A program made the translations under genes and the position numbers. Below, in pieces: positions 1 to 64,000 of a stretch of 64,000 nucleotides of DNA (the stretch's first letter is position 1; each line of letters opens with the position of its first letter). The notes below the pieces were generated by a model, which worked only from the letters and a program-made list of their open reading frames with translations, did not search any database and was not told the DNA's origin. Origin of the DNA: Gordonibacter massiliensis (ex Traore et al. 2017) (lineage in GTDB: Bacteria > Actinomycetota > Coriobacteriia > Coriobacteriales > Eggerthellaceae); assembly GCA_900170005.1 (NCBI GenBank), contig LT827128.1, positions 806,001 through 870,000 of the forward strand, read 5' to 3'.

Positions 1-77
1 CGTTTTCCATGGGGCATCCTTGCGAGCAAGGCGCTTTTGCGCGGTTCGCCCGTGCTACGTGGAGCCTGCATTCATCC

Positions 78-122
78 TTGCATCCCTTTTCCGGTATGCT
101 ATTATGTTGAATAAATATTCAA
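78..122 (+). promoter_or_regulatory. promoter and operator of the tetR gene
   Basis: A -35 TTGCAT (78-83) lies 16 bp from a -10 TATTAT (100-105) that has an extended TGC just before it. Directly downstream is the palindrome TTGAATAAATATTCAA (107-122): 7-bp arms around AA, placed over the expected transcription start. The operator position suggests autorepression by the TetR protein encoded next. That is inference. Confidence 0.7.
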
Positions 123-140
123 TGAAGGGAAATTCAGCGA

Positions 141-719
141 ATGGTGACGCGACAGGAGCAACGGGAGCAGCGGCGGGAGGATATCCTTCGGGCGGCGCTG
201 CGGCTGTTCGTGCGCAAGGGGTACGCGGGCACGAAGGTGGGGGACATCGCGGAGGCGGTGGGTATGAGCACGGGGCTCATGTTCCATTACTTCGAGTCGA
301 AGGAGGCCCTCTACGAGGAGCTGGTCGGCTTCGGCGTGGAAGGGCCGATGGCGATGATGGAAGGTGGGGCCGAAGGCGACGCGCTCGCGTTCTTCGAGGA
401 GGCTGCCGAGAGCATCCTGGCCTTCCTGCGTGAGGATCCCTTCATGGCGGACATGTTCGTGCTCATGGGCAACGCGCTGTTGGACGAGGCGATCCCCCCG
501 CGCGCCAAGGAGATGCTCGCAGGTTTCGACGTGAACACGCCCACGGCCGAGGTCGTGCGCCGGGGGCAGCGCGAGGGCACCATTCGCGCGGGCGATCCGA
601 CGGCGCTGTCCATCGCGTTCTGGGCCGCCATCCAAGGCATCGCCGAGGAGCTGGCCCTGTGTCCGGACATGCCGTGCCCAGAACCGGAATGGATCGTCGA
701 CATCGTGAGGAAGAGGTAG
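141..719 (+). CDS. TetR/AcrR family transcriptional regulator
   Basis: 192-residue regulator of normal TetR length. The N-terminal helix-turn-helix (about residues 10-58) contains the typical run DIAEAVGMSTGLMFHYFESK. The rest is an all-helical ligand-binding domain with no recognisable effector. The ATG at 141 is preceded by GAAGGGA at a good distance. It lies 4 bp upstream of the reading frame of the FAD oxidoreductase, so the two are probably cotranscribed and the regulator probably controls both through the palindrome at 107-122. The ligand is unknown. Confidence 0.9.
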   Translation: MVTRQEQREQRREDILRAALRLFVRKGYAGTKVGDIAEAVGMSTGLMFHYFESKEALYEELVGFGVEGPMAMMEGGAEGDALAFFEEAAESILAFLREDPFMADMFVLMGNALLDEAIPPRAKEMLAGFDVNTPTAEVVRRGQREGTIRAGDPTALSIAFWAAIQGIAEELALCPDMPCPEPEWIVDIVRKR

Positions 720-755
720 GGGCATGACGGGGAACGAGAACAAGAAACGAACGAA

Positions 756-771
756 TGTTTCATGTGAAACA
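756..771. promoter_or_regulatory. parS-like centromere site (15 of 16 match)
   Basis: TGTTTCATGTGAAACA differs at one base (T for C at the eighth position) from the ParB/Spo0J consensus TGTTTCACGTGAAACA. It lies between the tetR stop and the preferred start of the next gene. If that gene started at 724 the site would be coding, and its presence is one reason to prefer the later start. Genuine parS sites often carry one mismatch, and a chance 15/16 match in a GC-rich genome is rare. Binding by ParB is inferred. Confidence 0.55.
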
Positions 772-783
772 TTGGGAGGGGAA

Positions 784-2346
784 ATGGCGGCTGCGTCGGC
801 GGTGCGCCGGGCGGAAGCGGCGAGCATCGCGGGCGCTGCGGGTATCGCGGGCGCTTCGCCGAAGCGCGTCGCCATCGTGGGGGCGGGCATCGCGGGGCTT
901 GCGGCGGGCGTGTACGCGCGCCAGAGCGGCTTCGACGCGACCATATTCGAGTCGCACGTCATCCCCGGTGGGGCCTCCACCAGCTGGATCCGTAAAGGGT
1001 ACCTCTTCGAGGGCGGCATGCACTGGCTGACGGGCTCGTCGCCCGAGACGGCGCTCAACGCGGTGTGGAACGAGATCGGCGCGCTCAACCCGGATGTGCC
1101 CGTCTATGTGCGCGATCCCTTCCTCGTTTTCGAGTTCGAGGGGCAGACGGTTTGCCTGTACCGCGATATCGACCGGCTCGAGGCGCACTTGCTGGACATC
1201 GCCCCCAAAGATGAGCGGGAGATAAAGAGCCTGATCAAGGACGTGCGGAAGTTCATGAAAGTGAGCATGCCCATCAGCGACGTCAAGGGCGTGAAAGTGG
1301 CCGTCAAGCGCAAGACGGGCCTGCTCGACCTGTTGGCCATGATGCCGTCGATGACGCGCATGCCTTTCTACGCGGGGCAGACAACCCGCACGTTCGCCGA
1401 GCGGTTCTCGAGCCCGCTTCTGCGCACCCTGTTCTCGAGCATGGTGGACGAGGAGATGAGCGCGATGGGGCTTGCATTCACTCTTGCGACGCTCCTGTCG
1501 GGCGACGGCGGGTACCCGCTCGGCGGCTCGCTCGCCATGGCCGCGCGCATTGCCGAGACCTTCGAGGGGCTTGGGGGCGCGATCGAGTACCGTCGCCTCG
1601 TCGAGCAGGTGGCGGTGCGGGACGGACGGGCCGTCGGCGTCGTTTTGGGCGGCGAGCTGCATCCCTTCGATGCGGTGATCGTGACGCAGGACACCCGCGT
1701 CGCCATCGATACGCTGTTTGATCCTCCGATACGTGAGGGGTGGGCGGAGAGGCTGCGGGAGAACGTCGATCCGATCCTCGACACGTTCGTGAGCCTGGGC
1801 ATTCGCGCCGACCTCTCCGATGTGCCCGAGAGCGTCGGGTTCCCCCTCGACGAGCCGATCTTTTGCGGCGGGCAGCGGCACGATACCCTTGCCTTCAACA
1901 ACTACGCCGCCTACGAGGGGTACGCGCCCGAAGGTTGCACGTCCCTTACGCTGTTCATGGACGGCGACACGTACGACTGGTGGGCTGCACGCAAAGCCGA
2001 CGGCACCTACGCGCAGGAGAAGCAGCGGCTGGCCAAGGCGGTCATTGCGGCGCTGTCGCGTAAATACCCCCAGGTTGGAGGCAACGTGGAGGTGTGGGAC
2101 GTGGCCACGCCGCTCACTTACGAACGCTACCTGCATTCGTACAAGGGATCGTGGATGTCGAACATGGCGGCCGGCGGGAAGGCGGAAGGCTATCCTTCGA
2201 AGCCCGAGGGAATCGCGCACGTCTATTTCGCCGGGCAGCGCATCACCCCTCCTGGCGGCTTGCCCACGGCGGCGGAGACCGCCCGCACCGCCGTTCAGCA
2301 TCTTTGCAAGGACGAGGACGTCGTGTTTCAAGGGGCCATGGGATAG
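784..2346 (+). CDS. NAD(P)/FAD-dependent oxidoreductase, phytoene desaturase (CrtI)-like
   Basis: 520 residues from the ATG at 784, which has GGGAGGG just upstream; an in-frame ATG at 724 is possible but would place the parS-like site in coding sequence. An N-terminal Rossmann motif GAGIAG (about residues 33-38) is followed by the acidic end of strand 2. The C-terminal FAD signature reads YFAGQRITPPGGLPTAAETA. This pattern is that of the CrtI/carotenoid isomerase/retinol saturase-like superfamily. No phytoene synthase or other carotenoid gene is nearby, so the substrate cannot be named. Cotranscription with the upstream tetR is likely. Confidence 0.8.
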   Translation: MAAASAVRRAEAASIAGAAGIAGASPKRVAIVGAGIAGLAAGVYARQSGFDATIFESHVIPGGASTSWIRKGYLFEGGMHWLTGSSPETALNAVWNEIGALNPDVPVYVRDPFLVFEFEGQTVCLYRDIDRLEAHLLDIAPKDEREIKSLIKDVRKFMKVSMPISDVKGVKVAVKRKTGLLDLLAMMPSMTRMPFYAGQTTRTFAERFSSPLLRTLFSSMVDEEMSAMGLAFTLATLLSGDGGYPLGGSLAMAARIAETFEGLGGAIEYRRLVEQVAVRDGRAVGVVLGGELHPFDAVIVTQDTRVAIDTLFDPPIREGWAERLRENVDPILDTFVSLGIRADLSDVPESVGFPLDEPIFCGGQRHDTLAFNNYAAYEGYAPEGCTSLTLFMDGDTYDWWAARKADGTYAQEKQRLAKAVIAALSRKYPQVGGNVEVWDVATPLTYERYLHSYKGSWMSNMAAGGKAEGYPSKPEGIAHVYFAGQRITPPGGLPTAAETARTAVQHLCKDEDVVFQGAMG

Positions 2347-2397
2347 GCTTGCGCGCCGCAAGGCGAGGTTTCGAGAGATAAACGTTCGCACCGCACG

Positions 2398-2430
2398 GCG
2401 GGCGCCGGGATCGAACCCGACGCCCGCTTT
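2398..2430 (+). terminator. intrinsic terminator after the FAD oxidoreductase
   Basis: GCGGGCG-C-CGGG and CCCG-A-CGCCCGC form a strong stem with one C-A mismatch and loop ATCGAA, followed by TTTCT. It separates the oxidoreductase operon from the GntR promoter at 2438. Confidence 0.65.
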
Positions 2431-2437
2431 CTGATCC

Positions 2438-2488
2438 TTGACAACCTTCCACGAGCTCTCTACAATGCTAGTTAGTTACTCAACTAAC
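2438..2488 (+). promoter_or_regulatory. promoter and operator of the GntR-ABC operon
   Basis: Consensus -35 TTGACA (2438-2443), 17-bp spacer, and TACAAT -10 (2461-2466). Four bases later begins the inverted repeat GTTAGTT-ACTC-AACTAAC (2471-2488), overlapping the transcription start. YtrA-type GntR repressors typically bind this kind of element, so autorepression relieved by an antimicrobial signal is the likely mode. The binding itself is inferred. Confidence 0.8.
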
Positions 2489-2530
2489 AAACTAGATAAC
2501 AAAGCTGAACGAGAGGAGGGGCGTGGCCAC

Positions 2531-2902
2531 ATGAACATCGATCCTGCCAAGGACGTGCCCCTGTTCGTGCAGATCGCCGAGCAGATCGAGGAGGACGTCT
2601 TCACGGGCGTCTACGTCGAAGAGGACCGCATCCCTTCGACCAACGAGCTCTCGGCGCTGCTCGGCATCAACCCGCACACCGTCCTCAAGGGCATGAACAT
2701 CCTCGTGGACGAGGGCATCATCTACAAGAGAAGGGGGATGGGCATGTACGTGCAGGCAGGGGCCGCTGAGAAGGTGCGCGCGAAGCGCCGCAGCGCCTTC
2801 GACGAGCGCTACGTGGCGGCCCTCGTGGCCGAGGCGAAGAAGCTCGGACTGACGAAGGACCAGGTTGTCAACCTCATCGAGAAAGGGTACGACCATGCGT
2901 GA
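2531..2902 (+). CDS. GntR family regulator, YtrA subfamily
   Basis: 123 residues, the short length of YtrA-type GntR repressors, with no large effector domain. The winged helix covers about residues 10-75 (PLFVQIAEQIEEDVF, then TNELSALLGINPHTVLKGMN). The ATG at 2531 follows GGAGGGG at about 9 bp; an upstream in-frame start would lie in the operator. The gene overlaps the ABC ATPase gene by 8 bp and is first in a three-gene operon, as in the Bacillus ytr operon, where the repressor responds to cell-wall antibiotics. Confidence 0.9.
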   Translation: MNIDPAKDVPLFVQIAEQIEEDVFTGVYVEEDRIPSTNELSALLGINPHTVLKGMNILVDEGIIYKRRGMGMYVQAGAAEKVRAKRRSAFDERYVAALVAEAKKLGLTKDQVVNLIEKGYDHA

Positions 2903-3752
2903 GCTGCGAGCCGAGCATCTGACGAAGCGCTTCGGCAAGACGACGGCGCTCGACGACGTGACGCTGTCCTTCGAACACGGCAAGATCCACGCGCTCTTGG
3001 GCCGTAACGGCGCGGGCAAGACCACGCTTCTGGGCATCGCGTCGAACCGCCTGATCCCCACGAGCGGGCAGGTCCTCGTGGACGGCGAGCCCGTCACGGA
3101 CAACCCCCGCGCGCTGGCGAAGGTGTTCTGCACGGGCAATGTGCAGATGACCCCCTTGTCCATGTGCGTGGACGACCTCATCAGGCACATGGGCCGCTTT
3201 TACGAGGGGTTCGACGTGAAGCGCGCGCTGCGGCTCGCCAAGATGTTCGAGCTGAACATGAAGGCGAAGACGGGTGCGCTCTCCACCGGCTACCGCTCCA
3301 TCTGCCAGCTGGTGATGGCGCTCTCGCTCGACGTGGACTACCTGTTGCTCGACGAGCCGGTGCTGGGCTTGGACGCGGCGCATCGCGACCTGTTCTACCG
3401 GCTTTTGATGGAGGACTACCTTGAGCGCGGGCGCACGGTGGTCGTGGCCACGCACCTCATCGAGGAAGTGGCGACCCTCGTGGAGCGCGTCGCCATCATC
3501 GATGAAGGGCGGCTGCTCATGGAGGCCTCGGCCGACGAGCTGCGCGCGAGCGGCTACAGCGTGTCGGGGCGCGCGGAGGACGTGCGGGCGTACTGCGAGG
3601 GGCTCAAGGTGCTCGGCATCGACGAGCTGGGCAGCCTGGCGATGGCGTACGTGCAGGGCGAGCCCGTGCGCGAGCGCTTGACCGACCGGTTGGACGTGGC
3701 TCCCATGAGCCTGCAGAAGCTGTTCGTGGAACTGACCGGGAAAGGGGAGTGA
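2895..3752 (+). CDS. ABC transporter ATP-binding protein (YtrB-like)
   Basis: 285 residues. The Walker A loop GRNGAGKTT is near residue 36, Walker B is DYLLLDEP, and a switch histidine is in VVVATHLIEEV. The ABC signature is degenerate (LSTGY instead of LSGGQ), which is common in the YtrB/BcrA group. The ATG at 2895 overlaps the end of the GntR gene, and GAAAGGG precedes it. It should power the permease encoded 4 bp downstream. Substrate unknown; peptide antibiotic or lipid export is typical of the group. Confidence 0.9.
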   Translation: MRELRAEHLTKRFGKTTALDDVTLSFEHGKIHALLGRNGAGKTTLLGIASNRLIPTSGQVLVDGEPVTDNPRALAKVFCTGNVQMTPLSMCVDDLIRHMGRFYEGFDVKRALRLAKMFELNMKAKTGALSTGYRSICQLVMALSLDVDYLLLDEPVLGLDAAHRDLFYRLLMEDYLERGRTVVVATHLIEEVATLVERVAIIDEGRLLMEASADELRASGYSVSGRAEDVRAYCEGLKVLGIDELGSLAMAYVQGEPVRERLTDRLDVAPMSLQKLFVELTGKGE

Positions 3753-3756
3753 CCTC

Positions 3757-4431
3757 ATGAAGCTTAAAGCGGCCATCCGCTACCAAGCGGTCGAGCTCGT
3801 GCAGTGCGCGGCAGTGTTCTGCCTGGTGATAGGGGCCATCGTCCTCGTTGTGGGGATGTTTTCCATTGCAAACGAGGCGCATTTCATGGTGTCGGCGATG
3901 GGGGTTTTGCCCTATGTCTTCATGCCGCTGCTCGCGCTGTCCGTCTATGCGTGCGATACGGGGTTCCTGCTGCGGATGGGGCTCACGCGCTCGCAGGTGC
4001 TGGCGAGCACGGCGGCGTCCTTCGCCGCGGCCTGTTTGCTCCTCGCCCTCGTTGAGGCCGCGTGCGCGGCGGTGATTCCTCAGTGGGCGCTCAACCAGTC
4101 CTTGTTCTTGATGGGGCACGGTCCTCAGAACGGCCCGTTGCTCGATTTCCTGTTCATGTTCCTGGGTTGCGCGGCAGCTTCCGCGGTGGGCCTTGCGTTC
4201 GCGGCCCTGCAGATGCGCTTCGGCACGCGTCGGGTCGTGCTCATTGCCCTCGCTGTCCTTATCGTCACGTCGAACCAGCTGAACCCCCGGGCGGTCTCCG
4301 ACGGGTGGGCTTGGCTGTTTGCCTTGACTCCGGGAGCGAGCTTGGCGAACCCCTTCGTCTTTTTCGTCGCAGTGACCGCGCTCGGCCTGCTGGTGACCTG
4401 GGCGGTCTCGCGTCGCTACGAGGTGCGCTGA
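3757..4431 (+). CDS. ABC transporter permease (membrane subunit)
   Basis: 224 residues with about six hydrophobic segments: near residues 12-33, 45-62, 82-110, 128-150, 160-175 and 195-217. There is no sequence motif beyond membrane topology, but position and size match the permease of a YtrB/C-type exporter. It begins 4 bp after the ATPase gene, inside the GntR-controlled operon, and the operon ends at a terminator 23 bp downstream. Confidence 0.8.
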   Translation: MKLKAAIRYQAVELVQCAAVFCLVIGAIVLVVGMFSIANEAHFMVSAMGVLPYVFMPLLALSVYACDTGFLLRMGLTRSQVLASTAASFAAACLLLALVEAACAAVIPQWALNQSLFLMGHGPQNGPLLDFLFMFLGCAAASAVGLAFAALQMRFGTRRVVLIALAVLIVTSNQLNPRAVSDGWAWLFALTPGASLANPFVFFVAVTALGLLVTWAVSRRYEVR

Positions 4432-4453
4432 GGGCAGGGAAGGCTTCGTTCCG

Positions 4454-4479
4454 CGCCCGCCGGAAACGGCGGGCGTTTT
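4454..4479 (+). terminator. intrinsic terminator of the GntR-ABC operon
   Basis: A perfect 9-bp stem CGCCCGCCG / CGGCGGGCG with GAAA tetraloop (4454-4475) is followed by TTTT. Confidence 0.85.
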
Positions 4480-4579
4480 CGCGTTCCGCCCGATTTCGGC
4501 AACAGAGCAAGAAAAGTAGAGACGCGCCGCGGGCCGTTCTGGTTCAATGGAGCATCCGGGTCGAAACGGAAGGAGGGGC

Positions 4580-5458
4580 ATGGAGTCGGCGAACCTGCGC
4601 GCGGTGGAGCGGGCCATAGAGCACATCGAAGCGCATTTGGGCGGGAAGCTCGATCTGGACGAGGTCGCGCGCGCCGCCGGATACTCGAAATTCCATCTGC
4701 ATCGCCTGTTCGGCGAGGTGACGGGCATGACCGTCCATGATTACGTCTCGCGGCGGCGCCTGACGGAGGCCGCGTGCGCGCTCGCGCGCTCGGAGCGCCC
4801 CATCGTGGACATCGCCCGCGAGGCCGGCTACGACAGCCAGCAGACGTTCTCCGCGGCGTTCACGGCGCTCTACAAGGTTCCTCCCGCGCGGTTCCGGGCG
4901 CGTGGCTCGTTCTATCCGCTCCAGCTGCCGTTCAGCCTGCACGCCTCGGCGCTGTGGGCGGGGAAAGGCGCGGGCGACTGGACGGTCGAGCGCGCGACGC
5001 CCTCCGACGTGGCGGCGTGGATGGACCTCCTGCGCCTCGCCGTGGACAACTTCCCGTGCCTGGATGAGGGGCAGCACGAGGCGTGGCTGCGCCGCGCCAT
5101 CGATAGCGGCTGCGCGCTCGTCGCGCGCGAGCCGGGCTCGGCGTCCCTCGCGGGGGCGGCGGCCTTCACGAGGGAGCGCGGCAGCATCGACTTTCTGGCG
5201 GTGCATCCGCAGCATCGCCGCGCCCCGGGCGTGGCGCGGGCGCTCGTCGACGCCGTCCGGGCCGCGGCACCGGGGCGCGACCTGACCATAACGACGTACC
5301 GGGCGGGCGACCGCGCCGACACGGGACATCGCCGCCGCCTCGAGGAGATCGGCTTCGAGGAGGCCGAGGAAGCGGAGGAGTTCGGCTACCCTGTCCAGCG
5401 CTTCGTGCTTCGCGGCGGCGCATACCGGGAAGAGGACCGCGAAGGAGGCGACGTCTGA
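4580..5458 (+). CDS. AraC-type HTH fused to a GNAT acetyltransferase domain
   Basis: 292 residues. Residues 1-110 are a two-HTH AraC domain (LDEVARAAGYSKFHLHRLFG, then IVDIAREAGYDSQQTFSAAF). Residues about 140-280 look like a GNAT fold (IDFLAVHPQHRRAPGVARAL resembles the acetyl-CoA binding motif A). The usual order in AraC regulators is effector domain first; here the DNA-binding half is N-terminal and the second half may be a ligand sensor or an active acetyltransferase. The ATG at 4580 follows AGGAGGGG. The stop codon overlaps the HelD start, so the two are translationally coupled. Confidence 0.8.
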   Translation: MESANLRAVERAIEHIEAHLGGKLDLDEVARAAGYSKFHLHRLFGEVTGMTVHDYVSRRRLTEAACALARSERPIVDIAREAGYDSQQTFSAAFTALYKVPPARFRARGSFYPLQLPFSLHASALWAGKGAGDWTVERATPSDVAAWMDLLRLAVDNFPCLDEGQHEAWLRRAIDSGCALVAREPGSASLAGAAAFTRERGSIDFLAVHPQHRRAPGVARALVDAVRAAAPGRDLTITTYRAGDRADTGHRRRLEEIGFEEAEEAEEFGYPVQRFVLRGGAYREEDREGGDV

Positions 5459-7515
5459 TGGGCGAAAGGTTCGAGAATGGGAGCATCGTGGACGAAGAGC
5501 GGGCGCGCCTCGCCGAGACGCTCGAGCTGCTGCGCGACGCCCTCGAGCGCGCCGAGGGGCTGCACGAGCGGATCGAGGGAGGGTACCGCGAGGCCAAGCG
5601 CTACCTGGCCGAGTACCGGGGCGAGATCGACCCGAGCGAGAGCTTCCAAAACGAGCTTGCGCTGAACGAGGAGGATCGCCGCGCGGCGCAGTCGCACTAT
5701 GCCGCCGAGCGCCTGCGCAAGCTGCTCGACTCGCCGTACTTCGCGCGCGTCGATTTCGCGGCCGGCGAGGGGGCCGCCCCCGTGGCAAGCTACGTGGGAA
5801 GGTTCTCGTTCAGCTTCGGCGGGCGGGCCGTCGTGTCGGACTGGCGGTCGCCCGTGGCGGGCCTGTTCTACGACTTCGAGCCCGGGCCCGCGCATTTCGA
5901 CGCGCCGTCGGGACGCGTCGAGGGCGCGCTCGCGCTCAAGCGGCAGATCACGGTGGAGGAAGGACGGCTCGTCCACGCGGTGGACAGCGGCTCGAGCGTG
6001 CGCGACGACGTGCTGCAGTACGAGCTTTCCCGCACGTCGGACGGCGAGATGCGATCAATCGTCGCCTCCATCCAAAAGGAGCAGAACGCGCTCATCCGCG
6101 ACGAGGACTCCGGCACCCTGGTCATCCAAGGTGTGGCCGGATCGGGCAAAACGTCCATCGCGCTGCATCGGGTGGCCTACCTGCTCTACCGCCAGCGCGG
6201 GCGCCTGACGTCGAAGTCGGTGGCCATCCTCTCGCCGAACCGGGTGTTCTCCGACTACGTGTCGCGCGTGCTGCCGGAGCTGGGGGAGGAGCCCATCGTC
6301 AACCTGAGCCTGCGCGAGGCGGTGGAAAAGGAGCTGGGAGGCGCGGTGGCCGTGGAGGCGCCCCGGTCGGCCGTGGATGACGCCGACGAGGGCCATCGCC
6401 GCCGCGCGCGACGCAAGGGCGAGGTCGCGTTCGCCCGGCAGCTCGAGGCCTTCCTCTCCCGCGCGGCCGACGACCTGTTCCAAGGGGTCGACATCGCCTT
6501 CGGCCGCCGGGTCGTGCAGGGAGCTTGGCTGGAGGAGCGCTACCGGCGCTACGGCGGCCTGCCCGTATCCGAGCGGATCGCCCTCGTGGCCGGCGACGTG
6601 GCGCGGGACCTCGACGCCCGCGCGGTGGGGCGCGACCGGCTCGCCCTGCCTGCGAAAGGCGAGGTGCGCCGCAAGCTAGCGGGCATGCTGCGGGCGAAGG
6701 ACGAGCTCGCGCTCTACCGCCTGTTTCTGCGCGAGCGCGGCGAGGCGGATCTGCTCAAGCTGTCGGCCGGGCGGAGGGTGGAATGGGAGGACGCCTGCCC
6801 TCTCGTGCTGTGCCGCGCCGCCTTCCGGGGCTTGGGAGCCTTCGCGGAGGTCAAGCACCTCGTGGTGGACGAGATGCAGGACCTGACCCCCGTGCAGCAT
6901 CGCGCCGTGGCTCGGATGTTCCCCTGCGAGAAAACCGTGCTGGGCGACTTCCACCAGTCGGTCGACGACGGCAACCGCTCGGAGCTCGCGGACGTGGCGG
7001 CCGTCTACGGAGGGGCCCGCGTGGCGAAGCTCGTGCGCAGCTACCGGTCGACCTGCGAGATCATGGCGCTGGCGCGGCGGGTGAAGCCCGTGTCCGGCTT
7101 GGAGGCGGTGGAGCGCCACGGCGAGGAGCCGCGCATCGTGGGGTGCGCGAACACGGCTGAGGTTCTCGCGCGCATGGAGGAGGCGTTGGCGACGTTTAAG
7201 GCGGGCGGCCGCAAGACGCTCGGCATCGTGTGCAAGACCGACGACCTGGCGCGCCGCTACCACGAGCTTCTGCGTGACCGATGGGACGTGCAGCTGCTCG
7301 CGCCCGAGAGCGGCGGGTACCTCGGCGGCGCGTCCATCGCCTCGGTGACCATGGCGAAGGGGCTCGAGTTCGACGAGGTGGTGGTGCTCGACGCTGATCG
7401 GCGCCTGTACGCCACCGACTTCGACCGCAACCTGCTCTACGTGGCCGTCACCCGCGCGCTGCACAAGCTCACCGTCCTCCACCGGGGCGACCTGCCCGCC
7501 TGGCTGACGGCGTGA
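5458..7515 (+). CDS. helD: HelD-like UvrD/Rep superfamily helicase (RNA polymerase recycling)
   Basis: 685 residues. An N-terminal coiled-coil region (about 10-60) precedes a superfamily 1 helicase core: Walker A GVAGSGKTS (225-233), motif II DEMQDLTP (471-478), and a C-terminal motif VTRALHKLTVL. This layout matches HelD, which removes RNA polymerase from stalled complexes and in Actinobacteria can protect against rifamycins. It is shorter at the N-terminus than Bacillus HelD. The start codon overlaps the stop of the AraC-GNAT gene. The role in RNA polymerase release is by family and was not shown here. Confidence 0.8.
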   Translation: MGERFENGSIVDEERARLAETLELLRDALERAEGLHERIEGGYREAKRYLAEYRGEIDPSESFQNELALNEEDRRAAQSHYAAERLRKLLDSPYFARVDFAAGEGAAPVASYVGRFSFSFGGRAVVSDWRSPVAGLFYDFEPGPAHFDAPSGRVEGALALKRQITVEEGRLVHAVDSGSSVRDDVLQYELSRTSDGEMRSIVASIQKEQNALIRDEDSGTLVIQGVAGSGKTSIALHRVAYLLYRQRGRLTSKSVAILSPNRVFSDYVSRVLPELGEEPIVNLSLREAVEKELGGAVAVEAPRSAVDDADEGHRRRARRKGEVAFARQLEAFLSRAADDLFQGVDIAFGRRVVQGAWLEERYRRYGGLPVSERIALVAGDVARDLDARAVGRDRLALPAKGEVRRKLAGMLRAKDELALYRLFLRERGEADLLKLSAGRRVEWEDACPLVLCRAAFRGLGAFAEVKHLVVDEMQDLTPVQHRAVARMFPCEKTVLGDFHQSVDDGNRSELADVAAVYGGARVAKLVRSYRSTCEIMALARRVKPVSGLEAVERHGEEPRIVGCANTAEVLARMEEALATFKAGGRKTLGIVCKTDDLARRYHELLRDRWDVQLLAPESGGYLGGASIASVTMAKGLEFDEVVVLDADRRLYATDFDRNLLYVAVTRALHKLTVLHRGDLPAWLTA

Positions 7516-7687
7516 GGGCCGGCCGGGCGTGCGGCGGGCTGCGGCCGGCCGTTCGGCTGGCGCGCGGTGTCGGGCGCTCAAGGGGGCGGTGGCGGTGCGG
7601 TTACGCCGACCCCGCCGCGCGGCGCGCCTTTGTTCGGATCCCTATCATGGAGCGGATGAAACCAGGGCGGACGAAGGCGAGGCGGAC

Positions 7688-8977
7688 ATGGCGGAGCGCG
7701 GATCGGCAGGCGGCGGCGTCAACCTGCCGCAGGCTGCGCGCCACGTCCTGTTCGCGCTCGCGGTGGGCGTCGTGGGCGCCGCGGCCTCCATCGCGCTCTC
7801 GCTCTCCGTGGACCTGGCCGCTCGGCTCCAGGCGCGCTTCCCATGGCTCCTTCTGCTGCTGCCCGCGCTCGGCGCGGCTTCCGTGCTGCTGTACCGGGCG
7901 CTCAAGCTGCCCGCCCACCTCGCCACCGACACGATGGTCGACCGCCTGCGCCGAAACGACCGCGTGCCGCCCGCGCTGACGCCGGGCATCCTCGCGGGCA
8001 CGTTCCTCACGGTGCTCGGCGGCGGCTCGGTGGGCAAGGAGGCCGCGGCCCTGCAGATGGGCGCATCGCTCGGCGCGCTCGTGGGGCGTCCGTTCAAGCT
8101 GGCCCCCGTCCGCGCGGGCCGGCCGGCCATCCCGCGCGGCTACGCGGCGGCCGCCGGCATGGCGGCGTGCTTCGGCGCGCTCTTCTTCGCGCCCCTCGGC
8201 TCCACGGCGTTCGTGCTGGAGCTCGCGCGCTTCGATAGGGCCGTGGCGCGCCATGTGCCCACGCTGCTGCTCGCGTCGCTCACCGCGTTCGCCCTCGCGC
8301 GGATCACGGGCATCGGCGACGTGATCCCCCGTGTCGACGTGCCCGCCTTCTCCTGGCCGCTGGTGGCGCAGTGCGTGCTCGTGGGGCTCGCATGCGGGGC
8401 GGCCGGCACCGTGTTCGGGGTTGCGCTGCGCGGCGCGCGCCGCATCGTGCGCAGCCATGTGGGGCGGCCAGCACAGGCCGCCGTGGCGGGCGGGCTCTTG
8501 TTCGCGGGCATGGTGCTGGCATTCGGCTGGCAGGGCTTCGAGGGCACGGGCATGCCGCTTCTGCGCGGGGCGCTCGCGGGGCATGCGGGCGGCGCGGACT
8601 TCGCGGTGAAAGCGGGCCTCACCGTGCTCGCGCTCGGTTTCGGGCTCAAGGGCGGCGAGATCATGCCCATGTTCACGGTGGGCGCGCTTCTGGGCTGCGC
8701 GCTCGGCGGGCTCACGGGCGCCTCGGCGCCGTTCTCGGCCGCGCTCGGGCTGGCGGCGTTCTTCGCGGCCGCGAGCCGCTGCCCGCTGGCGGCCCTCTTC
8801 ATGGGCGCGGAGATATTCGGCCTGGCGGCCGCCCCGTACCTGGCGCTCGCGGTGGCCGTCGCCTTCGCGGGAAGCCGCGATGTGGGCGTGTTCGGCCGGG
8901 GCGCGGCGAGCGAGTTCGCGCGCCTGCGCGCCCGTGCGCGCGACGAGGGGCGCCGCCGGGAAGGCCGGAAGCGGTGA
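7688..8977 (+). CDS. ClC family chloride channel/antiporter, first of tandem pair
   Basis: 429 residues, many hydrophobic helices. The selectivity-filter region GGGSVGKEAAALQMG keeps the gating glutamate of the GxxGxE motif. A later segment KGGEIMPMFTVGALLG matches the second conserved filter motif. GKEAA in place of GREGP is nearer to divergent ClC clades, including the CLC-F fluoride exporters, but no fluoride riboswitch is visible upstream. The start at 7688 has only a weak GAGGCG; upstream in-frame codons are less likely because the extension is low-complexity. It overlaps the second paralogue by 4 bp (GTGA). Confidence 0.8.
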   Translation: MAERGSAGGGVNLPQAARHVLFALAVGVVGAAASIALSLSVDLAARLQARFPWLLLLLPALGAASVLLYRALKLPAHLATDTMVDRLRRNDRVPPALTPGILAGTFLTVLGGGSVGKEAAALQMGASLGALVGRPFKLAPVRAGRPAIPRGYAAAAGMAACFGALFFAPLGSTAFVLELARFDRAVARHVPTLLLASLTAFALARITGIGDVIPRVDVPAFSWPLVAQCVLVGLACGAAGTVFGVALRGARRIVRSHVGRPAQAAVAGGLLFAGMVLAFGWQGFEGTGMPLLRGALAGHAGGADFAVKAGLTVLALGFGLKGGEIMPMFTVGALLGCALGGLTGASAPFSAALGLAAFFAAASRCPLAALFMGAEIFGLAAAPYLALAVAVAFAGSRDVGVFGRGAASEFARLRARARDEGRRREGRKR

Positions 8978-10422
8978 GGCGCGCCGCGAGCCGCCTGACC
9001 GGGCAGCTGGCAAGGCACGCCGTGTTCGCGCTCGCCGCCGGCGCGGCTGGGGCGCTCGCGGCCGCCTTGGCCACCCTTGCGCTGGCGGCGGCTTCCTCTC
9101 TCTCCGCGCGCTTCCCCTGGCTCGTCTTCGCCCTGCCGGCTCTGGGCGCGGCCTCCATCGGGATCTTCCGGCTGCTGCGGCTGCCGCTGGGCGCCCAGCC
9201 CGGGTCGGTGGTGGAGGACGTGCGCGACGACGACCCCGTGCCGCTTGCCCTCGCGCCCGCGGCGCTGGCCTGCACATTCCTCACGGTGCTCGGCGGCGGG
9301 TCGGCGGGGGCCACGGCCACGGCGCTCGCCATGTCCTCCTCGGCCGCGTCGGGGCTGGGCAGGCTCGTGCGCGTGGAGCCCATCGCAGCGCGCGGCCCGC
9401 GGGAGGCCCGCCCCGGCTGGCCTGCGGCCTGCCGCATCGCGCGCGCGCTCCCCCCCCCGTTCGCGGTCGTCGGCCGCGTCAGAGGTGTATAGGGGACAGG
9501 GGCGGGGGAGGCCCGCCGCGGCTGGACGGCGGCGTGCGGCATGGCGGCGGCGTTCTCCGCCCTGTTCGCGGCCCCGCTCGCCGGAGCCGCGTTCGCGCTC
9601 GAGCTCGTGCGCTTCGACGGCGCCGTCGCGCGCCGCCTGTCGGCCGTGCTCGCCGCCTCCCTCGCCGCCTGGCTCGTCGCCCTGCCGCTCTCCGGAGGCT
9701 ACGCGCTTCCCGAGGCGGCCATCCCCAGCGCGTCGTGGAGCGCGGGCGCGCTTTGCGTGCTCGTAGGCGTGGCGAGCGCCGTGGCCGGCACCGCGTTCGG
9801 CTGGTCGCTGCGCGCGCTCCGCCGGGCGTTCCGCCGGACGCGCGCCCATCCCGCGCTCGTGGCGGCTGCGGGCGGCGTGCTTTTGTGTGCGCTCGTACTC
9901 GCGTTCGGGTGGCAGCGCTTCGAGGGCTCGGGGCTCGCGCTTCTGGATGACGCCTTCTCCGGGAAGGCGGGAACCTTCGACTTCGCCGTGAAGGCGCTGC
10001 TCACGGCGCTCACCCTCGGCGTAGGCTTCAAGGGCGGCGAGGTGATGCCGGCGCTCAGCGTGGGCGCGCTTCTGGGGGCTTCGTGCGCGGGGCCCGTGGG
10101 TGCCGCTCCCTCGTTCGCCGCGGCCATGGGAGCCGCGGCGTTCTTCGCGGCCGCCGCGCGCTGCCCGCTGGCCGCGGTGCTGCTGTCGGCGGAGGCGTTC
10201 GGCTGGGCCGCCGCCCCGTGGGCCGCGCTCGCCGTGCTGCCCGCCTACCTGCTCAGCGCTGACGTGGGCATGTTCGGCCGCGGCATCACGGCCCTCAAGG
10301 ACCGCAAGCGCCGCAAAGGTCGCCGCGCCGAGGATGGGGCGGCGGCGAAGGACGAACCGCCCGCCCGGCATGGCGCGCACAGCGAACACGGCGAGAACGA
10401 CGAACCGTCGCGCCGAAGATGA
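8974..10422 (+). CDS. ClC family paralogue, second of pair, interrupted by an assembly artefact
   Basis: As given, this gene is split: codons from GTG 8974 read to a TAG at 9490-9492, and the rest reopens at ATG 9541. Both halves are in the same frame and align along the length of the first ClC gene. Removing the 105-bp artefact (9401-9505) rejoins them into one 447-residue protein with a charged C-terminal tail. The gating motif is lost: GGGSAGATATALAMS stands where the first copy has GKEAA. The second motif KGGEVMPALSVGALLG is kept. It may act as the partner of the first protein in a heterodimer. Confidence 0.75.
9401..9505 (+). other. Nextera adapter plus error-rich duplicated sequence (assembly artefact)
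   Basis: Positions 9481-9499 read AGAGGTGTATAGGGGACAG, against the Tn5 mosaic end AGATGTGTATAAGAGACAG (16 of 19). The preceding 14 bases (9467-9480) match the rest of the Nextera read-1 adapter except at one base, so the full 33-nt adapter matches at 29 positions. Immediately before it, 9401-9466 is a noisy copy of the true sequence at 9506-9571. The unit is 105 bp, a multiple of three. The reverse strand encodes PLYTSDAADD, a peptide well known from adapter contamination. Confidence 0.93.
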
Positions 10423-10452
10423 AGTGCGCGGAAAGGGAAGGTAGGCGTTACA

Positions 10453-12327
10453 ATGATGGGCATGGAAACGAAACGAACCCCCTCAACCCAAACCAGGGCT
10501 GCAACGGCCGCATCGGCCCCCTCGGCCGACGAGCCCCGCGTGTCGGCGCGCGACGTGTTCGCGCGCTTCGTCACCTACTACAAGCCCTACAAGTTCCTGT
10601 TCTTCTTCGACCTCGTGTGCGCCTCGGTGCTCGCCGCGGTCGATCTGGCCTTCCCGCAGTTCCTGAGCTTCTTCACCAAGGAGTTCTTCCTGGAGGCGCC
10701 CGAGGTCATCCTCTCGACGCTCGGCTGGATAACGCTCGGGTTCGCGTTGCTGTACGCCCTGCGCACGGCTTGCCAGTACTTCATCACGGCGTGGGGCCAC
10801 ATCATGGGCGCGCGCATGGAGGCCGACATGCGCATGGACCTGTTCAAGCAGTACCAGCGCCTGAGCTTCTCCTACTACGACCGCAACAACACCGGCGAGA
10901 TGATGAGCAAGCTCTTAACCGACCTGTTCGACATCTCGGAGCTGGCGCACCACGGGCCGGAGAACCTGTTTATCTGCATCCTGAAGATCGTGGGCTCCTT
11001 CGTGCTGCTGTTCATGATCAACGTGCCGCTCACGGCCATCATGCTGGCGGCCACGGCGGTCATGGCGGCCTACGCGTTCTGGCGCAACTACAAGAAGCGC
11101 GTCATCTTCACGGAGAACCGCAAGAAGATGGCCGACATCAACGCGCGCCTGCAGGATTCGCTCGGCGGCATCCGCGTGGTGAAGTCGTTCGGCAACGAGG
11201 GCGTGGAGATTGGGAAGTTCGGCCGCACGAACGAGCGCTTCGTGGACACCAAGGAGAGCTCGTATCGGTTCATGGGCGCGTTCCATGCGGTGAACTCCGT
11301 GTTCACGGGCGTGCTGTACACCGTGACCATCGTGGGCGGCGGCTACTTCGTGGCCACGGGCGGCCTGGCCGTCGCCGAACTGGCCATCTACGCGCTGTAC
11401 ATCGGCATCTTCCTGTCGCCCATCGAGCAGCTCATCAACTTCACCGAGCAGTTCCAGAAGGGCTACGCGGGCTTCCGCCGCTTCATGGAGGTGCTGGCCG
11501 TGCGGCCCGACGTGCGCAACCGCCCCTGCGCCCTGCCGCTGGCCGCGGCCGAGGTTGAGCGCGGGCAGGCGGACGGCCGCGTGCGCGGGGAGGTGCGCTA
11601 CCGCGACGTGCGCTTCAGCTACGACGGGGAGCACGAGGTGCTGCGCGGCTTGGACCTGGCCATACCGGCGGGGACAACCGTGGCGCTCGTGGGGCCGTCG
11701 GGCGGCGGCAAGACCACCACGTGCTCGCTGCTGCCGCGTTTCTACGACCCGAGCTCGGGCGCGGTGGAGATCGACGGCATCGACGTGCGCGACGTGACGG
11801 TGGAAACGCTGCGCGAAGCCATCGGCATCGTGCAGCAGGACGTGTACCTGTTCGGCGGCACCGTGCGCGAGAACATCGCCTACGGCAAGCCCGACGCCGC
11901 GGACGCCGAGATCGTGGAGGCGGCGCGGGCCGCGAACATCCACGAGTTCGTCATGGGGCTTCCCGACGGCTACGACACGTTCGTGGGCGAGCGCGGCGCG
12001 CGGCTGTCGGGCGGTCAGAAGCAGCGCATCGCCATCGCGCGCGTGTTCTTGCGCAACCCGCGCATCCTCATCTTGGACGAGGCCACGAGCGCGCTCGACA
12101 ACGAGAGCGAGCGGGCCATCCAGGCGTCGTTGGAGCGGCTCTCCGAGGGTCGCACCACGCTCGTCATCGCGCACCGCCTGTCCACCATCCGCAGTGCCGA
12201 CCTCATCGCCGTGGTGGAGGACGGCGCCGTGGTTGAGCAGGGCACCCACGACGAGCTGCTGGAGCTGGGCGGCACGTACGCCCGCTACTACGAGATGCAG
12301 TTCGGCCCGGAGGTTCCGTCGGCCTGA
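10453..12327 (+). CDS. ABC exporter, fused permease and ATPase (MsbA/LmrA type)
   Basis: 624 residues. An N-terminal six-helix transmembrane domain (about 35-330) is followed by a nucleotide-binding domain with Walker A GPSGGGKTT, signature LSGGQKQR and Walker B ILILDEATSALD. The half-transporter should work as a homodimer exporting lipids, drugs or peptides; the substrate is not apparent. The ATG at 10453 is followed by in-frame ATGs at 10456 and 10462 and lacks a strong ribosome site, so the exact start is uncertain. It follows the ClC pair by 30 bp. Confidence 0.9.
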   Translation: MMGMETKRTPSTQTRAATAASAPSADEPRVSARDVFARFVTYYKPYKFLFFFDLVCASVLAAVDLAFPQFLSFFTKEFFLEAPEVILSTLGWITLGFALLYALRTACQYFITAWGHIMGARMEADMRMDLFKQYQRLSFSYYDRNNTGEMMSKLLTDLFDISELAHHGPENLFICILKIVGSFVLLFMINVPLTAIMLAATAVMAAYAFWRNYKKRVIFTENRKKMADINARLQDSLGGIRVVKSFGNEGVEIGKFGRTNERFVDTKESSYRFMGAFHAVNSVFTGVLYTVTIVGGGYFVATGGLAVAELAIYALYIGIFLSPIEQLINFTEQFQKGYAGFRRFMEVLAVRPDVRNRPCALPLAAAEVERGQADGRVRGEVRYRDVRFSYDGEHEVLRGLDLAIPAGTTVALVGPSGGGKTTTCSLLPRFYDPSSGAVEIDGIDVRDVTVETLREAIGIVQQDVYLFGGTVRENIAYGKPDAADAEIVEAARAANIHEFVMGLPDGYDTFVGERGARLSGGQKQRIAIARVFLRNPRILILDEATSALDNESERAIQASLERLSEGRTTLVIAHRLSTIRSADLIAVVEDGAVVEQGTHDELLELGGTYARYYEMQFGPEVPSA

Positions 12328-12344
12328 CGGGCGACTGAACCTGC

Positions 12345-12392
12345 CGACGCTGCGGTCCGCTCTGGCCCTCGCTAACTTACTGCGCCAACCTG
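12345..12392 (+). repeat. short copy of intergenic repeat B (core deleted)
   Basis: CGACGCTGCGGTC (12345-12357) and the block around CTTACTGCGCCAACCTG (to 12392) match the two outer ends of the long hairpin element at 27548-27679, but the roughly 100-bp hairpin core is absent. Confidence 0.6.
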
Positions 12393-12414
12393 TGCCGCTA
12401 CCCGGGGGCAGGTC

Positions 12415-12571
12415 AAACGCACGGTTTTCACCGTAATGTTGCGTTTCGATGACTCCTTTCGGGTTTGGTTGCACTCGATGAGACGGTGTGCGCGTGTTTC
12501 CCCAGCTCGCCTTCTAGTTGAAATAACAAGCGCGTGGCTGAACGCAACATTACGGCGGAAACCGTGCGTTT
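12415..12571. repeat. 157-bp element with 31-bp terminal inverted repeats
   Basis: The left end (12415-12445, beginning AAACGCACGGTTTTCACCG) is the reverse complement of 12541-12571 at 29 of 31 positions. The roughly 95-bp interior has no open frame. It could be a MITE-like element or a small structured RNA. This and the neighbouring repeats fill the gene-free 12328-13019 interval. Confidence 0.65.
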
Positions 12572-12617
12572 CGAACGGCCTCCGCTGTTAAACCAGCATC
12601 GACATGCACCTGCTCAG

Positions 12618-12745
12618 GTTGTCATCCTGAGCGGAGGCGGCGAAAGCCGCCGGAGTCGAAGGATCCCGCGCGGCGACAGCTGGAGGCGCCTCGGCTGCCG
12701 CCGCGCGGGATCCTTCGACTCGCTTCGCTTGCTCAGGATGACAAC
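12618..12745. repeat. dispersed hairpin repeat A, full copy
   Basis: An imperfect 128-bp inverted repeat: GTTGTCATCCTGAGC at the left and its exact complement at the right, with GAGTCGAAGGATC / GATCCTTCGACTC inside. Other copies lie at 20559-20682, 23053-23112, 39093-39137 and 50319-50446. No coding capacity or transposase is associated. Confidence 0.85.
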
Positions 12746-13019
12746 GCGCTGGCTTGCATAATGTCAATGCAGGTTTAACAGCGGAGAACGGCCGTGGAGG
12801 AAGATCCGACGTGTTCGGTAGTCAGAGGGGGCGCGTCTTTGCTCAAACGCTCCGGAAGGCTGCGGCCTCATGCGCAGCGCCGTTTGCCGTGCGACCGCAC
12901 GGGCGGCGCGCGGCCATCGCGCCGAGCGTCGGACGCGCGGGACTCAGCGTCCGATCTGTGCGATACTGGTGCGCGACGCCAAACGCGCGCGCGGCGCGCC
13001 GGTTGAACGGAGGGATGCC

Positions 13020-14348
13020 ATGGGGTATCCGCTACGCAAGATCATCGTCTTTTTCGCTGTGGGGGCGCTCGCCTGCGGGCTCGGGCTCGCGGGGTGCTCC
13101 GCGTCGGGAGACGAGCTCGACGGCGCGACCCGCGTGACGCAGACGGGCTATCCGGCGAAGCCCGACCCCGACGACTTCGAGGCGCAGGAGAAGCTGCGCG
13201 AGGACAACCCGGTGGACGCCGCCTTCCTCGACGAGCTCTCCGGGTTCTCCTACCGCAGCGCCGCGGCGGTGCTGGCGGGCGACGGCGGCTCGGCGACTCC
13301 CGGCGAGGCCAACGAGAACTATTCTCCCATCAGCCTGTACTACGCGCTCGCCATGACGCGCCTCGGCGCGGCGGGCGACACGGCCGACGAGATCGGCGCC
13401 GTGCTCGGCGGGGGCGACGCGACGGCGGCGGCCGAGCAGTGCGGGCATCTCCAAAACCTGCTCATGGCGGGCAGCAGCGCGGATATCAAGCTGGCGAACT
13501 CGGTGTGGCTGCGCGAGGGCGCGGAGTACCGGCAGGGCTTCATCGACGCGGTGGCCGGGAACTTCGGCGCCTCGCTCTACACGGCGCGGTTCGGCACGGC
13601 CGGCGCGAACGAGGCCATGGGCAACTGGATCGCCGAGGCCACCGAAGGCACCATCGCGCCGCAGGTCGAAACCCAGGAGGGCATGTTGCTCTCCCTTATG
13701 AGCGCCCTCTATTTCAAAAGCGAATGGGCCTCGCCCTTCGAAACCGGCGCCACCGAGACGGGCACGTTCCACGCCGCTGATGGCGATGCGGACGCCTCCT
13801 TCATGGAACAGCGTCTCGGCAAGCCGCGCGAGTACCGTGCCACGGACGCCTACACGCGCGCGAGCCTCGGGTTCGCCGACGGCAGCGAGATGACGTTCGT
13901 GCTGCCGGCCGAGGGGGTCGACGCGCGCGCCCTGCTGGCCGACGCGGCGGCGCTCGAGGAGGCGTTCACGGCCGAGGGCACGGACGAGGCCTACATCACG
14001 TATCGCGTGCCCAAGTTCTCGTTCGATCGTTCGTACGGCCTGATCGCGGCTCTGCATCGCATGGGCATGTCCGCGGCGTTCGACGATCGCGCCGACTTCT
14101 CGAACCTCTCCGACGTGGACGCCTACGTGTCGAGCGTGCTGCAGGAGAGCCATATCGGCCTGGACGAGAACGGCGTGGAGGCCGCCGCGTACACGAAGGT
14201 GGACATCATGGAGATGTCGGCGCTGCCCGACCCAACGCTCGTGGGCGAGCTGGAGTTCAACCTCGACCGGCCGTTCCTCTACGAGGTGCGCTCCCCGCAG
14301 GGCGCCGTGCTGTTCGTGGGGATGTGCGGAAGCCCCGACGCCGCGTAG
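13020..14348 (+). CDS. serpin family lipoprotein, predicted protease inhibitor
   Basis: 442 residues. A signal peptide ends in the lipobox LAGC (Cys26), so the mature protein should be lipid-anchored outside the membrane. The body shows serpin hallmarks: the N-W region near SALYFKSEWASPF, and near the C-terminus RPFLYEV with VLFVGMCGSP. The reactive loop has an inhibitory-type hinge ENGVEAAAYT (383-392). Counting from the hinge glycine as P15 puts P1-P1' at Met399-Ser400, the same bond as in human alpha-1-antitrypsin. This predicts inhibition of elastase-like serine proteases. The start follows GGAGGGA. No regulator is adjacent. Confidence 0.9.
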   Translation: MGYPLRKIIVFFAVGALACGLGLAGCSASGDELDGATRVTQTGYPAKPDPDDFEAQEKLREDNPVDAAFLDELSGFSYRSAAAVLAGDGGSATPGEANENYSPISLYYALAMTRLGAAGDTADEIGAVLGGGDATAAAEQCGHLQNLLMAGSSADIKLANSVWLREGAEYRQGFIDAVAGNFGASLYTARFGTAGANEAMGNWIAEATEGTIAPQVETQEGMLLSLMSALYFKSEWASPFETGATETGTFHAADGDADASFMEQRLGKPREYRATDAYTRASLGFADGSEMTFVLPAEGVDARALLADAAALEEAFTAEGTDEAYITYRVPKFSFDRSYGLIAALHRMGMSAAFDDRADFSNLSDVDAYVSSVLQESHIGLDENGVEAAAYTKVDIMEMSALPDPTLVGELEFNLDRPFLYEVRSPQGAVLFVGMCGSPDAA

Positions 14349-14453
14349 CGCGCGGTTGCGGCGCGCATGCGAAGCGTCTGGAGCGTCCGGCGAATTCGCT
14401 GGGGGGAAATGAGTGAAATGCGTGAAATGAACGCTGAGCGCGCTGATGAGGCC

Positions 14454-14482
14454 TTGCGCGGCGGCGTAACCTTTGGTACTAT
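14454..14482 (+). promoter_or_regulatory. promoter of rpmF
   Basis: TTGCGC (14454-14459), 17-bp spacer, TACTAT (14477-14482), about 70 bp upstream of the rpmF start. Confidence 0.6.
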
Positions 14483-14553
14483 ACCGTTTCGCGTGTTTAC
14501 TAAGCGAGAACGAGCGGCTGGGATTCGCTCGGCTTACAGAAGGAGCATAGATC

Positions 14554-14733
14554 ATGGCAGTACCTAAGCGCAAGATGGGCCGCATCCGCACCCATAACCG
14601 CCGCAGCAGCAACGACAAAATCGGCGCGCCGGCCCGTTCCGTGTGCCCGCAGTGCGGCGAGGTCAAGCTTCCGCATCGCGTGTGCCCGAACTGCGGTTTC
14701 TACAAGAACCGCGAAGTCATCGAGACGGACTAG
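14554..14733 (+). CDS. rpmF: 50S ribosomal protein L32
   Basis: 59 residues, full length for L32. It begins MAVPKRKMGRIRTHNRRS, as bacterial L32 does, and has the four zinc-binding cysteines as CPQC (31-34) and CPNC (44-47). AGAAGGAG precedes the ATG. In many bacteria rpmF follows a DUF177/YceD gene and precedes plsX; here plsX follows, but no YceD gene is recognisable upstream. Confidence 0.97.
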   Translation: MAVPKRKMGRIRTHNRRSSNDKIGAPARSVCPQCGEVKLPHRVCPNCGFYKNREVIETD

Positions 14734-14775
14734 CTTTTCCACCTGCGCTGGGTGCGCCTGTCGCAGCGAAAACGA

Positions 14776-14822
14776 GCCTCCCGACGCGCCAGCGCTATCG
14801 CTGACGCGTCGGGAGGCTTTTT
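14776..14822 (+). terminator. intrinsic terminator after rpmF
   Basis: A 13-bp perfect stem GCCTCCCGACGCG (14776-14788) / CGCGTCGGGAGGC (14805-14817) is followed by TTTTT. It lies between rpmF and plsX, so it may be partial and tune readthrough to lipid synthesis genes. Confidence 0.85.
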
Positions 14823-14848
14823 CCAGTTTACGGGGAAGGATGAGGAAC

Positions 14849-15862
14849 ATGGCCGATAAGGTTACGATCGCGGTGGACGCCATGGGGGGCGACGACGCTC
14901 CGGGCGTCGTGCTGGACGGCGTGGCCCAGGCGCTCGCCGCGGACGAGGGCCTGCACGTGGTGCTGTGCGGGCCGGCCGACGTGGCAGAGCCGTTCGCGGC
15001 GGCGCACGAGCGCTGCGAGGCGCGCGCGACCACCGAGGTCATCGGCATGGGCGAGCACCCGGCCGAGGCCGTGCGCAAGAAGAAGGACTCGTCCATCGTC
15101 GTGGGCTGCCGCCTGGTGAAGGAGGGGGAGGCCCAGGGCTTCTTCTCGGCCGGATCCACCGGCGCGTGCCTGGCGGCCGGCACCTTGGTCATGGGTCGCA
15201 TCAAGGGCGTCGCGCGCCCGGCGCTGGCCACGGTCATCCCGTCGCCCGTGCGCCCCGTGGTCATGTGCGACGTGGGCGCCAACGCCGACTGCAAGCCCTC
15301 CTATCTGGTGCAGTTCGCCCAGATGGCCACCATCTACGCCGAGAAGATCGTCGGCATAGAACGCCCGCGCGCGGCGCTGCTGAACATCGGCGAGGAGGAG
15401 GCGAAGGGCTCCCAGTTCGCCCAGGAGGCCCATGCGCTTCTGCGCGAGCAGCTGCCGAACTTCGCCGGCAACGCCGAGGGCGGCGACATCCTGGCGGCCA
15501 CGTACGACGTCATCGTCACGGACGGCTTCACGGGCAACGTGTGCCTGAAAACCATCGAGGGCACGTCCAAGACGCTGTTCAAAACGCTCAAGGGAATCAT
15601 GATGAAGACGCCGCTCACGAAGCTGGGGGCGCTGGCCATCAAAGGCGGCCTGAAGGAGCTCATGGCGCAGGTGAGCCCCGACACGTACGGCGGCGCGCCC
15701 CTTCTGGGCGTGAAGGGCGCGTGCATCGTGGGGCACGGCTCGTCGAACGCCTATGCTGTGAAGAACGGCGTGCTCACCACCGCCGGCGTCGTGCGCGCGG
15801 GCGTTTCTGAAATAATCGCGCAGACCGTGGCGGCGGGCGCGTCCTCGGCTACAATGGAGTAA
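14849..15862 (+). CDS. plsX: phosphate acyltransferase PlsX
   Basis: 337 residues. It makes acyl-phosphate from acyl-ACP, the first step of the PlsX/PlsY route to phosphatidic acid. The N-terminal hallmark VTIAVDAMGGDDAP is present, as are GSTGA, CDVGANADCKP and TDGFTGNVCLKT. The start at 14849 is preferred over ATG 14840 because AAGGA lies 8 bp ahead and the protein then starts at the usual family position. It precedes rnc by 136 bp. No acpP gene intervenes, unlike many Firmicutes. Confidence 0.95.
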   Translation: MADKVTIAVDAMGGDDAPGVVLDGVAQALAADEGLHVVLCGPADVAEPFAAAHERCEARATTEVIGMGEHPAEAVRKKKDSSIVVGCRLVKEGEAQGFFSAGSTGACLAAGTLVMGRIKGVARPALATVIPSPVRPVVMCDVGANADCKPSYLVQFAQMATIYAEKIVGIERPRAALLNIGEEEAKGSQFAQEAHALLREQLPNFAGNAEGGDILAATYDVIVTDGFTGNVCLKTIEGTSKTLFKTLKGIMMKTPLTKLGALAIKGGLKELMAQVSPDTYGGAPLLGVKGACIVGHGSSNAYAVKNGVLTTAGVVRAGVSEIIAQTVAAGASSATME

Positions 15863-15998
15863 GCGGCCTGTTGGCCCCGGCGTCTGCGTCGGGGCTTTCC
15901 GTGCGTCCGGTTCCCGCTTCGAGGGGGAGGCGGAGGGCGCCGTCGCCGCATCGGACACGCAAACGCAAACGAAACAACCTATCGAGGGCCGAACCTTC

Positions 15999-16844
15999 AT
16001 GACATTGACTGAAGAGCAGCAGCGCAAGATGGAAAGAGCGCAGGAGATACTCGACTACCGGTTCACCGGCGAGCACCTCCTGCTCTCTGCCATCACCCAT
16101 CCCTCGGCCACCGAGGGCAAGTCCGTCAAGTACTCCTACGAGCGCCTGGAGTTTCTGGGCGACAGCATCCTGGGCGCCATCGTGGCGTCCATCGCGTTCC
16201 AACGCTTCCACGACCTGGACGAAGGGGGGCTCACGCGCATCAAGGTGGCCCTCGTGTCGGGCGCGAGCCTGTCGGACGTGGCCGAGCGACTCGGGTTCGC
16301 CGACATCATCGTGTTCGGCTCGTCGGAGACGGGCACGGGCAAGCGCGGGCTGCACTCCGCGCTGGAGAACGTGTACGAGGCCGTGGTGGCGGCGCTCTAC
16401 CTCGACGGCGGCATAGCGGCCGCGCAGGCGTTCGTGGAGCGCACGCTCATCCCGCGCATGTCCCTGGACATGGCGCGGGAGCCCGAGAACCCCAAGAGCG
16501 CCCTGCAGGAGAAGCTGCAGGAAGACGGCATCACGCCCACGTACAAGCTGGTGGAGACGCAGGGCCCGCCGCACGACCGCACGTTCGTGGCGCAGGTGTT
16601 CGCCGGCACGCAGGGCCTGGCCCGCGGCACGGGGCGCACGAAGAAGGAGGCCGAGAGCCAGGCGGCCAAGAGCACGCTCGCGCGCCTCGGCGAGTTCTTC
16701 GGTTTGGGCGTGGACGAGGAGACGCGCGCCGAGAAGGCGGAGGCGGCGAAGCTCGCCAAGGCCGAGAAGGCGGCGGCCCGCGCCGAGGAGAAGGCGCGCA
16801 AGAAAAGCGAGCGCGCCCAAGCCAAGCAGCGCAAGCAGGGGTAG
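15999..16844 (+). CDS. rnc: ribonuclease III
   Basis: 281 residues. The catalytic domain carries the signature ERLEFLGDS (49-57); a downstream acidic motif is HSALENVYEAVV. A double-stranded RNA-binding domain spans about 163-232 (NPKSALQEKLQ to KSTLARLG). It processes rRNA precursors and structured RNAs. A Lys/Ala/Glu-rich tail of about 45 residues extends beyond the usual end. It lies 3 bp upstream of smc. Confidence 0.96.
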   Translation: MTLTEEQQRKMERAQEILDYRFTGEHLLLSAITHPSATEGKSVKYSYERLEFLGDSILGAIVASIAFQRFHDLDEGGLTRIKVALVSGASLSDVAERLGFADIIVFGSSETGTGKRGLHSALENVYEAVVAALYLDGGIAAAQAFVERTLIPRMSLDMAREPENPKSALQEKLQEDGITPTYKLVETQGPPHDRTFVAQVFAGTQGLARGTGRTKKEAESQAAKSTLARLGEFFGLGVDEETRAEKAEAAKLAKAEKAAARAEEKARKKSERAQAKQRKQG

Positions 16845-16847
16845 GCC

Positions 16848-19800
16848 GTGTATCTGAAATCGCTGGTCCTCAAGGGCTTCAAATCGTTCGCCGACCGCAG
16901 CGCGCTCGCGCTCGAACCGGGCATCACGGCCGTCGTGGGCCCGAACGGGTCGGGGAAATCCAACATATCCGACGCCGTTCTGTGGGTGTTGGGCGAGCGC
17001 AACGCGAAGAACCTGCGCGGCCAGGCCATGGAGGACGTCATCTTCGCGGGGTCGTCGGCGCGCAAGCCGGTCGGCATCGCGGAGGTCGACCTGGTGCTGG
17101 ACAACTCGGACGGCACGCTGCCCGTGGACTTCTCCGAGGTGGCCATCACGCGGCGCATGTACCGTTCCGGCGAGAGCGAGTACCTGATCAACGGCACGGT
17201 GGCGCGCCGCATGGACGTGCTCGACATCCTGCACGACACGGGGCTCGGCACCGGCACGCACTCCATCATCAGCCAGGGCAGCCTGGATTCCATCCTGCAG
17301 TCGAAGCCGGAGGATCGCCGCGCGCTCATCGAGGAGGCGGCGGGCGTTCTGAAGCACAAGCAGCGCAAGGCGAAGAGCGAGCGCAAGCTCGAGCACATGG
17401 ACCAGCACCTCACGCGCGTGAAGGACGTGGCCGCCGAGGTGGAGCGCCAGTTGGGGCCCCTCGAGCGCAAGGCGAAGCGCGCGCTGGCCTACCAGGGCCT
17501 GTCCGCCGAGCTCTCCGAGCTCACGCTGGCCTTGGCCGTGGACGATCTGCGGGCGCTGCAGCGCGCCTGGGACGAGGCGGTGGCGCGCGAGCAGGCGATA
17601 GACGAGGAGCTGGCGCAGAAGAAAGCGGCCATCGCCGAGGCGGAGGCGCGCGCCGAGGAGCTGCAGGAGAAGATACGTCGCGACAGCGCCGACGCGGGGG
17701 AGTTGGCGAAGAGCCACCGCCGCGCGTCGTCGGCCGTGGAGCGCTTCGACGGGGCAACGCTGCTTCTGCACGAGAAGCGCCGCGCCGCGCAGGGACGCGA
17801 GTCCGAGCTGCGTGTGGAGCTGGAGGCGGGCAAGGCGCGGCGCGCGGCGGCCGAGGCCGAGCGCGCGCAGGCGGCCGCCCAGGTGGGCCAGGTGCGCGCC
17901 GACCGCGAGCGGGCCGACGCCGACGTGGAACGGCTCGCGACCGAGCACGCCGAGCTCACCGAGCGCCACCGCGCGCTCGATCGCGAGGCAGCCTCGCTCA
18001 CCGAGGCCCGGCGCGTCGCCGAGCGCGCGCAGGAGCAGGCGCGCCGCGAGCTGGCCGCCACGCAGGAGTCGCTGGCGAGCGGGCTCGCGCACGTGAAGCT
18101 CATCGAGGGCCACGGCAAGGAGCTCGAGCTGCAGCTCGAGCGCTCCCAGGCCGAGGCCGTGGCGCTCTCGGAGGCCGCCGCCGGCGGCGAGGCGGAGCTG
18201 GCGGCGCTCGTGGAGCGCGAGGCCGCCGCGCGCAACGCCGTGAGCGGGGCCTTCACGGGCCGCGAGGAGGCGCGCGCCGCGCTCGACGAGGCGCGCGACG
18301 AGGCGTCGCTTCTGGCCTCCGAGATCAAGGGCCTCGAAGAGGTCGAGCGCGCGAGCGCCGCCGCCGGCCCGGCGCGCGCGTGGCTGCTCGACCACGCCGG
18401 CGACGTGTCCGGCGCGCTCGCGCCGCTCTCGCACGTGCTGCGGGCGGACGCGGGATCCGAGGCGCTCGTGGAGCGCTTGCTGGGAGGCGACGTGGCGGCG
18501 CTCTTGGTGGACGACCCCGCCCAGGCCTCGGCCGTGGCGGCCGCGCTCGCGTCCTGCGACGAGCAGGGCGAGGTCGTGCTCGTCGCCCGCGCGGACGGGC
18601 GCGCCGAGGGGCCGGAGCCGCTCTCCCGCGTCGCCGCGGCGCAGGGAGGGGGCCGCGCGCTTGTCGACGGGCTGTCCTACCCGCCCGAAGCCGCCCGCGC
18701 CGTGGAGGCGCTGCTGGGCGACGTGGTGGTGTGCGACGGCTTGGACGCCGCGCTCGCCGCCCATGCCCGCGACGCCCTCGGCGCGCGCTTCGTCACCGAG
18801 GACGGCTGCGTGGTGTGGCCGAACGGCAAGGTGACGCTCGGGGCGGCCGCGGCCGACGACGCCGAGGGCGTGCTCGCCCGCGCGCGGCGCCTCGACGACC
18901 TGCGCGAGCGCCTGGCGTCGGCCGAGGCCGAGCGCGATCGCGCCCAGGAGGCGTCGACCGCGACGGAGGAGGCCCTGCGGCGGGCCCAGGGCGAGAGCCT
19001 GCGCCTGTCCCAGGAGCTCGCCGAGCTGCGCGGCAAGACGGACGCGGCCCGCGCCGACGCCCGTCGCGCCGAAGAGAAGCTGGCCGCCGTGCGCCGCGAG
19101 TTCGAGGACATCGAGCGCCAGCGCGCCGAGGCGGAGCGCACCGTGGCCGAGGCGCGCCCGTCGGTCGAGGCCTTGGAGCAGCGCCTGGCCGCCCTCGCGC
19201 AGGAGCTGGAGGAAAGCGCCGCGCGTTTGGAGGAGGCGCAGGACTCCGTCGTTCCGCTGCGCAAGCAGGCCGCGCAGGTGCGCGACGCCCTGGCCGAGGC
19301 CAAGCTCAAGGCCGCCACGCTCGCCGAGCGCGAGACGTACACGGCCCGCGTGGTGGACGCCCGCCAGCGGGAGATCGAGCAGGCCGACGCCGCCGACGCC
19401 GAGGCCCGCGACGCCCTGGCGCGCAAGGTGGTGGCGCAGGAGCGCATCGAGCCTTTGCTCGCGCTCATGGAGGAGCTCTCCGACAGCGCCCGGCGCCGCA
19501 CGCGCGCGCTCGAGGACGCCGCGAACGCCGCGCAGGACGCCGCCGGCGGCATGCACCACGCCGCCAACGAGGCCCGCGCCGCCGCGCGCGCGGCCCACGA
19601 CGCGTTCGACGAGGCCAACGCCCGCATGGGCCAGGCGCGCGTCGACAAGGGCCGCTTGGAGGTGCAGGTGGAGGCCGCCGTGAACGCCATCGTCCACGAC
19701 TGCAAGACGCCGCTCGACCACGCGCTCGCCCTGCCCGAGTTGGAGGACCGCGGGGCGTGCGAGGACCAGGCGTTCAAGCTGCGCCGCCGCATAGCCAACA

Positions 19801-20414
19801 TGGGCACCATCAACCCCGACGCCGCCGACGAGTACGAGCGCCTGAAGACCCGCTACGACTACCTGGCCGCGCAGCTCGCCGACCTCGACGGAGCCCGGCG
19901 CGCCCTCGGCAAGATCGTACGCGTCATCGACGCCCGCATGAAGGACGACTTCATCCGCACGTTCGACGCGGTCAACAAGAACTTCAGCGAGATATTCGCC
20001 GTGCTGTTCCCCGGCGGTTCCGCGGAGCTCTCGCTCGTGGATCCCGAGGACTTGGAGAACACGGGCGTGGAGGTGACGGCCCAGCCTCGCGGCAAGCGCA
20101 TCACGAAGATGATGCTCATGTCCGGCGGCGAGAAGTCGCTCACGGCGCTCGCGCTCCTGTTCGCGGTGTACCGCATCCGCGCCACGCCGTTCTACATCCT
20201 CGACGAGGTGGAGGCCGCGCTCGACGATTCCAACCTGCGGCGCCTCACGGCCTACCTGGGAACGCTGCGCGACCGCACGCAGCTCATCATGATCACCCAC
20301 CAGCGCCGTACCATGGAGATGGCCGACGTCCTGTTCGGCGTGTCCATGCAGGCCGACGGCGTGACGAAAGTGGTCAGCCAGAAGCTTGAACATGCGCTGA
20401 TGCATGCGGAATAG
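16848..20414 (+). CDS. smc: chromosome segregation protein SMC
   Basis: 1188 residues, normal length. Walker A GPNGSGKSN (31-39); two long coiled coils flank a hinge at about 505-655; the C-terminal ATPase half has signature LMSGGEKSLTALAL and Walker B FYILDEVEAALDD. It condenses and organises the chromosome with ScpA/ScpB, which are not in this window. GTG start at 16848, 3 bp after rnc. The coiled-coil parts are extremely Ala/Glu/Arg-rich, producing long spurious open frames on the other strand. Confidence 0.97.
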   Translation: MYLKSLVLKGFKSFADRSALALEPGITAVVGPNGSGKSNISDAVLWVLGERNAKNLRGQAMEDVIFAGSSARKPVGIAEVDLVLDNSDGTLPVDFSEVAITRRMYRSGESEYLINGTVARRMDVLDILHDTGLGTGTHSIISQGSLDSILQSKPEDRRALIEEAAGVLKHKQRKAKSERKLEHMDQHLTRVKDVAAEVERQLGPLERKAKRALAYQGLSAELSELTLALAVDDLRALQRAWDEAVAREQAIDEELAQKKAAIAEAEARAEELQEKIRRDSADAGELAKSHRRASSAVERFDGATLLLHEKRRAAQGRESELRVELEAGKARRAAAEAERAQAAAQVGQVRADRERADADVERLATEHAELTERHRALDREAASLTEARRVAERAQEQARRELAATQESLASGLAHVKLIEGHGKELELQLERSQAEAVALSEAAAGGEAELAALVEREAAARNAVSGAFTGREEARAALDEARDEASLLASEIKGLEEVERASAAAGPARAWLLDHAGDVSGALAPLSHVLRADAGSEALVERLLGGDVAALLVDDPAQASAVAAALASCDEQGEVVLVARADGRAEGPEPLSRVAAAQGGGRALVDGLSYPPEAARAVEALLGDVVVCDGLDAALAAHARDALGARFVTEDGCVVWPNGKVTLGAAAADDAEGVLARARRLDDLRERLASAEAERDRAQEASTATEEALRRAQGESLRLSQELAELRGKTDAARADARRAEEKLAAVRREFEDIERQRAEAERTVAEARPSVEALEQRLAALAQELEESAARLEEAQDSVVPLRKQAAQVRDALAEAKLKAATLAERETYTARVVDARQREIEQADAADAEARDALARKVVAQERIEPLLALMEELSDSARRRTRALEDAANAAQDAAGGMHHAANEARAAARAAHDAFDEANARMGQARVDKGRLEVQVEAAVNAIVHDCKTPLDHALALPELEDRGACEDQAFKLRRRIANMGTINPDAADEYERLKTRYDYLAAQLADLDGARRALGKIVRVIDARMKDDFIRTFDAVNKNFSEIFAVLFPGGSAELSLVDPEDLENTGVEVTAQPRGKRITKMMLMSGGEKSLTALALLFAVYRIRATPFYILDEVEAALDDSNLRRLTAYLGTLRDRTQLIMITHQRRTMEMADVLFGVSMQADGVTKVVSQKLEHALMHAE

Positions 20415-20558
20415 GTCGTTCGACCTGCGGGAAGGGCCCGGCGGAGGGCTGGTTCCACCTGCGGGGCGCATGATCGAACTTCTGGCACCCTGGCGGGAAC
20501 CGTCGTCCTGTGGGAGCTTTGATGAGAAGGGGTGCTCCGGAAGCGGGGCCGTCCTCCC

Positions 20559-20682
20559 TTTGTCATCCTGAGCGGAGGCGGCGCAGCCGCCGGAGTCGAA
20601 GGATCTTCGAGGGCGTGAGGCTGCCTTCGCCAAACATCCTTCGCTCCTGCTTCGCGCTTGCTCTGCACGCTCAGGACAACAA
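20559..20682. repeat. dispersed hairpin repeat A, decayed copy
   Basis: The left arm TTTGTCATCCTGAGCGGAGG and GAGTCGAAGGATC are intact. The right arm is degenerate (CATCCTTCGCTCC and GCTCAGGACAACAA). It sits in the smc downstream gap (20415-20709), which otherwise holds nothing recognisable. Confidence 0.75.
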
Positions 20683-20709
20683 CCGGCGAAGGGCGAAATC
20701 GCCCTCGCG

Positions 20710-21063
20710 CTACTTCACCAGCACGTGGACGATGGTGGCGACGGCCCACAGGAACAGCAGCACGCAGTTGACCTTCGCCAGGACGTTGAGCACCTTGTTC
20801 GGCAGCTTCTCGCCTTTGACCAGCACGTCCGCGTTCAGCAGCGAGAACATGAGTATCACGAGCGAATGGCTGGACATGTTGCCCTCGTTGCCCGTGAAAA
20901 GGGAGTGGAAGAACCCGATCCACAGGAGGGGCAGGGCGACCAACGTGATGATGCGGAACGTCCTGTTGCCGCGTCCCTTGCTCCAAGGGGAGCTTTCTCC
21001 CTGCAAGCTCGTTCTAGTTGCACGCTCGCTTGCAGCCGTCGTTTCCAAACGCTCTTCAGCCAT
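20710..21063 (-). CDS. small membrane protein of unknown function
   Basis: 117 residues from the ATG ending at 21063, which has GGAG 9 bp upstream; an in-frame ATG at 21078 is possible. A polar 35-residue N-terminus is followed by three hydrophobic segments (about 38-58, 68-80 and 95-114 of the 117). I do not recognise the family. It is transcribed divergently from the PadR regulator, so it may be a regulated target. Confidence 0.65.
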   Translation of the reverse strand: MAEERLETTAASERATRTSLQGESSPWSKGRGNRTFRIITLVALPLLWIGFFHSLFTGNEGNMSSHSLVILMFSLLNADVLVKGEKLPNKVLNVLAKVNCVLLFLWAVATIVHVLVK

Positions 21064-21177
21064 GATGGGACGCTCCATTTCCAAGATAGAGTATAGTGGG
21101 AATCCGAAGATACAGTTCGCTTGCAAGCATCCTGATTGTAGCATACTATCCATCATTGATATACTAGAAGGAGCGAA

Positions 21178-21519
21178 ATGGCGAAGAGGAGCCCGTACGA
21201 GACGGGGGAGCTTTCCGACAGCATCTTCCTGATCCTGCTGGCCACGCTCGAGCCGGTGTACGGGTATCGGATCATGCAGAGCATCGAGGAGTCCACGGAC
21301 GGCGCGGTGAAGGTGGGCCCTGCCACCATGTACACGACGCTCAAGAAGCTTAAACAGGCGGGCTGGATCGTTGAAACCGCCGAGGACGACAAGCGCATCC
21401 TCTACGCGGCCACCGACGAGGGCCGCGCGGTGCTCGAGCGCGATTTCGCGCGGCGCAAGCGGCTGGTCGCCTTCGCGGAGGATCGGCTGAACGGGAGGGG
21501 CGAGGGGGACCATGGCTAA
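21178..21519 (+). CDS. PadR family transcriptional regulator
   Basis: 113 residues, the short PadR-s2 type. It has the PadR winged-helix pattern: ILLATLEPVYGYRIMQSIEE, then GPATMYTTLKKLKQAGWI and the wing RILYAATDEGR. AGAAGGAG precedes the ATG at 21178. The upstream 115 bp shared with the divergent small membrane gene has several TATACT/ATACTA elements that could be promoter or operator, not resolved further. It overlaps the DUF2812 gene by 8 bp; PadR-DUF2812 pairs are a common arrangement. Confidence 0.9.
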   Translation: MAKRSPYETGELSDSIFLILLATLEPVYGYRIMQSIEESTDGAVKVGPATMYTTLKKLKQAGWIVETAEDDKRILYAATDEGRAVLERDFARRKRLVAFAEDRLNGRGEGDHG

Positions 21520-22063
21520 GTACCGGTTGTGCGGAGGGTTGGCCATCATGCCCGAGCACGACATGGCGATGCTCGCCGACATGAGCGCGCGGGGATGGCA
21601 CCTGGCCGGGTTCTCGTGCGGGATCCTGTACCGCTTCGAGGCGGGAGAGCCGCATGCGTACGACTACGCGGTGGACTTCCAGCGCGACTTCCCGGCGGAA
21701 GCGCGCGAGCTCTATCGCATCGCCGGCTGGGAGTGCGTGGCGCAGGGCTCCGCGTGGCAGATCGTGCGCGCCGAGGCCGGCACCGTCCCGCTGTACACCG
21801 ACGACGACGCGGAGGAGGCGACGATCGCCGCGAGCCGGGCGGGCCTGGGCTGGGCCGCGCTCGTCTGCGCGCTCGCGGCCGCTCTGCTCTTCGCCCTGCA
21901 AGCTCGGCTCTCCGCCCAAGGCAACGAGCCGGGGGCGTGGGCGAGCCTCGCGGCGTGCGTGGTGTTCGCCGCCGGGTTCGTGTTCTCGTTCTTTCCCTTC
22001 GTGGGCTACACGCGCACGTTGCGCAAGATCCACGTCGAGCAGGAGGAGGATCCCCGGCGCTGA
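21512..22063 (+). CDS. DUF2812 domain-containing membrane protein
   Basis: 183 residues. The N-terminal soluble domain (about 1-95) has the DUF2812 pattern, with DMSARGWHLAGFS and YRIAGWECVAQG. Two transmembrane helices follow (about 112-132 and 145-165) and a short basic tail. DUF2812 proteins are habitually encoded with PadR regulators and are probably membrane-associated partners, but no activity is known to me. It overlaps the padR gene. Confidence 0.85.
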   Translation: MAKYRLCGGLAIMPEHDMAMLADMSARGWHLAGFSCGILYRFEAGEPHAYDYAVDFQRDFPAEARELYRIAGWECVAQGSAWQIVRAEAGTVPLYTDDDAEEATIAASRAGLGWAALVCALAAALLFALQARLSAQGNEPGAWASLAACVVFAAGFVFSFFPFVGYTRTLRKIHVEQEEDPRR

Positions 22064-22116
22064 CGAGCGGCCGCATTTGGGATACACTGTTCAGGCGAAC
22101 AAGAAAGGAGCCCGTC

Positions 22117-23037
22117 ATGGGATTTTTCGATAGGATCAGCGAGGGGCTCTCCCGCTCGCGCGACAAGTTCAAGGAGCAGATGAACGTCCTGCTGGACCGC
22201 GGTCCGGACTTGGACGACGAGTTCTGGGACGGCTTGGAGGAGACGCTCATCCTGGCCGACATCGGCGGTGCGGCGGCGAGCGACATCGTGGAGAACCTGC
22301 GCGACCAAGCCACCCGCAAGGCGCTGCCCGACGCCTACGCCGTGCTCGATATGCTGAACGACCAGATTGCCTCCACGTTCACGCCGGGGGGCGAGGAGGT
22401 GTTCGGCGGGGCTGAGGCCATCGTGCTGTTCGTGGGCATCAACGGCACGGGCAAGACCACCACGGTGGGCAAGCTGGCCAAGGAGGCGACCGACGCTGGG
22501 CGCAAGGTGCTGTTGGGCAGCGCCGACACGTTCCGCGCCGCCGCCATCGAGCAGCTGGAGGTGTGGGCGCGGCGCGCGGACGTGGAGATCTGCACGCGCG
22601 AGCGCGGCAGCGATCCGGCGAGCGTGTGCTACGACACCATCGAGCGCGCCGAGCAGGAGGGCGCCGACCTCGTGCTCGTGGACACGGCCGGGCGCCTGCA
22701 CACGTCGGCAGACCTCATGCGCGAGCTGGAGAAAGTGGTGAACGTGGTGCGCAAGCGCGCGAACATGCCCGTGTACACGGTGCTCGTGACCGACGCCACC
22801 ACCGGCCAGAACGGTTTGGCCCAGGCGCGCGAGTTCGACCGCGCGCTCGATCTGGACGGCGTCATCGTCACGAAGCTCGACGGCACGGCCAAGGGCGGCA
22901 TCGCGCTGGCCGTGAGCCACGATCTGGGGCTTCCCGTGCTCAAGATCGGCGTGGGCGAGGGCCTGGACGACCTCAAGGACTTCGACGCGCACGACTTCGC
23001 CCGCGCCCTCGTGGGCGACTTCGACGAGCGCGGATAG
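22117..23037 (+). CDS. ftsY: signal recognition particle receptor FtsY
   Basis: 306 residues, without the long acidic A domain of E. coli FtsY. N domain about 1-95; the G domain has GINGTGKTTT, DTAGRLH and TKLDGTAKGG. It docks ribosome-SRP complexes at the membrane. The ATG at 22117 follows AAGAAAGGAG. A possible promoter CTGACG-17 bp-TACACT (22060-22088) begins at the end of the DUF2812 gene. It pairs functionally with ffh at 26100. Confidence 0.96.
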   Translation: MGFFDRISEGLSRSRDKFKEQMNVLLDRGPDLDDEFWDGLEETLILADIGGAAASDIVENLRDQATRKALPDAYAVLDMLNDQIASTFTPGGEEVFGGAEAIVLFVGINGTGKTTTVGKLAKEATDAGRKVLLGSADTFRAAAIEQLEVWARRADVEICTRERGSDPASVCYDTIERAEQEGADLVLVDTAGRLHTSADLMRELEKVVNVVRKRANMPVYTVLVTDATTGQNGLAQAREFDRALDLDGVIVTKLDGTAKGGIALAVSHDLGLPVLKIGVGEGLDDLKDFDAHDFARALVGDFDERG

Positions 23038-23052
23038 CGCGATCGTCCGCCG

Positions 23053-23112
23053 GTTGTCATCCTGAGCGGAGGCGGCGAAGCCGCCGGAGTCGAAGGATCC
23101 CGCGCGGCGCCA
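23053..23112 (+). repeat. dispersed repeat A, half copy
   Basis: GTTGTCATCCTGAGCGG through GAGTCGAAGGATC and CGCGCGG is present, without the right arm. It ends 3 bp before the ribosome site of the metallo-hydrolase gene, so it forms most of that gene's leader. Confidence 0.85.
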
Positions 23113-23129
23113 GCAAGGAGAATGTCATT

Positions 23130-24125
23130 ATGCATAGTATCCAAGTGCACGCGGCCCCCGACGTGTTCGAGGTCAAGGTTCCGTTCGAGAACGTGAGCAC
23201 GAGCGCCACGAACTGCTTCGTCGTGGTCGACGGCGGCGAGGCGCTCGTGGTGGACACGGGGGCGCCCACCGACGAGGGGGCGGCCGCGCTGGAAGCCGCC
23301 TTGGACGAGCTGGGCGTCGATCGACGGCGCGCGACCTTCTTCCTCACGCACCTGCATCTCGACCACGCCGGGCTCGTGGATGCCGTCGTGCCCGCCGGCG
23401 CGCGCGTCTGCGCGAGCGAGGTGGACTTCGCGGCCGTGCGCGCCACGCGCGCCGCGGCCTACTTCGAGGAGACGCGCCGCCTGTTCGAGCGAGAGGGCCT
23501 GTCGTTCGCCGACGCGTCGGGCTTCGCCCGCTATGCCATCGAGCCGCAGCTGTTCGACCCCGAGCGGATCGACCTGGCCTTCGTGGGCGAGGGGAACGAG
23601 CTGCGCGTCGGCCGCTACGCTCTACGCGTGGTGGAGACGCCCGGCCATACGCCCGGCCATCTGTCGCTGTTCGAGCCCTCCTCCGGCATCCTGTTCGGCG
23701 GCGACCACGTGCTCTTCGTCATCTCGCCCAGCATCGCGCTGTTCCCCGACGGGGCCGACGGCCTGCAAGCATACCTCAACAGCCTGGACAAGGTGCGCGC
23801 GCTCGGCTGCAAGCGCCTGCTCGTGTCGCACGGGGAGCCGCGCGACGACTTCGCCGAGCGCGTGGATTGGCTGGCCGAGCACCACGTGGCGCGCCTGCGC
23901 GAGGCCGCCGCCATCGTGGCCGCCGAGCCGGGCCTCACCGGCGAGCAGGTCATCCGCCGCATCCGCTGGAACGTGCCGCACGACAGGTGGGAGGACATCT
24001 CGTTCGTGCAGCGCTGGTGCATCGTCACCGAGGGCATCGTCATCCTCGACCACCTGGCCGACCGCGCCCTCGTGCGCCGCGAGCTGGACGACCAGGGCGT
24101 GTGGCGGTACCTCCAAAGCGTTTGA
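23130..24125 (+). CDS. MBL-fold metallo-hydrolase
   Basis: 331 residues. The metallo-beta-lactamase metal motif is THLHLDHAG (HxHxDH), with further ligands in ETPGHTPGHLS, GGDHVL and SHGEP. The C-terminal helical part (about 235-331) resembles the extra domain of glyoxalase II-like and lactonase-like members. Substrate unknown. AAGGAG lies 9 bp before the ATG, directly after the half copy of repeat A. It converges with the minus-strand PIN gene. Confidence 0.9.
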   Translation: MHSIQVHAAPDVFEVKVPFENVSTSATNCFVVVDGGEALVVDTGAPTDEGAAALEAALDELGVDRRRATFFLTHLHLDHAGLVDAVVPAGARVCASEVDFAAVRATRAAAYFEETRRLFEREGLSFADASGFARYAIEPQLFDPERIDLAFVGEGNELRVGRYALRVVETPGHTPGHLSLFEPSSGILFGGDHVLFVISPSIALFPDGADGLQAYLNSLDKVRALGCKRLLVSHGEPRDDFAERVDWLAEHHVARLREAAAIVAAEPGLTGEQVIRRIRWNVPHDRWEDISFVQRWCIVTEGIVILDHLADRALVRRELDDQGVWRYLQSV

Positions 24126-24214
24126 AGCCTCTGCGAAGCAGCTTGCGTCAGCAGCGACATGGCGGCGATGCAAGCGTTTTGATGCGGAAAGCGCACGAGA
24201 TTGCGGCCGGATAG

Positions 24215-24766
24215 TTAAAAGCCCGTGAGCGGGTCGATGGGCTTCTCGTAGAACTCCGTGAAGCTGCGCGCGCCGATCCAGCGTCCTTCTGCCAGCATGT
24301 CGGCCCAGATGGCATTCGCCTCCGCCTCGCTGACGAGTGCGTTTTCATACGCCTCGACCAAGATGCTGCCCGTGGTCTTGTACTTGAGCCGGTAGGCGCA
24401 GATGTAGGCAGCGGTGTCGCGGAAGTTGTTGCTGGCGACGATGCCCTTTTCGGTGATGGCGAGCGCCATAGCCGCCGCCTCGCCCTTGCCGACGACCTTG
24501 AATCCGGGTTTCGGCCGGCTTGTCATCTCTCGGTACAGGGGGAATGCAGGCGAAGCCAGTTCGATATCGCGGACTTTCGCATCGTCGCTCGCCGCGAGCG
24601 AAGCCACCCGCTCTTTGAAGGCGGGCGCGGCCACGCGCGAGAGTTCGTCGAGCACGGATTGCGGAACGACCACGCGGCCCGGATAGAGCTGCGTGACGAT
24701 GCTTCCCCGATCGGTCCAGAGGAAAGCGGAAAGGCAGTCGGTGTCGAAGAAGAGCGGCTCAGTCAA
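24215..24766 (-). CDS. PIN-domain protein (putative ribonuclease toxin)
   Basis: 183 residues. PIN-like acidic residues are seen as FFDTD near the start, VLDEL near residue 40, GKGEAAAMAL near 95 and SNNFRDT near 112, in the expected order. PIN proteins cut RNA and are often toxins, but this one has no small antitoxin partner; it is third in an operon after HTH and ImmA genes and overlaps the ImmA gene by 8 bp. The nearest adjacent genes are backbone genes, so the trio looks inserted. Confidence 0.75.
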   Translation of the reverse strand: MTEPLFFDTDCLSAFLWTDRGSIVTQLYPGRVVVPQSVLDELSRVAAPAFKERVASLAASDDAKVRDIELASPAFPLYREMTSRPKPGFKVVGKGEAAAMALAITEKGIVASNNFRDTAAYICAYRLKYKTTGSILVEAYENALVSEAEANAIWADMLAEGRWIGARSFTEFYEKPIDPLTGF

Positions 24767-25523
24767 CGAGCTCGCCGTCTTCGAACGTCTCGACGCTGAT
24801 ATCGTCGCGGAATCCGTCAGCCAGCAGCTCTTCCGCCTTGCCCTGGGATATGGCTCCCTGCTCGAACAGGGAGCAGAGGCGCTCGATGTAGTCGCCGTCC
24901 GCCATGCGGGCGCTTCTTCCGCGTCGCGGTTCGTAAAGCGTCGTGGGATAGCCGAGATGGCGAGCGCTTGCCTTGACGTTGCGGCTGAAAGCGTCTTTCT
25001 GCTCGTCCGTCACCACGCCTTCGTCTTGCAGGCGAACGAGCAGCGCCATGCGCGAGAGTCCGAACTTCTGCTCGATTCCCACGATGGCCGCCAGCAGATG
25101 GTCGTTGTCGGCCGCTTTTTCCGAAGCGAGGCCGCGTGTTTTCAGCTCGTTGCGAAGAGCATGGTAGGGCAGCAGGAAGTACGAGGCGAATGCGTCGGCC
25201 GTCCACTCCGTTTCGCTGTAGCGCTTCGTGCTCTTCGGGCAAATCACGGCTGTGGCTGCATCGTCGAAGAACAGGTGGTACAGCTCATGGGCGAGCGTGA
25301 ACCGCTGCCTTCCGAGCGTCTGGGCCGAGTTGAAGGCGATGAGCGAGAAATCCTCGTGTTTGATGCACATGCCGCTGATGGATTCACCCAAAGGATAGGC
25401 CACGGTGGTGAGCGAGGGGATCTCTCGAGCGCACGCGAACACGTCGATGGGGGAGAGGTTGTCTTTTCCGAGGTCGGCGCGTAACGTCTCGGCCAGGCGC
25501 GACGCGTCGTCCCTACGCCTCAC
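24759..25523 (-). CDS. ImmA/IrrE family metallo-endopeptidase
   Basis: 254 residues from the GTG at 25523, which has AGAGGG upstream and overlaps the end of the HTH gene; an upstream extension would run in the shadow of that gene. The zinc protease motif is HELYH (79-83), with a downstream EWTADAFASYFLLP that supplies the third ligand. ImmA/IrrE proteases cleave partner HTH repressors to switch on mobile elements or stress genes. The cotranscribed HTH protein is the likely target here. Confidence 0.85.
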   Translation of the reverse strand: MRRRDDASRLAETLRADLGKDNLSPIDVFACAREIPSLTTVAYPLGESISGMCIKHEDFSLIAFNSAQTLGRQRFTLAHELYHLFFDDAATAVICPKSTKRYSETEWTADAFASYFLLPYHALRNELKTRGLASEKAADNDHLLAAIVGIEQKFGLSRMALLVRLQDEGVVTDEQKDAFSRNVKASARHLGYPTTLYEPRRGRSARMADGDYIERLCSLFEQGAISQGKAEELLADGFRDDISVETFEDGELVD

Positions 25524-25869
25524 GACTCGCCCTCTTTTCGAGTGCGGCCATCTCCTCGAGGTTGCGGGCGATGCGTCCGATGGCCGCGATGGCTTGCAAG
25601 TCGTCCGTGCCAAGGCTTTCTGCGCGGAATGCCACGGCTTTCTCGACAGGCGCGGTCGTGGCGGCATCGAGAAAGTCGTCGAGCGTGCAGAAGAACAGAT
25701 CGCAAAGCGCTTCAAGCGAGGATACGCCAACGGAACGCTGGCCGCTCTCTATCTTGCTTACAAGCGTTTGATCGATTCCCAAATACTGTGCGACATGCTC
25801 TTGCGTGAGCCCGCTCCTCTTGCGTATGCGTTTGATGTTCGACCCGACGGTCTTGTCGATGTTCGACAT
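25513..25869 (-). CDS. XRE-type helix-turn-helix regulator
   Basis: 118 residues. An N-terminal HTH_3 domain (about 9-64) contains RKRSGLTQEHVAQYLGI and TLVSKIESGQRS. The C-terminal half is helical and may be the interaction or cleavage site for the ImmA protease. First gene of the HTH-ImmA-PIN operon, with a TATAAT and palindromes immediately upstream, which suggests autoregulation. Confidence 0.88.
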   Translation of the reverse strand: MSNIDKTVGSNIKRIRKRSGLTQEHVAQYLGIDQTLVSKIESGQRSVGVSSLEALCDLFFCTLDDFLDAATTAPVEKAVAFRAESLGTDDLQAIAAIGRIARNLEEMAALEKRASREA

Positions 25870-25892
25870 AGGGCAGCCCCTTTCTTCTCGTA

Positions 25893-25944
25893 ATTATAAC
25901 ACGATGTCATATTTTTCTTCATGTTACAAGTAACAAATATGACA
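25893..25944 (-). promoter_or_regulatory. promoter and nested palindromic operators of the HTH-ImmA-PIN operon
   Basis: On the minus strand a perfect TATAAT (25898-25893) lies 24 bp before the HTH start. Just upstream are two concentric palindromes: TGTCATATTT (25905-25914) with AAATATGACA (25935-25944), and inside them TGTTAC-AA-GTAACA (25922-25935). No good -35 is visible, so activation or a weak promoter is possible. The stretch is strongly AT-rich compared with its surroundings. Confidence 0.65.
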
Positions 25945-26050
25945 CTTCATCTTGATCTGTTGATCGAGCTACCATGCGAACCGTTCTCCGCGCCTTTTGG
26001 AGTATCGGGGCTTTAGGCGACGCTTCGCATCCCTCGCTCCGCCGCTGTCG

Positions 26051-26056
26051 TATAAT
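26051..26056 (+). promoter_or_regulatory. -10 element of ffh
   Basis: A perfect TATAAT lies 44 bp upstream of the ffh start. No convincing -35 hexamer is found at 16-18 bp. It is 107 bp from the palindromes of the divergent HTH promoter. Confidence 0.5.
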
Positions 26057-26099
26057 GCATGACCAGCAAGCAACGAAGCCAGCAAGGAGCCGACCAACC

Positions 26100-27512
26100 A
26101 TGCTCGAGAACCTCTCCGAACGCCTGCAGGGCATATTTTCCGGCCTGCGCGGCAAAGGCCGCCTGACCGAGGACAACATCAACGACGCCATGCGCGAGAT
26201 CCGCATGGCGCTTCTGGAAGCCGACGTGAACTTCAAGGTGGTGAAGTCGTTCGTCGCGCGCACGAAAGAGCGCTGCCTGAACGCCGAGGTGCTCGATTCG
26301 CTCACGCCCGCGCAGAACGTGGTGAAGATCGTCATGGACGAGCTCACCGAGCTGCTGGGCCGCACGGACTCCAAGCTCGTGCTCACCAGCCGCATCCCCA
26401 ACGTCATCATGCTCGTGGGCCTGCAGGGCTCCGGCAAGACGACGGCCGCCGCGAAGCTGGCCTACCGCCTGCAGCAGGAGAACCATTCGCCGCTGCTCGT
26501 GGCCTGCGACGTGTACCGACCCGCCGCCGCCGACCAGCTGCAGACCCTGGGCGGCGAGATAGGCGTGCGCGTGTACCGGGGCGACGGCCAGGACCCGGTG
26601 AAGATTGCCACCGAGGGCATCCAGGACGCCGTCGACAACCTGCGCGACGTGGTCATCATCGACACGGCGGGCCGTTTGCACGTCGACGACGAGATGATGG
26701 ACGAGGCGGAGGCCATCAAGCGCGCCACGAAGCCCGATCAGATCCTCATGGTGGTGGACGCCATGACCGGCCAGGACGTGGTGAACGTGGCCAGCGCCTT
26801 CGCCGAGCGCGTGGACTTCGACGGCGTGATCATGTCGAAGATGGACGGCGACGCCCGCGGCGGCGGCGCGCTTTCCATCAAGCAGGTCACGGGCAAGCCC
26901 ATCAAGTTCATCAGCTCGGGCGAGAAGCCCGACTCGCTCGAGGAGTTCCACCCCGACCGCATGGCCAAGCGCATCCTGGGGATGGGCGACGTGGTCAGCC
27001 TCATCGAGAGCGCCGTGAAGGTGCAGCAGGAGGAGATCGAGCAGGAGCAGACCGAGCGCATGATGCGCGCCCAGCTCAACCTGAACGACTTCGTGGACAT
27101 GAACCGCCAGATCCGCAAGATGGGCGGCATATCGAAGCTGGTGAGCGCCCTTCCCGGCGGCGACAAGGCCATGGCCAAGGGCGAGGTCGACGAGCGCGCG
27201 CTCGATCACATGGAGGTCATCATCAACTCCATGACGAAGGCGGAGCGCGAGAAGCCCGACCTGCTGAACGGCAGCCGCCGCGCCCGCATCGCGGCCGGTG
27301 CCGGCGTGACCGTGTCCGACGTGAACCAGCTGATCAAGAAGTTCAACGAGACGAAGAAGATGATGAAGAAGATGATGCCCGCCGCCGAGGAGATGGGCGG
27401 CAAGAAGGGCAAGAAGGGGAAGAAGGGCCGTCGCCGCCGCAGCCTGCCCGGCATGCCGGGCGGCATGAGCATGGCGGACCTGAAGAAGCTCCAGGACATG
27501 ATGGGGGAGTAG
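26100..27512 (+). CDS. ffh: signal recognition particle protein Ffh
   Basis: 470 residues. N domain 1-90; G domain with GLQGSGKTTAAAKLA, DTAGRLHVDD and SKMDGDARGG; a methionine-rich M domain from about 300 ends with KKMMKKMMPAAEEMG and a Lys/Arg-rich tail. It binds signal sequences and SRP RNA. The ATG at 26100 follows AAGGAG. The SRP RNA gene is not recognisable in the window. Normally close to ftsY and rpsP; here both are separated from it by accessory genes. Confidence 0.97.
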   Translation: MLENLSERLQGIFSGLRGKGRLTEDNINDAMREIRMALLEADVNFKVVKSFVARTKERCLNAEVLDSLTPAQNVVKIVMDELTELLGRTDSKLVLTSRIPNVIMLVGLQGSGKTTAAAKLAYRLQQENHSPLLVACDVYRPAAADQLQTLGGEIGVRVYRGDGQDPVKIATEGIQDAVDNLRDVVIIDTAGRLHVDDEMMDEAEAIKRATKPDQILMVVDAMTGQDVVNVASAFAERVDFDGVIMSKMDGDARGGGALSIKQVTGKPIKFISSGEKPDSLEEFHPDRMAKRILGMGDVVSLIESAVKVQQEEIEQEQTERMMRAQLNLNDFVDMNRQIRKMGGISKLVSALPGGDKAMAKGEVDERALDHMEVIINSMTKAEREKPDLLNGSRRARIAAGAGVTVSDVNQLIKKFNETKKMMKKMMPAAEEMGGKKGKKGKKGRRRRSLPGMPGGMSMADLKKLQDMMGE

Positions 27513-27516
27513 GCGG

Positions 27517-27547
27517 GTTCCGCGGGCCTACGGCCCGCGGAACTTCT
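27517..27547 (+). terminator. terminator after ffh
   Basis: A 12-bp perfect stem GTTCCGCGGGCC / GGCCCGCGGAAC with loop TAC (27517-27543) is followed by TTCT. The T-tract is weak. Confidence 0.65.
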
Positions 27548-27679
27548 CGACGCTGCGGTCGGCCGTGGCACGCCATCTTCGCACGATCGCGGAGGCTCGC
27601 GTACCGAAGTACGCTTCGCCTCCGCGATCCCGTGAATCTGGCACACCACGGCCGACCTCGCTGACTTACTGTGCCAGCC
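27548..27679. repeat. intergenic repeat B, full hairpin copy
   Basis: Three nested inverted repeats share one axis: GGTCGGCCGTGG / CCACGGCCGACC (27557-27568, 27646-27657), GATCGCGGAGGC / GCCTCCGCGATC (27585-27596, 27618-27629) and GCGTAC-CGAA-GTACGC (27599-27614). The ends match the short element at 12345-12392. It fills most of the gap before the next ABC gene. Confidence 0.7.
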
Positions 27680-27751
27680 TGGGCGGTTTGGCAACTGGAC
27701 CAGCGCGGTAGAGTTCGCGCTTCGCGCGAATCGGCTTGGAGGGAGATGCGC

Positions 27752-28612
27752 ATGGACTATCCGACCTACCCGTACGGCCAGCAGGTGCCGTGGGGCGCGC
27801 CGCCCGTGCCGGGCGGACCCATGCCGGGCGCGTACCAGCCGGCGCCGGGCACGCCGGTGCCGTATCCGCCGCCTGCGAACGTGCGCCCGCTTCCGCCGAT
27901 CGTCGAGCAGCCGTTCGAGCCGGTGCTCGAATGCCGGGCGCTCTCGAAGCGCTTCGGGGCGACGGTGGCCCTGGGCGCGGTGACCCTGACGGTTCCGCGC
28001 GGGCGCGTCGTGGGACTGTTGGGGCCGAACGGCAGCGGCAAGACCACCCTCATCAAGCTGGCGGCCGGTCTTCTGCAGCCCACCGACGGCAGCGTCCTCG
28101 TCCGCGGCGCCGTGCCGGGGCGCTCGACGAAGGCGATCGTGTCCTATCTTCCCGAGCGCCCCTATTTCGCGCCCAGCATGAAGGTGAGCGAGACGCTGCG
28201 GTTCTTCGAGGACTTCTACGCCGACTTCGACCGAAGGCTCGCCGAGGACATGCTCGCGCGGCTTTCCGTTCCCGTCGACGCGCAGATGGCCTCGCTGTCG
28301 AAGGGCACGAAGGAGAAGGTGCAGCTCGTTCTCGTCATGGCGCGCCATGCGGCGCTCTACCTGCTCGACGAGCCTATCGGCGGCGTCGACCCCGCCACGC
28401 GCGACTACATTTTGGACACCATCATCGCGAACTACCACCGCGACTCCACCATCCTTCTCTCCACGCACCTCGTAGCCGACGTCGAGCGCGTGCTGGACGA
28501 CTTCATCTTCCTGCAGTACGGCACGGTGGTGATGCATGCGCCCACCGAGCAGATGCGGGCGCAGTTCGGCATGAGCCTCGACGACTACTTCAGGGGGGCG
28601 TTCAGATGCTAG
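27752..28612 (+). CDS. ABC transporter ATP-binding protein with Pro/Gly-rich N-terminus
   Basis: 286 residues. The first 50 are a low-complexity Pro/Gly/Tyr-rich tail (MDYPTYPYGQQVPWGAPPVP and more), unusual for an ABC ATPase. The ATPase follows with Walker A GPNGSGKTT, a degenerate signature LSKGTKEK and Walker B LYLLDEPIGGVD. GGAGGG lies 8 bp before ATG 27752; ATG 27746 is too close to it. It overlaps the permease gene, so the two form a bicistronic transporter. Substrate unknown. Confidence 0.9.
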   Translation: MDYPTYPYGQQVPWGAPPVPGGPMPGAYQPAPGTPVPYPPPANVRPLPPIVEQPFEPVLECRALSKRFGATVALGAVTLTVPRGRVVGLLGPNGSGKTTLIKLAAGLLQPTDGSVLVRGAVPGRSTKAIVSYLPERPYFAPSMKVSETLRFFEDFYADFDRRLAEDMLARLSVPVDAQMASLSKGTKEKVQLVLVMARHAALYLLDEPIGGVDPATRDYILDTIIANYHRDSTILLSTHLVADVERVLDDFIFLQYGTVVMHAPTEQMRAQFGMSLDDYFRGAFRC

Positions 28613-29460
28613 GGAAGCTGTTCAAATACGACATGAAGGCACTCTCCCGCGTGCTGGTGCCGCTGCACATCGCGGCGGCGGCGCTCGCGCTGGTGGCATG
28701 CGTGTGCGGGTTCGTCGGCTACAGCGCGGGCGAGATATGGACGGGGACGAGCGCGGCGGCGGGCGTTTCGGAGGCTGTCGCCGTGGCCATGCTCGTCGCC
28801 CTCGCGTTCAGCATGCTCGGCATCTTCTCGGCCACCATCGCCACGATCGTCGTGATCATACACCGGTTCTACAAGAACCTGTTCACCGACGAGGGCTACC
28901 TCACCCTCACGTTGCCGGTGACCGCGAACCAGATCATGCTGTCGAAGGTCCTGGCCGGTTTGCTGTGGCTGCTCATCGACGCCCTCGTCGTGCTCGGAAG
29001 CGCGCTGGCCGTGTCCCTGGCGGCGACCGGGTTCGTGAACGCGAGCATCAACGACACGCTGCCGTATTGGATGCTGCGGGCAGCTGGCGGCAGCGTGTTC
29101 GGCGGCTCGTCCGCATGGACCTCCGCCTTGTCGGGCGCGGTGAGCGCCGCGACGCAGGGCGCGATGACGCTGCTCGTGGCGTACGCCGCGTTCACCTTGG
29201 GGGCGGTTCTGGCCTCGCGGCACAAGGTGGCCGCGGGCATCGGGCTGTACCTGGCCATTTCCTGGGCGATCGGCCTGGCGGGCGCCGTCGTCAACGTGTC
29301 GGTTGCGAGCGGGATCGCGTTCGGAGGAACGGGGCCGTACGCCTCGACGGCGGCCGCGATGGCCACGACGGGCCTCGGCTGGGCGGGATCGCTCTGCGTC
29401 GCGGCGGCATGCTACGCGCTGTGCGTGTACCTGCTCGACCGCAAAGTGAACCTTGCGTGA
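28606..29460 (+). CDS. ABC transporter permease
   Basis: 284 residues with about six hydrophobic helices, starting MLGKLFKYDMKALSRVLVPL, a typical opening for ABC-2 type permeases coded with BcrA/YtrB ATPases. Segment YKNLFTDEGYLTLTLPVTAN before the third helix matches the coupling region of this group. It overlaps the ATPase gene by 7 bp. Confidence 0.85.
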   Translation: MLGKLFKYDMKALSRVLVPLHIAAAALALVACVCGFVGYSAGEIWTGTSAAAGVSEAVAVAMLVALAFSMLGIFSATIATIVVIIHRFYKNLFTDEGYLTLTLPVTANQIMLSKVLAGLLWLLIDALVVLGSALAVSLAATGFVNASINDTLPYWMLRAAGGSVFGGSSAWTSALSGAVSAATQGAMTLLVAYAAFTLGAVLASRHKVAAGIGLYLAISWAIGLAGAVVNVSVASGIAFGGTGPYASTAAAMATTGLGWAGSLCVAAACYALCVYLLDRKVNLA

Positions 29461-29537
29461 CGCTCGCGCGCGGCAAGACCCGAATCGCTGACGCAACTCT
29501 TTGGCGGAGCCCATGAAAAAAAGGGGGCGTGACGCGC

Positions 29538-29816
29538 ATGCACCCTGATCCGAGGAACTATTGTAAGGTTCTCAAGCATCGCTTGAAGGAGGAGGGAAGC
29601 CAGTTGGTTACGGAATGTAACCAACTGAAAATGCGGTCGCCGAAAGACGGCAAGTACTATCGGACCGACGCTGCCAATACCGAGCAGGTGCTGCGTCTCG
29701 TCCAGTCCATTCCCTCGCCCAAGGCCGAGCCGTTCAAGCTCTGGCTCGCCGAGAAGGGCGATGCGCACCGACAGGAGGCTCGACGGCTTCGCATTTCCGC
29801 CGTGCTGCTACAATGA
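29538..29816 (+). pseudogene. Bro-N/prophage antirepressor family remnant
   Basis: A 92-codon frame of which about 70 residues are recognisable: DPRNYCKVLKHRLKEEGSQ, then KYYRTDAANTEQVLRLVQSI and PSPKAEPFKLWLAEKGD. These match the second half of the Bro-N domain (KilA/Bro-type phage antirepressors, DinD-like). The first half of the domain, the whole C-terminal region, and a proper ribosome site are missing, and the last 16 codons look unrelated. A dead phage gene is the simplest reading. It fills the gap 29461-29882. Confidence 0.75.
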
Positions 29817-29882
29817 GCGGGCGCGGATCGACTGGACGTCGACTCGCGCGGCTTCGCGAACCAAGGGGAAGGGGTCGGCCGC

Positions 29883-30584
29883 ATGCCGAGCATACTCATC
29901 GTGGACGACGACGCGGACCTCTCCGCCATCGTGGCGCGCTATCTCGAAAGCGAGGGGTTTGCGGTCGAACGCGCGGCGAGCGCCGAGGAAGCCTACGACG
30001 TGCTGGGCGCGCGGGTGTTCGACCTGGTGCTGCTCGACATCAACCTGCCGGGCGACGACGGGTTCGCGGCATGCGCGGCGTTGCGCCGGGCAAGCGACGT
30101 TCCCGTCATCTTCGCCTCGGCGCGCACGAGCGAGACGGACCGCATCGAGGGCCTCGACACGGGGGGCGACGACTACCTGCCGAAACCCTACTCCCTGCGC
30201 GAGCTGCGGTCCCACGTGAACGCGCTGCTGCGGCGCGCGAAAGGACGTGCGGGCGGCGCGGCGTCGACCGGAAGGTCGGTCGGACCGTTCACGCTCGACG
30301 AAGGGGCGGGCATCCTTGCGAAGGAGGGCGTGCCCGTGCCCTTGTCCCCGAAGGAGCTGGCCTTGGCGGGCTACCTCATGGGGCACGAGGGCACGGCCGT
30401 ATCGAAGGAGCGGCTGCTGGCCGAGGTGTGGGGCGCGTTCTCCGAGGTGGAGCCGCAGACGGTCTCGGTGCATATGAGCTGGCTGCGCGCGAAGCTGGAG
30501 GACGACCCGGCCCATCCCGCCTACTTCAAAACCGTGCGGGGCAAGGGCTATCTGTTCGACGCGGGCGGCGGAGGCGCGGCGTGA
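29883..30584 (+). CDS. two-component response regulator, OmpR/PhoB family
   Basis: 233 residues. Receiver domain with acidic pocket DDD (8-10), phosphoacceptor Asp52 (LLDINLPG) and Lys101 (LPKPYS). The C-terminal winged helix (about 130-225) ends with VSVHMSWLRAKL and KTVRGKGYLF. Overlaps the kinase gene by 4 bp. The next operon's promoter has tandem CCTTAA repeats 11 bp apart, a typical site for this regulator class. Confidence 0.93.
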   Translation: MPSILIVDDDADLSAIVARYLESEGFAVERAASAEEAYDVLGARVFDLVLLDINLPGDDGFAACAALRRASDVPVIFASARTSETDRIEGLDTGGDDYLPKPYSLRELRSHVNALLRRAKGRAGGAASTGRSVGPFTLDEGAGILAKEGVPVPLSPKELALAGYLMGHEGTAVSKERLLAEVWGAFSEVEPQTVSVHMSWLRAKLEDDPAHPAYFKTVRGKGYLFDAGGGGAA

Positions 30585-31753
30585 CGGCGGCAAGGTCGAG
30601 CGAGGCGCGGCGCGTCGCCCGCAGGCTGGCGGGGTTCGCCCTTGCCGTGACGGTCGCGCTTGCGGCCCTGGCCGCGGCGGCCACCGTGGCGCTCGGCGGC
30701 GATGATGCGGCCGCCGACCTGCGTGCGCAGGTCGTGGAGCTGAACGCGGCTCGGTCGGGGCTTTCCGGCGACGGGGCCGCGCAGGTCGACGCGGCGCTCG
30801 CCGACGCCCAGGACGCGCTTCGCGCCGCGGCCGATGCTCGCGGCGCGTCGGGCGTCGCAGGTGTCTGGGCGCTGTTCGCCGCAGGCGTCGCGGCGGTGTG
30901 GGCGATGGCCGGCTACCTGTACGCGAGCGTGGTGCGCCCCTTCCTGCGCCTCGAGGCGTTCGCCGACGACGTGGCGGGCGGCAACCTCGACGCGCCGCTC
31001 GCTTACGAGCGCGGCAACCCTTTCGGCAAGTTCGCCTGGGCGTTCGACAACATGCGCAAGGAGATCAAGCGCGCCCGCGACGCCGAGGCGGCCGCGATCG
31101 AGCAGAGCAGGACCACCGTGGCCGCGCTCTCGCACGACGTGAAGACGCCCATCGCCTCCATTCGCGCCTATTCCGAGGCGCTCGAGTTGGGTCTGGCCCG
31201 CACGCAAGCCGAGCGCGCGGGCTTTGCGCGCACCATCGCGCGCAAGTGCGACGAGGTGACCCGTCTCACCGACGACCTGTTCCTCCATGCGCTCGCCGAC
31301 CTCGACCGCATCGTCGTGACCTGCGAGGAGGCTCCCTTGCACGAGACCGTGCGCGCGGCCGTGTCCGATTTCGACGCGACGGGCGAGGTGGCGATAGGCC
31401 GTCTCGACCATGCCGTCGTGCGTCACGACCCGAAACGCCTGGCCCAGGTGCTCGAGAACCTCATCGCGAACGCGCGCAAGTACGCGCCCGGCTCGCCCGT
31501 GGAGGTTTCCGGGGCGCGCGTCGAGGACGGTTATCGCATCGAGGTGCGCGACCACGGTCCCGGCATGCCGCCCGAGGATCTGCCGTTCGCCTTCGAGCGC
31601 TTCTATCGCGGAGGCAACGCCGCAGGCGCGCCCGGTGCGGGTCTCGGCCTGTTCATCGTGCGCTACTTGGTCGGGCAGATGGGCGGCACGGCGCGCCTCG
31701 AGAACGCCGACCCCGGTTTGCGTGCGACGCTGGAATTTCCCTGCGAGCCTTAA
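30581..31753 (+). CDS. two-component sensor histidine kinase
   Basis: 390 residues. Two transmembrane helices (about 18-40 and 92-114) enclose a short external segment. A HAMP-like linker is followed by the phospho-acceptor His185 in ALSHDVKTPIASIRAYSE. The ATPase has N box NLIANARKY, DHGPGMPPEDL and GAGLGLFIVRYL. The small sensory loop and proximity to an FtsX-type ABC transporter resemble kinases that sense cell-envelope antibiotics through the transporter. GTG start overlapping the regulator gene. Confidence 0.92.
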   Translation: MTAARSSEARRVARRLAGFALAVTVALAALAAAATVALGGDDAAADLRAQVVELNAARSGLSGDGAAQVDAALADAQDALRAAADARGASGVAGVWALFAAGVAAVWAMAGYLYASVVRPFLRLEAFADDVAGGNLDAPLAYERGNPFGKFAWAFDNMRKEIKRARDAEAAAIEQSRTTVAALSHDVKTPIASIRAYSEALELGLARTQAERAGFARTIARKCDEVTRLTDDLFLHALADLDRIVVTCEEAPLHETVRAAVSDFDATGEVAIGRLDHAVVRHDPKRLAQVLENLIANARKYAPGSPVEVSGARVEDGYRIEVRDHGPGMPPEDLPFAFERFYRGGNAAGAPGAGLGLFIVRYLVGQMGGTARLENADPGLRATLEFPCEP

Positions 31754-31782
31754 AGACTCCTTAATGTCGACGCGGCTACGAT
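31748..31782 (+). promoter_or_regulatory. regulated promoter with tandem CCTTAA repeats
   Basis: CCTTAA at 31748-31753 and again at 31759-31764 are 11 bp apart, one helical turn, and overlap the expected -35 of a TACGAT (31777-31782) -10. This is the layout of OmpR/PhoB-activated promoters. The adjacent response regulator is the probable activator of the ABC operon downstream. Confidence 0.6.
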
Positions 31783-31816
31783 GCCTTTCAGAGACGAACC
31801 GATTCGAAAGGCTGTC

Positions 31817-32587
31817 ATGAAACCCATCATCATCCAAGCCGAAAGGCTTTCCAAGAGCTACGCGGCCGACGGCGTGCAGACGCACGTGCTGAGCAACGTC
31901 GACCTCGCGCTCTACGAAGGCGACTTCACCGCCGTCATGGGGCCGTCGGGCTCCGGCAAGTCCACGCTGCTCTATTGCCTGTCGGGCATGGACACGGTCA
32001 CGGCGGGCGACGTGCTCTACCGCGGCTCGAGCATCACGAGCCTGCGCGAGCAGGACATGGCCGAGCTGCGCGCGCAGCGCTTCGGCTTCGTGTTCCAGCA
32101 GGCGCACCTCGTGAGCAACCTCACGCTGTTCGAGAACATCGCCGTGCCCGGCTATCTGAAAGAGGGGCGGTCCGCCGCAGACACGCGCGCCGTCGCGAGC
32201 GCGCTCGTCGATCGCATGGACCTTGCCGCCGACGCGCATCATCTGCCCAGCCAGACCTCGGGCGGGCAGCAGCAGCGCTGCGCCGTGGCGCGCAGCGTGG
32301 TGAACGGCCCGGACGTCGTATTCGCCGACGAGCCCACCGGGGCGCTCAACCGCGCGAACACCTTGGAAGTGCTCTCGCTTCTGTGCGAGTTGAACGCCGC
32401 GGGCCAGTCCATCTGCATGGTCACGCACGACGTGCAGTGCGCCGTGCGCGCGAACCGCATCCTGTACCTTGAGGACGGCGTCATCAAAGGCGAGCTCGAC
32501 CTGCCCGCGTACCGCGAAGGCGACGCGGCCTATCTGAAGGCTCGCGAGGCCCAGGTGAACGCCTGGCTGTCCTCGCTTTCTTGGTAG
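31817..32587 (+). CDS. ABC transporter ATP-binding protein (MacB/LolD/BceA type)
   Basis: 256 residues. Walker A GPSGSGKST, signature SGGQQQR (with TSGGQQQ), Walker B DVVFADEPTGALN, and MVTHDVQCA. These are hallmarks of the MacB/LolD/BceA clade, whose members drive FtsX-type permeases as mechanotransducers, not classical transporters. Controlled from the promoter at 31748-31782 and followed 10 bp later by its permease. Confidence 0.93.
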   Translation: MKPIIIQAERLSKSYAADGVQTHVLSNVDLALYEGDFTAVMGPSGSGKSTLLYCLSGMDTVTAGDVLYRGSSITSLREQDMAELRAQRFGFVFQQAHLVSNLTLFENIAVPGYLKEGRSAADTRAVASALVDRMDLAADAHHLPSQTSGGQQQRCAVARSVVNGPDVVFADEPTGALNRANTLEVLSLLCELNAAGQSICMVTHDVQCAVRANRILYLEDGVIKGELDLPAYREGDAAYLKAREAQVNAWLSSLSW

Positions 32588-32597
32588 GGGGCGCGCC

Positions 32598-35033
32598 ATG
32601 GCACTCATGCGCACGCTTGCGATCGCGGGCATCAAGCGCTCCAAAGGCTCCTTTTTGGGCATCTTCTTCCTTATGGCGCTCACGGCGGCGGCCCTCACGT
32701 TCACCATCTGCATGTACGTCGACTTGAACGCCCGCGAGGCCGACGCGCTCGCCGAGGCGGGCGCGGGCGACGTGTACGCCTACGACCTCGCGTCGAGCCT
32801 CACCGACGAGGCGGTGGCGAGCGTCCGGGCGCTCGACGAGGTGGGGGAGGTGCGCACGAGCAGCGTGCTCGTCGTCCCCACCGCGTTTCACGGCGAAGAC
32901 GGGCGGGACATCGACAAGAACCCGTCTTCCGCCGTGCAGTACCAGGCATGGGGCACGGGGATATCCTGCCGGCTGTTCACGCCCGACGGCACCGGGTTCG
33001 CGGACGACCCCGAACCCCCGGCGCCCGGCGAGGTGTACGTTCCTCTCACGCTGAAGGTGTCGCCCGGAGTGGACGTCGGCGACACGGTGGAGCTCGCCAT
33101 CGGCGACAGGTCGCGCACGCTCACCGTGTCCGGGTTCATCGAGGACCCCCAGATGGGCACCGCGTTCATGGAACTCAAGCGCTACCAGGTGGCCCCTGAG
33201 ACGTACGAGGAGCTCGCGCGCGACGTGGACGAGGCCGCCGTCGCGCAAGGGGAGCCCATCGACATCTACGCCACGGGCTCGTTCGCGTACCGCATCACGG
33301 AGATGAACGCGTTCCTTTCGGACGCCGCGCGGGCTCGCGGGGTCCAGCCGTCGGATCTGACCCGCGCCATCGCCGAGGGCACGGCGTGGGGCGCCTCCAC
33401 CTCCGGCATGTTCAGCTCGACGACGCTTGCCGGCTACGCCATGATGGTGGTGATCATAGGGGCGGCGGTCATGGGCGTGTTCGCCTGCCTGTTGTTCGTG
33501 GTGGCGCTCGTCATCTGCACGCACGCCATCTCGTCGTCCATCGAGGAGCACTACGCCGACTACGGCACGCTCAAAGCCGTGGGCGTGGGCCGCCGCACCC
33601 TGGCCGCCGTGCTCGTCGTCGAGTACGGCGGTGCGAGCCTGGCGGGCTTCGCGGTGGGCTTCGCGCTCGCCATGGCGGCGGTGCCGGCAGCGCTTCCGTT
33701 CTTCGCCCAGCTCACCGGCGTTCTCGCCGACAACGACTCCGTGCCCGTGGCGGCGCTGTGCGTTTTGGGCGCGCTGCTGGCGCTCGTGGCGGCGGTGGTG
33801 GCGCACCGCGCGCGCAAGCTCGCGGCCATCTCCCCGCTCGTGGCGTTGCGCGGCGGCGCGGCGGACCACAGCTTCGCGAGCCGCGCGACGCGTCCCGTCA
33901 CCGGGTCCCGGCTCAACCTGCAGCTGGCCCTGCGCGCGGTCGTCTCGGCGAAACGGCGCTACGTGGGCCTCGTCCTGTGCGCTTTCCTGCTCTGCGCGTT
34001 CGTCGTGCTCGTGTACGGCATCTGCGGAACGCTGAACAAGCCGGACGCCGCTTACGGCACGTTCGGCATGTGGAAGAGCGACGTGACCGCGGCGGCGGCG
34101 TCCCCCGACCTCGATTTCGACGAGGTGGAGCGCACCATCGCGGACGTGAGCCCCATCGAGCGGTCGTGGCAGGAGTCGTTCACGATGGTGAACCTGGGCG
34201 GCGAGAGCCGGTCGTTCGTGGGCCTCACCGACACCTCGCTGGTGACGGGCATGTCGGAGGGGCGGGCGCCGCTTTACGACAACGAAGTGCTCGTGGGGTC
34301 GAACCTCGCCTCGCTCGTAGGCCTCGAATTGGGAGACGAGTTCATGGTGCCCGGCAACGACGGCGTCGAGCGCCCCTTCATCGTGTGCGGAAAGCTGTCC
34401 AGCATGCTCAACGCGGGGTACGGTTGCGTGGTCACGTTCGACAGCGTGTGCGAGCTGGCGGGGATAGACCCCGACGCGTCGAGCGCCCCGCACCAGTACG
34501 CCCTCGCCGATCCCGGCAAGGCCGACGAGGCCCGCGCCGCGCTCGAGCGGCGTTTCGGTGGGGAGGTCGACGCGCGGCCGAGTGGGCTGTTCTCCGACAC
34601 GGGCGACATGGTGGAGCTCATCCAGAGCCTGTTCGTCACCATGGCCTACGTCATGGCGCTCGTCGCGGTCGCCCTCGTGTTCCTGGCCGTGTCGCTGATA
34701 ATCGGCCGCCTGTTCTCAGCGGAACGGCACGATCTGGGAGTGTACCGCGCGCTGGGGTTCACCTGCCGCGCGCTGCGCGTGCAGTTCGCGCTGCGCTTCT
34801 TCTGCGTCGCGCTCCTCGGCTGCGCGCTCGGCGCCGCGGCCGCGATGCTCGGGGGAGGATGGCTGGTCAGCCAGCTGTTCGGCCTGTTCGGGCTCACCAG
34901 TTTCGCCCTCGACGCGAACCCTTTCGCGGTCGGCGGCCTCACGCTCGGCCTCGCGGCGGTGTTCTTGGCGGCAGCCTACGTGTCGTCTCGCAAGGTGAAG
35001 CGCGTGGACGTGCGCGAGCTGGTGGCCGAATAA
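32598..35033 (+). CDS. FtsX-type ABC transporter permease
   Basis: 811 residues. One N-terminal helix (about 17-38), an external domain to about 270, three helices with FtsX character (about 275-385), a helix near 445, a second external domain, and a final FtsX core (about 685-805). This is a duplicated FtsX layout. It partners with the upstream ATPase. With the neighbouring two-component system it forms a module like those for antimicrobial peptide resistance, though the large double external domains could also serve lipoprotein handling. Confidence 0.88.
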   Translation: MALMRTLAIAGIKRSKGSFLGIFFLMALTAAALTFTICMYVDLNAREADALAEAGAGDVYAYDLASSLTDEAVASVRALDEVGEVRTSSVLVVPTAFHGEDGRDIDKNPSSAVQYQAWGTGISCRLFTPDGTGFADDPEPPAPGEVYVPLTLKVSPGVDVGDTVELAIGDRSRTLTVSGFIEDPQMGTAFMELKRYQVAPETYEELARDVDEAAVAQGEPIDIYATGSFAYRITEMNAFLSDAARARGVQPSDLTRAIAEGTAWGASTSGMFSSTTLAGYAMMVVIIGAAVMGVFACLLFVVALVICTHAISSSIEEHYADYGTLKAVGVGRRTLAAVLVVEYGGASLAGFAVGFALAMAAVPAALPFFAQLTGVLADNDSVPVAALCVLGALLALVAAVVAHRARKLAAISPLVALRGGAADHSFASRATRPVTGSRLNLQLALRAVVSAKRRYVGLVLCAFLLCAFVVLVYGICGTLNKPDAAYGTFGMWKSDVTAAAASPDLDFDEVERTIADVSPIERSWQESFTMVNLGGESRSFVGLTDTSLVTGMSEGRAPLYDNEVLVGSNLASLVGLELGDEFMVPGNDGVERPFIVCGKLSSMLNAGYGCVVTFDSVCELAGIDPDASSAPHQYALADPGKADEARAALERRFGGEVDARPSGLFSDTGDMVELIQSLFVTMAYVMALVAVALVFLAVSLIIGRLFSAERHDLGVYRALGFTCRALRVQFALRFFCVALLGCALGAAAAMLGGGWLVSQLFGLFGLTSFALDANPFAVGGLTLGLAAVFLAAAYVSSRKVKRVDVRELVAE

Positions 35034-35089
35034 GGGCGATCGCCGAGGGGCACTGCGCGGGGCGCTGCGTGGCGCCCCGCTTGCGCTGA

Positions 35090-35098
35090 TGCTATACT
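35090..35098 (+). promoter_or_regulatory. extended -10 promoter of the GNAT gene
   Basis: TGCTATACT is an extended -10 (TGN-TATACT) 33 bp before the ATG at 35131. No -35 is evident. A GC-rich stem GCGGGGCGC / GCGCCCCGC (35057-35080) sits just upstream and may end the preceding operon. Confidence 0.5.
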
Positions 35099-35130
35099 GG
35101 CGCAGTCTTTTTGCGATGAAAGGAAGCGCC

Positions 35131-35640
35131 ATGGGTCTTGAGATTCGCCCGTACCGCGAGGAGGACCTTGCGGGCATGATGAAGGTGTGGAACGAGGTCG
35201 TGGAAGGCGGCGAGGCGTTTCCGCAGATCGAACCGCTCACGTTGGAAACGGCCGCGGAGTTCTTCGCCGAGCAGACGCTTTCCGTGGTGGCCGACCTCGA
35301 CGGGAAGGTGTTCGGCCTGTACATCCTGCATCCGAACAACGTCGGACGCTGCGGGCACATCGCCAACGCGAGCTACGCCGTGGTGTCCGGCTCGCGCGGC
35401 GTGGGGCTGGGTCGGGCGCTCGTGGAGGACTCGCTGGTTCAAGCCGCCCGCAAGGGCTTCCGCGGCCTGCAGTTCAACGCCGTGGTCGCCAGTAACGCGG
35501 CGGCCATCCACCTGTACGAGGACCTGGGATTCGTTCGCGTGGGCACCATCCCCGGCGGCTTCATGACGTTCATGGGCGGCTACGAGGACGTCCACATCTA
35601 CTATCGCGACTGCGTGGATACGGCGGCGGTCGGTCGTTGA
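35131..35640 (+). CDS. GNAT family N-acetyltransferase
   Basis: 169 residues, a complete GNAT fold. Acetyl-CoA binding motif SRGVGLGRALVEDSL (about 88-102) and C-terminal AAIHLYEDLGFVRVGTIPGG, typical of the L-amino acid/phosphinothricin acetyltransferase-like group. AAAGGAAG precedes the ATG. Substrate not predictable from sequence. Monocistronic by position. Confidence 0.9.
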   Translation: MGLEIRPYREEDLAGMMKVWNEVVEGGEAFPQIEPLTLETAAEFFAEQTLSVVADLDGKVFGLYILHPNNVGRCGHIANASYAVVSGSRGVGLGRALVEDSLVQAARKGFRGLQFNAVVASNAAAIHLYEDLGFVRVGTIPGGFMTFMGGYEDVHIYYRDCVDTAAVGR

Positions 35641-35876
35641 GGCTAGGGAATCCGGCCCGGGCCGGTCGGATCGGAGCGTGGCGTCGCGCGATTGCGGTTC
35701 GACGGCGGAAATAAGGTTTTTCCCACGAGACGATCATGAGGATCGCCTGTTTCGGTGGCTTTCGTCGTGGCCATCCGGCGTTCTTCACAAGTGCAGATTC
35801 TCGGTTCCGCGACGGCCCGATAAGCGTTATCCTTGCGAAAGATCAAAGAGCAGGGAAGGGCCGCTGGGAAGCATCC

Positions 35877-38800
35877 ATGGACTACCGCATCGGCATAGAC
35901 GCCGGGTCGAAGACCATCAAGGTCGTCGTCGTGGACGAGGACGGCGCCGTCGTGCACTCCGTCTACCGGCGGCACCGCTCCGACATCCGCACGACGCTTG
36001 CCGGCGTGCTGCACGACATGGCGTGGCGTTTCGGCAACCTGCGCGGACAGGTGGCCGTGACCGGTTCGGCCGGCATCGCGCTCGCCGAGATGCTGGGTCT
36101 TCCGTTCGTGCAGGAAGTGGTGGCCACCACGCGCGCCGTGGTCGACGCTTACCCCGAGGCCGACGCGTTCATCGAGCTGGGCGGCGAGGACGCGAAGGTG
36201 GTCTACCTCACCGGCGGCCTGGAGCAGCGCATGAACGCCACGTGCGCGGGCGGCACGGGCGGGTTCATCGACACCATCGCGTTCATGATCGGCGCGCGCA
36301 TGTCGGACATGAGCGGGCTCGCGCTGGGGGCGAGGCGCATCTACCTCATAGCGTCGAGGTGCGCCGTGTTCGCGCAAACCGACGTGCGCCCGTTGCTGAA
36401 CGCCGGCGCCCGCACGGCCGACATCGCGGCGAGCGCGCTCGAGGCCGTCGTGCGCCAAACGCTCGCGGGCCTCGCCTGCGGCCGGCCCCTCAAGGGCACG
36501 ATCGTGTTTCTGGGCGGGCCGCTCGAGTACATCCCCAACCTGGTGTTCCGCTTCCGCCGTGCGCTCGACCTCACGCGCGAGACGGGCATCAAGCCGCCGA
36601 ACGCCCATCTGTTCACGGCCCGCGGCGCCGCGCTCGCGGCGCGCGAGGCGGCCGACGACGGCACGCCGCCGCGCACGGCCTCGCTCACCGAGCTGGAGCG
36701 CCAAGTGAAGGGCGCCGCCGATCCGCTCGACGACCTGGACCACCTGCCCCCGCTGTTCGCCGACGCGGCCGAGCGCGCCGAGTTCGAAGGGCGGCACGCG
36801 GCCGAGCGCATGGTGCGCACGCGCCTGTTCGACTGCGAGGGCCCGCTCTATCTGGGCGTGGACGCCGGCTCCACCACGGTGAAGTGCGCTCTCGTGGACG
36901 ACGAGGGGCGGCTCGTGCATTCCGATTACCGGCCGGTCGAGGGAGACGTGCTCAAAACGGCCGCCGTCATGCTGGGCGATATGTACCGCGTGCTGCCGCG
37001 GTCCTACGGCAAGGCCGAGGCCCTGGTCCACATCGCCCACGCCACGGTCACGGGTTACGGCGAGGACCTGCTGCGCGTCGCGCTCGGCATCGACTCGGGC
37101 GTGGTGGAGACCACGGCGCACGTGCGCGCCGCGTGCGCGTTTTGCCCGGAGGCGTCGTTCGTGCTCGACATCGGCGGGCAGGACATGAAGGCGATCTGGG
37201 TGCGCGACGGCCTCGTGTCCGACGCCGTGCTCAACGAGGCGTGCTCGAGCGGTTGCGGCTCGTTCGTCGAGGGCACGGCGCATACGCTGCATATGTCGCC
37301 CGTGCGGTTCTCCGAAGCCGCCCTCGGCGCCAAGAACCCCGTGGACCTGGGAACGAAATGCACCGTGTTCATGACCTCGCGCGTGCGCCATGCGCAGAAG
37401 ATCGGCGCGATGCCGGCCGACATAGCGGCGGGCATCGCCTACTCCGTGGTGCAGAACGCGCTGTACCGCATCATCGGGTGCGACAAGGTGGCGGGCCTGG
37501 GCGGCACGGTGGTGGTGCAAGGGGGCGCCTTCAAGTCCGACGCCGTGCTGCGCGCTTTCGAGCTCGTGGCCGGGGTGCGGGCCGTGCGCCCCGACACGGC
37601 GCACCTCATGGGGGCCATCGGCGCGGCGCTCGTCGCGCGCGACCGCGCGCGGGCGGCCGGCGGCCGGACGGGGCGCAGCTCGCTCGTCGACGCGGCGCGG
37701 CTGGGGACCCTCGCGCCCAAGCGCTCGGCGGTGCGCTGCGGCGGATGCGGATGCGCCTGCGCGCTCACCGTGGTGGAGTTCGAGGGGTCGCGCCGCTTCG
37801 TGTCTGGCAACCGCTGCGAGCGGGCGCACGCCTTCCTCGACGGGGCGGCGGTCGGCGCGGGCTCCTCCGCAGACCGCCGACAGGCCGTCCCGCGCCGCGA
37901 TGCGGGACGCGCCCCGAACGTCGTGGCGCTCGAGCGCAAGCTGCTGGCGCGCTTCGGCGACGTGGCGGGCGCGGGGCCGCGGGCCGAGGCGCGCGTGGGG
38001 CTTATGGACGCGCTCAACGCCTACGAGAACCTGCCGTTTTGGCACACGCTGCTCCGCGAGCTGGGCTTCTCGGTGCTGGTGCCGTGCCGGGACGAAGGCG
38101 CCGCGGCTGCGGAGGGCTTGGAAACCATCCCCTCCGAGAGCGTGTGCCAGCCGGCGAAGGTCGTGCACGCGCGCTTCTACGACCTCGCGGGGCGCGGGGC
38201 ACGGGCCGTGCTCATGCCCCGTTACGAGCGCGGAAGCCGCTGCCCGGTGTCGAGCTTCTACGCCGATGCCGTGCGCGACAGCGTCCCGCTCGTGCACGAG
38301 GGCGCGGTGTCCCTGGTCGCGCCGACGCTCGGCGCCGTGAGGCCGGAGGGGATCGCGTGCAGCGAGGCCGACCGTGCGGAGCTCCTGGCGTCTCTCGGCC
38401 GTATCGCGCCCGAGGGGGCGCCGCTGGGCGCGGACGAGCTCGAAGGGGCGCTCGAGGCGGGCCTCGCCGCGCAGCGCGCCTTCGAGGACGCGGTCGCCCG
38501 GGCGACGGAGCGGGCGCTCGCATGGGTGCATGCCGTCCCCGGCCGGCACGGCGCGGTGCTCGCGGGCCGCCCCTACCACGTGGACGCCGCGCTGTCCCAC
38601 GAAGTGGACGGCGTGGTGGAGCGCCTGGGCCTCGCCGTGCTGCCGCCGTTGGGTTTGGCGGGGCGCTTGCGTGCGGCCCGCGAGGCGCGTTCCGGCGCGG
38701 CGTGGCCCGCCTCCTCGGCCGGGGCTCTCGCCTCGCCGCCCTGGAAACCGGCGAAGCGCCTCGTGGGCCTGGCGCGCTTCGTGGCGGAGGACCCGTCGCT

Positions 38801-39866
38801 CGAGCTCGTGTGCCTGCGGTCGTTCGGGTGCGGCTTCGACGCGCTCGGGGCCGACGAGGCGCGCGACGTGCTGGAGGCCGCGCACCGCTCGTTCACCGTC
38901 CTCAAGATCGACGACATCGTCGACACGGCCCACCTGCGCATCCGCCTGCGCACGCTCGCCGAGGCCGTGGAGGCGCGCGACCTGCGCGCCGCGGGGGAGG
39001 GCGTTTCGGACGTCGCCGCCGCACGGACGACGGGAGGGGAGTCGGCGGGTCTCGCAGGGTCGGCCGAAACCGCCGTTGCGGCCGTTGTCGGAGATCCTTC
39101 GACTCCGGCGCTGCGCGCCTCCGCTCAGGATGACAAGGGGGATCGGCCTTGCGCCTCCTCTCGGGATGGCGAGGGGGGCGTTCCGCTGCTCGGGCGCATC
39201 GGGCGCGCGGACCTCGAGCGGGCGCGCGTCGGCGTGAACCCCGACGTGTGCCATACCGTGGCCTCGCTCGCCGGACGCGCCGCCCGCCTGGTCGAAGCCG
39301 ACCCGTCCGTCCGGCGCCTCTCGGTGCCGCGCGTGTGCGAGCGCTGCCTCTTGGACGCCCTTCCGCGCTTGGTGGAGCGCGCCTGTGGCCGCGCGGTCGA
39401 GATCGAGTGGGAGGACGCCTGGCCCGCCGGCCTCGACGCTCCCGCGCCGCTACCCGCGTCGGCCGAGGACGACCGCCCGCGCATCGGCATCCTGGGAAAC
39501 GCCCTGCTGTGCTTCGACGCGTACCTGAACGACGGCCTGGTCGCGTTCGTGGAGCGCCTGGGCTGCCGGGCCGTGCTGCCCGACCCCGCCAACCTGTTCG
39601 TCGACGACGTGCGCTACGGCGCCCAGCTCGACGCCTTCGAGGCCGCGGGTGTCGACCACGTGGTGTACCTGCAGAGCTTCGGCTGCCTGAAGGGGCACGT
39701 GCACGCGCGCGGAGCCCTGCACGAGGCGGCGCGCCGCCACCCGAACATGCCCGTCACCGTGGTGGACTACGACCCCGAGGCGTCGGCCCTGAACCGCGAG
39801 AACCGTATCCGCCTCGCCGTGGCCGCCGCCCGCCAAGCCAGGGCAAAGCGCCCGTCCGGCGCTTGA
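35877..39866 (+). CDS. double acyl-CoA dehydratase activase with DUF2229 region
   Basis: 1329 residues. Two BadF/BadG/HgdC-type ASKHA ATPase domains in tandem (about 1-240 and 322-590), each with a nucleotide motif (GIDAGSKTIK, GVDAGSTTVK) and both cysteines that would hold the bridging [4Fe-4S] cluster (MNATCAGG and SRCAVF; NEACSSGC and TKCTVF). Residues about 690-1330 match the DUF2229/dehydratase-like part, with SFGCGFDALGADE and LQSFGCLKG. Such proteins may donate low-potential electrons by ATP hydrolysis to a (R)-2-hydroxyacyl-CoA dehydratase-like enzyme, but no dehydratase subunits are nearby. ATG at 35877. A copy of repeat A is read in frame near residue 1073. Confidence 0.85.
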   Translation: MDYRIGIDAGSKTIKVVVVDEDGAVVHSVYRRHRSDIRTTLAGVLHDMAWRFGNLRGQVAVTGSAGIALAEMLGLPFVQEVVATTRAVVDAYPEADAFIELGGEDAKVVYLTGGLEQRMNATCAGGTGGFIDTIAFMIGARMSDMSGLALGARRIYLIASRCAVFAQTDVRPLLNAGARTADIAASALEAVVRQTLAGLACGRPLKGTIVFLGGPLEYIPNLVFRFRRALDLTRETGIKPPNAHLFTARGAALAAREAADDGTPPRTASLTELERQVKGAADPLDDLDHLPPLFADAAERAEFEGRHAAERMVRTRLFDCEGPLYLGVDAGSTTVKCALVDDEGRLVHSDYRPVEGDVLKTAAVMLGDMYRVLPRSYGKAEALVHIAHATVTGYGEDLLRVALGIDSGVVETTAHVRAACAFCPEASFVLDIGGQDMKAIWVRDGLVSDAVLNEACSSGCGSFVEGTAHTLHMSPVRFSEAALGAKNPVDLGTKCTVFMTSRVRHAQKIGAMPADIAAGIAYSVVQNALYRIIGCDKVAGLGGTVVVQGGAFKSDAVLRAFELVAGVRAVRPDTAHLMGAIGAALVARDRARAAGGRTGRSSLVDAARLGTLAPKRSAVRCGGCGCACALTVVEFEGSRRFVSGNRCERAHAFLDGAAVGAGSSADRRQAVPRRDAGRAPNVVALERKLLARFGDVAGAGPRAEARVGLMDALNAYENLPFWHTLLRELGFSVLVPCRDEGAAAAEGLETIPSESVCQPAKVVHARFYDLAGRGARAVLMPRYERGSRCPVSSFYADAVRDSVPLVHEGAVSLVAPTLGAVRPEGIACSEADRAELLASLGRIAPEGAPLGADELEGALEAGLAAQRAFEDAVARATERALAWVHAVPGRHGAVLAGRPYHVDAALSHEVDGVVERLGLAVLPPLGLAGRLRAAREARSGAAWPASSAGALASPPWKPAKRLVGLARFVAEDPSLELVCLRSFGCGFDALGADEARDVLEAAHRSFTVLKIDDIVDTAHLRIRLRTLAEAVEARDLRAAGEGVSDVAAARTTGGESAGLAGSAETAVAAVVGDPSTPALRASAQDDKGDRPCASSRDGEGGVPLLGRIGRADLERARVGVNPDVCHTVASLAGRAARLVEADPSVRRLSVPRVCERCLLDALPRLVERACGRAVEIEWEDAWPAGLDAPAPLPASAEDDRPRIGILGNALLCFDAYLNDGLVAFVERLGCRAVLPDPANLFVDDVRYGAQLDAFEAAGVDHVVYLQSFGCLKGHVHARGALHEAARRHPNMPVTVVDYDPEASALNRENRIRLAVAAARQARAKRPSGA
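39093..39137. repeat. dispersed repeat A inside the activase gene
   Basis: GATCCTTCGACTCCGG through CCGCTCAGGATGACAAG, the right half of repeat A, is translated as GDPSTPALRASAQDDKG in a variable linker. It keeps the frame open and adds about 15 codons, so it seems a tolerated insertion. Confidence 0.8.
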
Positions 39867-39946
39867 AACATGGGCTTTTCGAGGACGCGCGAGGTCGGGG
39901 ATGCCGCATGAGCGGGGGTTCGCGTACAATGTGCGGGAAACACCGC

Positions 39947-39975
39947 TTGTCAAACGGGCGTTCACGCCGTAGAAT
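39947..39975 (+). promoter_or_regulatory. promoter of the rpsP operon
   Basis: TTGTCA (39947-39952), 17-bp spacer, TAGAAT (39970-39975), 100 bp upstream of rpsP. It should drive rpsP-khpA-rimM and probably trmD. The rest of the gap 39867-40074 shows nothing else. Confidence 0.7.
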
Positions 39976-40074
39976 AAGCAATTGCTGTTTTGCGGGCTTC
40001 GGCCAACGTGCCGAAACGTCTACGACGTCAACCCGCCCGGACCTGATGTAAGAAGCAAAAAGGAGTTCACCTTC

Positions 40075-40320
40075 ATGGCAGTCAAAATTCGCCTTGCTCG
40101 CCACGGCGCCAAGAAGCGCCCGTACTACCGCATCGTCGTCGCCGACGCGCGCAGCCCGCGCGACGGCAAGTTCATCGAGGAAGTCGGCCGCTACAACCCC
40201 TGCGCCACCCCCGCGATGGTGAAGTTCGACCTGGAGAAGGTCGACCAGTGGATCAAGAACGGCGCCCAGCCCACCGACACGGTGGCGCGTCTGCTCAAGA
40301 ACGCCCGCGAGAACGCGTAA
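40075..40320 (+). CDS. rpsP: 30S ribosomal protein S16
   Basis: 81 residues, standard length. [20 protein letters not shown] and [10 protein letters not shown] are the conserved S16 start. AAAAAGGAG precedes the ATG. Head of the widely conserved rpsP-khpA-rimM-trmD cluster, all of which is present here. Confidence 0.98.
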
Positions 40321-40325
40321 GCGCC

Positions 40326-40580
40326 ATGGCCGAGCAGACGGAAGACATCGTAGGTCTCGTCGAATCCGTCGTGCGCCCGCTCATCGAGTTTCCCGATGAG
40401 CTGCAGATCGAGGCGAGCGACGCCGAGGACGGTTCCATCCTCGTGGAGGTTCGCGTGAACGAAGAGGATGCCGGCAAGGTCATCGGCCGCCAAGGGCGGG
40501 TCATCAAGGCCATCCGCACGCTCGCCCGCGCCGCCGCGTCGCGCACGAACACCCATGTCGAAGTGGAGCTCATCGACTAG
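40326..40580 (+). CDS. khpA: KH-domain RNA-binding protein KhpA
   Basis: 84 residues, a single KH domain with the GxxG loop as VIGRQGRVIKAIRTL. KhpA binds RNA broadly, with KhpB in several bacteria affecting cell division and small RNAs. Starts 5 bp after rpsP with no visible ribosome site, so translation is probably coupled. It is directly followed by rimM with no gap. Confidence 0.95.
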   Translation: MAEQTEDIVGLVESVVRPLIEFPDELQIEASDAEDGSILVEVRVNEEDAGKVIGRQGRVIKAIRTLARAAASRTNTHVEVELID

Positions 40581-41102
40581 ATGCGCGCTTGGACGGACGT
40601 CGCCGTACTGGCGAAAACGAAGAATCTGCAGGGAGGGTTCGTCGCGCAAGGCGCGGCGGGCCTTCCTTTTTTGCTGTTCGAGGGCCTGGAGGTGGCTTTC
40701 GTCCCGCCGGTGCTCGACGCTCCGCGCCGCGCGCGGGTGGCGTCCGTCGCCCCGATCGACGAGCGGTCCGCCGTGGTGACGTTCGACGCCGTGGGAGGCA
40801 TCGACGCTGCCGAAGCGCTCGTGGGGTGCCATTGCCTCGCGCGACGTGTCGACCTTCCGGACGGCGCGCTCGAAGCGCTCGAGGGTGCTTGGGACGGCTG
40901 GGACGTGCACGACGCACGCGCCGGGCTCGTGGGCGCCGTGGTCGGCGTTCGGGAGATGCCGGGGCAGGATCTCCTCGAAGTGGCGTCGGCCGAAGGGGGC
41001 CGCACGGTGCTCATACCGCTCGTGGACGCGTTCGTGGTCGACGTGGACGAGGACGCGCGCCGCATCGAGGTCGACCTGCCCGACGGGCTGCTGGAGCTGT
41101 AG
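40581..41102 (+). CDS. rimM: ribosome maturation factor RimM
   Basis: 173 residues. The N-terminal RimM barrel (VAVLAKTKNLQGGFVAQG, about 6-90) is followed by a PRC-barrel domain (about 98-170) with DVHDARAGLVGAVVGV and LIPLVDAFVVDVD. It assists 30S maturation at the S19/head region. The usual GxIxxxHGLxG start motif is degenerate here (KTKNLQGGF). ATG abuts the khpA stop. Confidence 0.9.
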   Translation: MRAWTDVAVLAKTKNLQGGFVAQGAAGLPFLLFEGLEVAFVPPVLDAPRRARVASVAPIDERSAVVTFDAVGGIDAAEALVGCHCLARRVDLPDGALEALEGAWDGWDVHDARAGLVGAVVGVREMPGQDLLEVASAEGGRTVLIPLVDAFVVDVDEDARRIEVDLPDGLLEL

Positions 41103-41247
41103 GGCGAAGCCGCCGCTCGGCGCGCAAGGCGCCGTGCCAAAAGTTGCCGAAACGCATGTCATCTACGGTCATACCGTAGGGCAAGCGAAACCCCACGTTT
41201 GATGCAGCCCCCTGCGAAGGCTCGGCAACGACGCGAAAGGACATGCC

Positions 41248-42003
41248 GTGATCATCGAGACGCTTTCCACGTTCCCCTCCATGTACGACTCCGTCATGGG
41301 GGCGTCCATGATGCGCATCGCCCAAGAGAAGGGCATCCTCACCTTCAAGGCCCACGACCTGCGCGACTGGACCCACGACCGCCACCGCACCACCGACGAC
41401 GACCCCTACGGCGGCGGCGACGGCCTCGTCATGAAATGCGAGCCCATCTTCGAAGCCTACGAGGACATCGCCGGAAACCTACCCTCCGCCTCCGGCCCCG
41501 TCAAGCGCCCGCATACGATCTTCCTAGCCCCCCATGGCGAGCCCTTCGACGACGCCCTCGCATGCGAGCTGGCGCGCGAGGAGCGGCTGCTGTTCGTGTG
41601 CGGCCACTACGAGGGGATCGACGAGCGCGCCTACGCGTTGGCCGACCGCACGATCTCGCTCGGCGACTACGTGCTCACGAGCGGAGAGTTGGCCTCCATG
41701 GTGGTGATCGACGCGGTGGTGCGCAAGCTGCCCGGCGTGCTGGGCGCGCCCACCGGGGCCCTGGGCGAGAGCTTCGCCGACGGTTTGCTGGAATACCCCC
41801 AGTACACGCGCCCGGCAACGTATCGGGGGATGGACGTGCCCGCCGTGCTGCTGTCCGGCGACCACGGCGCCGTCGCGCGCTGGCGGCACGAGCGCAGCCT
41901 GGAGCGCACGGCGCGTTTGCGGCCGGACCTGTTGGAAAACGTCGACCTCTCGCATGCCGATCGGGAGTTTCTGCTAGACTTGTCGGAAGAGACGGCATCG
42001 TAG
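41248..42003 (+). CDS. trmD: tRNA (guanine37-N1)-methyltransferase TrmD
   Basis: 251 residues. Knotted SPOUT methyltransferase placing m1G37, which prevents frameshifting. It shows DPYGGGDGLVMKCEPI, CGHYEGIDER and SLGDYVLTSGELA. GTG start at 41248 with AAAGGA upstream. The 145-bp gap from rimM has a small hairpin CTACGGT-CAT-ACCGTAG (41163-41179), perhaps attenuating readthrough. Confidence 0.97.
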   Translation: MIIETLSTFPSMYDSVMGASMMRIAQEKGILTFKAHDLRDWTHDRHRTTDDDPYGGGDGLVMKCEPIFEAYEDIAGNLPSASGPVKRPHTIFLAPHGEPFDDALACELAREERLLFVCGHYEGIDERAYALADRTISLGDYVLTSGELASMVVIDAVVRKLPGVLGAPTGALGESFADGLLEYPQYTRPATYRGMDVPAVLLSGDHGAVARWRHERSLERTARLRPDLLENVDLSHADREFLLDLSEETAS

Positions 42004-42033
42004 CCCTCGGGCGCTCGAAGGAAGGCGGAAACC

Positions 42034-42606
42034 TTGGATCACGGCCAGCATGCCCGCGAGGGGGCTCGAAGCGCGCCGCGCATGATCGCCGGCGCGCTCT
42101 GGTGGGTTGTATTCGTCGTTGCGCTGGCGTGGTTCCAGATCACGTTCGTGCACCAGGCCTTCGCCGTCCCGTCGGGCTCCATGGAGGGCACCATCATGAC
42201 GGGCGACAGCGTGTACACGGAAAAGGTGAGCTACCTGTTCCGCGACCCCGCGCCCGGCGACATCGTGACGTTCCAGGACCCCGAGATCCCGGGCCGCGTG
42301 CTCATCAAGCGCTGCATCGCCGTGGGCGGCCAGACCGTCGACCTGGTGGACGGCCGCGTGGTGGTGGACGGGGTGGCGCTCGACGAGCCCTACACCCGCG
42401 GCCTTCCCTCCGAGCCCCTGAAGACGGCGCTCGGCGTGGAGGTGTCCTACCCGTTCACGGTGCCCGAGGGACACCTGTGGGTCATGGGCGACAACCGCAC
42501 GCACTCCAACGACTCGCGCTACTTCGGCGCTATCGAGGCGTCGTCGGTGACGACGCGGGGCGTGCTCGTGTTCTGGCCGCTTCAGGACTTCGGCCTGCTG
42601 GAATGA
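42034..42606 (+). CDS. lepB: type I signal peptidase, first of tandem pair
   Basis: 190 residues. One N-terminal membrane anchor (about 17-40), then catalytic Ser49 in VPSGSM, general-base lysine in [13 protein letters not shown], and [17 protein letters not shown]. It cleaves Sec/Tat signal peptides outside the membrane. The start is TTG at 42034, with AAGGAAGG upstream. 30 bp after trmD. A central segment is almost identical in DNA to the next gene. Confidence 0.94.
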   Translation: MDHGQHAREGARSAPRMIAGALWWVVFVVALAWFQITFVHQAFAVPSGSMEGTIMTGDSVYTEKVSYLFRDPAPGDIVTFQDPEIPGRVLIKRCIAVGGQTVDLVDGRVVVDGVALDEPYTRGLPSEPLKTALGVEVSYPFTVPEGHLWVMGDNRTHSNDSRYFGAIEASSVTTRGVLVFWPLQDFGLLE

Positions 42607-42766
42607 GCGGCGCGGCCCGGAAGCCGAGCCTTATCTCCCGGTGGTCGGGAATTTCTGAAGAGTTTATCGAACGCGCCGGGCGATTAGGCTCGAAGCGCTA
42701 TCATATACGCTCGTGACTTGATCCGGGCGCCTTTCCGCGCTCGTGCGGAAAGGATAGACGACCTTC

Positions 42767-43339
42767 ATGGATTCTGGGCAACATGCCGAGCCGCGCCCGT
42801 CGAGCGCGCTCAGAACCATCATCAGCCTGCTCGTCATGGTGGCCTTCATCTTCGGGCTGTCATGGGCTTTGCGCACGTTCGTGTTCCAGCCTTACGAGAT
42901 CCCCTCGGGCTCCATGGAAACCACCATCATGACCGGCGACATGGTGTTCTCCGAGAAGGTCAGCTACTACCTGCGCGACCCCGCGCCCGGCGACATCGTG
43001 ACGTTCCAGGACCCCGAGATCCCGGGCCGCGTGCTCATCAAGCGCTGCATCGCCGTGGGCGGCCAGACCGTCGACCTGGTGGACGGCCGCGTGGTGGTGG
43101 ACGGGGTGGCGCTCGACGAGCCCTACACCCGCGGCCTTCCCTCCGAGCCCCTCAAGACGGCGCTCGGCGTGGAGATAAGCTACCCCTACACCGTGCCCGA
43201 GGGGCACCTGTGGGTCATGGGCGACAACCGCACGAACTCCAACGACTCGCGCTACTTCGGCGCTATCGACGAGAGCACCCTCACCGGCAGGGCCGCGCTC
43301 GTGTACTGGCCGTTCAGCAACTTCGGCCTGCTGGGATAG
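42767..43339 (+). CDS. lepB: type I signal peptidase, second of tandem pair
   Basis: 190 residues, the same length as the first copy. Membrane anchor (about 15-38), catalytic Ser49 in IPSGSM, lysine in [13 protein letters not shown] and [17 protein letters not shown]. The N-terminus and C-terminus differ from the first copy while 42973-43173 repeats 42241-42441 nearly base for base. The two may divide the secretome by substrate. Confidence 0.94.
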
Positions 43340-43406
43340 AGGGGACCGCACCACGCATCGAGGCCGCCGCGCGCGGCTTTTGAGGATAGGGAAGACAAGG
43401 AGAGCC

Positions 43407-44396
43407 ATGCCAACCGAAACCGAGTCCGCCGCGCGCGCGGACGAGCAGGCGGCCGCGGGGTCGCTGCCACCGACGTTCCAAGACGTCATCATGAACCTGC
43501 AGCGCTACTGGGCGGGAGCCGGCTGCGTCATCCTGCAGCCCTACGACAACGAGGTGGGCGCCGGCACGAACGCCCCGGCCACCACGCTGCGCTCGCTCGG
43601 CCCCGACACATGGCGCACCGCCTACGTGCAGGGCTGCCGCCGTCCGACGGACGGCCGCTACGGCGAGAACCCGAACCGCACCCAGCACTACTTCCAGTTC
43701 CAGGTGCTCATGAAGCCCTCGCCCGACGACATCCAGGACCTGTACCTGGGGTCGCTGCGCGCCATCGGCATCGACGTGGACGCGCACGACGTGCGCTTCG
43801 TGGAGGACGACTGGGAAAGCCCGACGCTCGGCGCGTGGGGCCTCGGCTGGGAGGTGTGGATCGACGGCATGGAGGTGACGCAGTTCACCTACTTCCAGCA
43901 GGTGGGCGGCTTCGAGTGCAACCCCGTGCCCGTGGAGATCGCCTACGGACTGGAGCGCCTGACCATGTTCGTGCAGGGCGTCGACTCCATGTTCGACATC
44001 GTGTGGAGCCGCGGCGCCGACGGCGTCACGTTCACGTACGGCGACGTGTACCTGGAGAACGAGCGCCAGTACTCCGCGTTCAACTTCGAGGTGGCCGACA
44101 CCGACTTCCTGTTCCAGGAGTTCAACGACCGCGAGGCCGAGTGCAAGCGCACGCTGGCGGCCAACCTGCCGCTGCCGGCCTACGACAGCGTGCTCAAGTG
44201 CTGCCACACGTTCAACCTGCTGGACGCGCGCGGCGTGATATCGGCCACGGAGCGCATGGCCTACATCCTGCGCGTGCGCACGCTGGCCAAGGCCGTGTGC
44301 GCGAGCTACATGGAGCACGTGGTGGGCATGAAGCCCGCCGAGGAGGGCGCGGCGTCCGCGCCGGAAGCCGAGGCGGGGAAGGGGGACGCGCGATGA
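43407..44396 (+). CDS. glyQ: glycine-tRNA ligase alpha subunit
   Basis: 329 residues. It opens with [20 protein letters not shown] and has [20 protein letters not shown] and [19 protein letters not shown], diagnostic of the alpha chain of bacterial heterotetrameric GlyRS. ATG 43407 with AAGGAG upstream; an earlier in-frame ATG at 43380 lacks one. A 20-residue Ala/Glu-rich lead precedes the conserved part. Overlaps glyS by 4 bp. Confidence 0.97.
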
Positions 44397-46483
44397 GCAG
44401 CCTGCACACGCTCGCCTTCGAGATAGGCACCGAGGAGATTCCCGCGTTCGACCTGCACAAGGCGACGCAACAGCTGGAGAAGCTCGTGCCCGAGGCGCTC
44501 GTCGCCGTGCGCGTCCCGCACGGCGACGTCTCCATCCACACCACGCCGCGCCGCCTGATAGCGCTGGTGGAAGGCGTGGCCGACGCCACCGAGGCGCTGG
44601 AAGAGGTGTTCCGCGGCCCGTCCGCCAAGATCGCCTTCGACGCCGAGGGCAACCCCACGAAGGCCGCCATCGGCTTCGCGCGCGGCAAGGGGCTCGACGT
44701 GGACGCGCTCGAGCGCCGCGAGGAGAACGGCGCGGAGTACGTGTTCGCCACCAGAAGCGTGCCCGCCCGCGACGTGGCCGAGCTTCTGCCCGGCGTGCTG
44801 GAAGGCGTCATAACCGGCATATCGTGGCCGAAGTCGTGCCGATGGGGCACGCGCGGCGAGTACTTCTCGCGCCCGGTGCGCTGGCTCGTGGCCCTGCTCG
44901 ACGAGCGCGTGATCCCCGTGGAGTTCGCAGGGCTCACGGCCGGCAAGCTCACGTGCGGCCACCGTTTCCTGGCCCCCGGTCCGCACGAGGTGGCCCGCGC
45001 CGCCGACCTGCTGGACGTGGTGGAGAACGCGTTCGTCGTGACGAGCGAGCAGGCGCGCGAACAGCGCATCCGCGAGGGCGTGGCGGCCGCGGAGGCCGAG
45101 ACGGGCTACCGCGCCGAGCTGCCCGAGAAGACGCTTCTGGAGGTCACGAACCTGGCCGAGTACCCCACGGTGCTCGTGGGCACGTTCGACGAGGAGTTCT
45201 TGCGCGTGCCCGAGGAGATCATCGTGGACGCCATGCTCATGCACCAGCGCTACTTCCCGCTGTACGACGCCGCGGGCAAGCTCACGAACAAGTTCATCGT
45301 CGTGACCAACGGCGACCCGGCGCACGCCGACACCATCATCGACGGCAACGAGCGCGTCGTGCGCGCGCGCCTGTCCGACGCGAAGTTCTTCTACGAGGAG
45401 GACTTGAAGCACCCGCTGGAGACCTACGTCGACCGCCTGGACGAGGTGGTGTTCCAGGAGGCGCTCGGCACCATGAAGGACAAATCCGACCGCATCGTGG
45501 CGCTGGCGAAGCACCTGGCCGCCGACGCGCAGCTGGGCGAGGCGGACGCCGCCGACGCCGAGCGCGCCGCGTACCTGGCGAAGGCCGACCTCGTGACGAA
45601 CGCCGTGGTGGAGTTCACCAGCGTGCAGGGCGTCATGGGCTCGTACTACGCCGAGGCGTCCGGCGAGGGCGAGCAGGTGGCGCGCGCCATCGCCGACCAC
45701 TACCGCCCGCGCTTCTCCGGCGACGAGCCGCCCGCGTCCGACGTGGGCAAGGTCGTGGCCGTGGCCGACAAGCTCGACACCATCTGCGGCCTGTTCGCGG
45801 TGGGCCAGGGCCCCACGGGCTCGTCGGATCCCTTCGCGCTGCGCCGCAGCGCCATCGGCATCCTGGCCATGCTCGAGGCGGGCCTACCCGTTTCGCTCAT
45901 GAAGGCCGTGGACGCGTCCCTCTCCACGTACGAGAACGGCGGCATCGACTTCGACCGCGACGACGTGCGCGCCCAGGTGGCCGACTTCTTCGTCACGCGC
46001 ACGAAGGTCATGCTGCGCGATTCCGGCGCTTCCCCCGACGCCATCGACGCGGTGCTGGCGGCAGGCGTGGACGAGCCGGCCGAGGTCATCGTGCGCGTGC
46101 GCGCCCTCGAAGCCGCGCGCAAAGACGAGCGCGAGACGTTCGACGACCTGGCCACGGCCTACGCGCGCGCCAACAACCTGCGCGACGCGCAGCTGGGCGA
46201 CGAGGTGGACGAGGCGCTCATGGGCGATGCCGAGCGCGCGCTGCTGTCCGCCGTGGGCGACGTGGAGGCGCGCGCAGCGGCCGCGCTCGCGTCCGACGAC
46301 TACGCGGCGGCCCTTGCGGCTCTGGCGACCCTGCGCGGCCCCATCGACGCGTTCTTCGCCGACGTGCTCGTCATGGACGAGGACGAGTCCGTGCGCGCGA
46401 ACCGCCTGCGTTTGCTGAACCGCTTCGTCGACGTGTTCGCCTCCGTGGCGGACTTCGGCAAGATGGCCAAGGGCGGCAAGTAG
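44393..46483 (+). CDS. glyS: glycine-tRNA ligase beta subunit
   Basis: 696 residues. It begins [15 protein letters not shown], the hallmark of GlyS, and ends in an anticodon-binding DALR-like region ([17 protein letters not shown]). It supplies tRNA binding and editing to the alpha2beta2 enzyme. Overlaps glyQ; the PPDK regulator follows 4 bp later. Confidence 0.97.
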
Positions 46484-46487
46484 CGCC

Positions 46488-47384
46488 ATGGACGATCTCG
46501 TCTCGTACGGCACGCCGAACGCCGACCCGGGAAGCCTTCCCACCATCCACGTGATCAGCGACTCGGTGGGCCTGACGGCCCAGGCGGTGGCCCGGGCGGC
46601 CGCCGCCCAGTTCGGGGTCACGAACCCCGCCATCGAGGTGCTGCCGAAAGTGCGCTCGTTCGGCGAGATCAAGGACTTCCTCGACGAGCACAGCGCCTTC
46701 CACCGCCAGAACTCGGGCGACGGGCGCATGCTCGTGTTCTACACGCTGGTGGACGGCTCGCTCGCGCGGCAGCTCTCCGCCTACGCGGCCGACCGCGACG
46801 ACATCGTGGCGGTGGACCTCATGACCGACGCCATCGCGGCCATCGCGCGCATGACGGGGCGCAAGCCCTCCACGAAGCCCGGCGGCCTGCACGTGGCCGA
46901 CCAGTACTACTTCAAGCGCATCGAGGCCATCGAGTTCACCATCGCCCACGACGACGGGCGCAATCCGCAGGAGCTCTCCCAGGCCGACATCGTGCTTCTG
47001 GGCGTGTCGCGCTCGTCCAAGACGCCCACGTCCATCTACCTCTCGCAGCAGGGCTACAAGGTGGCGAACATCCCGCTCGACCCCACCACCGACCCGCCGC
47101 GCGAGCTGGCCGACGTGGAGCGCACGCGGCTGTTCGGGCTCATGACCACCCCCGAGGTGCTCATCGGCATCCGCCAGCGACGCTTGGGCAACGCCAGCGT
47201 GGTGGCGGCGCGCTACGCCGATCCCGAGTACGTGTACCAGGACTTGGAGCAGGCGCGGGCGCTCATGCGCAAACTCGGCTGTATTGTCGTTCACACCGAA
47301 AATCGAGCCGTTGAGGAAACGGCTCAGGAGATTTTGCGTTACTATGAGCGCGCCCACCCTCCATCGGCTGATATGATGGGCTAG
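46488..47384 (+). CDS. pyruvate, phosphate dikinase regulatory protein (DUF299)
   Basis: 298 residues. Bifunctional ADP-dependent kinase and phosphate-dependent phosphorylase that inactivates and reactivates PPDK. It has IHVISDSVGLTAQAVARA near the start and the P-loop GVSRSSKTPTS (about 168-178). It is next to ppdK, so target assignment is firm. Starts 4 bp after glyS. Confidence 0.96.
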   Translation: MDDLVSYGTPNADPGSLPTIHVISDSVGLTAQAVARAAAAQFGVTNPAIEVLPKVRSFGEIKDFLDEHSAFHRQNSGDGRMLVFYTLVDGSLARQLSAYAADRDDIVAVDLMTDAIAAIARMTGRKPSTKPGGLHVADQYYFKRIEAIEFTIAHDDGRNPQELSQADIVLLGVSRSSKTPTSIYLSQQGYKVANIPLDPTTDPPRELADVERTRLFGLMTTPEVLIGIRQRRLGNASVVAARYADPEYVYQDLEQARALMRKLGCIVVHTENRAVEETAQEILRYYERAHPPSADMMG

Positions 47385-47448
47385 GCCTGCGAACCTGCGA
47401 GGTTCGGTACTCTGTACGATTTGAAACGTCGCGTTTAAGGAGAAAAAG

Positions 47449-50187
47449 GTGACCGAAGAAGTCAAACGAGTCTATGCATTCGGCAAAGACGCACAGGGCA
47501 ACAACGTAACCGAGGGCAACACCCACATGAAGGCGCAGTTGGGCGGCAAGGGCGCCAACCTCGCCGAAATGGCCAACATCGGGCTGCCCGTGCCTCCCGG
47601 ATTCACCATCACGTGCCAGACCTGCATGGAGTACGCCAACGCGGGCAACACGTGGCCCGAGGGCGCGCTCGACACCATCCAGGCCTACCGCGAGGACCTC
47701 GAGGCCCGCATGGGCAAGAAGATCGGCGACGCCGCCGACCCGCTGCTCGTGTCCGTGCGCTCCGGCGCCCCCATGTCCATGCCGGGCATGATGGACACGG
47801 TGCTGAACCTGGGCCTGAACGACGAGTCCATCAACGGCCTCATCGCCCAGACCGAGAACCCCCGCTTCGCCTGGGACTCCTACCGCCGCTTCATCCAGAT
47901 GTTCTCCAACGTGGTCATGGGCCTCGACGGCGATCTGTTCGAGAACGCCATCACGGCAATGAAGAACCTGCGCGGAGCCGCTTCCGACACCGACCTTTCG
48001 GCCGACGACCTCAAGGAGCTCGTGGCCGAGTTCAAGCAGATATTCTCCGAGAACGTGTCCGCCGACGAGTACCCGAGCCTCGTCGTCGACGGCGCGGTGC
48101 AGTTCCCGCAGGATCCCAGCGCGCAGCTGCAGCTGGCCATCGAGGCCGTGTTCGGCAGCTGGAACAACCCCCGCGCGGTCCTCTACCGCAAGCAGAACAA
48201 GATCGCCGACGACCTGGGCACGGCCGTGAACGTGCAGTCCATGGTGTTCGGCAACAAGGGCAACACCTCGGCCACGGGCGTGGCGTTCACGCGCAACCCC
48301 GCCAACGGCGAGAAGGAGTTCTACGGTGACTACCTGGTGAACGCCCAGGGCGAGGACGTGGTGGCCGGCATCCGCAACACCAGCCCCATCGCCGACCTCA
48401 AGCACGTCGAGGGCCTCGAAGAGGCCGGGCGCGAGCTCGAAGAGGTGTTCGTCACCCTCGAGAACCACTTCCGCGACATGTGCGACATCGAGTTCACCAT
48501 CGAGCAGGGCAAGCTGTGGATGCTGCAGACCCGCGTGGGCAAGCGCACCGCCGCCGCCGCGCTGCACATCGCCATCGAGATGGAGAAGGAGGGCCTCATC
48601 ACCAAGGAAGAGGCCGTCATGCGCGTCGACCCCGAGCAGCTCGACCAGCTGCTGCACCCGCAGTTCGACAAGAACGCCTCCTACGACGTGGTCGCCAAGG
48701 GCCTGAACGCCAGCCCCGGCGCCGCCGTGGGCGAGGCCGTGTTCTCCGCCGCCGACGCCGTGGCCGTCACCGAGGCCGGCCGCAAGTGCGTGCTCGTGCG
48801 TTGGGAGACGAACCCCGACGATTTGGCCGGCATGATCGCCGCCGAGGGCATCCTCACGTCGCACGGCGGCAAGACGTCGCACGCGGCCGTCATCGCCCGC
48901 GGCATGGGCGCGCCGTGCGTCTGCGGCGTGGAGGCGCTGAAGATCGACGCCGAGAAGAAGGAAGCCGCCGTGGCCGGCACGGACATCGTTATCCGCGAGG
49001 GCGACATGATCTCCATCGACGGCACGACGGGCTCCGTGGTGCTGGGCGCCGTGCAGCTGGTGCTTCCCGAGCTCACGGGCGACCTGGACACCATTCTGGA
49101 GTGGGCCGACGAGTTCCGCACCATGGGCGTGCGCGCCAACGCCGACAACCCCGAGGACGCGGAGCTGTCCCGCAACTTCGGCGCCGAGGGCATCGGGCTC
49201 TGCCGCACCGAGCATATGTTCCTGGGCGACCGCAAGCAGATCATCCAGTCGTTCATCCTGAACGACGAGCCGGCTATCCGCGAGAAGGCGCTGGCCGACC
49301 TCCTGGCCGCCCAGACGGGCGACTTCTACGGCATGTTCAAGGCCATGGACGGCCTGCCGGTCATCGTGCGCCTGCTCGATCCGCCGCTGCACGAGTTCCT
49401 GGAGAGCCCGCGCGACCTGGACGTGGAGATCGCCCGTTTGGAGGCCTCCGGCACCCCGGCCGCCGAGCTTGCCGAGAAGCGCCAGCTGCTGAGCCTGGTG
49501 GACGCCATGGCCGAGGCGAACCCGATGCTGGGTCTGCGTGGCTGCCGCCTGGCCATCCTCTATCCCGAGCTGCCGGCCATGCAGACGCGCGCCATCGCCA
49601 CGGCGGCCGCCCGCCTGAAGAAGGAGGGCCTGAACCCCGAGCCCGAGATCATGATCCCGCTCGTGAGCGTGCTGCCCGAGCTCGAGACGCTGCGCGGCGA
49701 GTGCGAGGCCGTCATCGCCGAGGTGTGCGAGGCCGAGGGCGTGGAGCTGGACATCCCCATCGGCACGATGATCGAGCTGCCGCGCGCGGCCGTCACCGCC
49801 GACGAGATCGCCACGAAGGCCGACTTCTTCAGCTTCGGCACGAACGACCTCACCCAGACGACGTTCGGCTTCAGCCGCGACGACGTGGAGGCCAAGTTCA
49901 TCCCGCGCTACCTCGAGCGCCGCATCCTGCCGTTCAACCCGTTCGAGACGGTCGACCCCGGCGTGGCCGCGCTCGTGGACATGGGCTGCACGAAGGGCCG
50001 CGCCACGAACCCGGACATCCAGCTGGGCGTGTGCGGCGAGCACGGCGGCGACCCCGATTCGGTGAAGACGTTCCACAAGATCGGCCTCACCTACGTGAGC
50101 TGCTCGCCCTACCGCGTGCCGCTCGCTCGCCTCGCCGCGGGCCAGGCGGCGCTCGCCGAGAAGATGGGCGACCATCGCGACAAGTAG
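47449..50187 (+). CDS. ppdK: pyruvate, phosphate dikinase
   Basis: 912 residues. Interconverts pyruvate + ATP + Pi and PEP + AMP + PPi. Nucleotide-binding domain 1-340 (GGKGANLAEMANIGLPVPPG); swivelling domain with catalytic His478 and regulatory Thr476 in GGKTSHAAVIARGMGAP; C-terminal PEP-binding TIM barrel with GLCRTEHMF and FSFGTNDLTQTTFGFSRDD. GTG start with AAGGAG upstream. A hairpin GAACCT-GCG-AGGTTC (47391-47405) lies in its leader. The next interval holds terminator and repeats. Confidence 0.97.
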   Translation: MTEEVKRVYAFGKDAQGNNVTEGNTHMKAQLGGKGANLAEMANIGLPVPPGFTITCQTCMEYANAGNTWPEGALDTIQAYREDLEARMGKKIGDAADPLLVSVRSGAPMSMPGMMDTVLNLGLNDESINGLIAQTENPRFAWDSYRRFIQMFSNVVMGLDGDLFENAITAMKNLRGAASDTDLSADDLKELVAEFKQIFSENVSADEYPSLVVDGAVQFPQDPSAQLQLAIEAVFGSWNNPRAVLYRKQNKIADDLGTAVNVQSMVFGNKGNTSATGVAFTRNPANGEKEFYGDYLVNAQGEDVVAGIRNTSPIADLKHVEGLEEAGRELEEVFVTLENHFRDMCDIEFTIEQGKLWMLQTRVGKRTAAAALHIAIEMEKEGLITKEEAVMRVDPEQLDQLLHPQFDKNASYDVVAKGLNASPGAAVGEAVFSAADAVAVTEAGRKCVLVRWETNPDDLAGMIAAEGILTSHGGKTSHAAVIARGMGAPCVCGVEALKIDAEKKEAAVAGTDIVIREGDMISIDGTTGSVVLGAVQLVLPELTGDLDTILEWADEFRTMGVRANADNPEDAELSRNFGAEGIGLCRTEHMFLGDRKQIIQSFILNDEPAIREKALADLLAAQTGDFYGMFKAMDGLPVIVRLLDPPLHEFLESPRDLDVEIARLEASGTPAAELAEKRQLLSLVDAMAEANPMLGLRGCRLAILYPELPAMQTRAIATAAARLKKEGLNPEPEIMIPLVSVLPELETLRGECEAVIAEVCEAEGVELDIPIGTMIELPRAAVTADEIATKADFFSFGTNDLTQTTFGFSRDDVEAKFIPRYLERRILPFNPFETVDPGVAALVDMGCTKGRATNPDIQLGVCGEHGGDPDSVKTFHKIGLTYVSCSPYRVPLARLAAGQAALAEKMGDHRDK

Positions 50188-50214
50188 GCCGACCGCCTTT
50201 CAGACGCACGATAC

Positions 50215-50247
50215 GGAGAGCCCGCGAACGCGGGCTCTCCCTGTTCC
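50215..50247 (+). terminator. terminator after ppdK
   Basis: A long stem GGAGAGCCCG / CGGGCTCTCC with loop CGAACG (50215-50240) is followed by CTGTTCC. Confidence 0.75.
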
Positions 50248-50318
50248 GACGGCGACGAAACCGCTGCAGTCAAAGGATCTTCCGCAGTGCCAACCGCACG
50301 GCTTTCGACGGCGAGACA

Positions 50319-50446
50319 CCCCCTCCCTGTCATCCTGAGCGAGCGAAGCGAGTCGAAGGATCTTCGGCAAAGAAAACCTCGCGCAACCGAAGATCCTTCG
50401 ACTGCGCCCCCTTCGGTCGCTCCGCTCAGGATGACAGGGAGGGGGC
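50319..50446. repeat. dispersed hairpin repeat A, full copy
   Basis: A 23-bp perfect terminal inverted repeat that includes CTGTCATCCTGAGCG (50319-50341 with 50424-50446), then GAGTCGAAGGATC / GATCCTTCGACTG inside, closing on an AAAGAAAACC loop. The remaining gap sequence (50188-50574) has no gene. Confidence 0.85.
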
Positions 50447-50574
50447 GGCCTTCGGATCGCTTCTGCGATGTTCCTGCGCGCTCGGAAGCGTGGTATATTT
50501 CGCAGGAAGATCGGAAGGCGTTTCGCGACGGCTGCATCGGGTTGCGGAAGAACGAGGGGAAAGGCGGTACGAGG

Positions 50575-51249
50575 ATGGGCGCAGACGAGGGTTTCTCCTG
50601 CTTGAACTGCTCGGGACGGGCGTGCGAGTTCGAAACGGGCGAGAACCCGCCGCAGTGCGTCGGCGGCGCGGCGGCCGCGCTGCACGACGAGGTGCGCGCC
50701 CGCTACGCCGAGCCCGAGAACCGTCGCATCATGAAGGCGGCGGTGGTGTCGAGCTCGAAGTGCGGGAACCTCACACGCGTGCAGGAGACCATCGAGTTCG
50801 CGCGCCTCGTCGGCGCCCGGAAGATCGGCATCGCCACGTGCACGATGCTCATCGGCGAGAGCCGCATCCTGGGCGGCCTGCTGGAGCAGGCTGGCTTCGA
50901 GGTGTACGGCGTGGCCTGCAAGGTGGAGGGCAACCATCGCAGCGACCTGGACCTCGTGCTGGAAGACGGGGTGGAGGGGCCCGTGCTCTGCAACCCCGTC
51001 ATGCAGGCGCGCCTGCTGGCCGAGGCCGGCACCGACCTCAACGTGGTCATGGGGCTGTGCGTTGGCCACGACGCGCTGTTCTACAAGTACACGAAGGCAC
51101 CCACCACCACGCTCGTCACGAAGGACCACGTCACCGCCCACAACGCCTGCGCCGGCCTGTACGGCGCCAAGACGGTGCACAAGAAGCGCCTTGCCGAGAC
51201 GATCGCCGCCTGCCGCGCCGACCTCGAAGCTGGCGGGGAGGATGCCTGA
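50575..51249 (+). CDS. DUF1847 domain-containing protein, probable metalloprotein
   Basis: 224 residues. The N-terminus holds four cysteines spaced CxxCx4Cx10C (residues 9, 12, 17, 28), then SSSKCGNLTRVQE, IATCTMLIGE and VMGLCVGHDALF. The pattern is DUF1847, a family of anaerobes with presumed metal or Fe-S binding and no known activity. Convergent with the Kef-type gene. The ATG at 50575 follows GGGGAAAGGCGG. Confidence 0.85.
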   Translation: MGADEGFSCLNCSGRACEFETGENPPQCVGGAAAALHDEVRARYAEPENRRIMKAAVVSSSKCGNLTRVQETIEFARLVGARKIGIATCTMLIGESRILGGLLEQAGFEVYGVACKVEGNHRSDLDLVLEDGVEGPVLCNPVMQARLLAEAGTDLNVVMGLCVGHDALFYKYTKAPTTTLVTKDHVTAHNACAGLYGAKTVHKKRLAETIAACRADLEAGGEDA

Positions 51250-51291
51250 CGGTTGAGCGAAAGCCGTCCGCCTCGGGTTACGGCCTCGTTC

Positions 51292-53637
51292 TCAAGCCTG
51301 CTCGATGAGCCCCGCGGCGCGCGTGGGGTCGCCGACCAGCCACACGCGGTCGCCGGGGAACAGGCGCGTGTTGCGCGAGGGTTTCATACGCACGAGGGCC
51401 TCGTGCTCGTGCGCCACCACCAAGCTCGCATTGGCCCCCTTGAAGTCGATCGAGGAGATGGTCTTGCCCGCGAAGGGCGAGCCCGCCCCCACGTCCAGCG
51501 CGAAGCAGGTGGCGTCGAGGCGGGCCGGGCCGCGTGTCAGATAGGCGTCCAGCATGACGCTTTCAGCTTCATCCTCCTCGAGCAAGCCGTCTTTGAGCAT
51601 GCTCTGCAGATACGCGTCCACCTCGGCCTCGGTGCCCAGGAAGGCCAGCACGTCGCCCTCGCGCACGCCGAGCGGGTCGTTCGGGTCGTTGATGCGCCGG
51701 GCCAGCTCCTCCTTCGACAGGCGCGCGACGCGGTCGGCGTCCACGCGCCGCCCGTCGCGCACGATGGCCATGAGGTCCAGGTTGTGCGCGATGCCGAACA
51801 TCACGTCTGCGGAGCGCTGCGCGCCCAGCAGCTTGAGCGTGCGCGAGGCCTCCACCTCCACCACGTACAGGTGCTTCTCCACCCAGTTCGCGTGATCCTC
51901 GTCGGAGAGGCTCGCACGCCGCTCGGCCAGCACGCTCTCTTTGAGGTTGCCGGTGAAGCTGGTCTCGAGCTTGAGGAACAGCGAGTGCAGCGTGCGCGAG
52001 CGTCCGAGCACCGCGGTGCAGGCGGCACCCAAAAGCACCATCCACGCAAGGTTGTCGGCGCCGGCCGCGTAGGCGATGGCCAGCACGGAGAAAAACGAGA
52101 GCGCAACGCCGGCGGCCGAGAGGGCGACGAGGGCAGGGCGGTTGCGCCGACGGCGCAGCCAAAGCGCCCCGAACTCGTTCTTGCGCCCCGTGTAGAACAG
52201 GTTCGCCATGAACAGTCCTGTGACAAGGATGCCGAGCGCCGCCATGGCGCCGGTGAGGAGAGGCTCGGGCACGGTGCCGCGCAGAAGGCGGGGGACCATC
52301 TTCACCAGCACCTCCACCGAGGCGGCGGCGCACAGCACCACGAGGCCCGCCTTGAAGAACCAGCGCTTCAGGTAGTCGCGCCACAGGTTCTCGCCCTCGT
52401 CGTCGCCCTCGTCCTCGGCGGCCTCCTCGCGGCGCTCGAGGAAGGCGAGCGCGCTCGCGGGCAGCAGGCGCACGAGCAGCCGGTAGGCGCGCTCGGAGTT
52501 GCGCACCAGCAGGGGCGAGGCGAGCGAGGTGACCACCGACACCGTCACGATCACGGGGTAGAGGAAACCCGCCGTCACGCCGAGCGAGGTGCCGAGCGCC
52601 GCGATGATGAACGAGAACTCGCCGATCTGCGCCAGGCTCAAGCCCGCCTTCACCGCGGTCCTGAGCGACTGGCCCGCCAAAAGCGCGCCCAGGCAGCAGA
52701 AGAGCGACCGCCCGATCACCGTCACGGCGGCCAGAAGCGCCACCGTGCCCAGGTTGTCGATGACGGCCTGCGGGGCCACCAGCATGCCCACCGACACGAA
52801 GAACACGGCTCCGAACAGGTCTTTCAAAGGCTTGAACAGAGCGGCAATACGGGGGGCCTGCACGGTGCCCGCCAGGATGGACCCCGCGAGGAACGCGCCG
52901 AGCGCCGAGGAGAACCCGATGCCCACGGCCAGCGCGGCCATGCCGAAGCACAGCGCGATGGAGGCGACGAGCAGGATCTCGTCGTTCACGGCGTCGCGGA
53001 TGCGCTTGAGGGCGCTCGGCACCACGATGACGCTGAGCGCGAACCATACGATGAGATATAAAGCCATGCGACCGATCTTGAGCACCACGTCCGCCGCCTC
53101 GGCGCCCGCGCCGGCTCCGGCCGTGGAGAGCACCGCCAGCAGGAACACCGCCGCGATGTCCTCGATGACGAGCACGCCGAACACGAGCTCGGTGAAGCCC
53201 TGCCCCTTGATGCCCAGATCGGTGAACGTCTTCACGATGATGGACGACGACGAGATGGCCAGCATCCCGCCCAAGAACAGGCTCATGACGAACGACCAGC
53301 CCAGAAGCGTGCCCACCAACAGTCCGAGGGCTATCATGAGCGACATCTCCGTGGCGGCGGTCACCACGGCGGGCCGCCCCACGGTGGTGAGTTTCAGCAC
53401 GCTGAACTCCAGCCCCAGGCCGAACATGAGGAAGATGACGCCGATGTCCGACCACGTGGTGATGCTGGCCGTGTCCACCACGGTGGGCACCCACGCGATG
53501 GCCGGCCCCACCAAAAAACCTGCCAGCACGTAGCCCACCACGAGCGGTAGCTTGAGGCGCCGGCACGCGATGGTGACGACCGCGGCCACGGCCAAAATGA
53601 GGGCGAGGTCGGTGATGAGCGGAGGAAGGTTCTGCAT
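51292..53637 (-). CDS. Kef-type cation:proton antiporter (CPA2) with RCK-C domains
   Basis: 781 residues. About 12 helices form the Na+/H+ exchanger domain (1-390), with GYVLAGFLVGP and the helix-break VFGVLVIEDIAAVFLL. A second set of four helices (about 430-545) is followed by two TrkA-C/RCK-C-like domains (about 590-670 and 690-781: FLGTEAEVDAYL, VWLVGDPTRAAGL). Probably a K+/H+ or Na+/H+ antiporter gated by a nucleotide ligand, at the cytoplasmic membrane. The start is at 53637. Confidence 0.9.
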   Translation of the reverse strand: MQNLPPLITDLALILAVAAVVTIACRRLKLPLVVGYVLAGFLVGPAIAWVPTVVDTASITTWSDIGVIFLMFGLGLEFSVLKLTTVGRPAVVTAATEMSLMIALGLLVGTLLGWSFVMSLFLGGMLAISSSSIIVKTFTDLGIKGQGFTELVFGVLVIEDIAAVFLLAVLSTAGAGAGAEAADVVLKIGRMALYLIVWFALSVIVVPSALKRIRDAVNDEILLVASIALCFGMAALAVGIGFSSALGAFLAGSILAGTVQAPRIAALFKPLKDLFGAVFFVSVGMLVAPQAVIDNLGTVALLAAVTVIGRSLFCCLGALLAGQSLRTAVKAGLSLAQIGEFSFIIAALGTSLGVTAGFLYPVIVTVSVVTSLASPLLVRNSERAYRLLVRLLPASALAFLERREEAAEDEGDDEGENLWRDYLKRWFFKAGLVVLCAAASVEVLVKMVPRLLRGTVPEPLLTGAMAALGILVTGLFMANLFYTGRKNEFGALWLRRRRNRPALVALSAAGVALSFFSVLAIAYAAGADNLAWMVLLGAACTAVLGRSRTLHSLFLKLETSFTGNLKESVLAERRASLSDEDHANWVEKHLYVVEVEASRTLKLLGAQRSADVMFGIAHNLDLMAIVRDGRRVDADRVARLSKEELARRINDPNDPLGVREGDVLAFLGTEAEVDAYLQSMLKDGLLEEDEAESVMLDAYLTRGPARLDATCFALDVGAGSPFAGKTISSIDFKGANASLVVAHEHEALVRMKPSRNTRLFPGDRVWLVGDPTRAAGLIEQA

Positions 53638-53789
53638 GCGGTTCCTTCGGGGTGAAGTCAGCGTTTGATTGTGCGTTCGCTCAACCTCTTATTTTAGCAG
53701 GTTCGAGGTCTTGCGGCGGCCGCGGGTTGCTCTCCGCCGCGTCTGCTATGCGCGAGTCGAGGGCGTGCCGTTCCGTCGGGGAATGCATG

Positions 53790-53820
53790 AAGGCCGGGAT
53801 CCTTCGCGGATTCCGGCCTT
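53790..53820. terminator. hairpin, probable terminator of the DUF5692 gene
   Basis: AAGGCCGG / CCGGCCTT arms (53790-53797, 53813-53820) enclose an inner ATCC/GGAT stem. It lies just past the minus-strand stop at 53853; the tail has no strong T-run on that strand. The rest of 53638-53852 shows nothing else. Confidence 0.5.
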
Positions 53821-53852
53821 CTTCGTATCGGGTTGCCGTCAACGGGCGATCG

Positions 53853-54890
53853 CTACGCGCCCTGCGGGGCCTCGTCGCCCGCCTGGGGCTTGGGGTCCTG
53901 CGGCAGCGCCGGGGCGTCCTCGCGACGGGCCATGGCCTGGTCGTAGTCGCGCGTTCCCACGAACACCTCGTTCAGGTACGGGTTCACCTTCAGCTTCCTG
54001 GCGCGGTACATGATGTAGGCGAAGGCGGCCACATTGGCCAGGAGCGCTATCACCGAGACTGCCAGGTTCACGTTCGGGTTGTTCACCGACTGCACGCTGA
54101 ACACGCTGTAGTCCTGGAAGGCGGGAACCACCTGAGCGAACATGCACCAGATGGCCAGCGTGAACGCGCGGTTCTGTATCCAGCCGCCCTTGTTCCACAG
54201 CATCGCCGCCACGGTGGGGGCCAAAAGCAGCGCCAGGCCGCAGTAGAACGAGTGCGTGGGCAGGCAGTTGTAGGTGTAGCAGAAGTTCCACAGGTCGTAG
54301 GCGATGATGAACACCCACGTCATGTCGGGCCAGAGCATGTCCTGCTTCTTCTTGGACACGTAGATGCCGAACCAGCCGGTCATGCAGGCGATGTTGATGA
54401 GGCCCGCCACGCCGTTGAACACGTTGTGCCAGCCGCCGTAGAGCGTGACGCCCTCGGAGGACACCCAGGTGGTGCCGAACGCGCGCAGCGCGCTCTCGAA
54501 GTCGCTCACCACGGCGATGAGGATGTTGATGGCCACGATGACGAACGGGAAGCACTTGAACCAGTGCGACTTGCCGATCTTGCCCCAGCGGTACTTGAGC
54601 GCCATGAAGCCGATGCAGCCGATGGTGGCCGCGTAGAGCTTCGCGTAGTGGAACCAGCTGTTCATGTGCACGTAGGTGGGGTTGTTGAGCGCCCAGTCGG
54701 CGCCTGCCGCGGCTCCGGCGTAGATGGCGACGAAATACGCCGTCAGCGCTATCGGCACCGCGATGAAGCAGACGGTGCCGCCGATCTTCGAGCGCCGGGC
54801 CACTTCGTTGATGAGGATGAGGCCGATGAACACCATGGCCCACCCGAGCCACTGATACAGGGCGTTCTCGCCGTAGACTTGGAACAACAT
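53853..54890 (-). CDS. DUF5692-like multi-pass membrane protein
   Basis: 345 residues, about eight or nine hydrophobic helices, with aromatic-rich loops (GGWHNVFNGVAGLINI, YDLWNFCYTYNCLPTHSFYC) and a Pro/Asp-rich cytoplasmic tail. It resembles the DUF5692 family seen in Eggerthella-type bacteria. Start at 54890 with AAGAAGGGG. Function unknown. It reads toward 53853, and the TetR gene upstream on the same strand (131 bp) may be its regulator; the respiratory cluster is on the other side of that TetR gene. Confidence 0.75.
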   Translation of the reverse strand: MLFQVYGENALYQWLGWAMVFIGLILINEVARRSKIGGTVCFIAVPIALTAYFVAIYAGAAAGADWALNNPTYVHMNSWFHYAKLYAATIGCIGFMALKYRWGKIGKSHWFKCFPFVIVAINILIAVVSDFESALRAFGTTWVSSEGVTLYGGWHNVFNGVAGLINIACMTGWFGIYVSKKKQDMLWPDMTWVFIIAYDLWNFCYTYNCLPTHSFYCGLALLLAPTVAAMLWNKGGWIQNRAFTLAIWCMFAQVVPAFQDYSVFSVQSVNNPNVNLAVSVIALLANVAAFAYIMYRARKLKVNPYLNEVFVGTRDYDQAMARREDAPALPQDPKPQAGDEAPQGA

Positions 54891-55021
54891 GTCGGTTACC
54901 CCTTCTTTCTTGAGCTTGCCTTGCCACTTCCCACGCAGTGGCCGCGTTTGCCTCCTTCGTCGGCAGGGCGCACGTTTCCAAGGGCGCCCTCGCGTCCTCG
55001 TCGTCCTGCTGTTCGAATGCG

Positions 55022-55627
55022 CTAGATGCCCGCGTCCTCCCCGCCCGTTCGCTCGGGCGGAACCTCGGTGCCGCGGACGATATGCAGCGTTTGGGCTATC
55101 AGGTCCTTCAGCACCTCGTCCTGCGCCTCGGGGTGGTGCCGGACGTAGCCGACGATCCCCAGAACCAGCATGTAGAACGTCTCGTAGACGTGGTCCACCT
55201 TGATGGTGTGCAAGCGGCCGTAGTCGCGCACCGTGGTCTCCAGCATGTACGAGGCCACGCGATCGGCCACGCGGTTGACGAACTCCAGGTAGAGCGCCGC
55301 GTTCTCCTCTGAGGCGAGCGAGCGGCGGAACGCGTCGTTCTCGAACACGCCCAAGCGCAGCAACTTGACCACGCTTTCGAGCGCATGCTCGATGTTGCCG
55401 GGGCGGCGCTCGTTGTTCCAGTACTCGAGCGCCTCGATGTAGTCGGCCACGTAGGCGTCCAGCACGGCCGAGGTCACGGCGTCCTTGTCGGGGAAGTAGT
55501 GGTAGAACAGCGTGCGCGTCACGCCCAGGCGGTCGGTGATGCTCTGCACCGACGTGCGCGAGAGGCCCTGCTCCTCGTAGAGCTGGCGGGCGGCTTCGAT
55601 GATCTCCTCGCGGCGCTGGTCGCTCAT
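55022..55627 (-). CDS. TetR/AcrR family transcriptional regulator
   Basis: 201 residues. N-terminal HTH with LSRTSVQSITDRLGVTRTLF and YHYFPDKDAVTSAVLDAYV. The C-terminal domain is helical and unassigned. Divergent from the cytochrome operon, and the palindrome TTGACA-GGG-TGTCAA in the shared 201-bp region is a good operator, so it probably represses itself and the respiratory cluster in response to the substrate. Confidence 0.9.
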   Translation of the reverse strand: MSDQRREEIIEAARQLYEEQGLSRTSVQSITDRLGVTRTLFYHYFPDKDAVTSAVLDAYVADYIEALEYWNNERRPGNIEHALESVVKLLRLGVFENDAFRRSLASEENAALYLEFVNRVADRVASYMLETTVRDYGRLHTIKVDHVYETFYMLVLGIVGYVRHHPEAQDEVLKDLIAQTLHIVRGTEVPPERTGGEDAGI

Positions 55628-55682
55628 CGCCCCTCCTTACGCTTCGCCGGACGGCTTGTCCGACGACCCTGTCGATGAGCGC

Positions 55683-55712
55683 AGAATACGCCCCCGATTG
55701 ACAGGGTGTCAA
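55683..55712 (-). promoter_or_regulatory. tetR promoter and palindromic operator
   Basis: On the minus strand TTGACA (55712-55707), 18 bp and TATTCT (55688-55683). The -35 is part of the 15-bp palindrome TTGACAGGGTGTCAA (55698-55712). A further half site GTCAATG lies at 55732. For the plus-strand cytochrome operon TTGCGT (55751-55756), 16 bp and TAAGAT (55773-55778) is a possible promoter. Confidence 0.65.
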
Positions 55713-55828
55713 TGTACACTTTTGGTTTTTCGTCAATGATTTTATGAAGATTGCGTGCTAGTATTCCGCCCATAAGATTCACAAGTGAAATAAAAACAAA
55801 ACACTAGTGAACAAAAAAGGAGGAGGGC

Positions 55829-56374
55829 ATGGAAGGGAAGAGGCGCACGAAGCGGTGGCCGGTCATCGTGGGCGTGGTGGTTGTCGTCGTCGCCTGCGCG
55901 GGCGCGGGGTTCTGGGCGTGGCACGAGCAGCCGAGCTTCTGCAACGCGATCTGCCACGAGCCCATGGACAACTACGTGGAAGGCTACTTCGACGACGCGA
56001 CGCTCATGGCCAACGCGCACGAGCAGGCGGGCACGACCTGCTTGGACTGCCACGAGGCGAAGCTGTCGGAGCAGGTGGCCGAAGGGTTGTCGTGGGTGCG
56101 CGGCGACTTCTCCGTCGACGAGGCGGGCAACCTGTCCACGGTGGGCGTGCGGGCCGACGCGAAGATGTGCACGCGGGCGGGGTGCCACGATTTCGACGAG
56201 GTGGCAGCCGCGACGGAGAACTGGGGCGGCGAGCCGGGCGTGAACCCGCACGCGTCCCATCAGGGCACGGCCATCGACTGCAGCAACTGCCACGGCGCGC
56301 ACGAAACGTCGTATATGTACTGCAACGCCTGCCACGCATACGAGGTTCCCGACGGTTGGGAGAGCCCCCGGTAA
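55829..56374 (+). CDS. membrane-anchored multiheme cytochrome c (NapC/NrfH-like)
   Basis: 181 residues. One N-terminal membrane anchor (about 10-32). Five heme-binding motifs: CNAICH (38-43, CX3CH), CLDCH (71-75), CTRAGCH (114-120, CX4CH), CSNCH (151-155) and CNACH (165-169). Two have unusual spacing. It should take electrons from the quinol pool and pass them to the reductase coded downstream. GGAGGAGGG precedes the ATG. First gene of a four-gene operon. Confidence 0.92.
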   Translation: MEGKRRTKRWPVIVGVVVVVVACAGAGFWAWHEQPSFCNAICHEPMDNYVEGYFDDATLMANAHEQAGTTCLDCHEAKLSEQVAEGLSWVRGDFSVDEAGNLSTVGVRADAKMCTRAGCHDFDEVAAATENWGGEPGVNPHASHQGTAIDCSNCHGAHETSYMYCNACHAYEVPDGWESPR

Positions 56375-56426
56375 GGGGCGCCCGGCAGCCGGGGGATCGC
56401 CATCACGCGCGAGAAGGAGGACGACG

Positions 56427-56924
56427 ATGAAGAAGACAGCGGCCGTCGCATGCGGCGCGGCGGCGCTCACCTTGGGTTTGACGGGGTGCAGCGCCGGGTT
56501 CGAGGGAACGGGTTCGAAGGACGCGGCGAGCGCCGAGCAGCTCGCGATGCGCTTGGACGACCCGGGGGATCGGGAGATCGCGGCCGACGCCCAGAAGAGG
56601 GCGGAAGGCGAGCTGCGCGACGGCGTGTACACGGGGACGGGAAAAGGGATGGAGGGACTCGTCACCGTCACGCTGCTCGTGCAGGACAACCGCATCTCGT
56701 GTTTGGAGACTGCGCAAGAGGGCGAGAGCCAGAGCAGGGGCGGTTACGAGGCCGTGCGCGACGGCACGTTCGCGGCCCTGATCGAGGCCGCTCAAGGATC
56801 GGACATCGACGCCGTGAGCGGCGCCACCATCACCACCGCGGGCATCAAGCAGGCGGTCGACGACGCGCTCGCGCAGGCGGAAGCCGGCGCGGCGGCAGCG
56901 GGCCAGGGAGGGGAAGCGAGATGA
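56427..56924 (+). CDS. FMN-binding lipoprotein
   Basis: 165 residues. Signal peptide with lipobox LTGC (Cys21), then a FMN_bind domain (about 65-150). The covalent flavinylation motif DAVSGAT (128-134) puts FMN on Thr134. Attachment needs ApbE, which is not in the window. It is the likely electron relay between the cytochrome and the FAD reductase. Overlaps the next gene by 4 bp. Confidence 0.92.
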   Translation: MKKTAAVACGAAALTLGLTGCSAGFEGTGSKDAASAEQLAMRLDDPGDREIAADAQKRAEGELRDGVYTGTGKGMEGLVTVTLLVQDNRISCLETAQEGESQSRGGYEAVRDGTFAALIEAAQGSDIDAVSGATITTAGIKQAVDDALAQAEAGAAAAGQGGEAR

Positions 56925-58771
56925 GCGAGAACAGGGAACGGGCGGCGCGCGGCCTTTCGCGCCGCGACTTTCTGGCGCGCGCCGCCGTCGTGGTGGGCGG
57001 CACCGCCGCCGCGGCGGCGGTGCCGGGCGCGGCCTACGCCGTGCAGGAGGGCGCGATAGGCGACTGGGCGGCCGACGGGTCCGCGCAGGTGGCGGTTCCT
57101 GCGAGCGCGGACACGAACGCGTCGTGGTCGGACGGCACGTACCGCGAGCACAACGGCGCGGCCTTCCCGGCCGACGACGCGACGCCCATTCCCCCGCGCG
57201 CGGTACCTGCGGAATGGGACTACGAGTGCGAGATCTGCGTGGTGGGCGCGGGCGGCGGCGGGCTGAACGCGGCGGCGCGGGCGGCCGAGCTGGGCGCCGA
57301 CGTCATCTGCGTGGAGGCCCTGGGCCTGCATGGCGGCAACGCGCAGGAGGCGGGCATGTGCGCCATCCTGGGAGGTTCGAAGCTGCAGGAGTCCAAGCGC
57401 TTCGCCTTCCCGTCCTATCCCTTCGACGCCAAGAAGCTGGCCGACTGGGCCATCGACGAGTACCACTACGCGTGCGACCCGCGCCTCATCAACCTCATCG
57501 CCGAGGAGGGCGGCCACTGCATCGACTGGATGGCCGACTGCGGGGTGCAGTGGCGCCTCGGCGAGGTGCCGGTGTACGTGGCGCCGAAGAACTCGACGCT
57601 CGACCACCACGTGCTCAAGATGAAGGACGCCACCGACGCCATGTTCAGCTTCGGCCAACGGCACGGGGTGGACTACCGTTTCCAGAGCCCGGCCGAGGCG
57701 CTCGTGCAGGACGGCGACGGGCGCGTGGTGGGCGTGGTGGTGCGCGAGGATTACGGGGACGAGAAGTACATCCACGCCACGCGCGGCGTCATCCTCACGG
57801 CGGGCGGCTTCTGCAACAACAAGGCGCTCCTCGAGCGCTACATTCCCACGGCGGCCATGGGCTGCGCCTCGAGCTACCTCACGGCGGGCGAGACGGGCGA
57901 GTGCTTCCGCATGGGCCTGGGCGCGGGTGCCGACGTGTCGGGCTTCAACAGCTCGGCCAGCTTCGACGGCGGCGTGGACTGGGAGGCCGAGGGCGGCCAG
58001 TGGGCGCGCTTCCTCTACGACGGCATGACGCAGCTGTCGCGCCAGCCGTGGTTCACGGTCGACCGCTGCGGCAACCGCCTGCGCTACATGGACAGCCGCG
58101 TGGGCGAGGACGGCGCGAACGCCATCTACGCGCTGGGCGATTTGGCCACCATCCAGATGACGCCGCCGGGGCACCGCTCCTACATCGTGTTCGACGCGCA
58201 CTACGAGGACCATCTGGCCGGCTTCGCGCAGGAGCACTGCCGCAAGCTCATCACGCCCGACCTCGAGCAGATCGACAAGGTGCCCGAGCACTACCGCGAC
58301 TGGCACCACGGCGTGCAGGACGCCATCGACGCCGACGTGCTGAAGAAGCGCGACACGCTGGAGGAGCTTGAGCGCGACCTGGGGTTCGAGCCCGGCATCC
58401 TCGTGGAGGCCGTGGAGAAGTGGAACGCGTGCTGCGAGAAGGGCGAGGACGACTTTATGTACCCCATGCCGCCCGAGTGGCTGCACGCCATCAAGGACCC
58501 GCCGTTCTACGGCTGCCGCATCGGCGGCAACCTGTACGGCACGAAGGCGGGCCTGCTCATCAACGACGAGATGCAGGTGGTTTCGACCAAGGGCACCGTG
58601 ATCCCCGGCCTGTACGCCGGGTGGCACACGGCCGGCGGCGCGTGCGGCGAGAACAGCTACATCGGCGATCCCATCCTAGGTTCGCTGCTGGGCGACGTGA
58701 GCCTGGCGTTCTGCGGCGGGTACCTGTGCGGAACGTTCGCGGTGGAGAACGAGATGAAGGGAGGGGAGTAG
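56921..58771 (+). CDS. Tat-exported FAD-dependent reductase, fumarate/urocanate reductase family
   Basis: 616 residues. Twin-arginine signal SRRDFLA (13-19), FAD Rossmann motif GAGGGG (109-114), and the C-terminal FAD signature GLYAGWHTAGGACGEN. The family reduces activated C=C bonds in organic acids such as fumarate, urocanate, hydroxycinnamates and cardenolides, and expands greatly in Eggerthella. The catalytic arginine could not be fixed with confidence. Located downstream of its heme and FMN donors, so all electron-transfer modules are separate polypeptides. Substrate unknown. Confidence 0.88.
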   Translation: MSENRERAARGLSRRDFLARAAVVVGGTAAAAAVPGAAYAVQEGAIGDWAADGSAQVAVPASADTNASWSDGTYREHNGAAFPADDATPIPPRAVPAEWDYECEICVVGAGGGGLNAAARAAELGADVICVEALGLHGGNAQEAGMCAILGGSKLQESKRFAFPSYPFDAKKLADWAIDEYHYACDPRLINLIAEEGGHCIDWMADCGVQWRLGEVPVYVAPKNSTLDHHVLKMKDATDAMFSFGQRHGVDYRFQSPAEALVQDGDGRVVGVVVREDYGDEKYIHATRGVILTAGGFCNNKALLERYIPTAAMGCASSYLTAGETGECFRMGLGAGADVSGFNSSASFDGGVDWEAEGGQWARFLYDGMTQLSRQPWFTVDRCGNRLRYMDSRVGEDGANAIYALGDLATIQMTPPGHRSYIVFDAHYEDHLAGFAQEHCRKLITPDLEQIDKVPEHYRDWHHGVQDAIDADVLKKRDTLEELERDLGFEPGILVEAVEKWNACCEKGEDDFMYPMPPEWLHAIKDPPFYGCRIGGNLYGTKAGLLINDEMQVVSTKGTVIPGLYAGWHTAGGACGENSYIGDPILGSLLGDVSLAFCGGYLCGTFAVENEMKGGE

Positions 58772-58772
58772 C

Positions 58773-59498
58773 GTGAAGGAGCAGATGAAGGGCATGGCCC
58801 GTCCGTTCGCGATGCTGTTCTGCCTCGCCGCCGCGGTGGCGGTGGTGGGGCGCGTCGGCTTGGCGGTGATGGATTTGACGGGCACGATCTCCTACGACTA
58901 CATCTCGGCGGCCGACGTGCCCATTTTGGACGTGGTGTGCTCGATCCTCACCGGGTCGGCGTTCGTGGCGTTCATGTTCGCGGCAGGGCTCGCGCTCGTC
59001 GTGTCGACGGCGGGGCCGGCGCTCTACGGGCTTTTGTGCGCGCGCGGCGCGGCGGGGCCGGGCAGGCCCGCATCGGCGTTTCTGTGGGGATGGGCGACGG
59101 CGCTCGTCGCGCTTTTATGCCTGCTCGTGGTGGTAAGCGGCATCTTGTCGGCCGTGCAGGTGGGTTCGATGAGCTCGAAGCTGCCCTCCGCGCCGGTGCT
59201 GGCCCTCGCGCTCGTGGGCTTCGCGGCGTTCCTCGGCACGCTTCTGGGTGCCGCGTCCATGACGGTGTGCGCGTGCTTCGCGCGGGCGCGGAACGAGGCG
59301 CGTGCCGGGTGGAACCTGGTGGTCGCCGCGCTCGCGTGCGGGTTCGTGGTCATGGTGCTCACCGTGGGCACGTTCGCGGCCCTCAACGCGGCCAGCATCC
59401 AGCTGGGCGTCGTGGGCGCGTGGCTCGCCGCCGACGTGGTCGTGAACCTGGTCATCATGTTCGGGGCGAACGCGCTGGCGAAGAAACAAGTTCGGTAG
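58773..59498 (+). CDS. multi-pass membrane protein of the reductase operon
   Basis: 241 residues, GTG start at 58773 after GGGAGGGG. Hydrophobic segments near 12-33, 50-75, 100-123, 140-168, 183-208 and 215-235. No cofactor motif is visible, and I do not recognise the family. As last gene of the operon, 1 bp after the reductase, it may dock the complex or take up the substrate. A stem CCGCAGCGGGG / CCCCGCTGCGG (59505-59540) follows, without a T-run. Confidence 0.7.
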   Translation: MKEQMKGMARPFAMLFCLAAAVAVVGRVGLAVMDLTGTISYDYISAADVPILDVVCSILTGSAFVAFMFAAGLALVVSTAGPALYGLLCARGAAGPGRPASAFLWGWATALVALLCLLVVVSGILSAVQVGSMSSKLPSAPVLALALVGFAAFLGTLLGAASMTVCACFARARNEARAGWNLVVAALACGFVVMVLTVGTFAALNAASIQLGVVGAWLAADVVVNLVIMFGANALAKKQVR

Positions 59499-59563
59499 CC
59501 GACGCCGCAGCGGGGAAGGCGAGGGCCCTCCCCGCTGCGGGCGCGGACAGCGTGCGGTTCCGC

Positions 59564-59728
59564 CGTGCAAAAATCACCGATGCCCCCCTGCGAGGGACCT
59601 GAAAGGATCGCCGCGGCACGCACGGCTGGTTCAGCAGGGAGCGTTTTTCCAGGTTGCGATTCCTGGCTGCGGGAGTGAAACCCTAACTGGCGGGCGCAAG
59701 AGGGGGACATCGGTGATTTTCGTGCACG
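59564..59728. repeat. 165-bp element with terminal inverted repeats
   Basis: CGTGCA-AAAATCACCGATG-C-CCCCCT (59564-59589) is repeated in reverse at 59701-59728 with a 2-bp indel and one mismatch. About 111 bp lie between without an open frame. The size and arms resemble the element at 12415-12571 but the sequence differs. It lies in the gap between the reductase operon and the MarR gene. Confidence 0.6.
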
Positions 59729-59769
59729 CGGAAGCCTTCGCGGCACTTCGCGCACGCAAACTGCGGCTC

Positions 59770-60714
59770 TTACGTAAGAGGCTGCAACCGGCCGAGGGCG
59801 GCTTTGCGCTCGGCCTCCTTGCGCGCCTGGACGTCGGCGATGACGACGCGCCAGGTGCGGGCCAGGGCACGGCGCTGCCCGTCGTCCAGCCGGCTCCACA
59901 GCTGCGCGCGCGCGAGGGCGTCGATGGTGCGGGCGACGGCCCGCTGCTTCCGTTTCCCCTGCTCGGTGGCGGCGGCGAACACGGCCTTGCGATCGTTCGG
60001 GCTGGCCAGGCGAACGACCCAGCCGCGCTCGGCTAGGCGGTCCACCGCGCGGGCCACGGCCACGGCCGTCATCTGCAGCTGGCCCGCGATGTCGCCGATG
60101 CGCAGCGGCTCGCCCACCTCGCCGAGGCGCTGCAGCACGCGGCATTCCGCAAGCGACGCGCCGCACCTCTCGCGCAAGGTCGCCTCCATCGCCCGCTTCA
60201 CCAGCTCCAGCGACACGAGCGCGCGCGAGGCGGCGAAGCGCCCGGGCTCGTCGGCCGAGAGCGGCGGGTCGATGGAAGCGCCGGCCGCGATGGCCGCCTC
60301 CAGGATGGCGCGATGGTCGGCGTCTTCGGTGGGAAAGAGCGCGTAGAGGCGCTCCACGATGGACTCGTTCGCCCGGGCCACATGGGCCGTGCCGGCCTCG
60401 GTGATGCGGGCGGTGCGCACGCGGCCGTCGGCGCCTTCGTCGCGGCGGCGCTCGGCGAGGCCGGCCTCCTCGAGCGCGTTCACGGCCTGCGTGACCACGT
60501 TGGGCTTGAGGTCGAGCAGCGCGCCGAGGTCCGATTGGGCGACGCCGCGCTCCCCGGCGGCCAGCAGTTTCACCAGCATGCGGTACTGCGTGACGTTGAG
60601 CGGGCTCGCGGTGGCCAGCCCGCTCTTGAGCGCGCGGTGGGTGAGGTCGAACGCGACGAAGAACGTCGAGTCGAGCTCGAGGTCTCTTTCGTCGTGCGCT
60701 AGTTGTGCGGTCAT
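59770..60714 (-). CDS. tandem MarR-domain transcriptional regulator
   Basis: 314 residues, about twice a MarR protein. The first MarR winged helix (about 20-155) reads QSDLGALLDLKPNVVTQAVN and RVRTARITEAG. A second (about 165-310) reads RIGDIAGQLQMTAVAVARAV and RKAVFAAATEQG. A single chain could thus mimic a MarR dimer. The ATG at 60714 has GAGGAG upstream; an in-frame ATG at 60729 is also possible. A palindrome in the upstream region suggests autorepression. Confidence 0.85.
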   Translation of the reverse strand: MTAQLAHDERDLELDSTFFVAFDLTHRALKSGLATASPLNVTQYRMLVKLLAAGERGVAQSDLGALLDLKPNVVTQAVNALEEAGLAERRRDEGADGRVRTARITEAGTAHVARANESIVERLYALFPTEDADHRAILEAAIAAGASIDPPLSADEPGRFAASRALVSLELVKRAMEATLRERCGASLAECRVLQRLGEVGEPLRIGDIAGQLQMTAVAVARAVDRLAERGWVVRLASPNDRKAVFAAATEQGKRKQRAVARTIDALARAQLWSRLDDGQRRALARTWRVVIADVQARKEAERKAALGRLQPLT

Positions 60715-60731
60715 GCGGCTCCTCGTCAAAT

Positions 60732-60754
60732 GTTTCAGCGATGAAACGATAGTA
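60732..60754 (-). promoter_or_regulatory. MarR-gene -10 and operator
   Basis: On the minus strand a TACTAT (60754-60749) is followed by the palindrome GTTTCA-TCGC-TGAAAC (60747-60732), covering the transcription start. No clear -35. Confidence 0.6.
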
Positions 60755-60827
60755 GCTCTTGGCCGGTCGAAAGGATCGCTGCGCTCCGTGGCCGCGCAAA
60801 CTCTCCACGTGCAGCACGCGGAAGAGT

Positions 60828-60855
60828 CCCGCCGCCTAACGGGCGGGCCTTTTTA
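60828..60855 (+). terminator. orphan plus-strand terminator
   Basis: Stem CCCGCC / GGCGGG with loop GCCTAACG, then CCTTTTTATT. No gene upstream on the plus strand would use it, apart from a possible short transcript starting in the divergent MarR promoter region. Confidence 0.5.
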
Positions 60856-60872
60856 TTGCTCGCCACCCGGCA

Positions 60873-60932
60873 GCCTTGTCGCCCGAAACGGTCGGTTTTT
60901 CAGCGAAAACCGACCGTTTCGGGCGACAAGGC
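60873..60932. repeat. perfect 27-bp hairpin
   Basis: GCCTTGTCGCCCGAAACGG... (60873-60899) pairs without mismatch to 60906-60932; the loop is TCAGCG. The stem is too GC-rich at its base and lacks a T-run, so it is not an ordinary terminator; it may be a repeat-family copy or regulatory structure. It lies in the gene-poor 60715-61169 interval, which otherwise has only GC-rich sequence before the kinase gene. Confidence 0.85.
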
Positions 60933-61169
60933 GCATGCGGCGGCACCCAGTTCGATGCTTCGGTCGGCCGTCGCGGCTCACCGAAAACGCCCGAAGGGGC
61001 AGTCCTTTTTTTGGGAACGTCGATGGAGGGCGGGTGCCTTTTGGGCCGCTCGCGGGCTTGCGGCGCAGCCGCCTGCGGGGCGGGCGCTTGCGCTTCGCGC
61101 TTCCGCTTGCCATACTGGACGCATCGGGCGCGCGGCGCGAACCGGCCGGTTGAAGGAGGAGGGCGGGAA

Positions 61170-63500
61170 ATGGGCGCTATCACCTTGCAGCATTTCCCTT
61201 GGGCGGGCATCTGCTTCGCGGTGTTCTTGGCGGTGTGCGGCATGCTGTTGGAGCCGCGGTTCGATCGGAAGGGGACCGCCCTCGCGGCGGCCGGCTTCTT
61301 GGCGGCGATCGCGTCGGCGCAGGCGGCCCTGCTGCTTTCCGGGCAGGACGAGACGCTCGTCCTCACGCTGCTGCCCCTGACCGCGTACCTCCCGGCCATC
61401 GTCGGCGTGCACGCGCTATCGCGCGCGGGCTTCTTCCAGACGGTTGCCGTGTGGGCCGTGGGGGCCATGGCGTCCCTCGTTCTGGCGTTTCTGCAGAAGC
61501 TGCTGATGGCGGCTCCGCTGGGCCCCGCGTCCCCGACGGGCGACCTCGTCCACACGGGGTTCGTGCTGCTGGCCGCCGCCGCGCTGGCCTTCGCCGTGCT
61601 CCGGTGGCTCCGTGCGCCGTTTCGCTCCGGCGCCCTGCACCGCGACGGCGCCTGGCCTTCCGTGTGCCTGGCTGCCCTCGCGGTGTTCCTCCTGCTCTCC
61701 TATTTCGAGGCGGCTGCGGCCGATCCGACGGTGACGGCGCTGGCCTTCCTGGCCGCCGTCTCCGTCTTCGCCATCGCGGTGCGGACGCTCGCGGCATCGG
61801 CGTCGGCACGGCGCGCGCGCGAGGCCGAGCGGGCGCTTGCGGCGCAGCTCGACGTCCAGCGCGGGGAATACGAAAGCGTGCTCGAGAAGCTGCAGGCGGG
61901 GCGCGCCTTCCGGCACGACCTGCGCCACCACCTCAAGGTGCTGGAAGGCCTTGTCGGCGAGGAGGGCGGTGGGCGCGCGGCCAGCTATATCGACGGCCTC
62001 GGCGCGCAGCTTCGCGCGACCGAGCAGGAATCCTATTGCGACAACCCGGCGGCCAACGCCCTGCTGGCCTTCTACTTGGGTCAGGCGCGGGAGGCGGGGT
62101 GCGCCGTGACAGCGAAGGCCTCGATACCCGCCGCCATCCCCTTCGACGAGCTGGACGTGTGCGTGGTGCTGGGCAACGCGCTGGAGAACGCCCTGCGCGC
62201 CTGCCGGGAGATCCCGGAGGCGGACGGGCGCTCCATCGACGTCCTCGCCGTGTTCGAGGACGATCGGCTGCTCGTGTCCGTCGAGAACCCGTGCGCCGAG
62301 CCGGTGCGTTTCGGCGCGGACGGGTTCCCGATCGCGCCGCAGCGGGAGGGGCACGGCGTGGGGCTCAGGAGCGTCGGGGCGGTGGCGAGGAAGTACCGCG
62401 GCCTGCTGCGCTGCTCGTGCGACGAGGGGACGTTCCGGCTGCAGGCGGCGCTTGTCGACAGCGCAACGGAAGCGCCCGCGCCCGAGAGGAGGCGCACGTC
62501 CACGCGCCGGATGGCGCAGGGATCGCTGCCGCTCGCCTGCGTCCTGCTCTGCGTGGCCGCGAGCATGCCGATGATGGCGCAGGCCTCGGAATACGTGCTG
62601 GGGTCGGGTCCGTTCGCGCGCGTGGCCGCGTCGAGGGTGGAGGGTTTCAGGTGGGGCGATACGGGGTTTCGCGCCGTCGTGCCCCGCGTGGAGGACCTGT
62701 CCTCCGGGGCCGCAAACGAGGGGGCCGGCGAATCCGGCGCCGACGGGATCGAACCCGCCGCATCCGAGCCCGATGACGCGGCCCAGCCGGAAGCATCGGC
62801 CGCCTTCGAGGTGGATCCGCCCGCCTCCGGTTCGGTTTCGTGGGAGAGCGGCGGAGAAGGGGGGCAGACGGGCGATCCGGGGCTCGTCGTTCCGGTCGTG
62901 CCCAAGCCTCCCGAGGCGGCGGACCCGGATGGGCCTTCGGGCGGGGCCCTGTCCGAAGGCATCGACGACATCAACCGCCGGATGGAAGAGTACGTCGCCA
63001 CGATGCGCGACAAGTTCCTGTGGTACGCCGCGCGCAAGTACCAGGGATACGTCGGGATGGACGTAACCTATCGCGTGGTGCGCAACGACGGGGCGCTTCT
63101 GTCCATCCGCTTCGACGGCGTGCTCAACGCGGGCGGCTCGGGCGAGTACGCGCGCACGTTCACGCTGGACAAGCGCACGGGCGCGGTGCTCGAGCTGGCC
63201 GACCTGTTCGTCCCCGGCAGCGACTACGTGTCCGTCGTCAGCGCCGAGGTGCTGCGGCAGATGGTGGAGCGCGTGGAAGCAGGCGAGGCCGACTACTTCG
63301 TGCTCGGCGGCATCTGGCCGGCGAGCGACTGCTTCACGGCGATCGACCCCGACCAGCATTTCTACATCGACGAGCACGACCGCCTGGTCATCGCGTTCGA
63401 CAAGTACGAGATCGGGCCGGGCAAGGACGGCGCGCCGGAGTTCGCCGTGCCCGCCGAGGCGCTCGCGGGCATCCTGCGCACTCCGACGCTGCTCGGATGA
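61170..63500 (+). CDS. GHKL sensor kinase fused to an exported RsiV-like (DUF3298) domain
   Basis: 776 residues. An N-terminal membrane domain of seven or so helices (1-210), a dimerisation region with His249 in FRHDLRHHLKVLEGL, and an AgrC/LytS-type GHKL ATPase with N box GNALENALRA (335-344) and GHGVGLRSVG. At about 448-472 a further hydrophobic helix appears, then an Asp/Glu/Pro-rich linker and a C-terminal domain (about 605-776) with YRVVRNDGALLSIRFDGVLN and FYIDEHDRLVIAFDKYEIGP, typical of DUF3298/RsiV. GAAGGAGGAGGG precedes the ATG. No response regulator is in the window. Confidence 0.8.
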   Translation: MGAITLQHFPWAGICFAVFLAVCGMLLEPRFDRKGTALAAAGFLAAIASAQAALLLSGQDETLVLTLLPLTAYLPAIVGVHALSRAGFFQTVAVWAVGAMASLVLAFLQKLLMAAPLGPASPTGDLVHTGFVLLAAAALAFAVLRWLRAPFRSGALHRDGAWPSVCLAALAVFLLLSYFEAAAADPTVTALAFLAAVSVFAIAVRTLAASASARRAREAERALAAQLDVQRGEYESVLEKLQAGRAFRHDLRHHLKVLEGLVGEEGGGRAASYIDGLGAQLRATEQESYCDNPAANALLAFYLGQAREAGCAVTAKASIPAAIPFDELDVCVVLGNALENALRACREIPEADGRSIDVLAVFEDDRLLVSVENPCAEPVRFGADGFPIAPQREGHGVGLRSVGAVARKYRGLLRCSCDEGTFRLQAALVDSATEAPAPERRRTSTRRMAQGSLPLACVLLCVAASMPMMAQASEYVLGSGPFARVAASRVEGFRWGDTGFRAVVPRVEDLSSGAANEGAGESGADGIEPAASEPDDAAQPEASAAFEVDPPASGSVSWESGGEGGQTGDPGLVVPVVPKPPEAADPDGPSGGALSEGIDDINRRMEEYVATMRDKFLWYAARKYQGYVGMDVTYRVVRNDGALLSIRFDGVLNAGGSGEYARTFTLDKRTGAVLELADLFVPGSDYVSVVSAEVLRQMVERVEAGEADYFVLGGIWPASDCFTAIDPDQHFYIDEHDRLVIAFDKYEIGPGKDGAPEFAVPAEALAGILRTPTLLG

Positions 63501-63640
63501 GGACGCGCCGGCCGCGCGGGTGCCGAAGGGGCTGCCGCGCGGCGGAAGGCGCTGGGGCGGCGCTTCGGCCCCGTTCGGGTCTCGCGTCGCGGCGATCTCG
63601 CCCGCCGCCGCTGCGCCCGAGGGCGATGCTTCCCGCGGGG

Positions 63641-64000
63641 TCAGCGCCGCGCCCGCCAGCGGCCGACGGCCTTCGCGAGCTCGGTCTGCACGAGCGAGAG
63701 GAACGCCAGCCCCAGCACGGCCGCCCATTGCCACGCGTTCATGGCCGCGCCCCCGAACGCCTCGCGCACGGGCGGGACGAGCAGCACGACGAGCACGAGC
63801 GCCGTGCTGGCCGCGGCGGCCCATCCGAGCCACGGGTTGCGGCCGCCCTCGCGGTCCCACACCGGGTCGGTGGTGGAGCGCTGGTTCAAGGCGCGCAGCA
63901 CCTGCGAGAACGCCAGCACGCCGAACGCCATGGTGCGTCCGAGCGCGTCGCCGCCCGCCTCGCGCCCCACCACGAACGCGAACAGGGCGAAGCACGCCAC
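63641..64000 (-). CDS. cation-transporting P-type ATPase, C-terminal part (cut by window edge)
   Basis: The last 119 residues of a protein that continues beyond the window. The segment matches the Cation_ATPase_C region: GRTMAFGVLAFSQVLRALNQ is the helix after the hydrolase, followed by NPWLGWAAAASTALVLVVLL and a last helix AVLGLAFLSLVQTELAK. PMR1/SERCA-like calcium or divalent cation ATPases have this end. The stop at 63641 is genuine; the start is not visible. Confidence 0.75.
   Translation of the reverse strand: MACFALFAFVVGREAGGDALGRTMAFGVLAFSQVLRALNQRSTTDPVWDREGGRNPWLGWAAAASTALVLVVLLVPPVREAFGGAAMNAWQWAAVLGLAFLSLVQTELAKAVGRWRARR

Follow-up and report, generated by a model that had tools for sequence, protein, structure and literature searches.

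A gene of Gordonibacter massiliensis appears to encode a histidine kinase whose catalytic domain is followed by a domain resembling RsiV of Bacillus subtilis. The stretch of DNA that contains it (64,000 nucleotides, called the window below) raises the questions of whether the two parts truly form one protein, how such a protein arose and what it may sense. Three genomes recur in the analysis, namely: G000, the window's own genome, and G007 and G750, which carry related fused genes. The class of G750 is the Tissierella class in our survey grouping and Tissierellia in the NCBI taxonomy.

Architecture of the fused protein

The reading frame spans positions 61170-63497 of the + strand, with the stop codon ending at 63500, and lies on a single contig of a 3.95-Mb genome (Table 1). 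GC content by codon position is unbroken from start to stop, and the same frame is kept through the linker. The first-pass annotation had described a GHKL kinase core with a seven-helix N-terminus, an additional membrane helix behind the kinase and an exported domain. Seven hydrophobic segments are indeed present by hydropathy, and the kinase core is borne out by the H, N and G boxes and by a Pfam HATPase_c_5 match above the cut-off (E 8e-15, residues 327-426). His249 is the probable phospho-acceptor. The additional helix corresponds to the segment at residues 452-470, which hydropathy analysis shows to have five Lys or Arg in the preceding 12 residues and none in the following 12; because of this charge pattern, the C-terminus should lie outside the cell, as had been proposed. 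The kinase part by itself has no PDB match at E 0.01 in a sequence search. An internal start at Met448 would yield an exported protein of its own, but this reading fails because G007 and G750 have no Met at this position.

Table 1. Positions of the fused gene, its parts and adjacent elements (window numbering, except for the last row).
Feature	Location	Strand	Remarks
MarR-family regulator, divergent from kinase gene	59770-60729	-	two MarR matches in one chain
Perfect inverted repeat, 27-nt arms, 6 nt between	60873..60932	.	between divergent MarR-family and kinase genes
Fused gene (GHKL histidine kinase, membrane segment, linker, RsiV-like ectodomain)	61170..63500	+	776 aa, ATG start
Seven N-terminal hydrophobic segments, residues 4-204	61179..61781	+	hydropathy
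H-box FRHDLRHHL, residues 247-255	61908..61934	+	motif
GHKL ATPase domain, residues 327-426; N-box GNALENA (335-341), G-box GHGVG (394-398)	62148..62447	+	Pfam HATPase_c_5, motifs
Eighth membrane segment, residues 452-470, positive flank before	62523..62579	+	hydropathy; predicted cytoplasm to outside
Ala-Gln-Ala, residues 470-472, aligned to RsiV 64-66	62577..62585	+	alignment; putative cleavage site
Juxtamembrane stretch and first strand, about residues 473-508; RsiV switch helix not conserved	62586..62693	+	alignment
Gly/Ala/Pro/Glu/Ser-rich low-complexity linker, about residues 509-592, insertion relative to RsiV	62694..62945	+	G750 has a similar one
RsiV-like ectodomain core, residues 597-769; DUF3298 at 63198-63455	62958..63476	+	phmmer, NCBIfam, Pfam
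Exact 43-bp tandem duplication in linker-coding region of G007 gene	L033 4121-4208 (G007)		shifts ectodomain out of frame

Several comparisons bear on the identity of the C-terminal domain. Pfam places DUF3298 at residues 677-762 (E 4.3e-12, 47.2 bits against a curated cut-off of 24.1). When residues 597-769 are compared with solved structures using phmmer, the best match is B. subtilis RsiV (5JEN, E 3.8e-17), and the next DUF3298-type structure is 3cyg at E 1e-3. A profile built from the three fused C-termini reaches 5JEN at E 1.1e-27. In addition, the NCBIfam RsiV model (NF052658) matches the window protein at E 2.9e-33 over model positions 109-281 of 286, and the G750 protein at E 2e-45. 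Both scores are under the cut-off of 250 bits (115 bits for the window protein), as is expected for the window protein, since it has a kinase where RsiV has its N-terminus. The membrane segment, the small-x-Ala site and the Pro99 strand also align with 46 RsiV-like rows. As judged from these sequence comparisons, the RsiV/DUF3298-type label given earlier holds and the ectodomain is specifically RsiV-like, beyond a generic DUF3298 domain. In the structural comparison with RsiV that had been suggested, a Foldseek search with the ectodomain model ranks 5JEN first and second (E 2e-3 to 3e-3, TM about 0.2), which is not structural proof; the AlphaFold models, made from two rows (the window protein and Tissierella RsiV), have a mean pLDDT of 37 for ectodomain and full length alike and are too poor to support the fold independently.

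Overall, the fused proteins share with RsiV a membrane segment, a signal-peptidase-like site, a first strand, a helix and a DUF3298 core in equal order, together with five positions of the lysozyme face. In place of the sigma-binding N-terminus of RsiV they have a GHKL kinase with seven helices and about 430 residues; they also have a linker of about 85-100 residues between the first strand and the first helix, and the window protein has lost the switch helix. A scan of named genome contigs, from which records near the window genome are possibly absent, returned RsiV of Tissierella creatinophila as the sole relative (E 3.3e-65 to 5JEN); its gene lies downstream of a frame that we take to encode a sigma factor. 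The annotation of Bacillus badius places an RsiV-family protein next to an RNA polymerase sigma factor. No ECF sigma gene was noticed on reading the frames that neighbour the fused gene.

The layout of the protein can be compared with other known systems. PASTA Ser/Thr kinases and BlaR1/MecR1 have a cytoplasmic catalytic part, a membrane segment and a C-terminal outside sensor; the likeness is one of layout, as these are other enzymes with other sensors and not histidine kinases. AgrC-type kinases have six to seven N-terminal membrane helices, and the fused proteins resemble the AgrC/HK10-type GHKL kinases that work with LytTR regulators in their multi-helix N-terminus and their H, N and G boxes. 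LbpA of C. difficile is a membrane-bound RsiV-type lysozyme-binding part that likewise lacks the sigma-binding domain, but it is not described as joined to a kinase (PMC9044953).

Relatives and origin of the fusion

An intact homologue is present in G750 (791 residues, L089:1426-3801). It is in frame, has the same architecture and is 39% identical to the window protein, the domain being more similar (54.9%) than the kinase (39.1%). The G007 orthologue is closer (70.5% in the domain, 57.1% in the kinase), but its residues 1-552 match in one frame and residues 529-775 in another. The break is due to the duplication listed in Table 1, which is the top-scoring tandem array within the 11 kb examined around the gene. 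The kinase frame runs on through the membrane segment, A-R-A and the first strand, all of which precede the duplication. As read from the frames, one flank of the gene has cytochrome-like, flavoprotein-like, membrane protein and MarR-like frames in equal order in G007 and the window. Changes between G000 and G007, and also G750, fall mostly at codon position 3. Since the domain of G007 is still 70.5% identical and the changes are mostly of this kind, the break, seen in one genome of the species, would be recent (decay), reversible (phase variation) or an assembly fault.

A frameshift in the linker of a close relative had been named at the outset as evidence that would count against the fusion. 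Such a frameshift does occur in G007, but the fusion stands, because it is in frame in G000 and G750 and the domain shows higher identity than the kinase. The probability that a sequencing or assembly error has joined two genes is therefore close to nil. The different frames of the two parts in G007 would fit such an error, but the same in-frame fusion is found in an independent genome of another class, the window gene shows continuous codon-position GC through the linker on one contig, and the frame change in G007 is an exact duplication behind a membrane segment still in the kinase frame. The same data bear on whether the C-terminal domain is a dispensable passenger, with sensing by the seven-helix domain only. 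This would agree with the frame-breaking duplication ahead of the domain in G007 and with the absence of the domain from 58 related kinases (see below), yet we consider it quite improbable: conservation is higher in the domain than in the kinase for G007 and for G750, and codon position 3 is the most variable.

The kinase-RsiV fusion is real and rare. Within the window's family, the C-terminal region is found in 2 of 138 genomes (G000 and G007), and within its class PF11738 matches 11 of 396 genomes, the other nine having no kinase match in the frames around the matches; in the class of G750 the C-terminal profile matches 104 of 391 genomes and, among frames of at least about 440 residues, is fused in one, G750, which is also the only match among 16 genomes of its own family at E 0.001 and among 31 of its own order at E 1e-10, while in its phylum 24 of 398 genomes match at E 1e-20, the 23 others with frames of 285-436 residues (these groups overlap, and the counts are not additive). 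In G000 itself, the sole PF11738 match and the sole PF14501 match at E 0.001 are both the window kinase.

A check for further fusions covered 51 loci, namely: eight weak DUF3298 matches, one long frame, 38 long-frame rows, and L050, L051, L083 and L058. Rows from the Tissierella class were of at least about 440 residues, and frames were searched with profiles of the fused kinases, the unfused kinases and the RsiV-like domain. Among these 51 loci, in 13 of which the domain profile itself falls short of E 0.01, kinase and domain occur in one frame only in L058 (the G750 gene) and in the control P0001. The other kinase match is a separate frame of 253 residues (L155, E 0.004). None of three protein scans of viral contigs turned up a relative; one of two pattern scans returned a short end fragment resembling RsiV (L140) and two other frames without RsiV likeness by eye, and the second returned nothing. 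Literature searches of the open PMC set, which lacks most subscription papers, returned no paper whose title or abstract opening describes such a fusion.

The placement of a sensor behind the catalytic domain, which the first-pass annotation called unusual, is indeed without parallel among 58 related kinases that are unfused, none of which carries such a domain. Of these, 29 come from the window's order and 29 from the class of G750; they are a part of the rows that the homology searches listed, with L034 added. Their frames end between 2 residues before and 64 residues after position 430, and at most 26 residues after it in 56 of the 58, whereas the fused proteins add about 345-365 residues, including the membrane segment and the ectodomain. 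In a tree of the kinases, the three fused proteins form one clade (100/100), nested in a larger group (96/90) together with all 29 of the G750-class kinases and three of those from the window's order. The three fused domains also form one clade (100/99) when compared with 46 RsiV-like proteins and B. subtilis RsiV. In each tree a long branch leads to the fused clade (0.89 for the kinase, 1.45 for the domain), and 26 rows of the kinase tree have an unusual letter make-up. The 46 domain rows remain from 50 collected, after L057 (the Tissierella protein again, so that Tissierella is outside the 46), L073 (wrong extraction), L080 (truncated) and L083 (a 534-residue exported protein) were dropped before alignment. 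As the trees of both halves place the three fused proteins in one clade, the RsiV anchor and ectodomain were probably joined only once to an AgrC-like kinase. The fusion probably arose in Bacillota and was then transferred, a direction we infer because RsiV-like proteins are frequent there in the surveys.

Regulators and neighbouring genes

In G750, the stop codon of the kinase gene overlaps the start of a gene for a 240-residue protein with Response_reg and LytTR domains, a further likeness to the AgrC/HK10-type systems; the NCBIfam AgrC model itself matches the G750 protein weakly (E 5.8e-8, 32 bits against a cut-off of 500). The regulator gene is followed by one for a SipW-type signal peptidase (TIGR02228 at E 4.3e-21, above its cut-off; NCBIfam SipW below its cut-off). 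Beyond the signal peptidase lie two proteins whose leaders we take to be of SipW type, the first of them with DUF6273, and one protein with a pilin-isopeptide domain. The whole gene run, headed by the fused kinase and the LytTR regulator, extends over L089 1426-13017.

Unlike in G750, no LytTR match is found near the fused gene of G000: all six LytTR matches of that genome fall outside the window, in agreement with the earlier remark that the window holds no partner regulator. Three of the six proteins carry receiver domains; each is 25-27% identical to the G750 regulator, and the closest one is not distinguishable. No kinase was noticed on reading the frames of 11-12 kb around these three genes. 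Two of the G000 regulators, at 1.74 and 2.28 Mb, are presumably AgrA-like. On L144 1-6681 (at about 2.27 Mb of G000) a receiver-LytTR gene, with no kinase noticed, lies near the gene for an exported protein of very large size that matches SpaA, DUF11 and InlB repeats.

Cleavage site, ligand and proposed signalling

In RsiV, lysozyme binding frees amphipathic helices, signal peptidase then cuts between residues 66 and 67, and RasP completes the proteolysis; residues 67-86 shield the cleavage site (PMC6066255 and PMC9044953). Deletion or disruption of this protective region leads to constitutive cleavage (PMC6066255). In G000 and G007, an A-x-A motif stands directly behind the membrane segment (A-Q-A at 470-472, and A-R-A). 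In G750, the position of RsiV Ala64 is Leu, and the site would be LHA or, two residues on, AVA. The alignment pairs LHAVASVPVIGNMVQLLDI after the membrane segment of G750 with AQAMSKIPVIGKIVKAITF of RsiV, and G750 is hydrophobic at each of the RsiV switch-helix positions compared. In the window protein the hydrophobic residues of this helix are mostly replaced (Met67 by Ser, Val72 by Gly, Ile73 by Ser, Ile80 by Ala and Phe82 by Ser), and the hydrophobic positions of the protective amphipathic helix are largely lost in both G000 and G007. The juxtamembrane hydrophobic moment is no higher than in shuffled sequences for four of five proteins, including those of the window and G750 and Tissierella RsiV, and B. 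subtilis RsiV separates weakly from its shuffles (97 of 2000). Gating may thus differ between G750 and the G000/G007 pair, as far as the alignment indicates.

With such a site, the gene could encode a polyprotein that signal peptidase always cuts after Ala472, yielding an ordinary kinase and a secreted RsiV-like sponge or inhibitor of lysozyme, with no signalling between the parts; the membrane-bound LbpA of C. difficile would be a partial parallel. The A-x-A behind the membrane segment and the unconserved protective helix of G000 and G007 are consistent with this, as are the constitutive cleavage of RsiV when this region is disrupted and the inhibition of lysozyme by the RsiV ectodomain (PMC5014341). 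We nevertheless regard it as unlikely. The fusion is still in frame in G000 and G750 despite 39% identity, and the older state may have been gated, because G750 retains the hydrophobic switch-helix positions.

If the ectodomain instead acts as the receptor of the kinase, its ligand may be approached through the lysozyme face of RsiV. We compared 17 RsiV positions, namely the 16 contacts in Table 2 of PMC5014341 and Pro259; the G007 row has no coverage at positions 88 and 93. In the alignment, five of the 17 are kept in all three fused proteins (Ser169, Tyr255, Glu256, Pro259 and Gly260), Ser169 corresponding to Ser657 of the window protein. The remaining 12 are not, including Ser168 (Gly), His139 (Tyr), Asp225 (Trp) and Tyr261 (Lys, Arg or Ser). 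Of the 46 RsiV-like proteins aligned, 26 have Tyr at position 261 and 32 have Ser at position 169. In RsiV, S169W alone raises the Kd for lysozyme above 50 uM, while Y261A alone does not weaken lysozyme binding but reduces sigma-V activation more than its binding would suggest (PMC5014341). It is thus plausible that the fused ectodomain is a receptor for lysozyme or something similar; the first-pass annotation had suggested lysozyme or peptidoglycan damage as the stimulus.

The ligand could also be something other than lysozyme, for instance a fragment of the wall, a hydrolase of bacterial origin or a surface fibre protein that the same system exports, and we hold this as a tentative possibility. 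It would fit the changes at Tyr261, Ser168, His139 and Asp225 alongside a loop, N-x-GGSGEY, common to all three fused proteins, and the SipW-type signal peptidase, the proteins with presumed SipW-type leaders and the pilin-isopeptide protein encoded downstream in G750. The five retained positions of the lysozyme face point the other way, as does the unweakened binding of Y261A, with the proviso on sigma-V activation given above.

Taken together, we think it somewhat probable that the window protein is a GHKL sensor kinase of AgrC-like type to which the RsiV membrane anchor and extracellular receptor were added, probably by one fusion, and that it senses an envelope-directed ligand. The ectodomain would be outside the cell and bind this ligand, for which lysozyme or a lysozyme-like wall hydrolase is the first candidate. 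Once bound, the ligand would alter the state of the membrane segment that connects to the ATPase domain, perhaps together with cleavage by signal peptidase at Ala-x-Ala; the altered segment would change the phosphorylation of a LytTR regulator, which in G000 would be encoded elsewhere in the genome. Signalling would end in the transcription of surface or envelope genes instead of release of a sigma factor. We are doubtful of a more specific version, in which the protein would be a two-component receptor for host or microbial lysozyme with its kinase switched by signal-peptidase cleavage of the C-terminal RsiV module, both the receptor and the switch of the anti-sigma factor having moved onto a phosphorelay.

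RsiV is a directly demonstrated bacterial lysozyme receptor, whose signal is read by destruction of the anti-sigma factor. In the fused protein, a receptor of this kind sits on a histidine kinase. If the fusion works, the receptor would be portable between types of output, and signal peptidase could gate a kinase. A bacterium with this kinase as its only DUF3298 protein could then read lysozyme through a phosphorelay, and the fusion itself is a ready-made chimera in which this can be tested.
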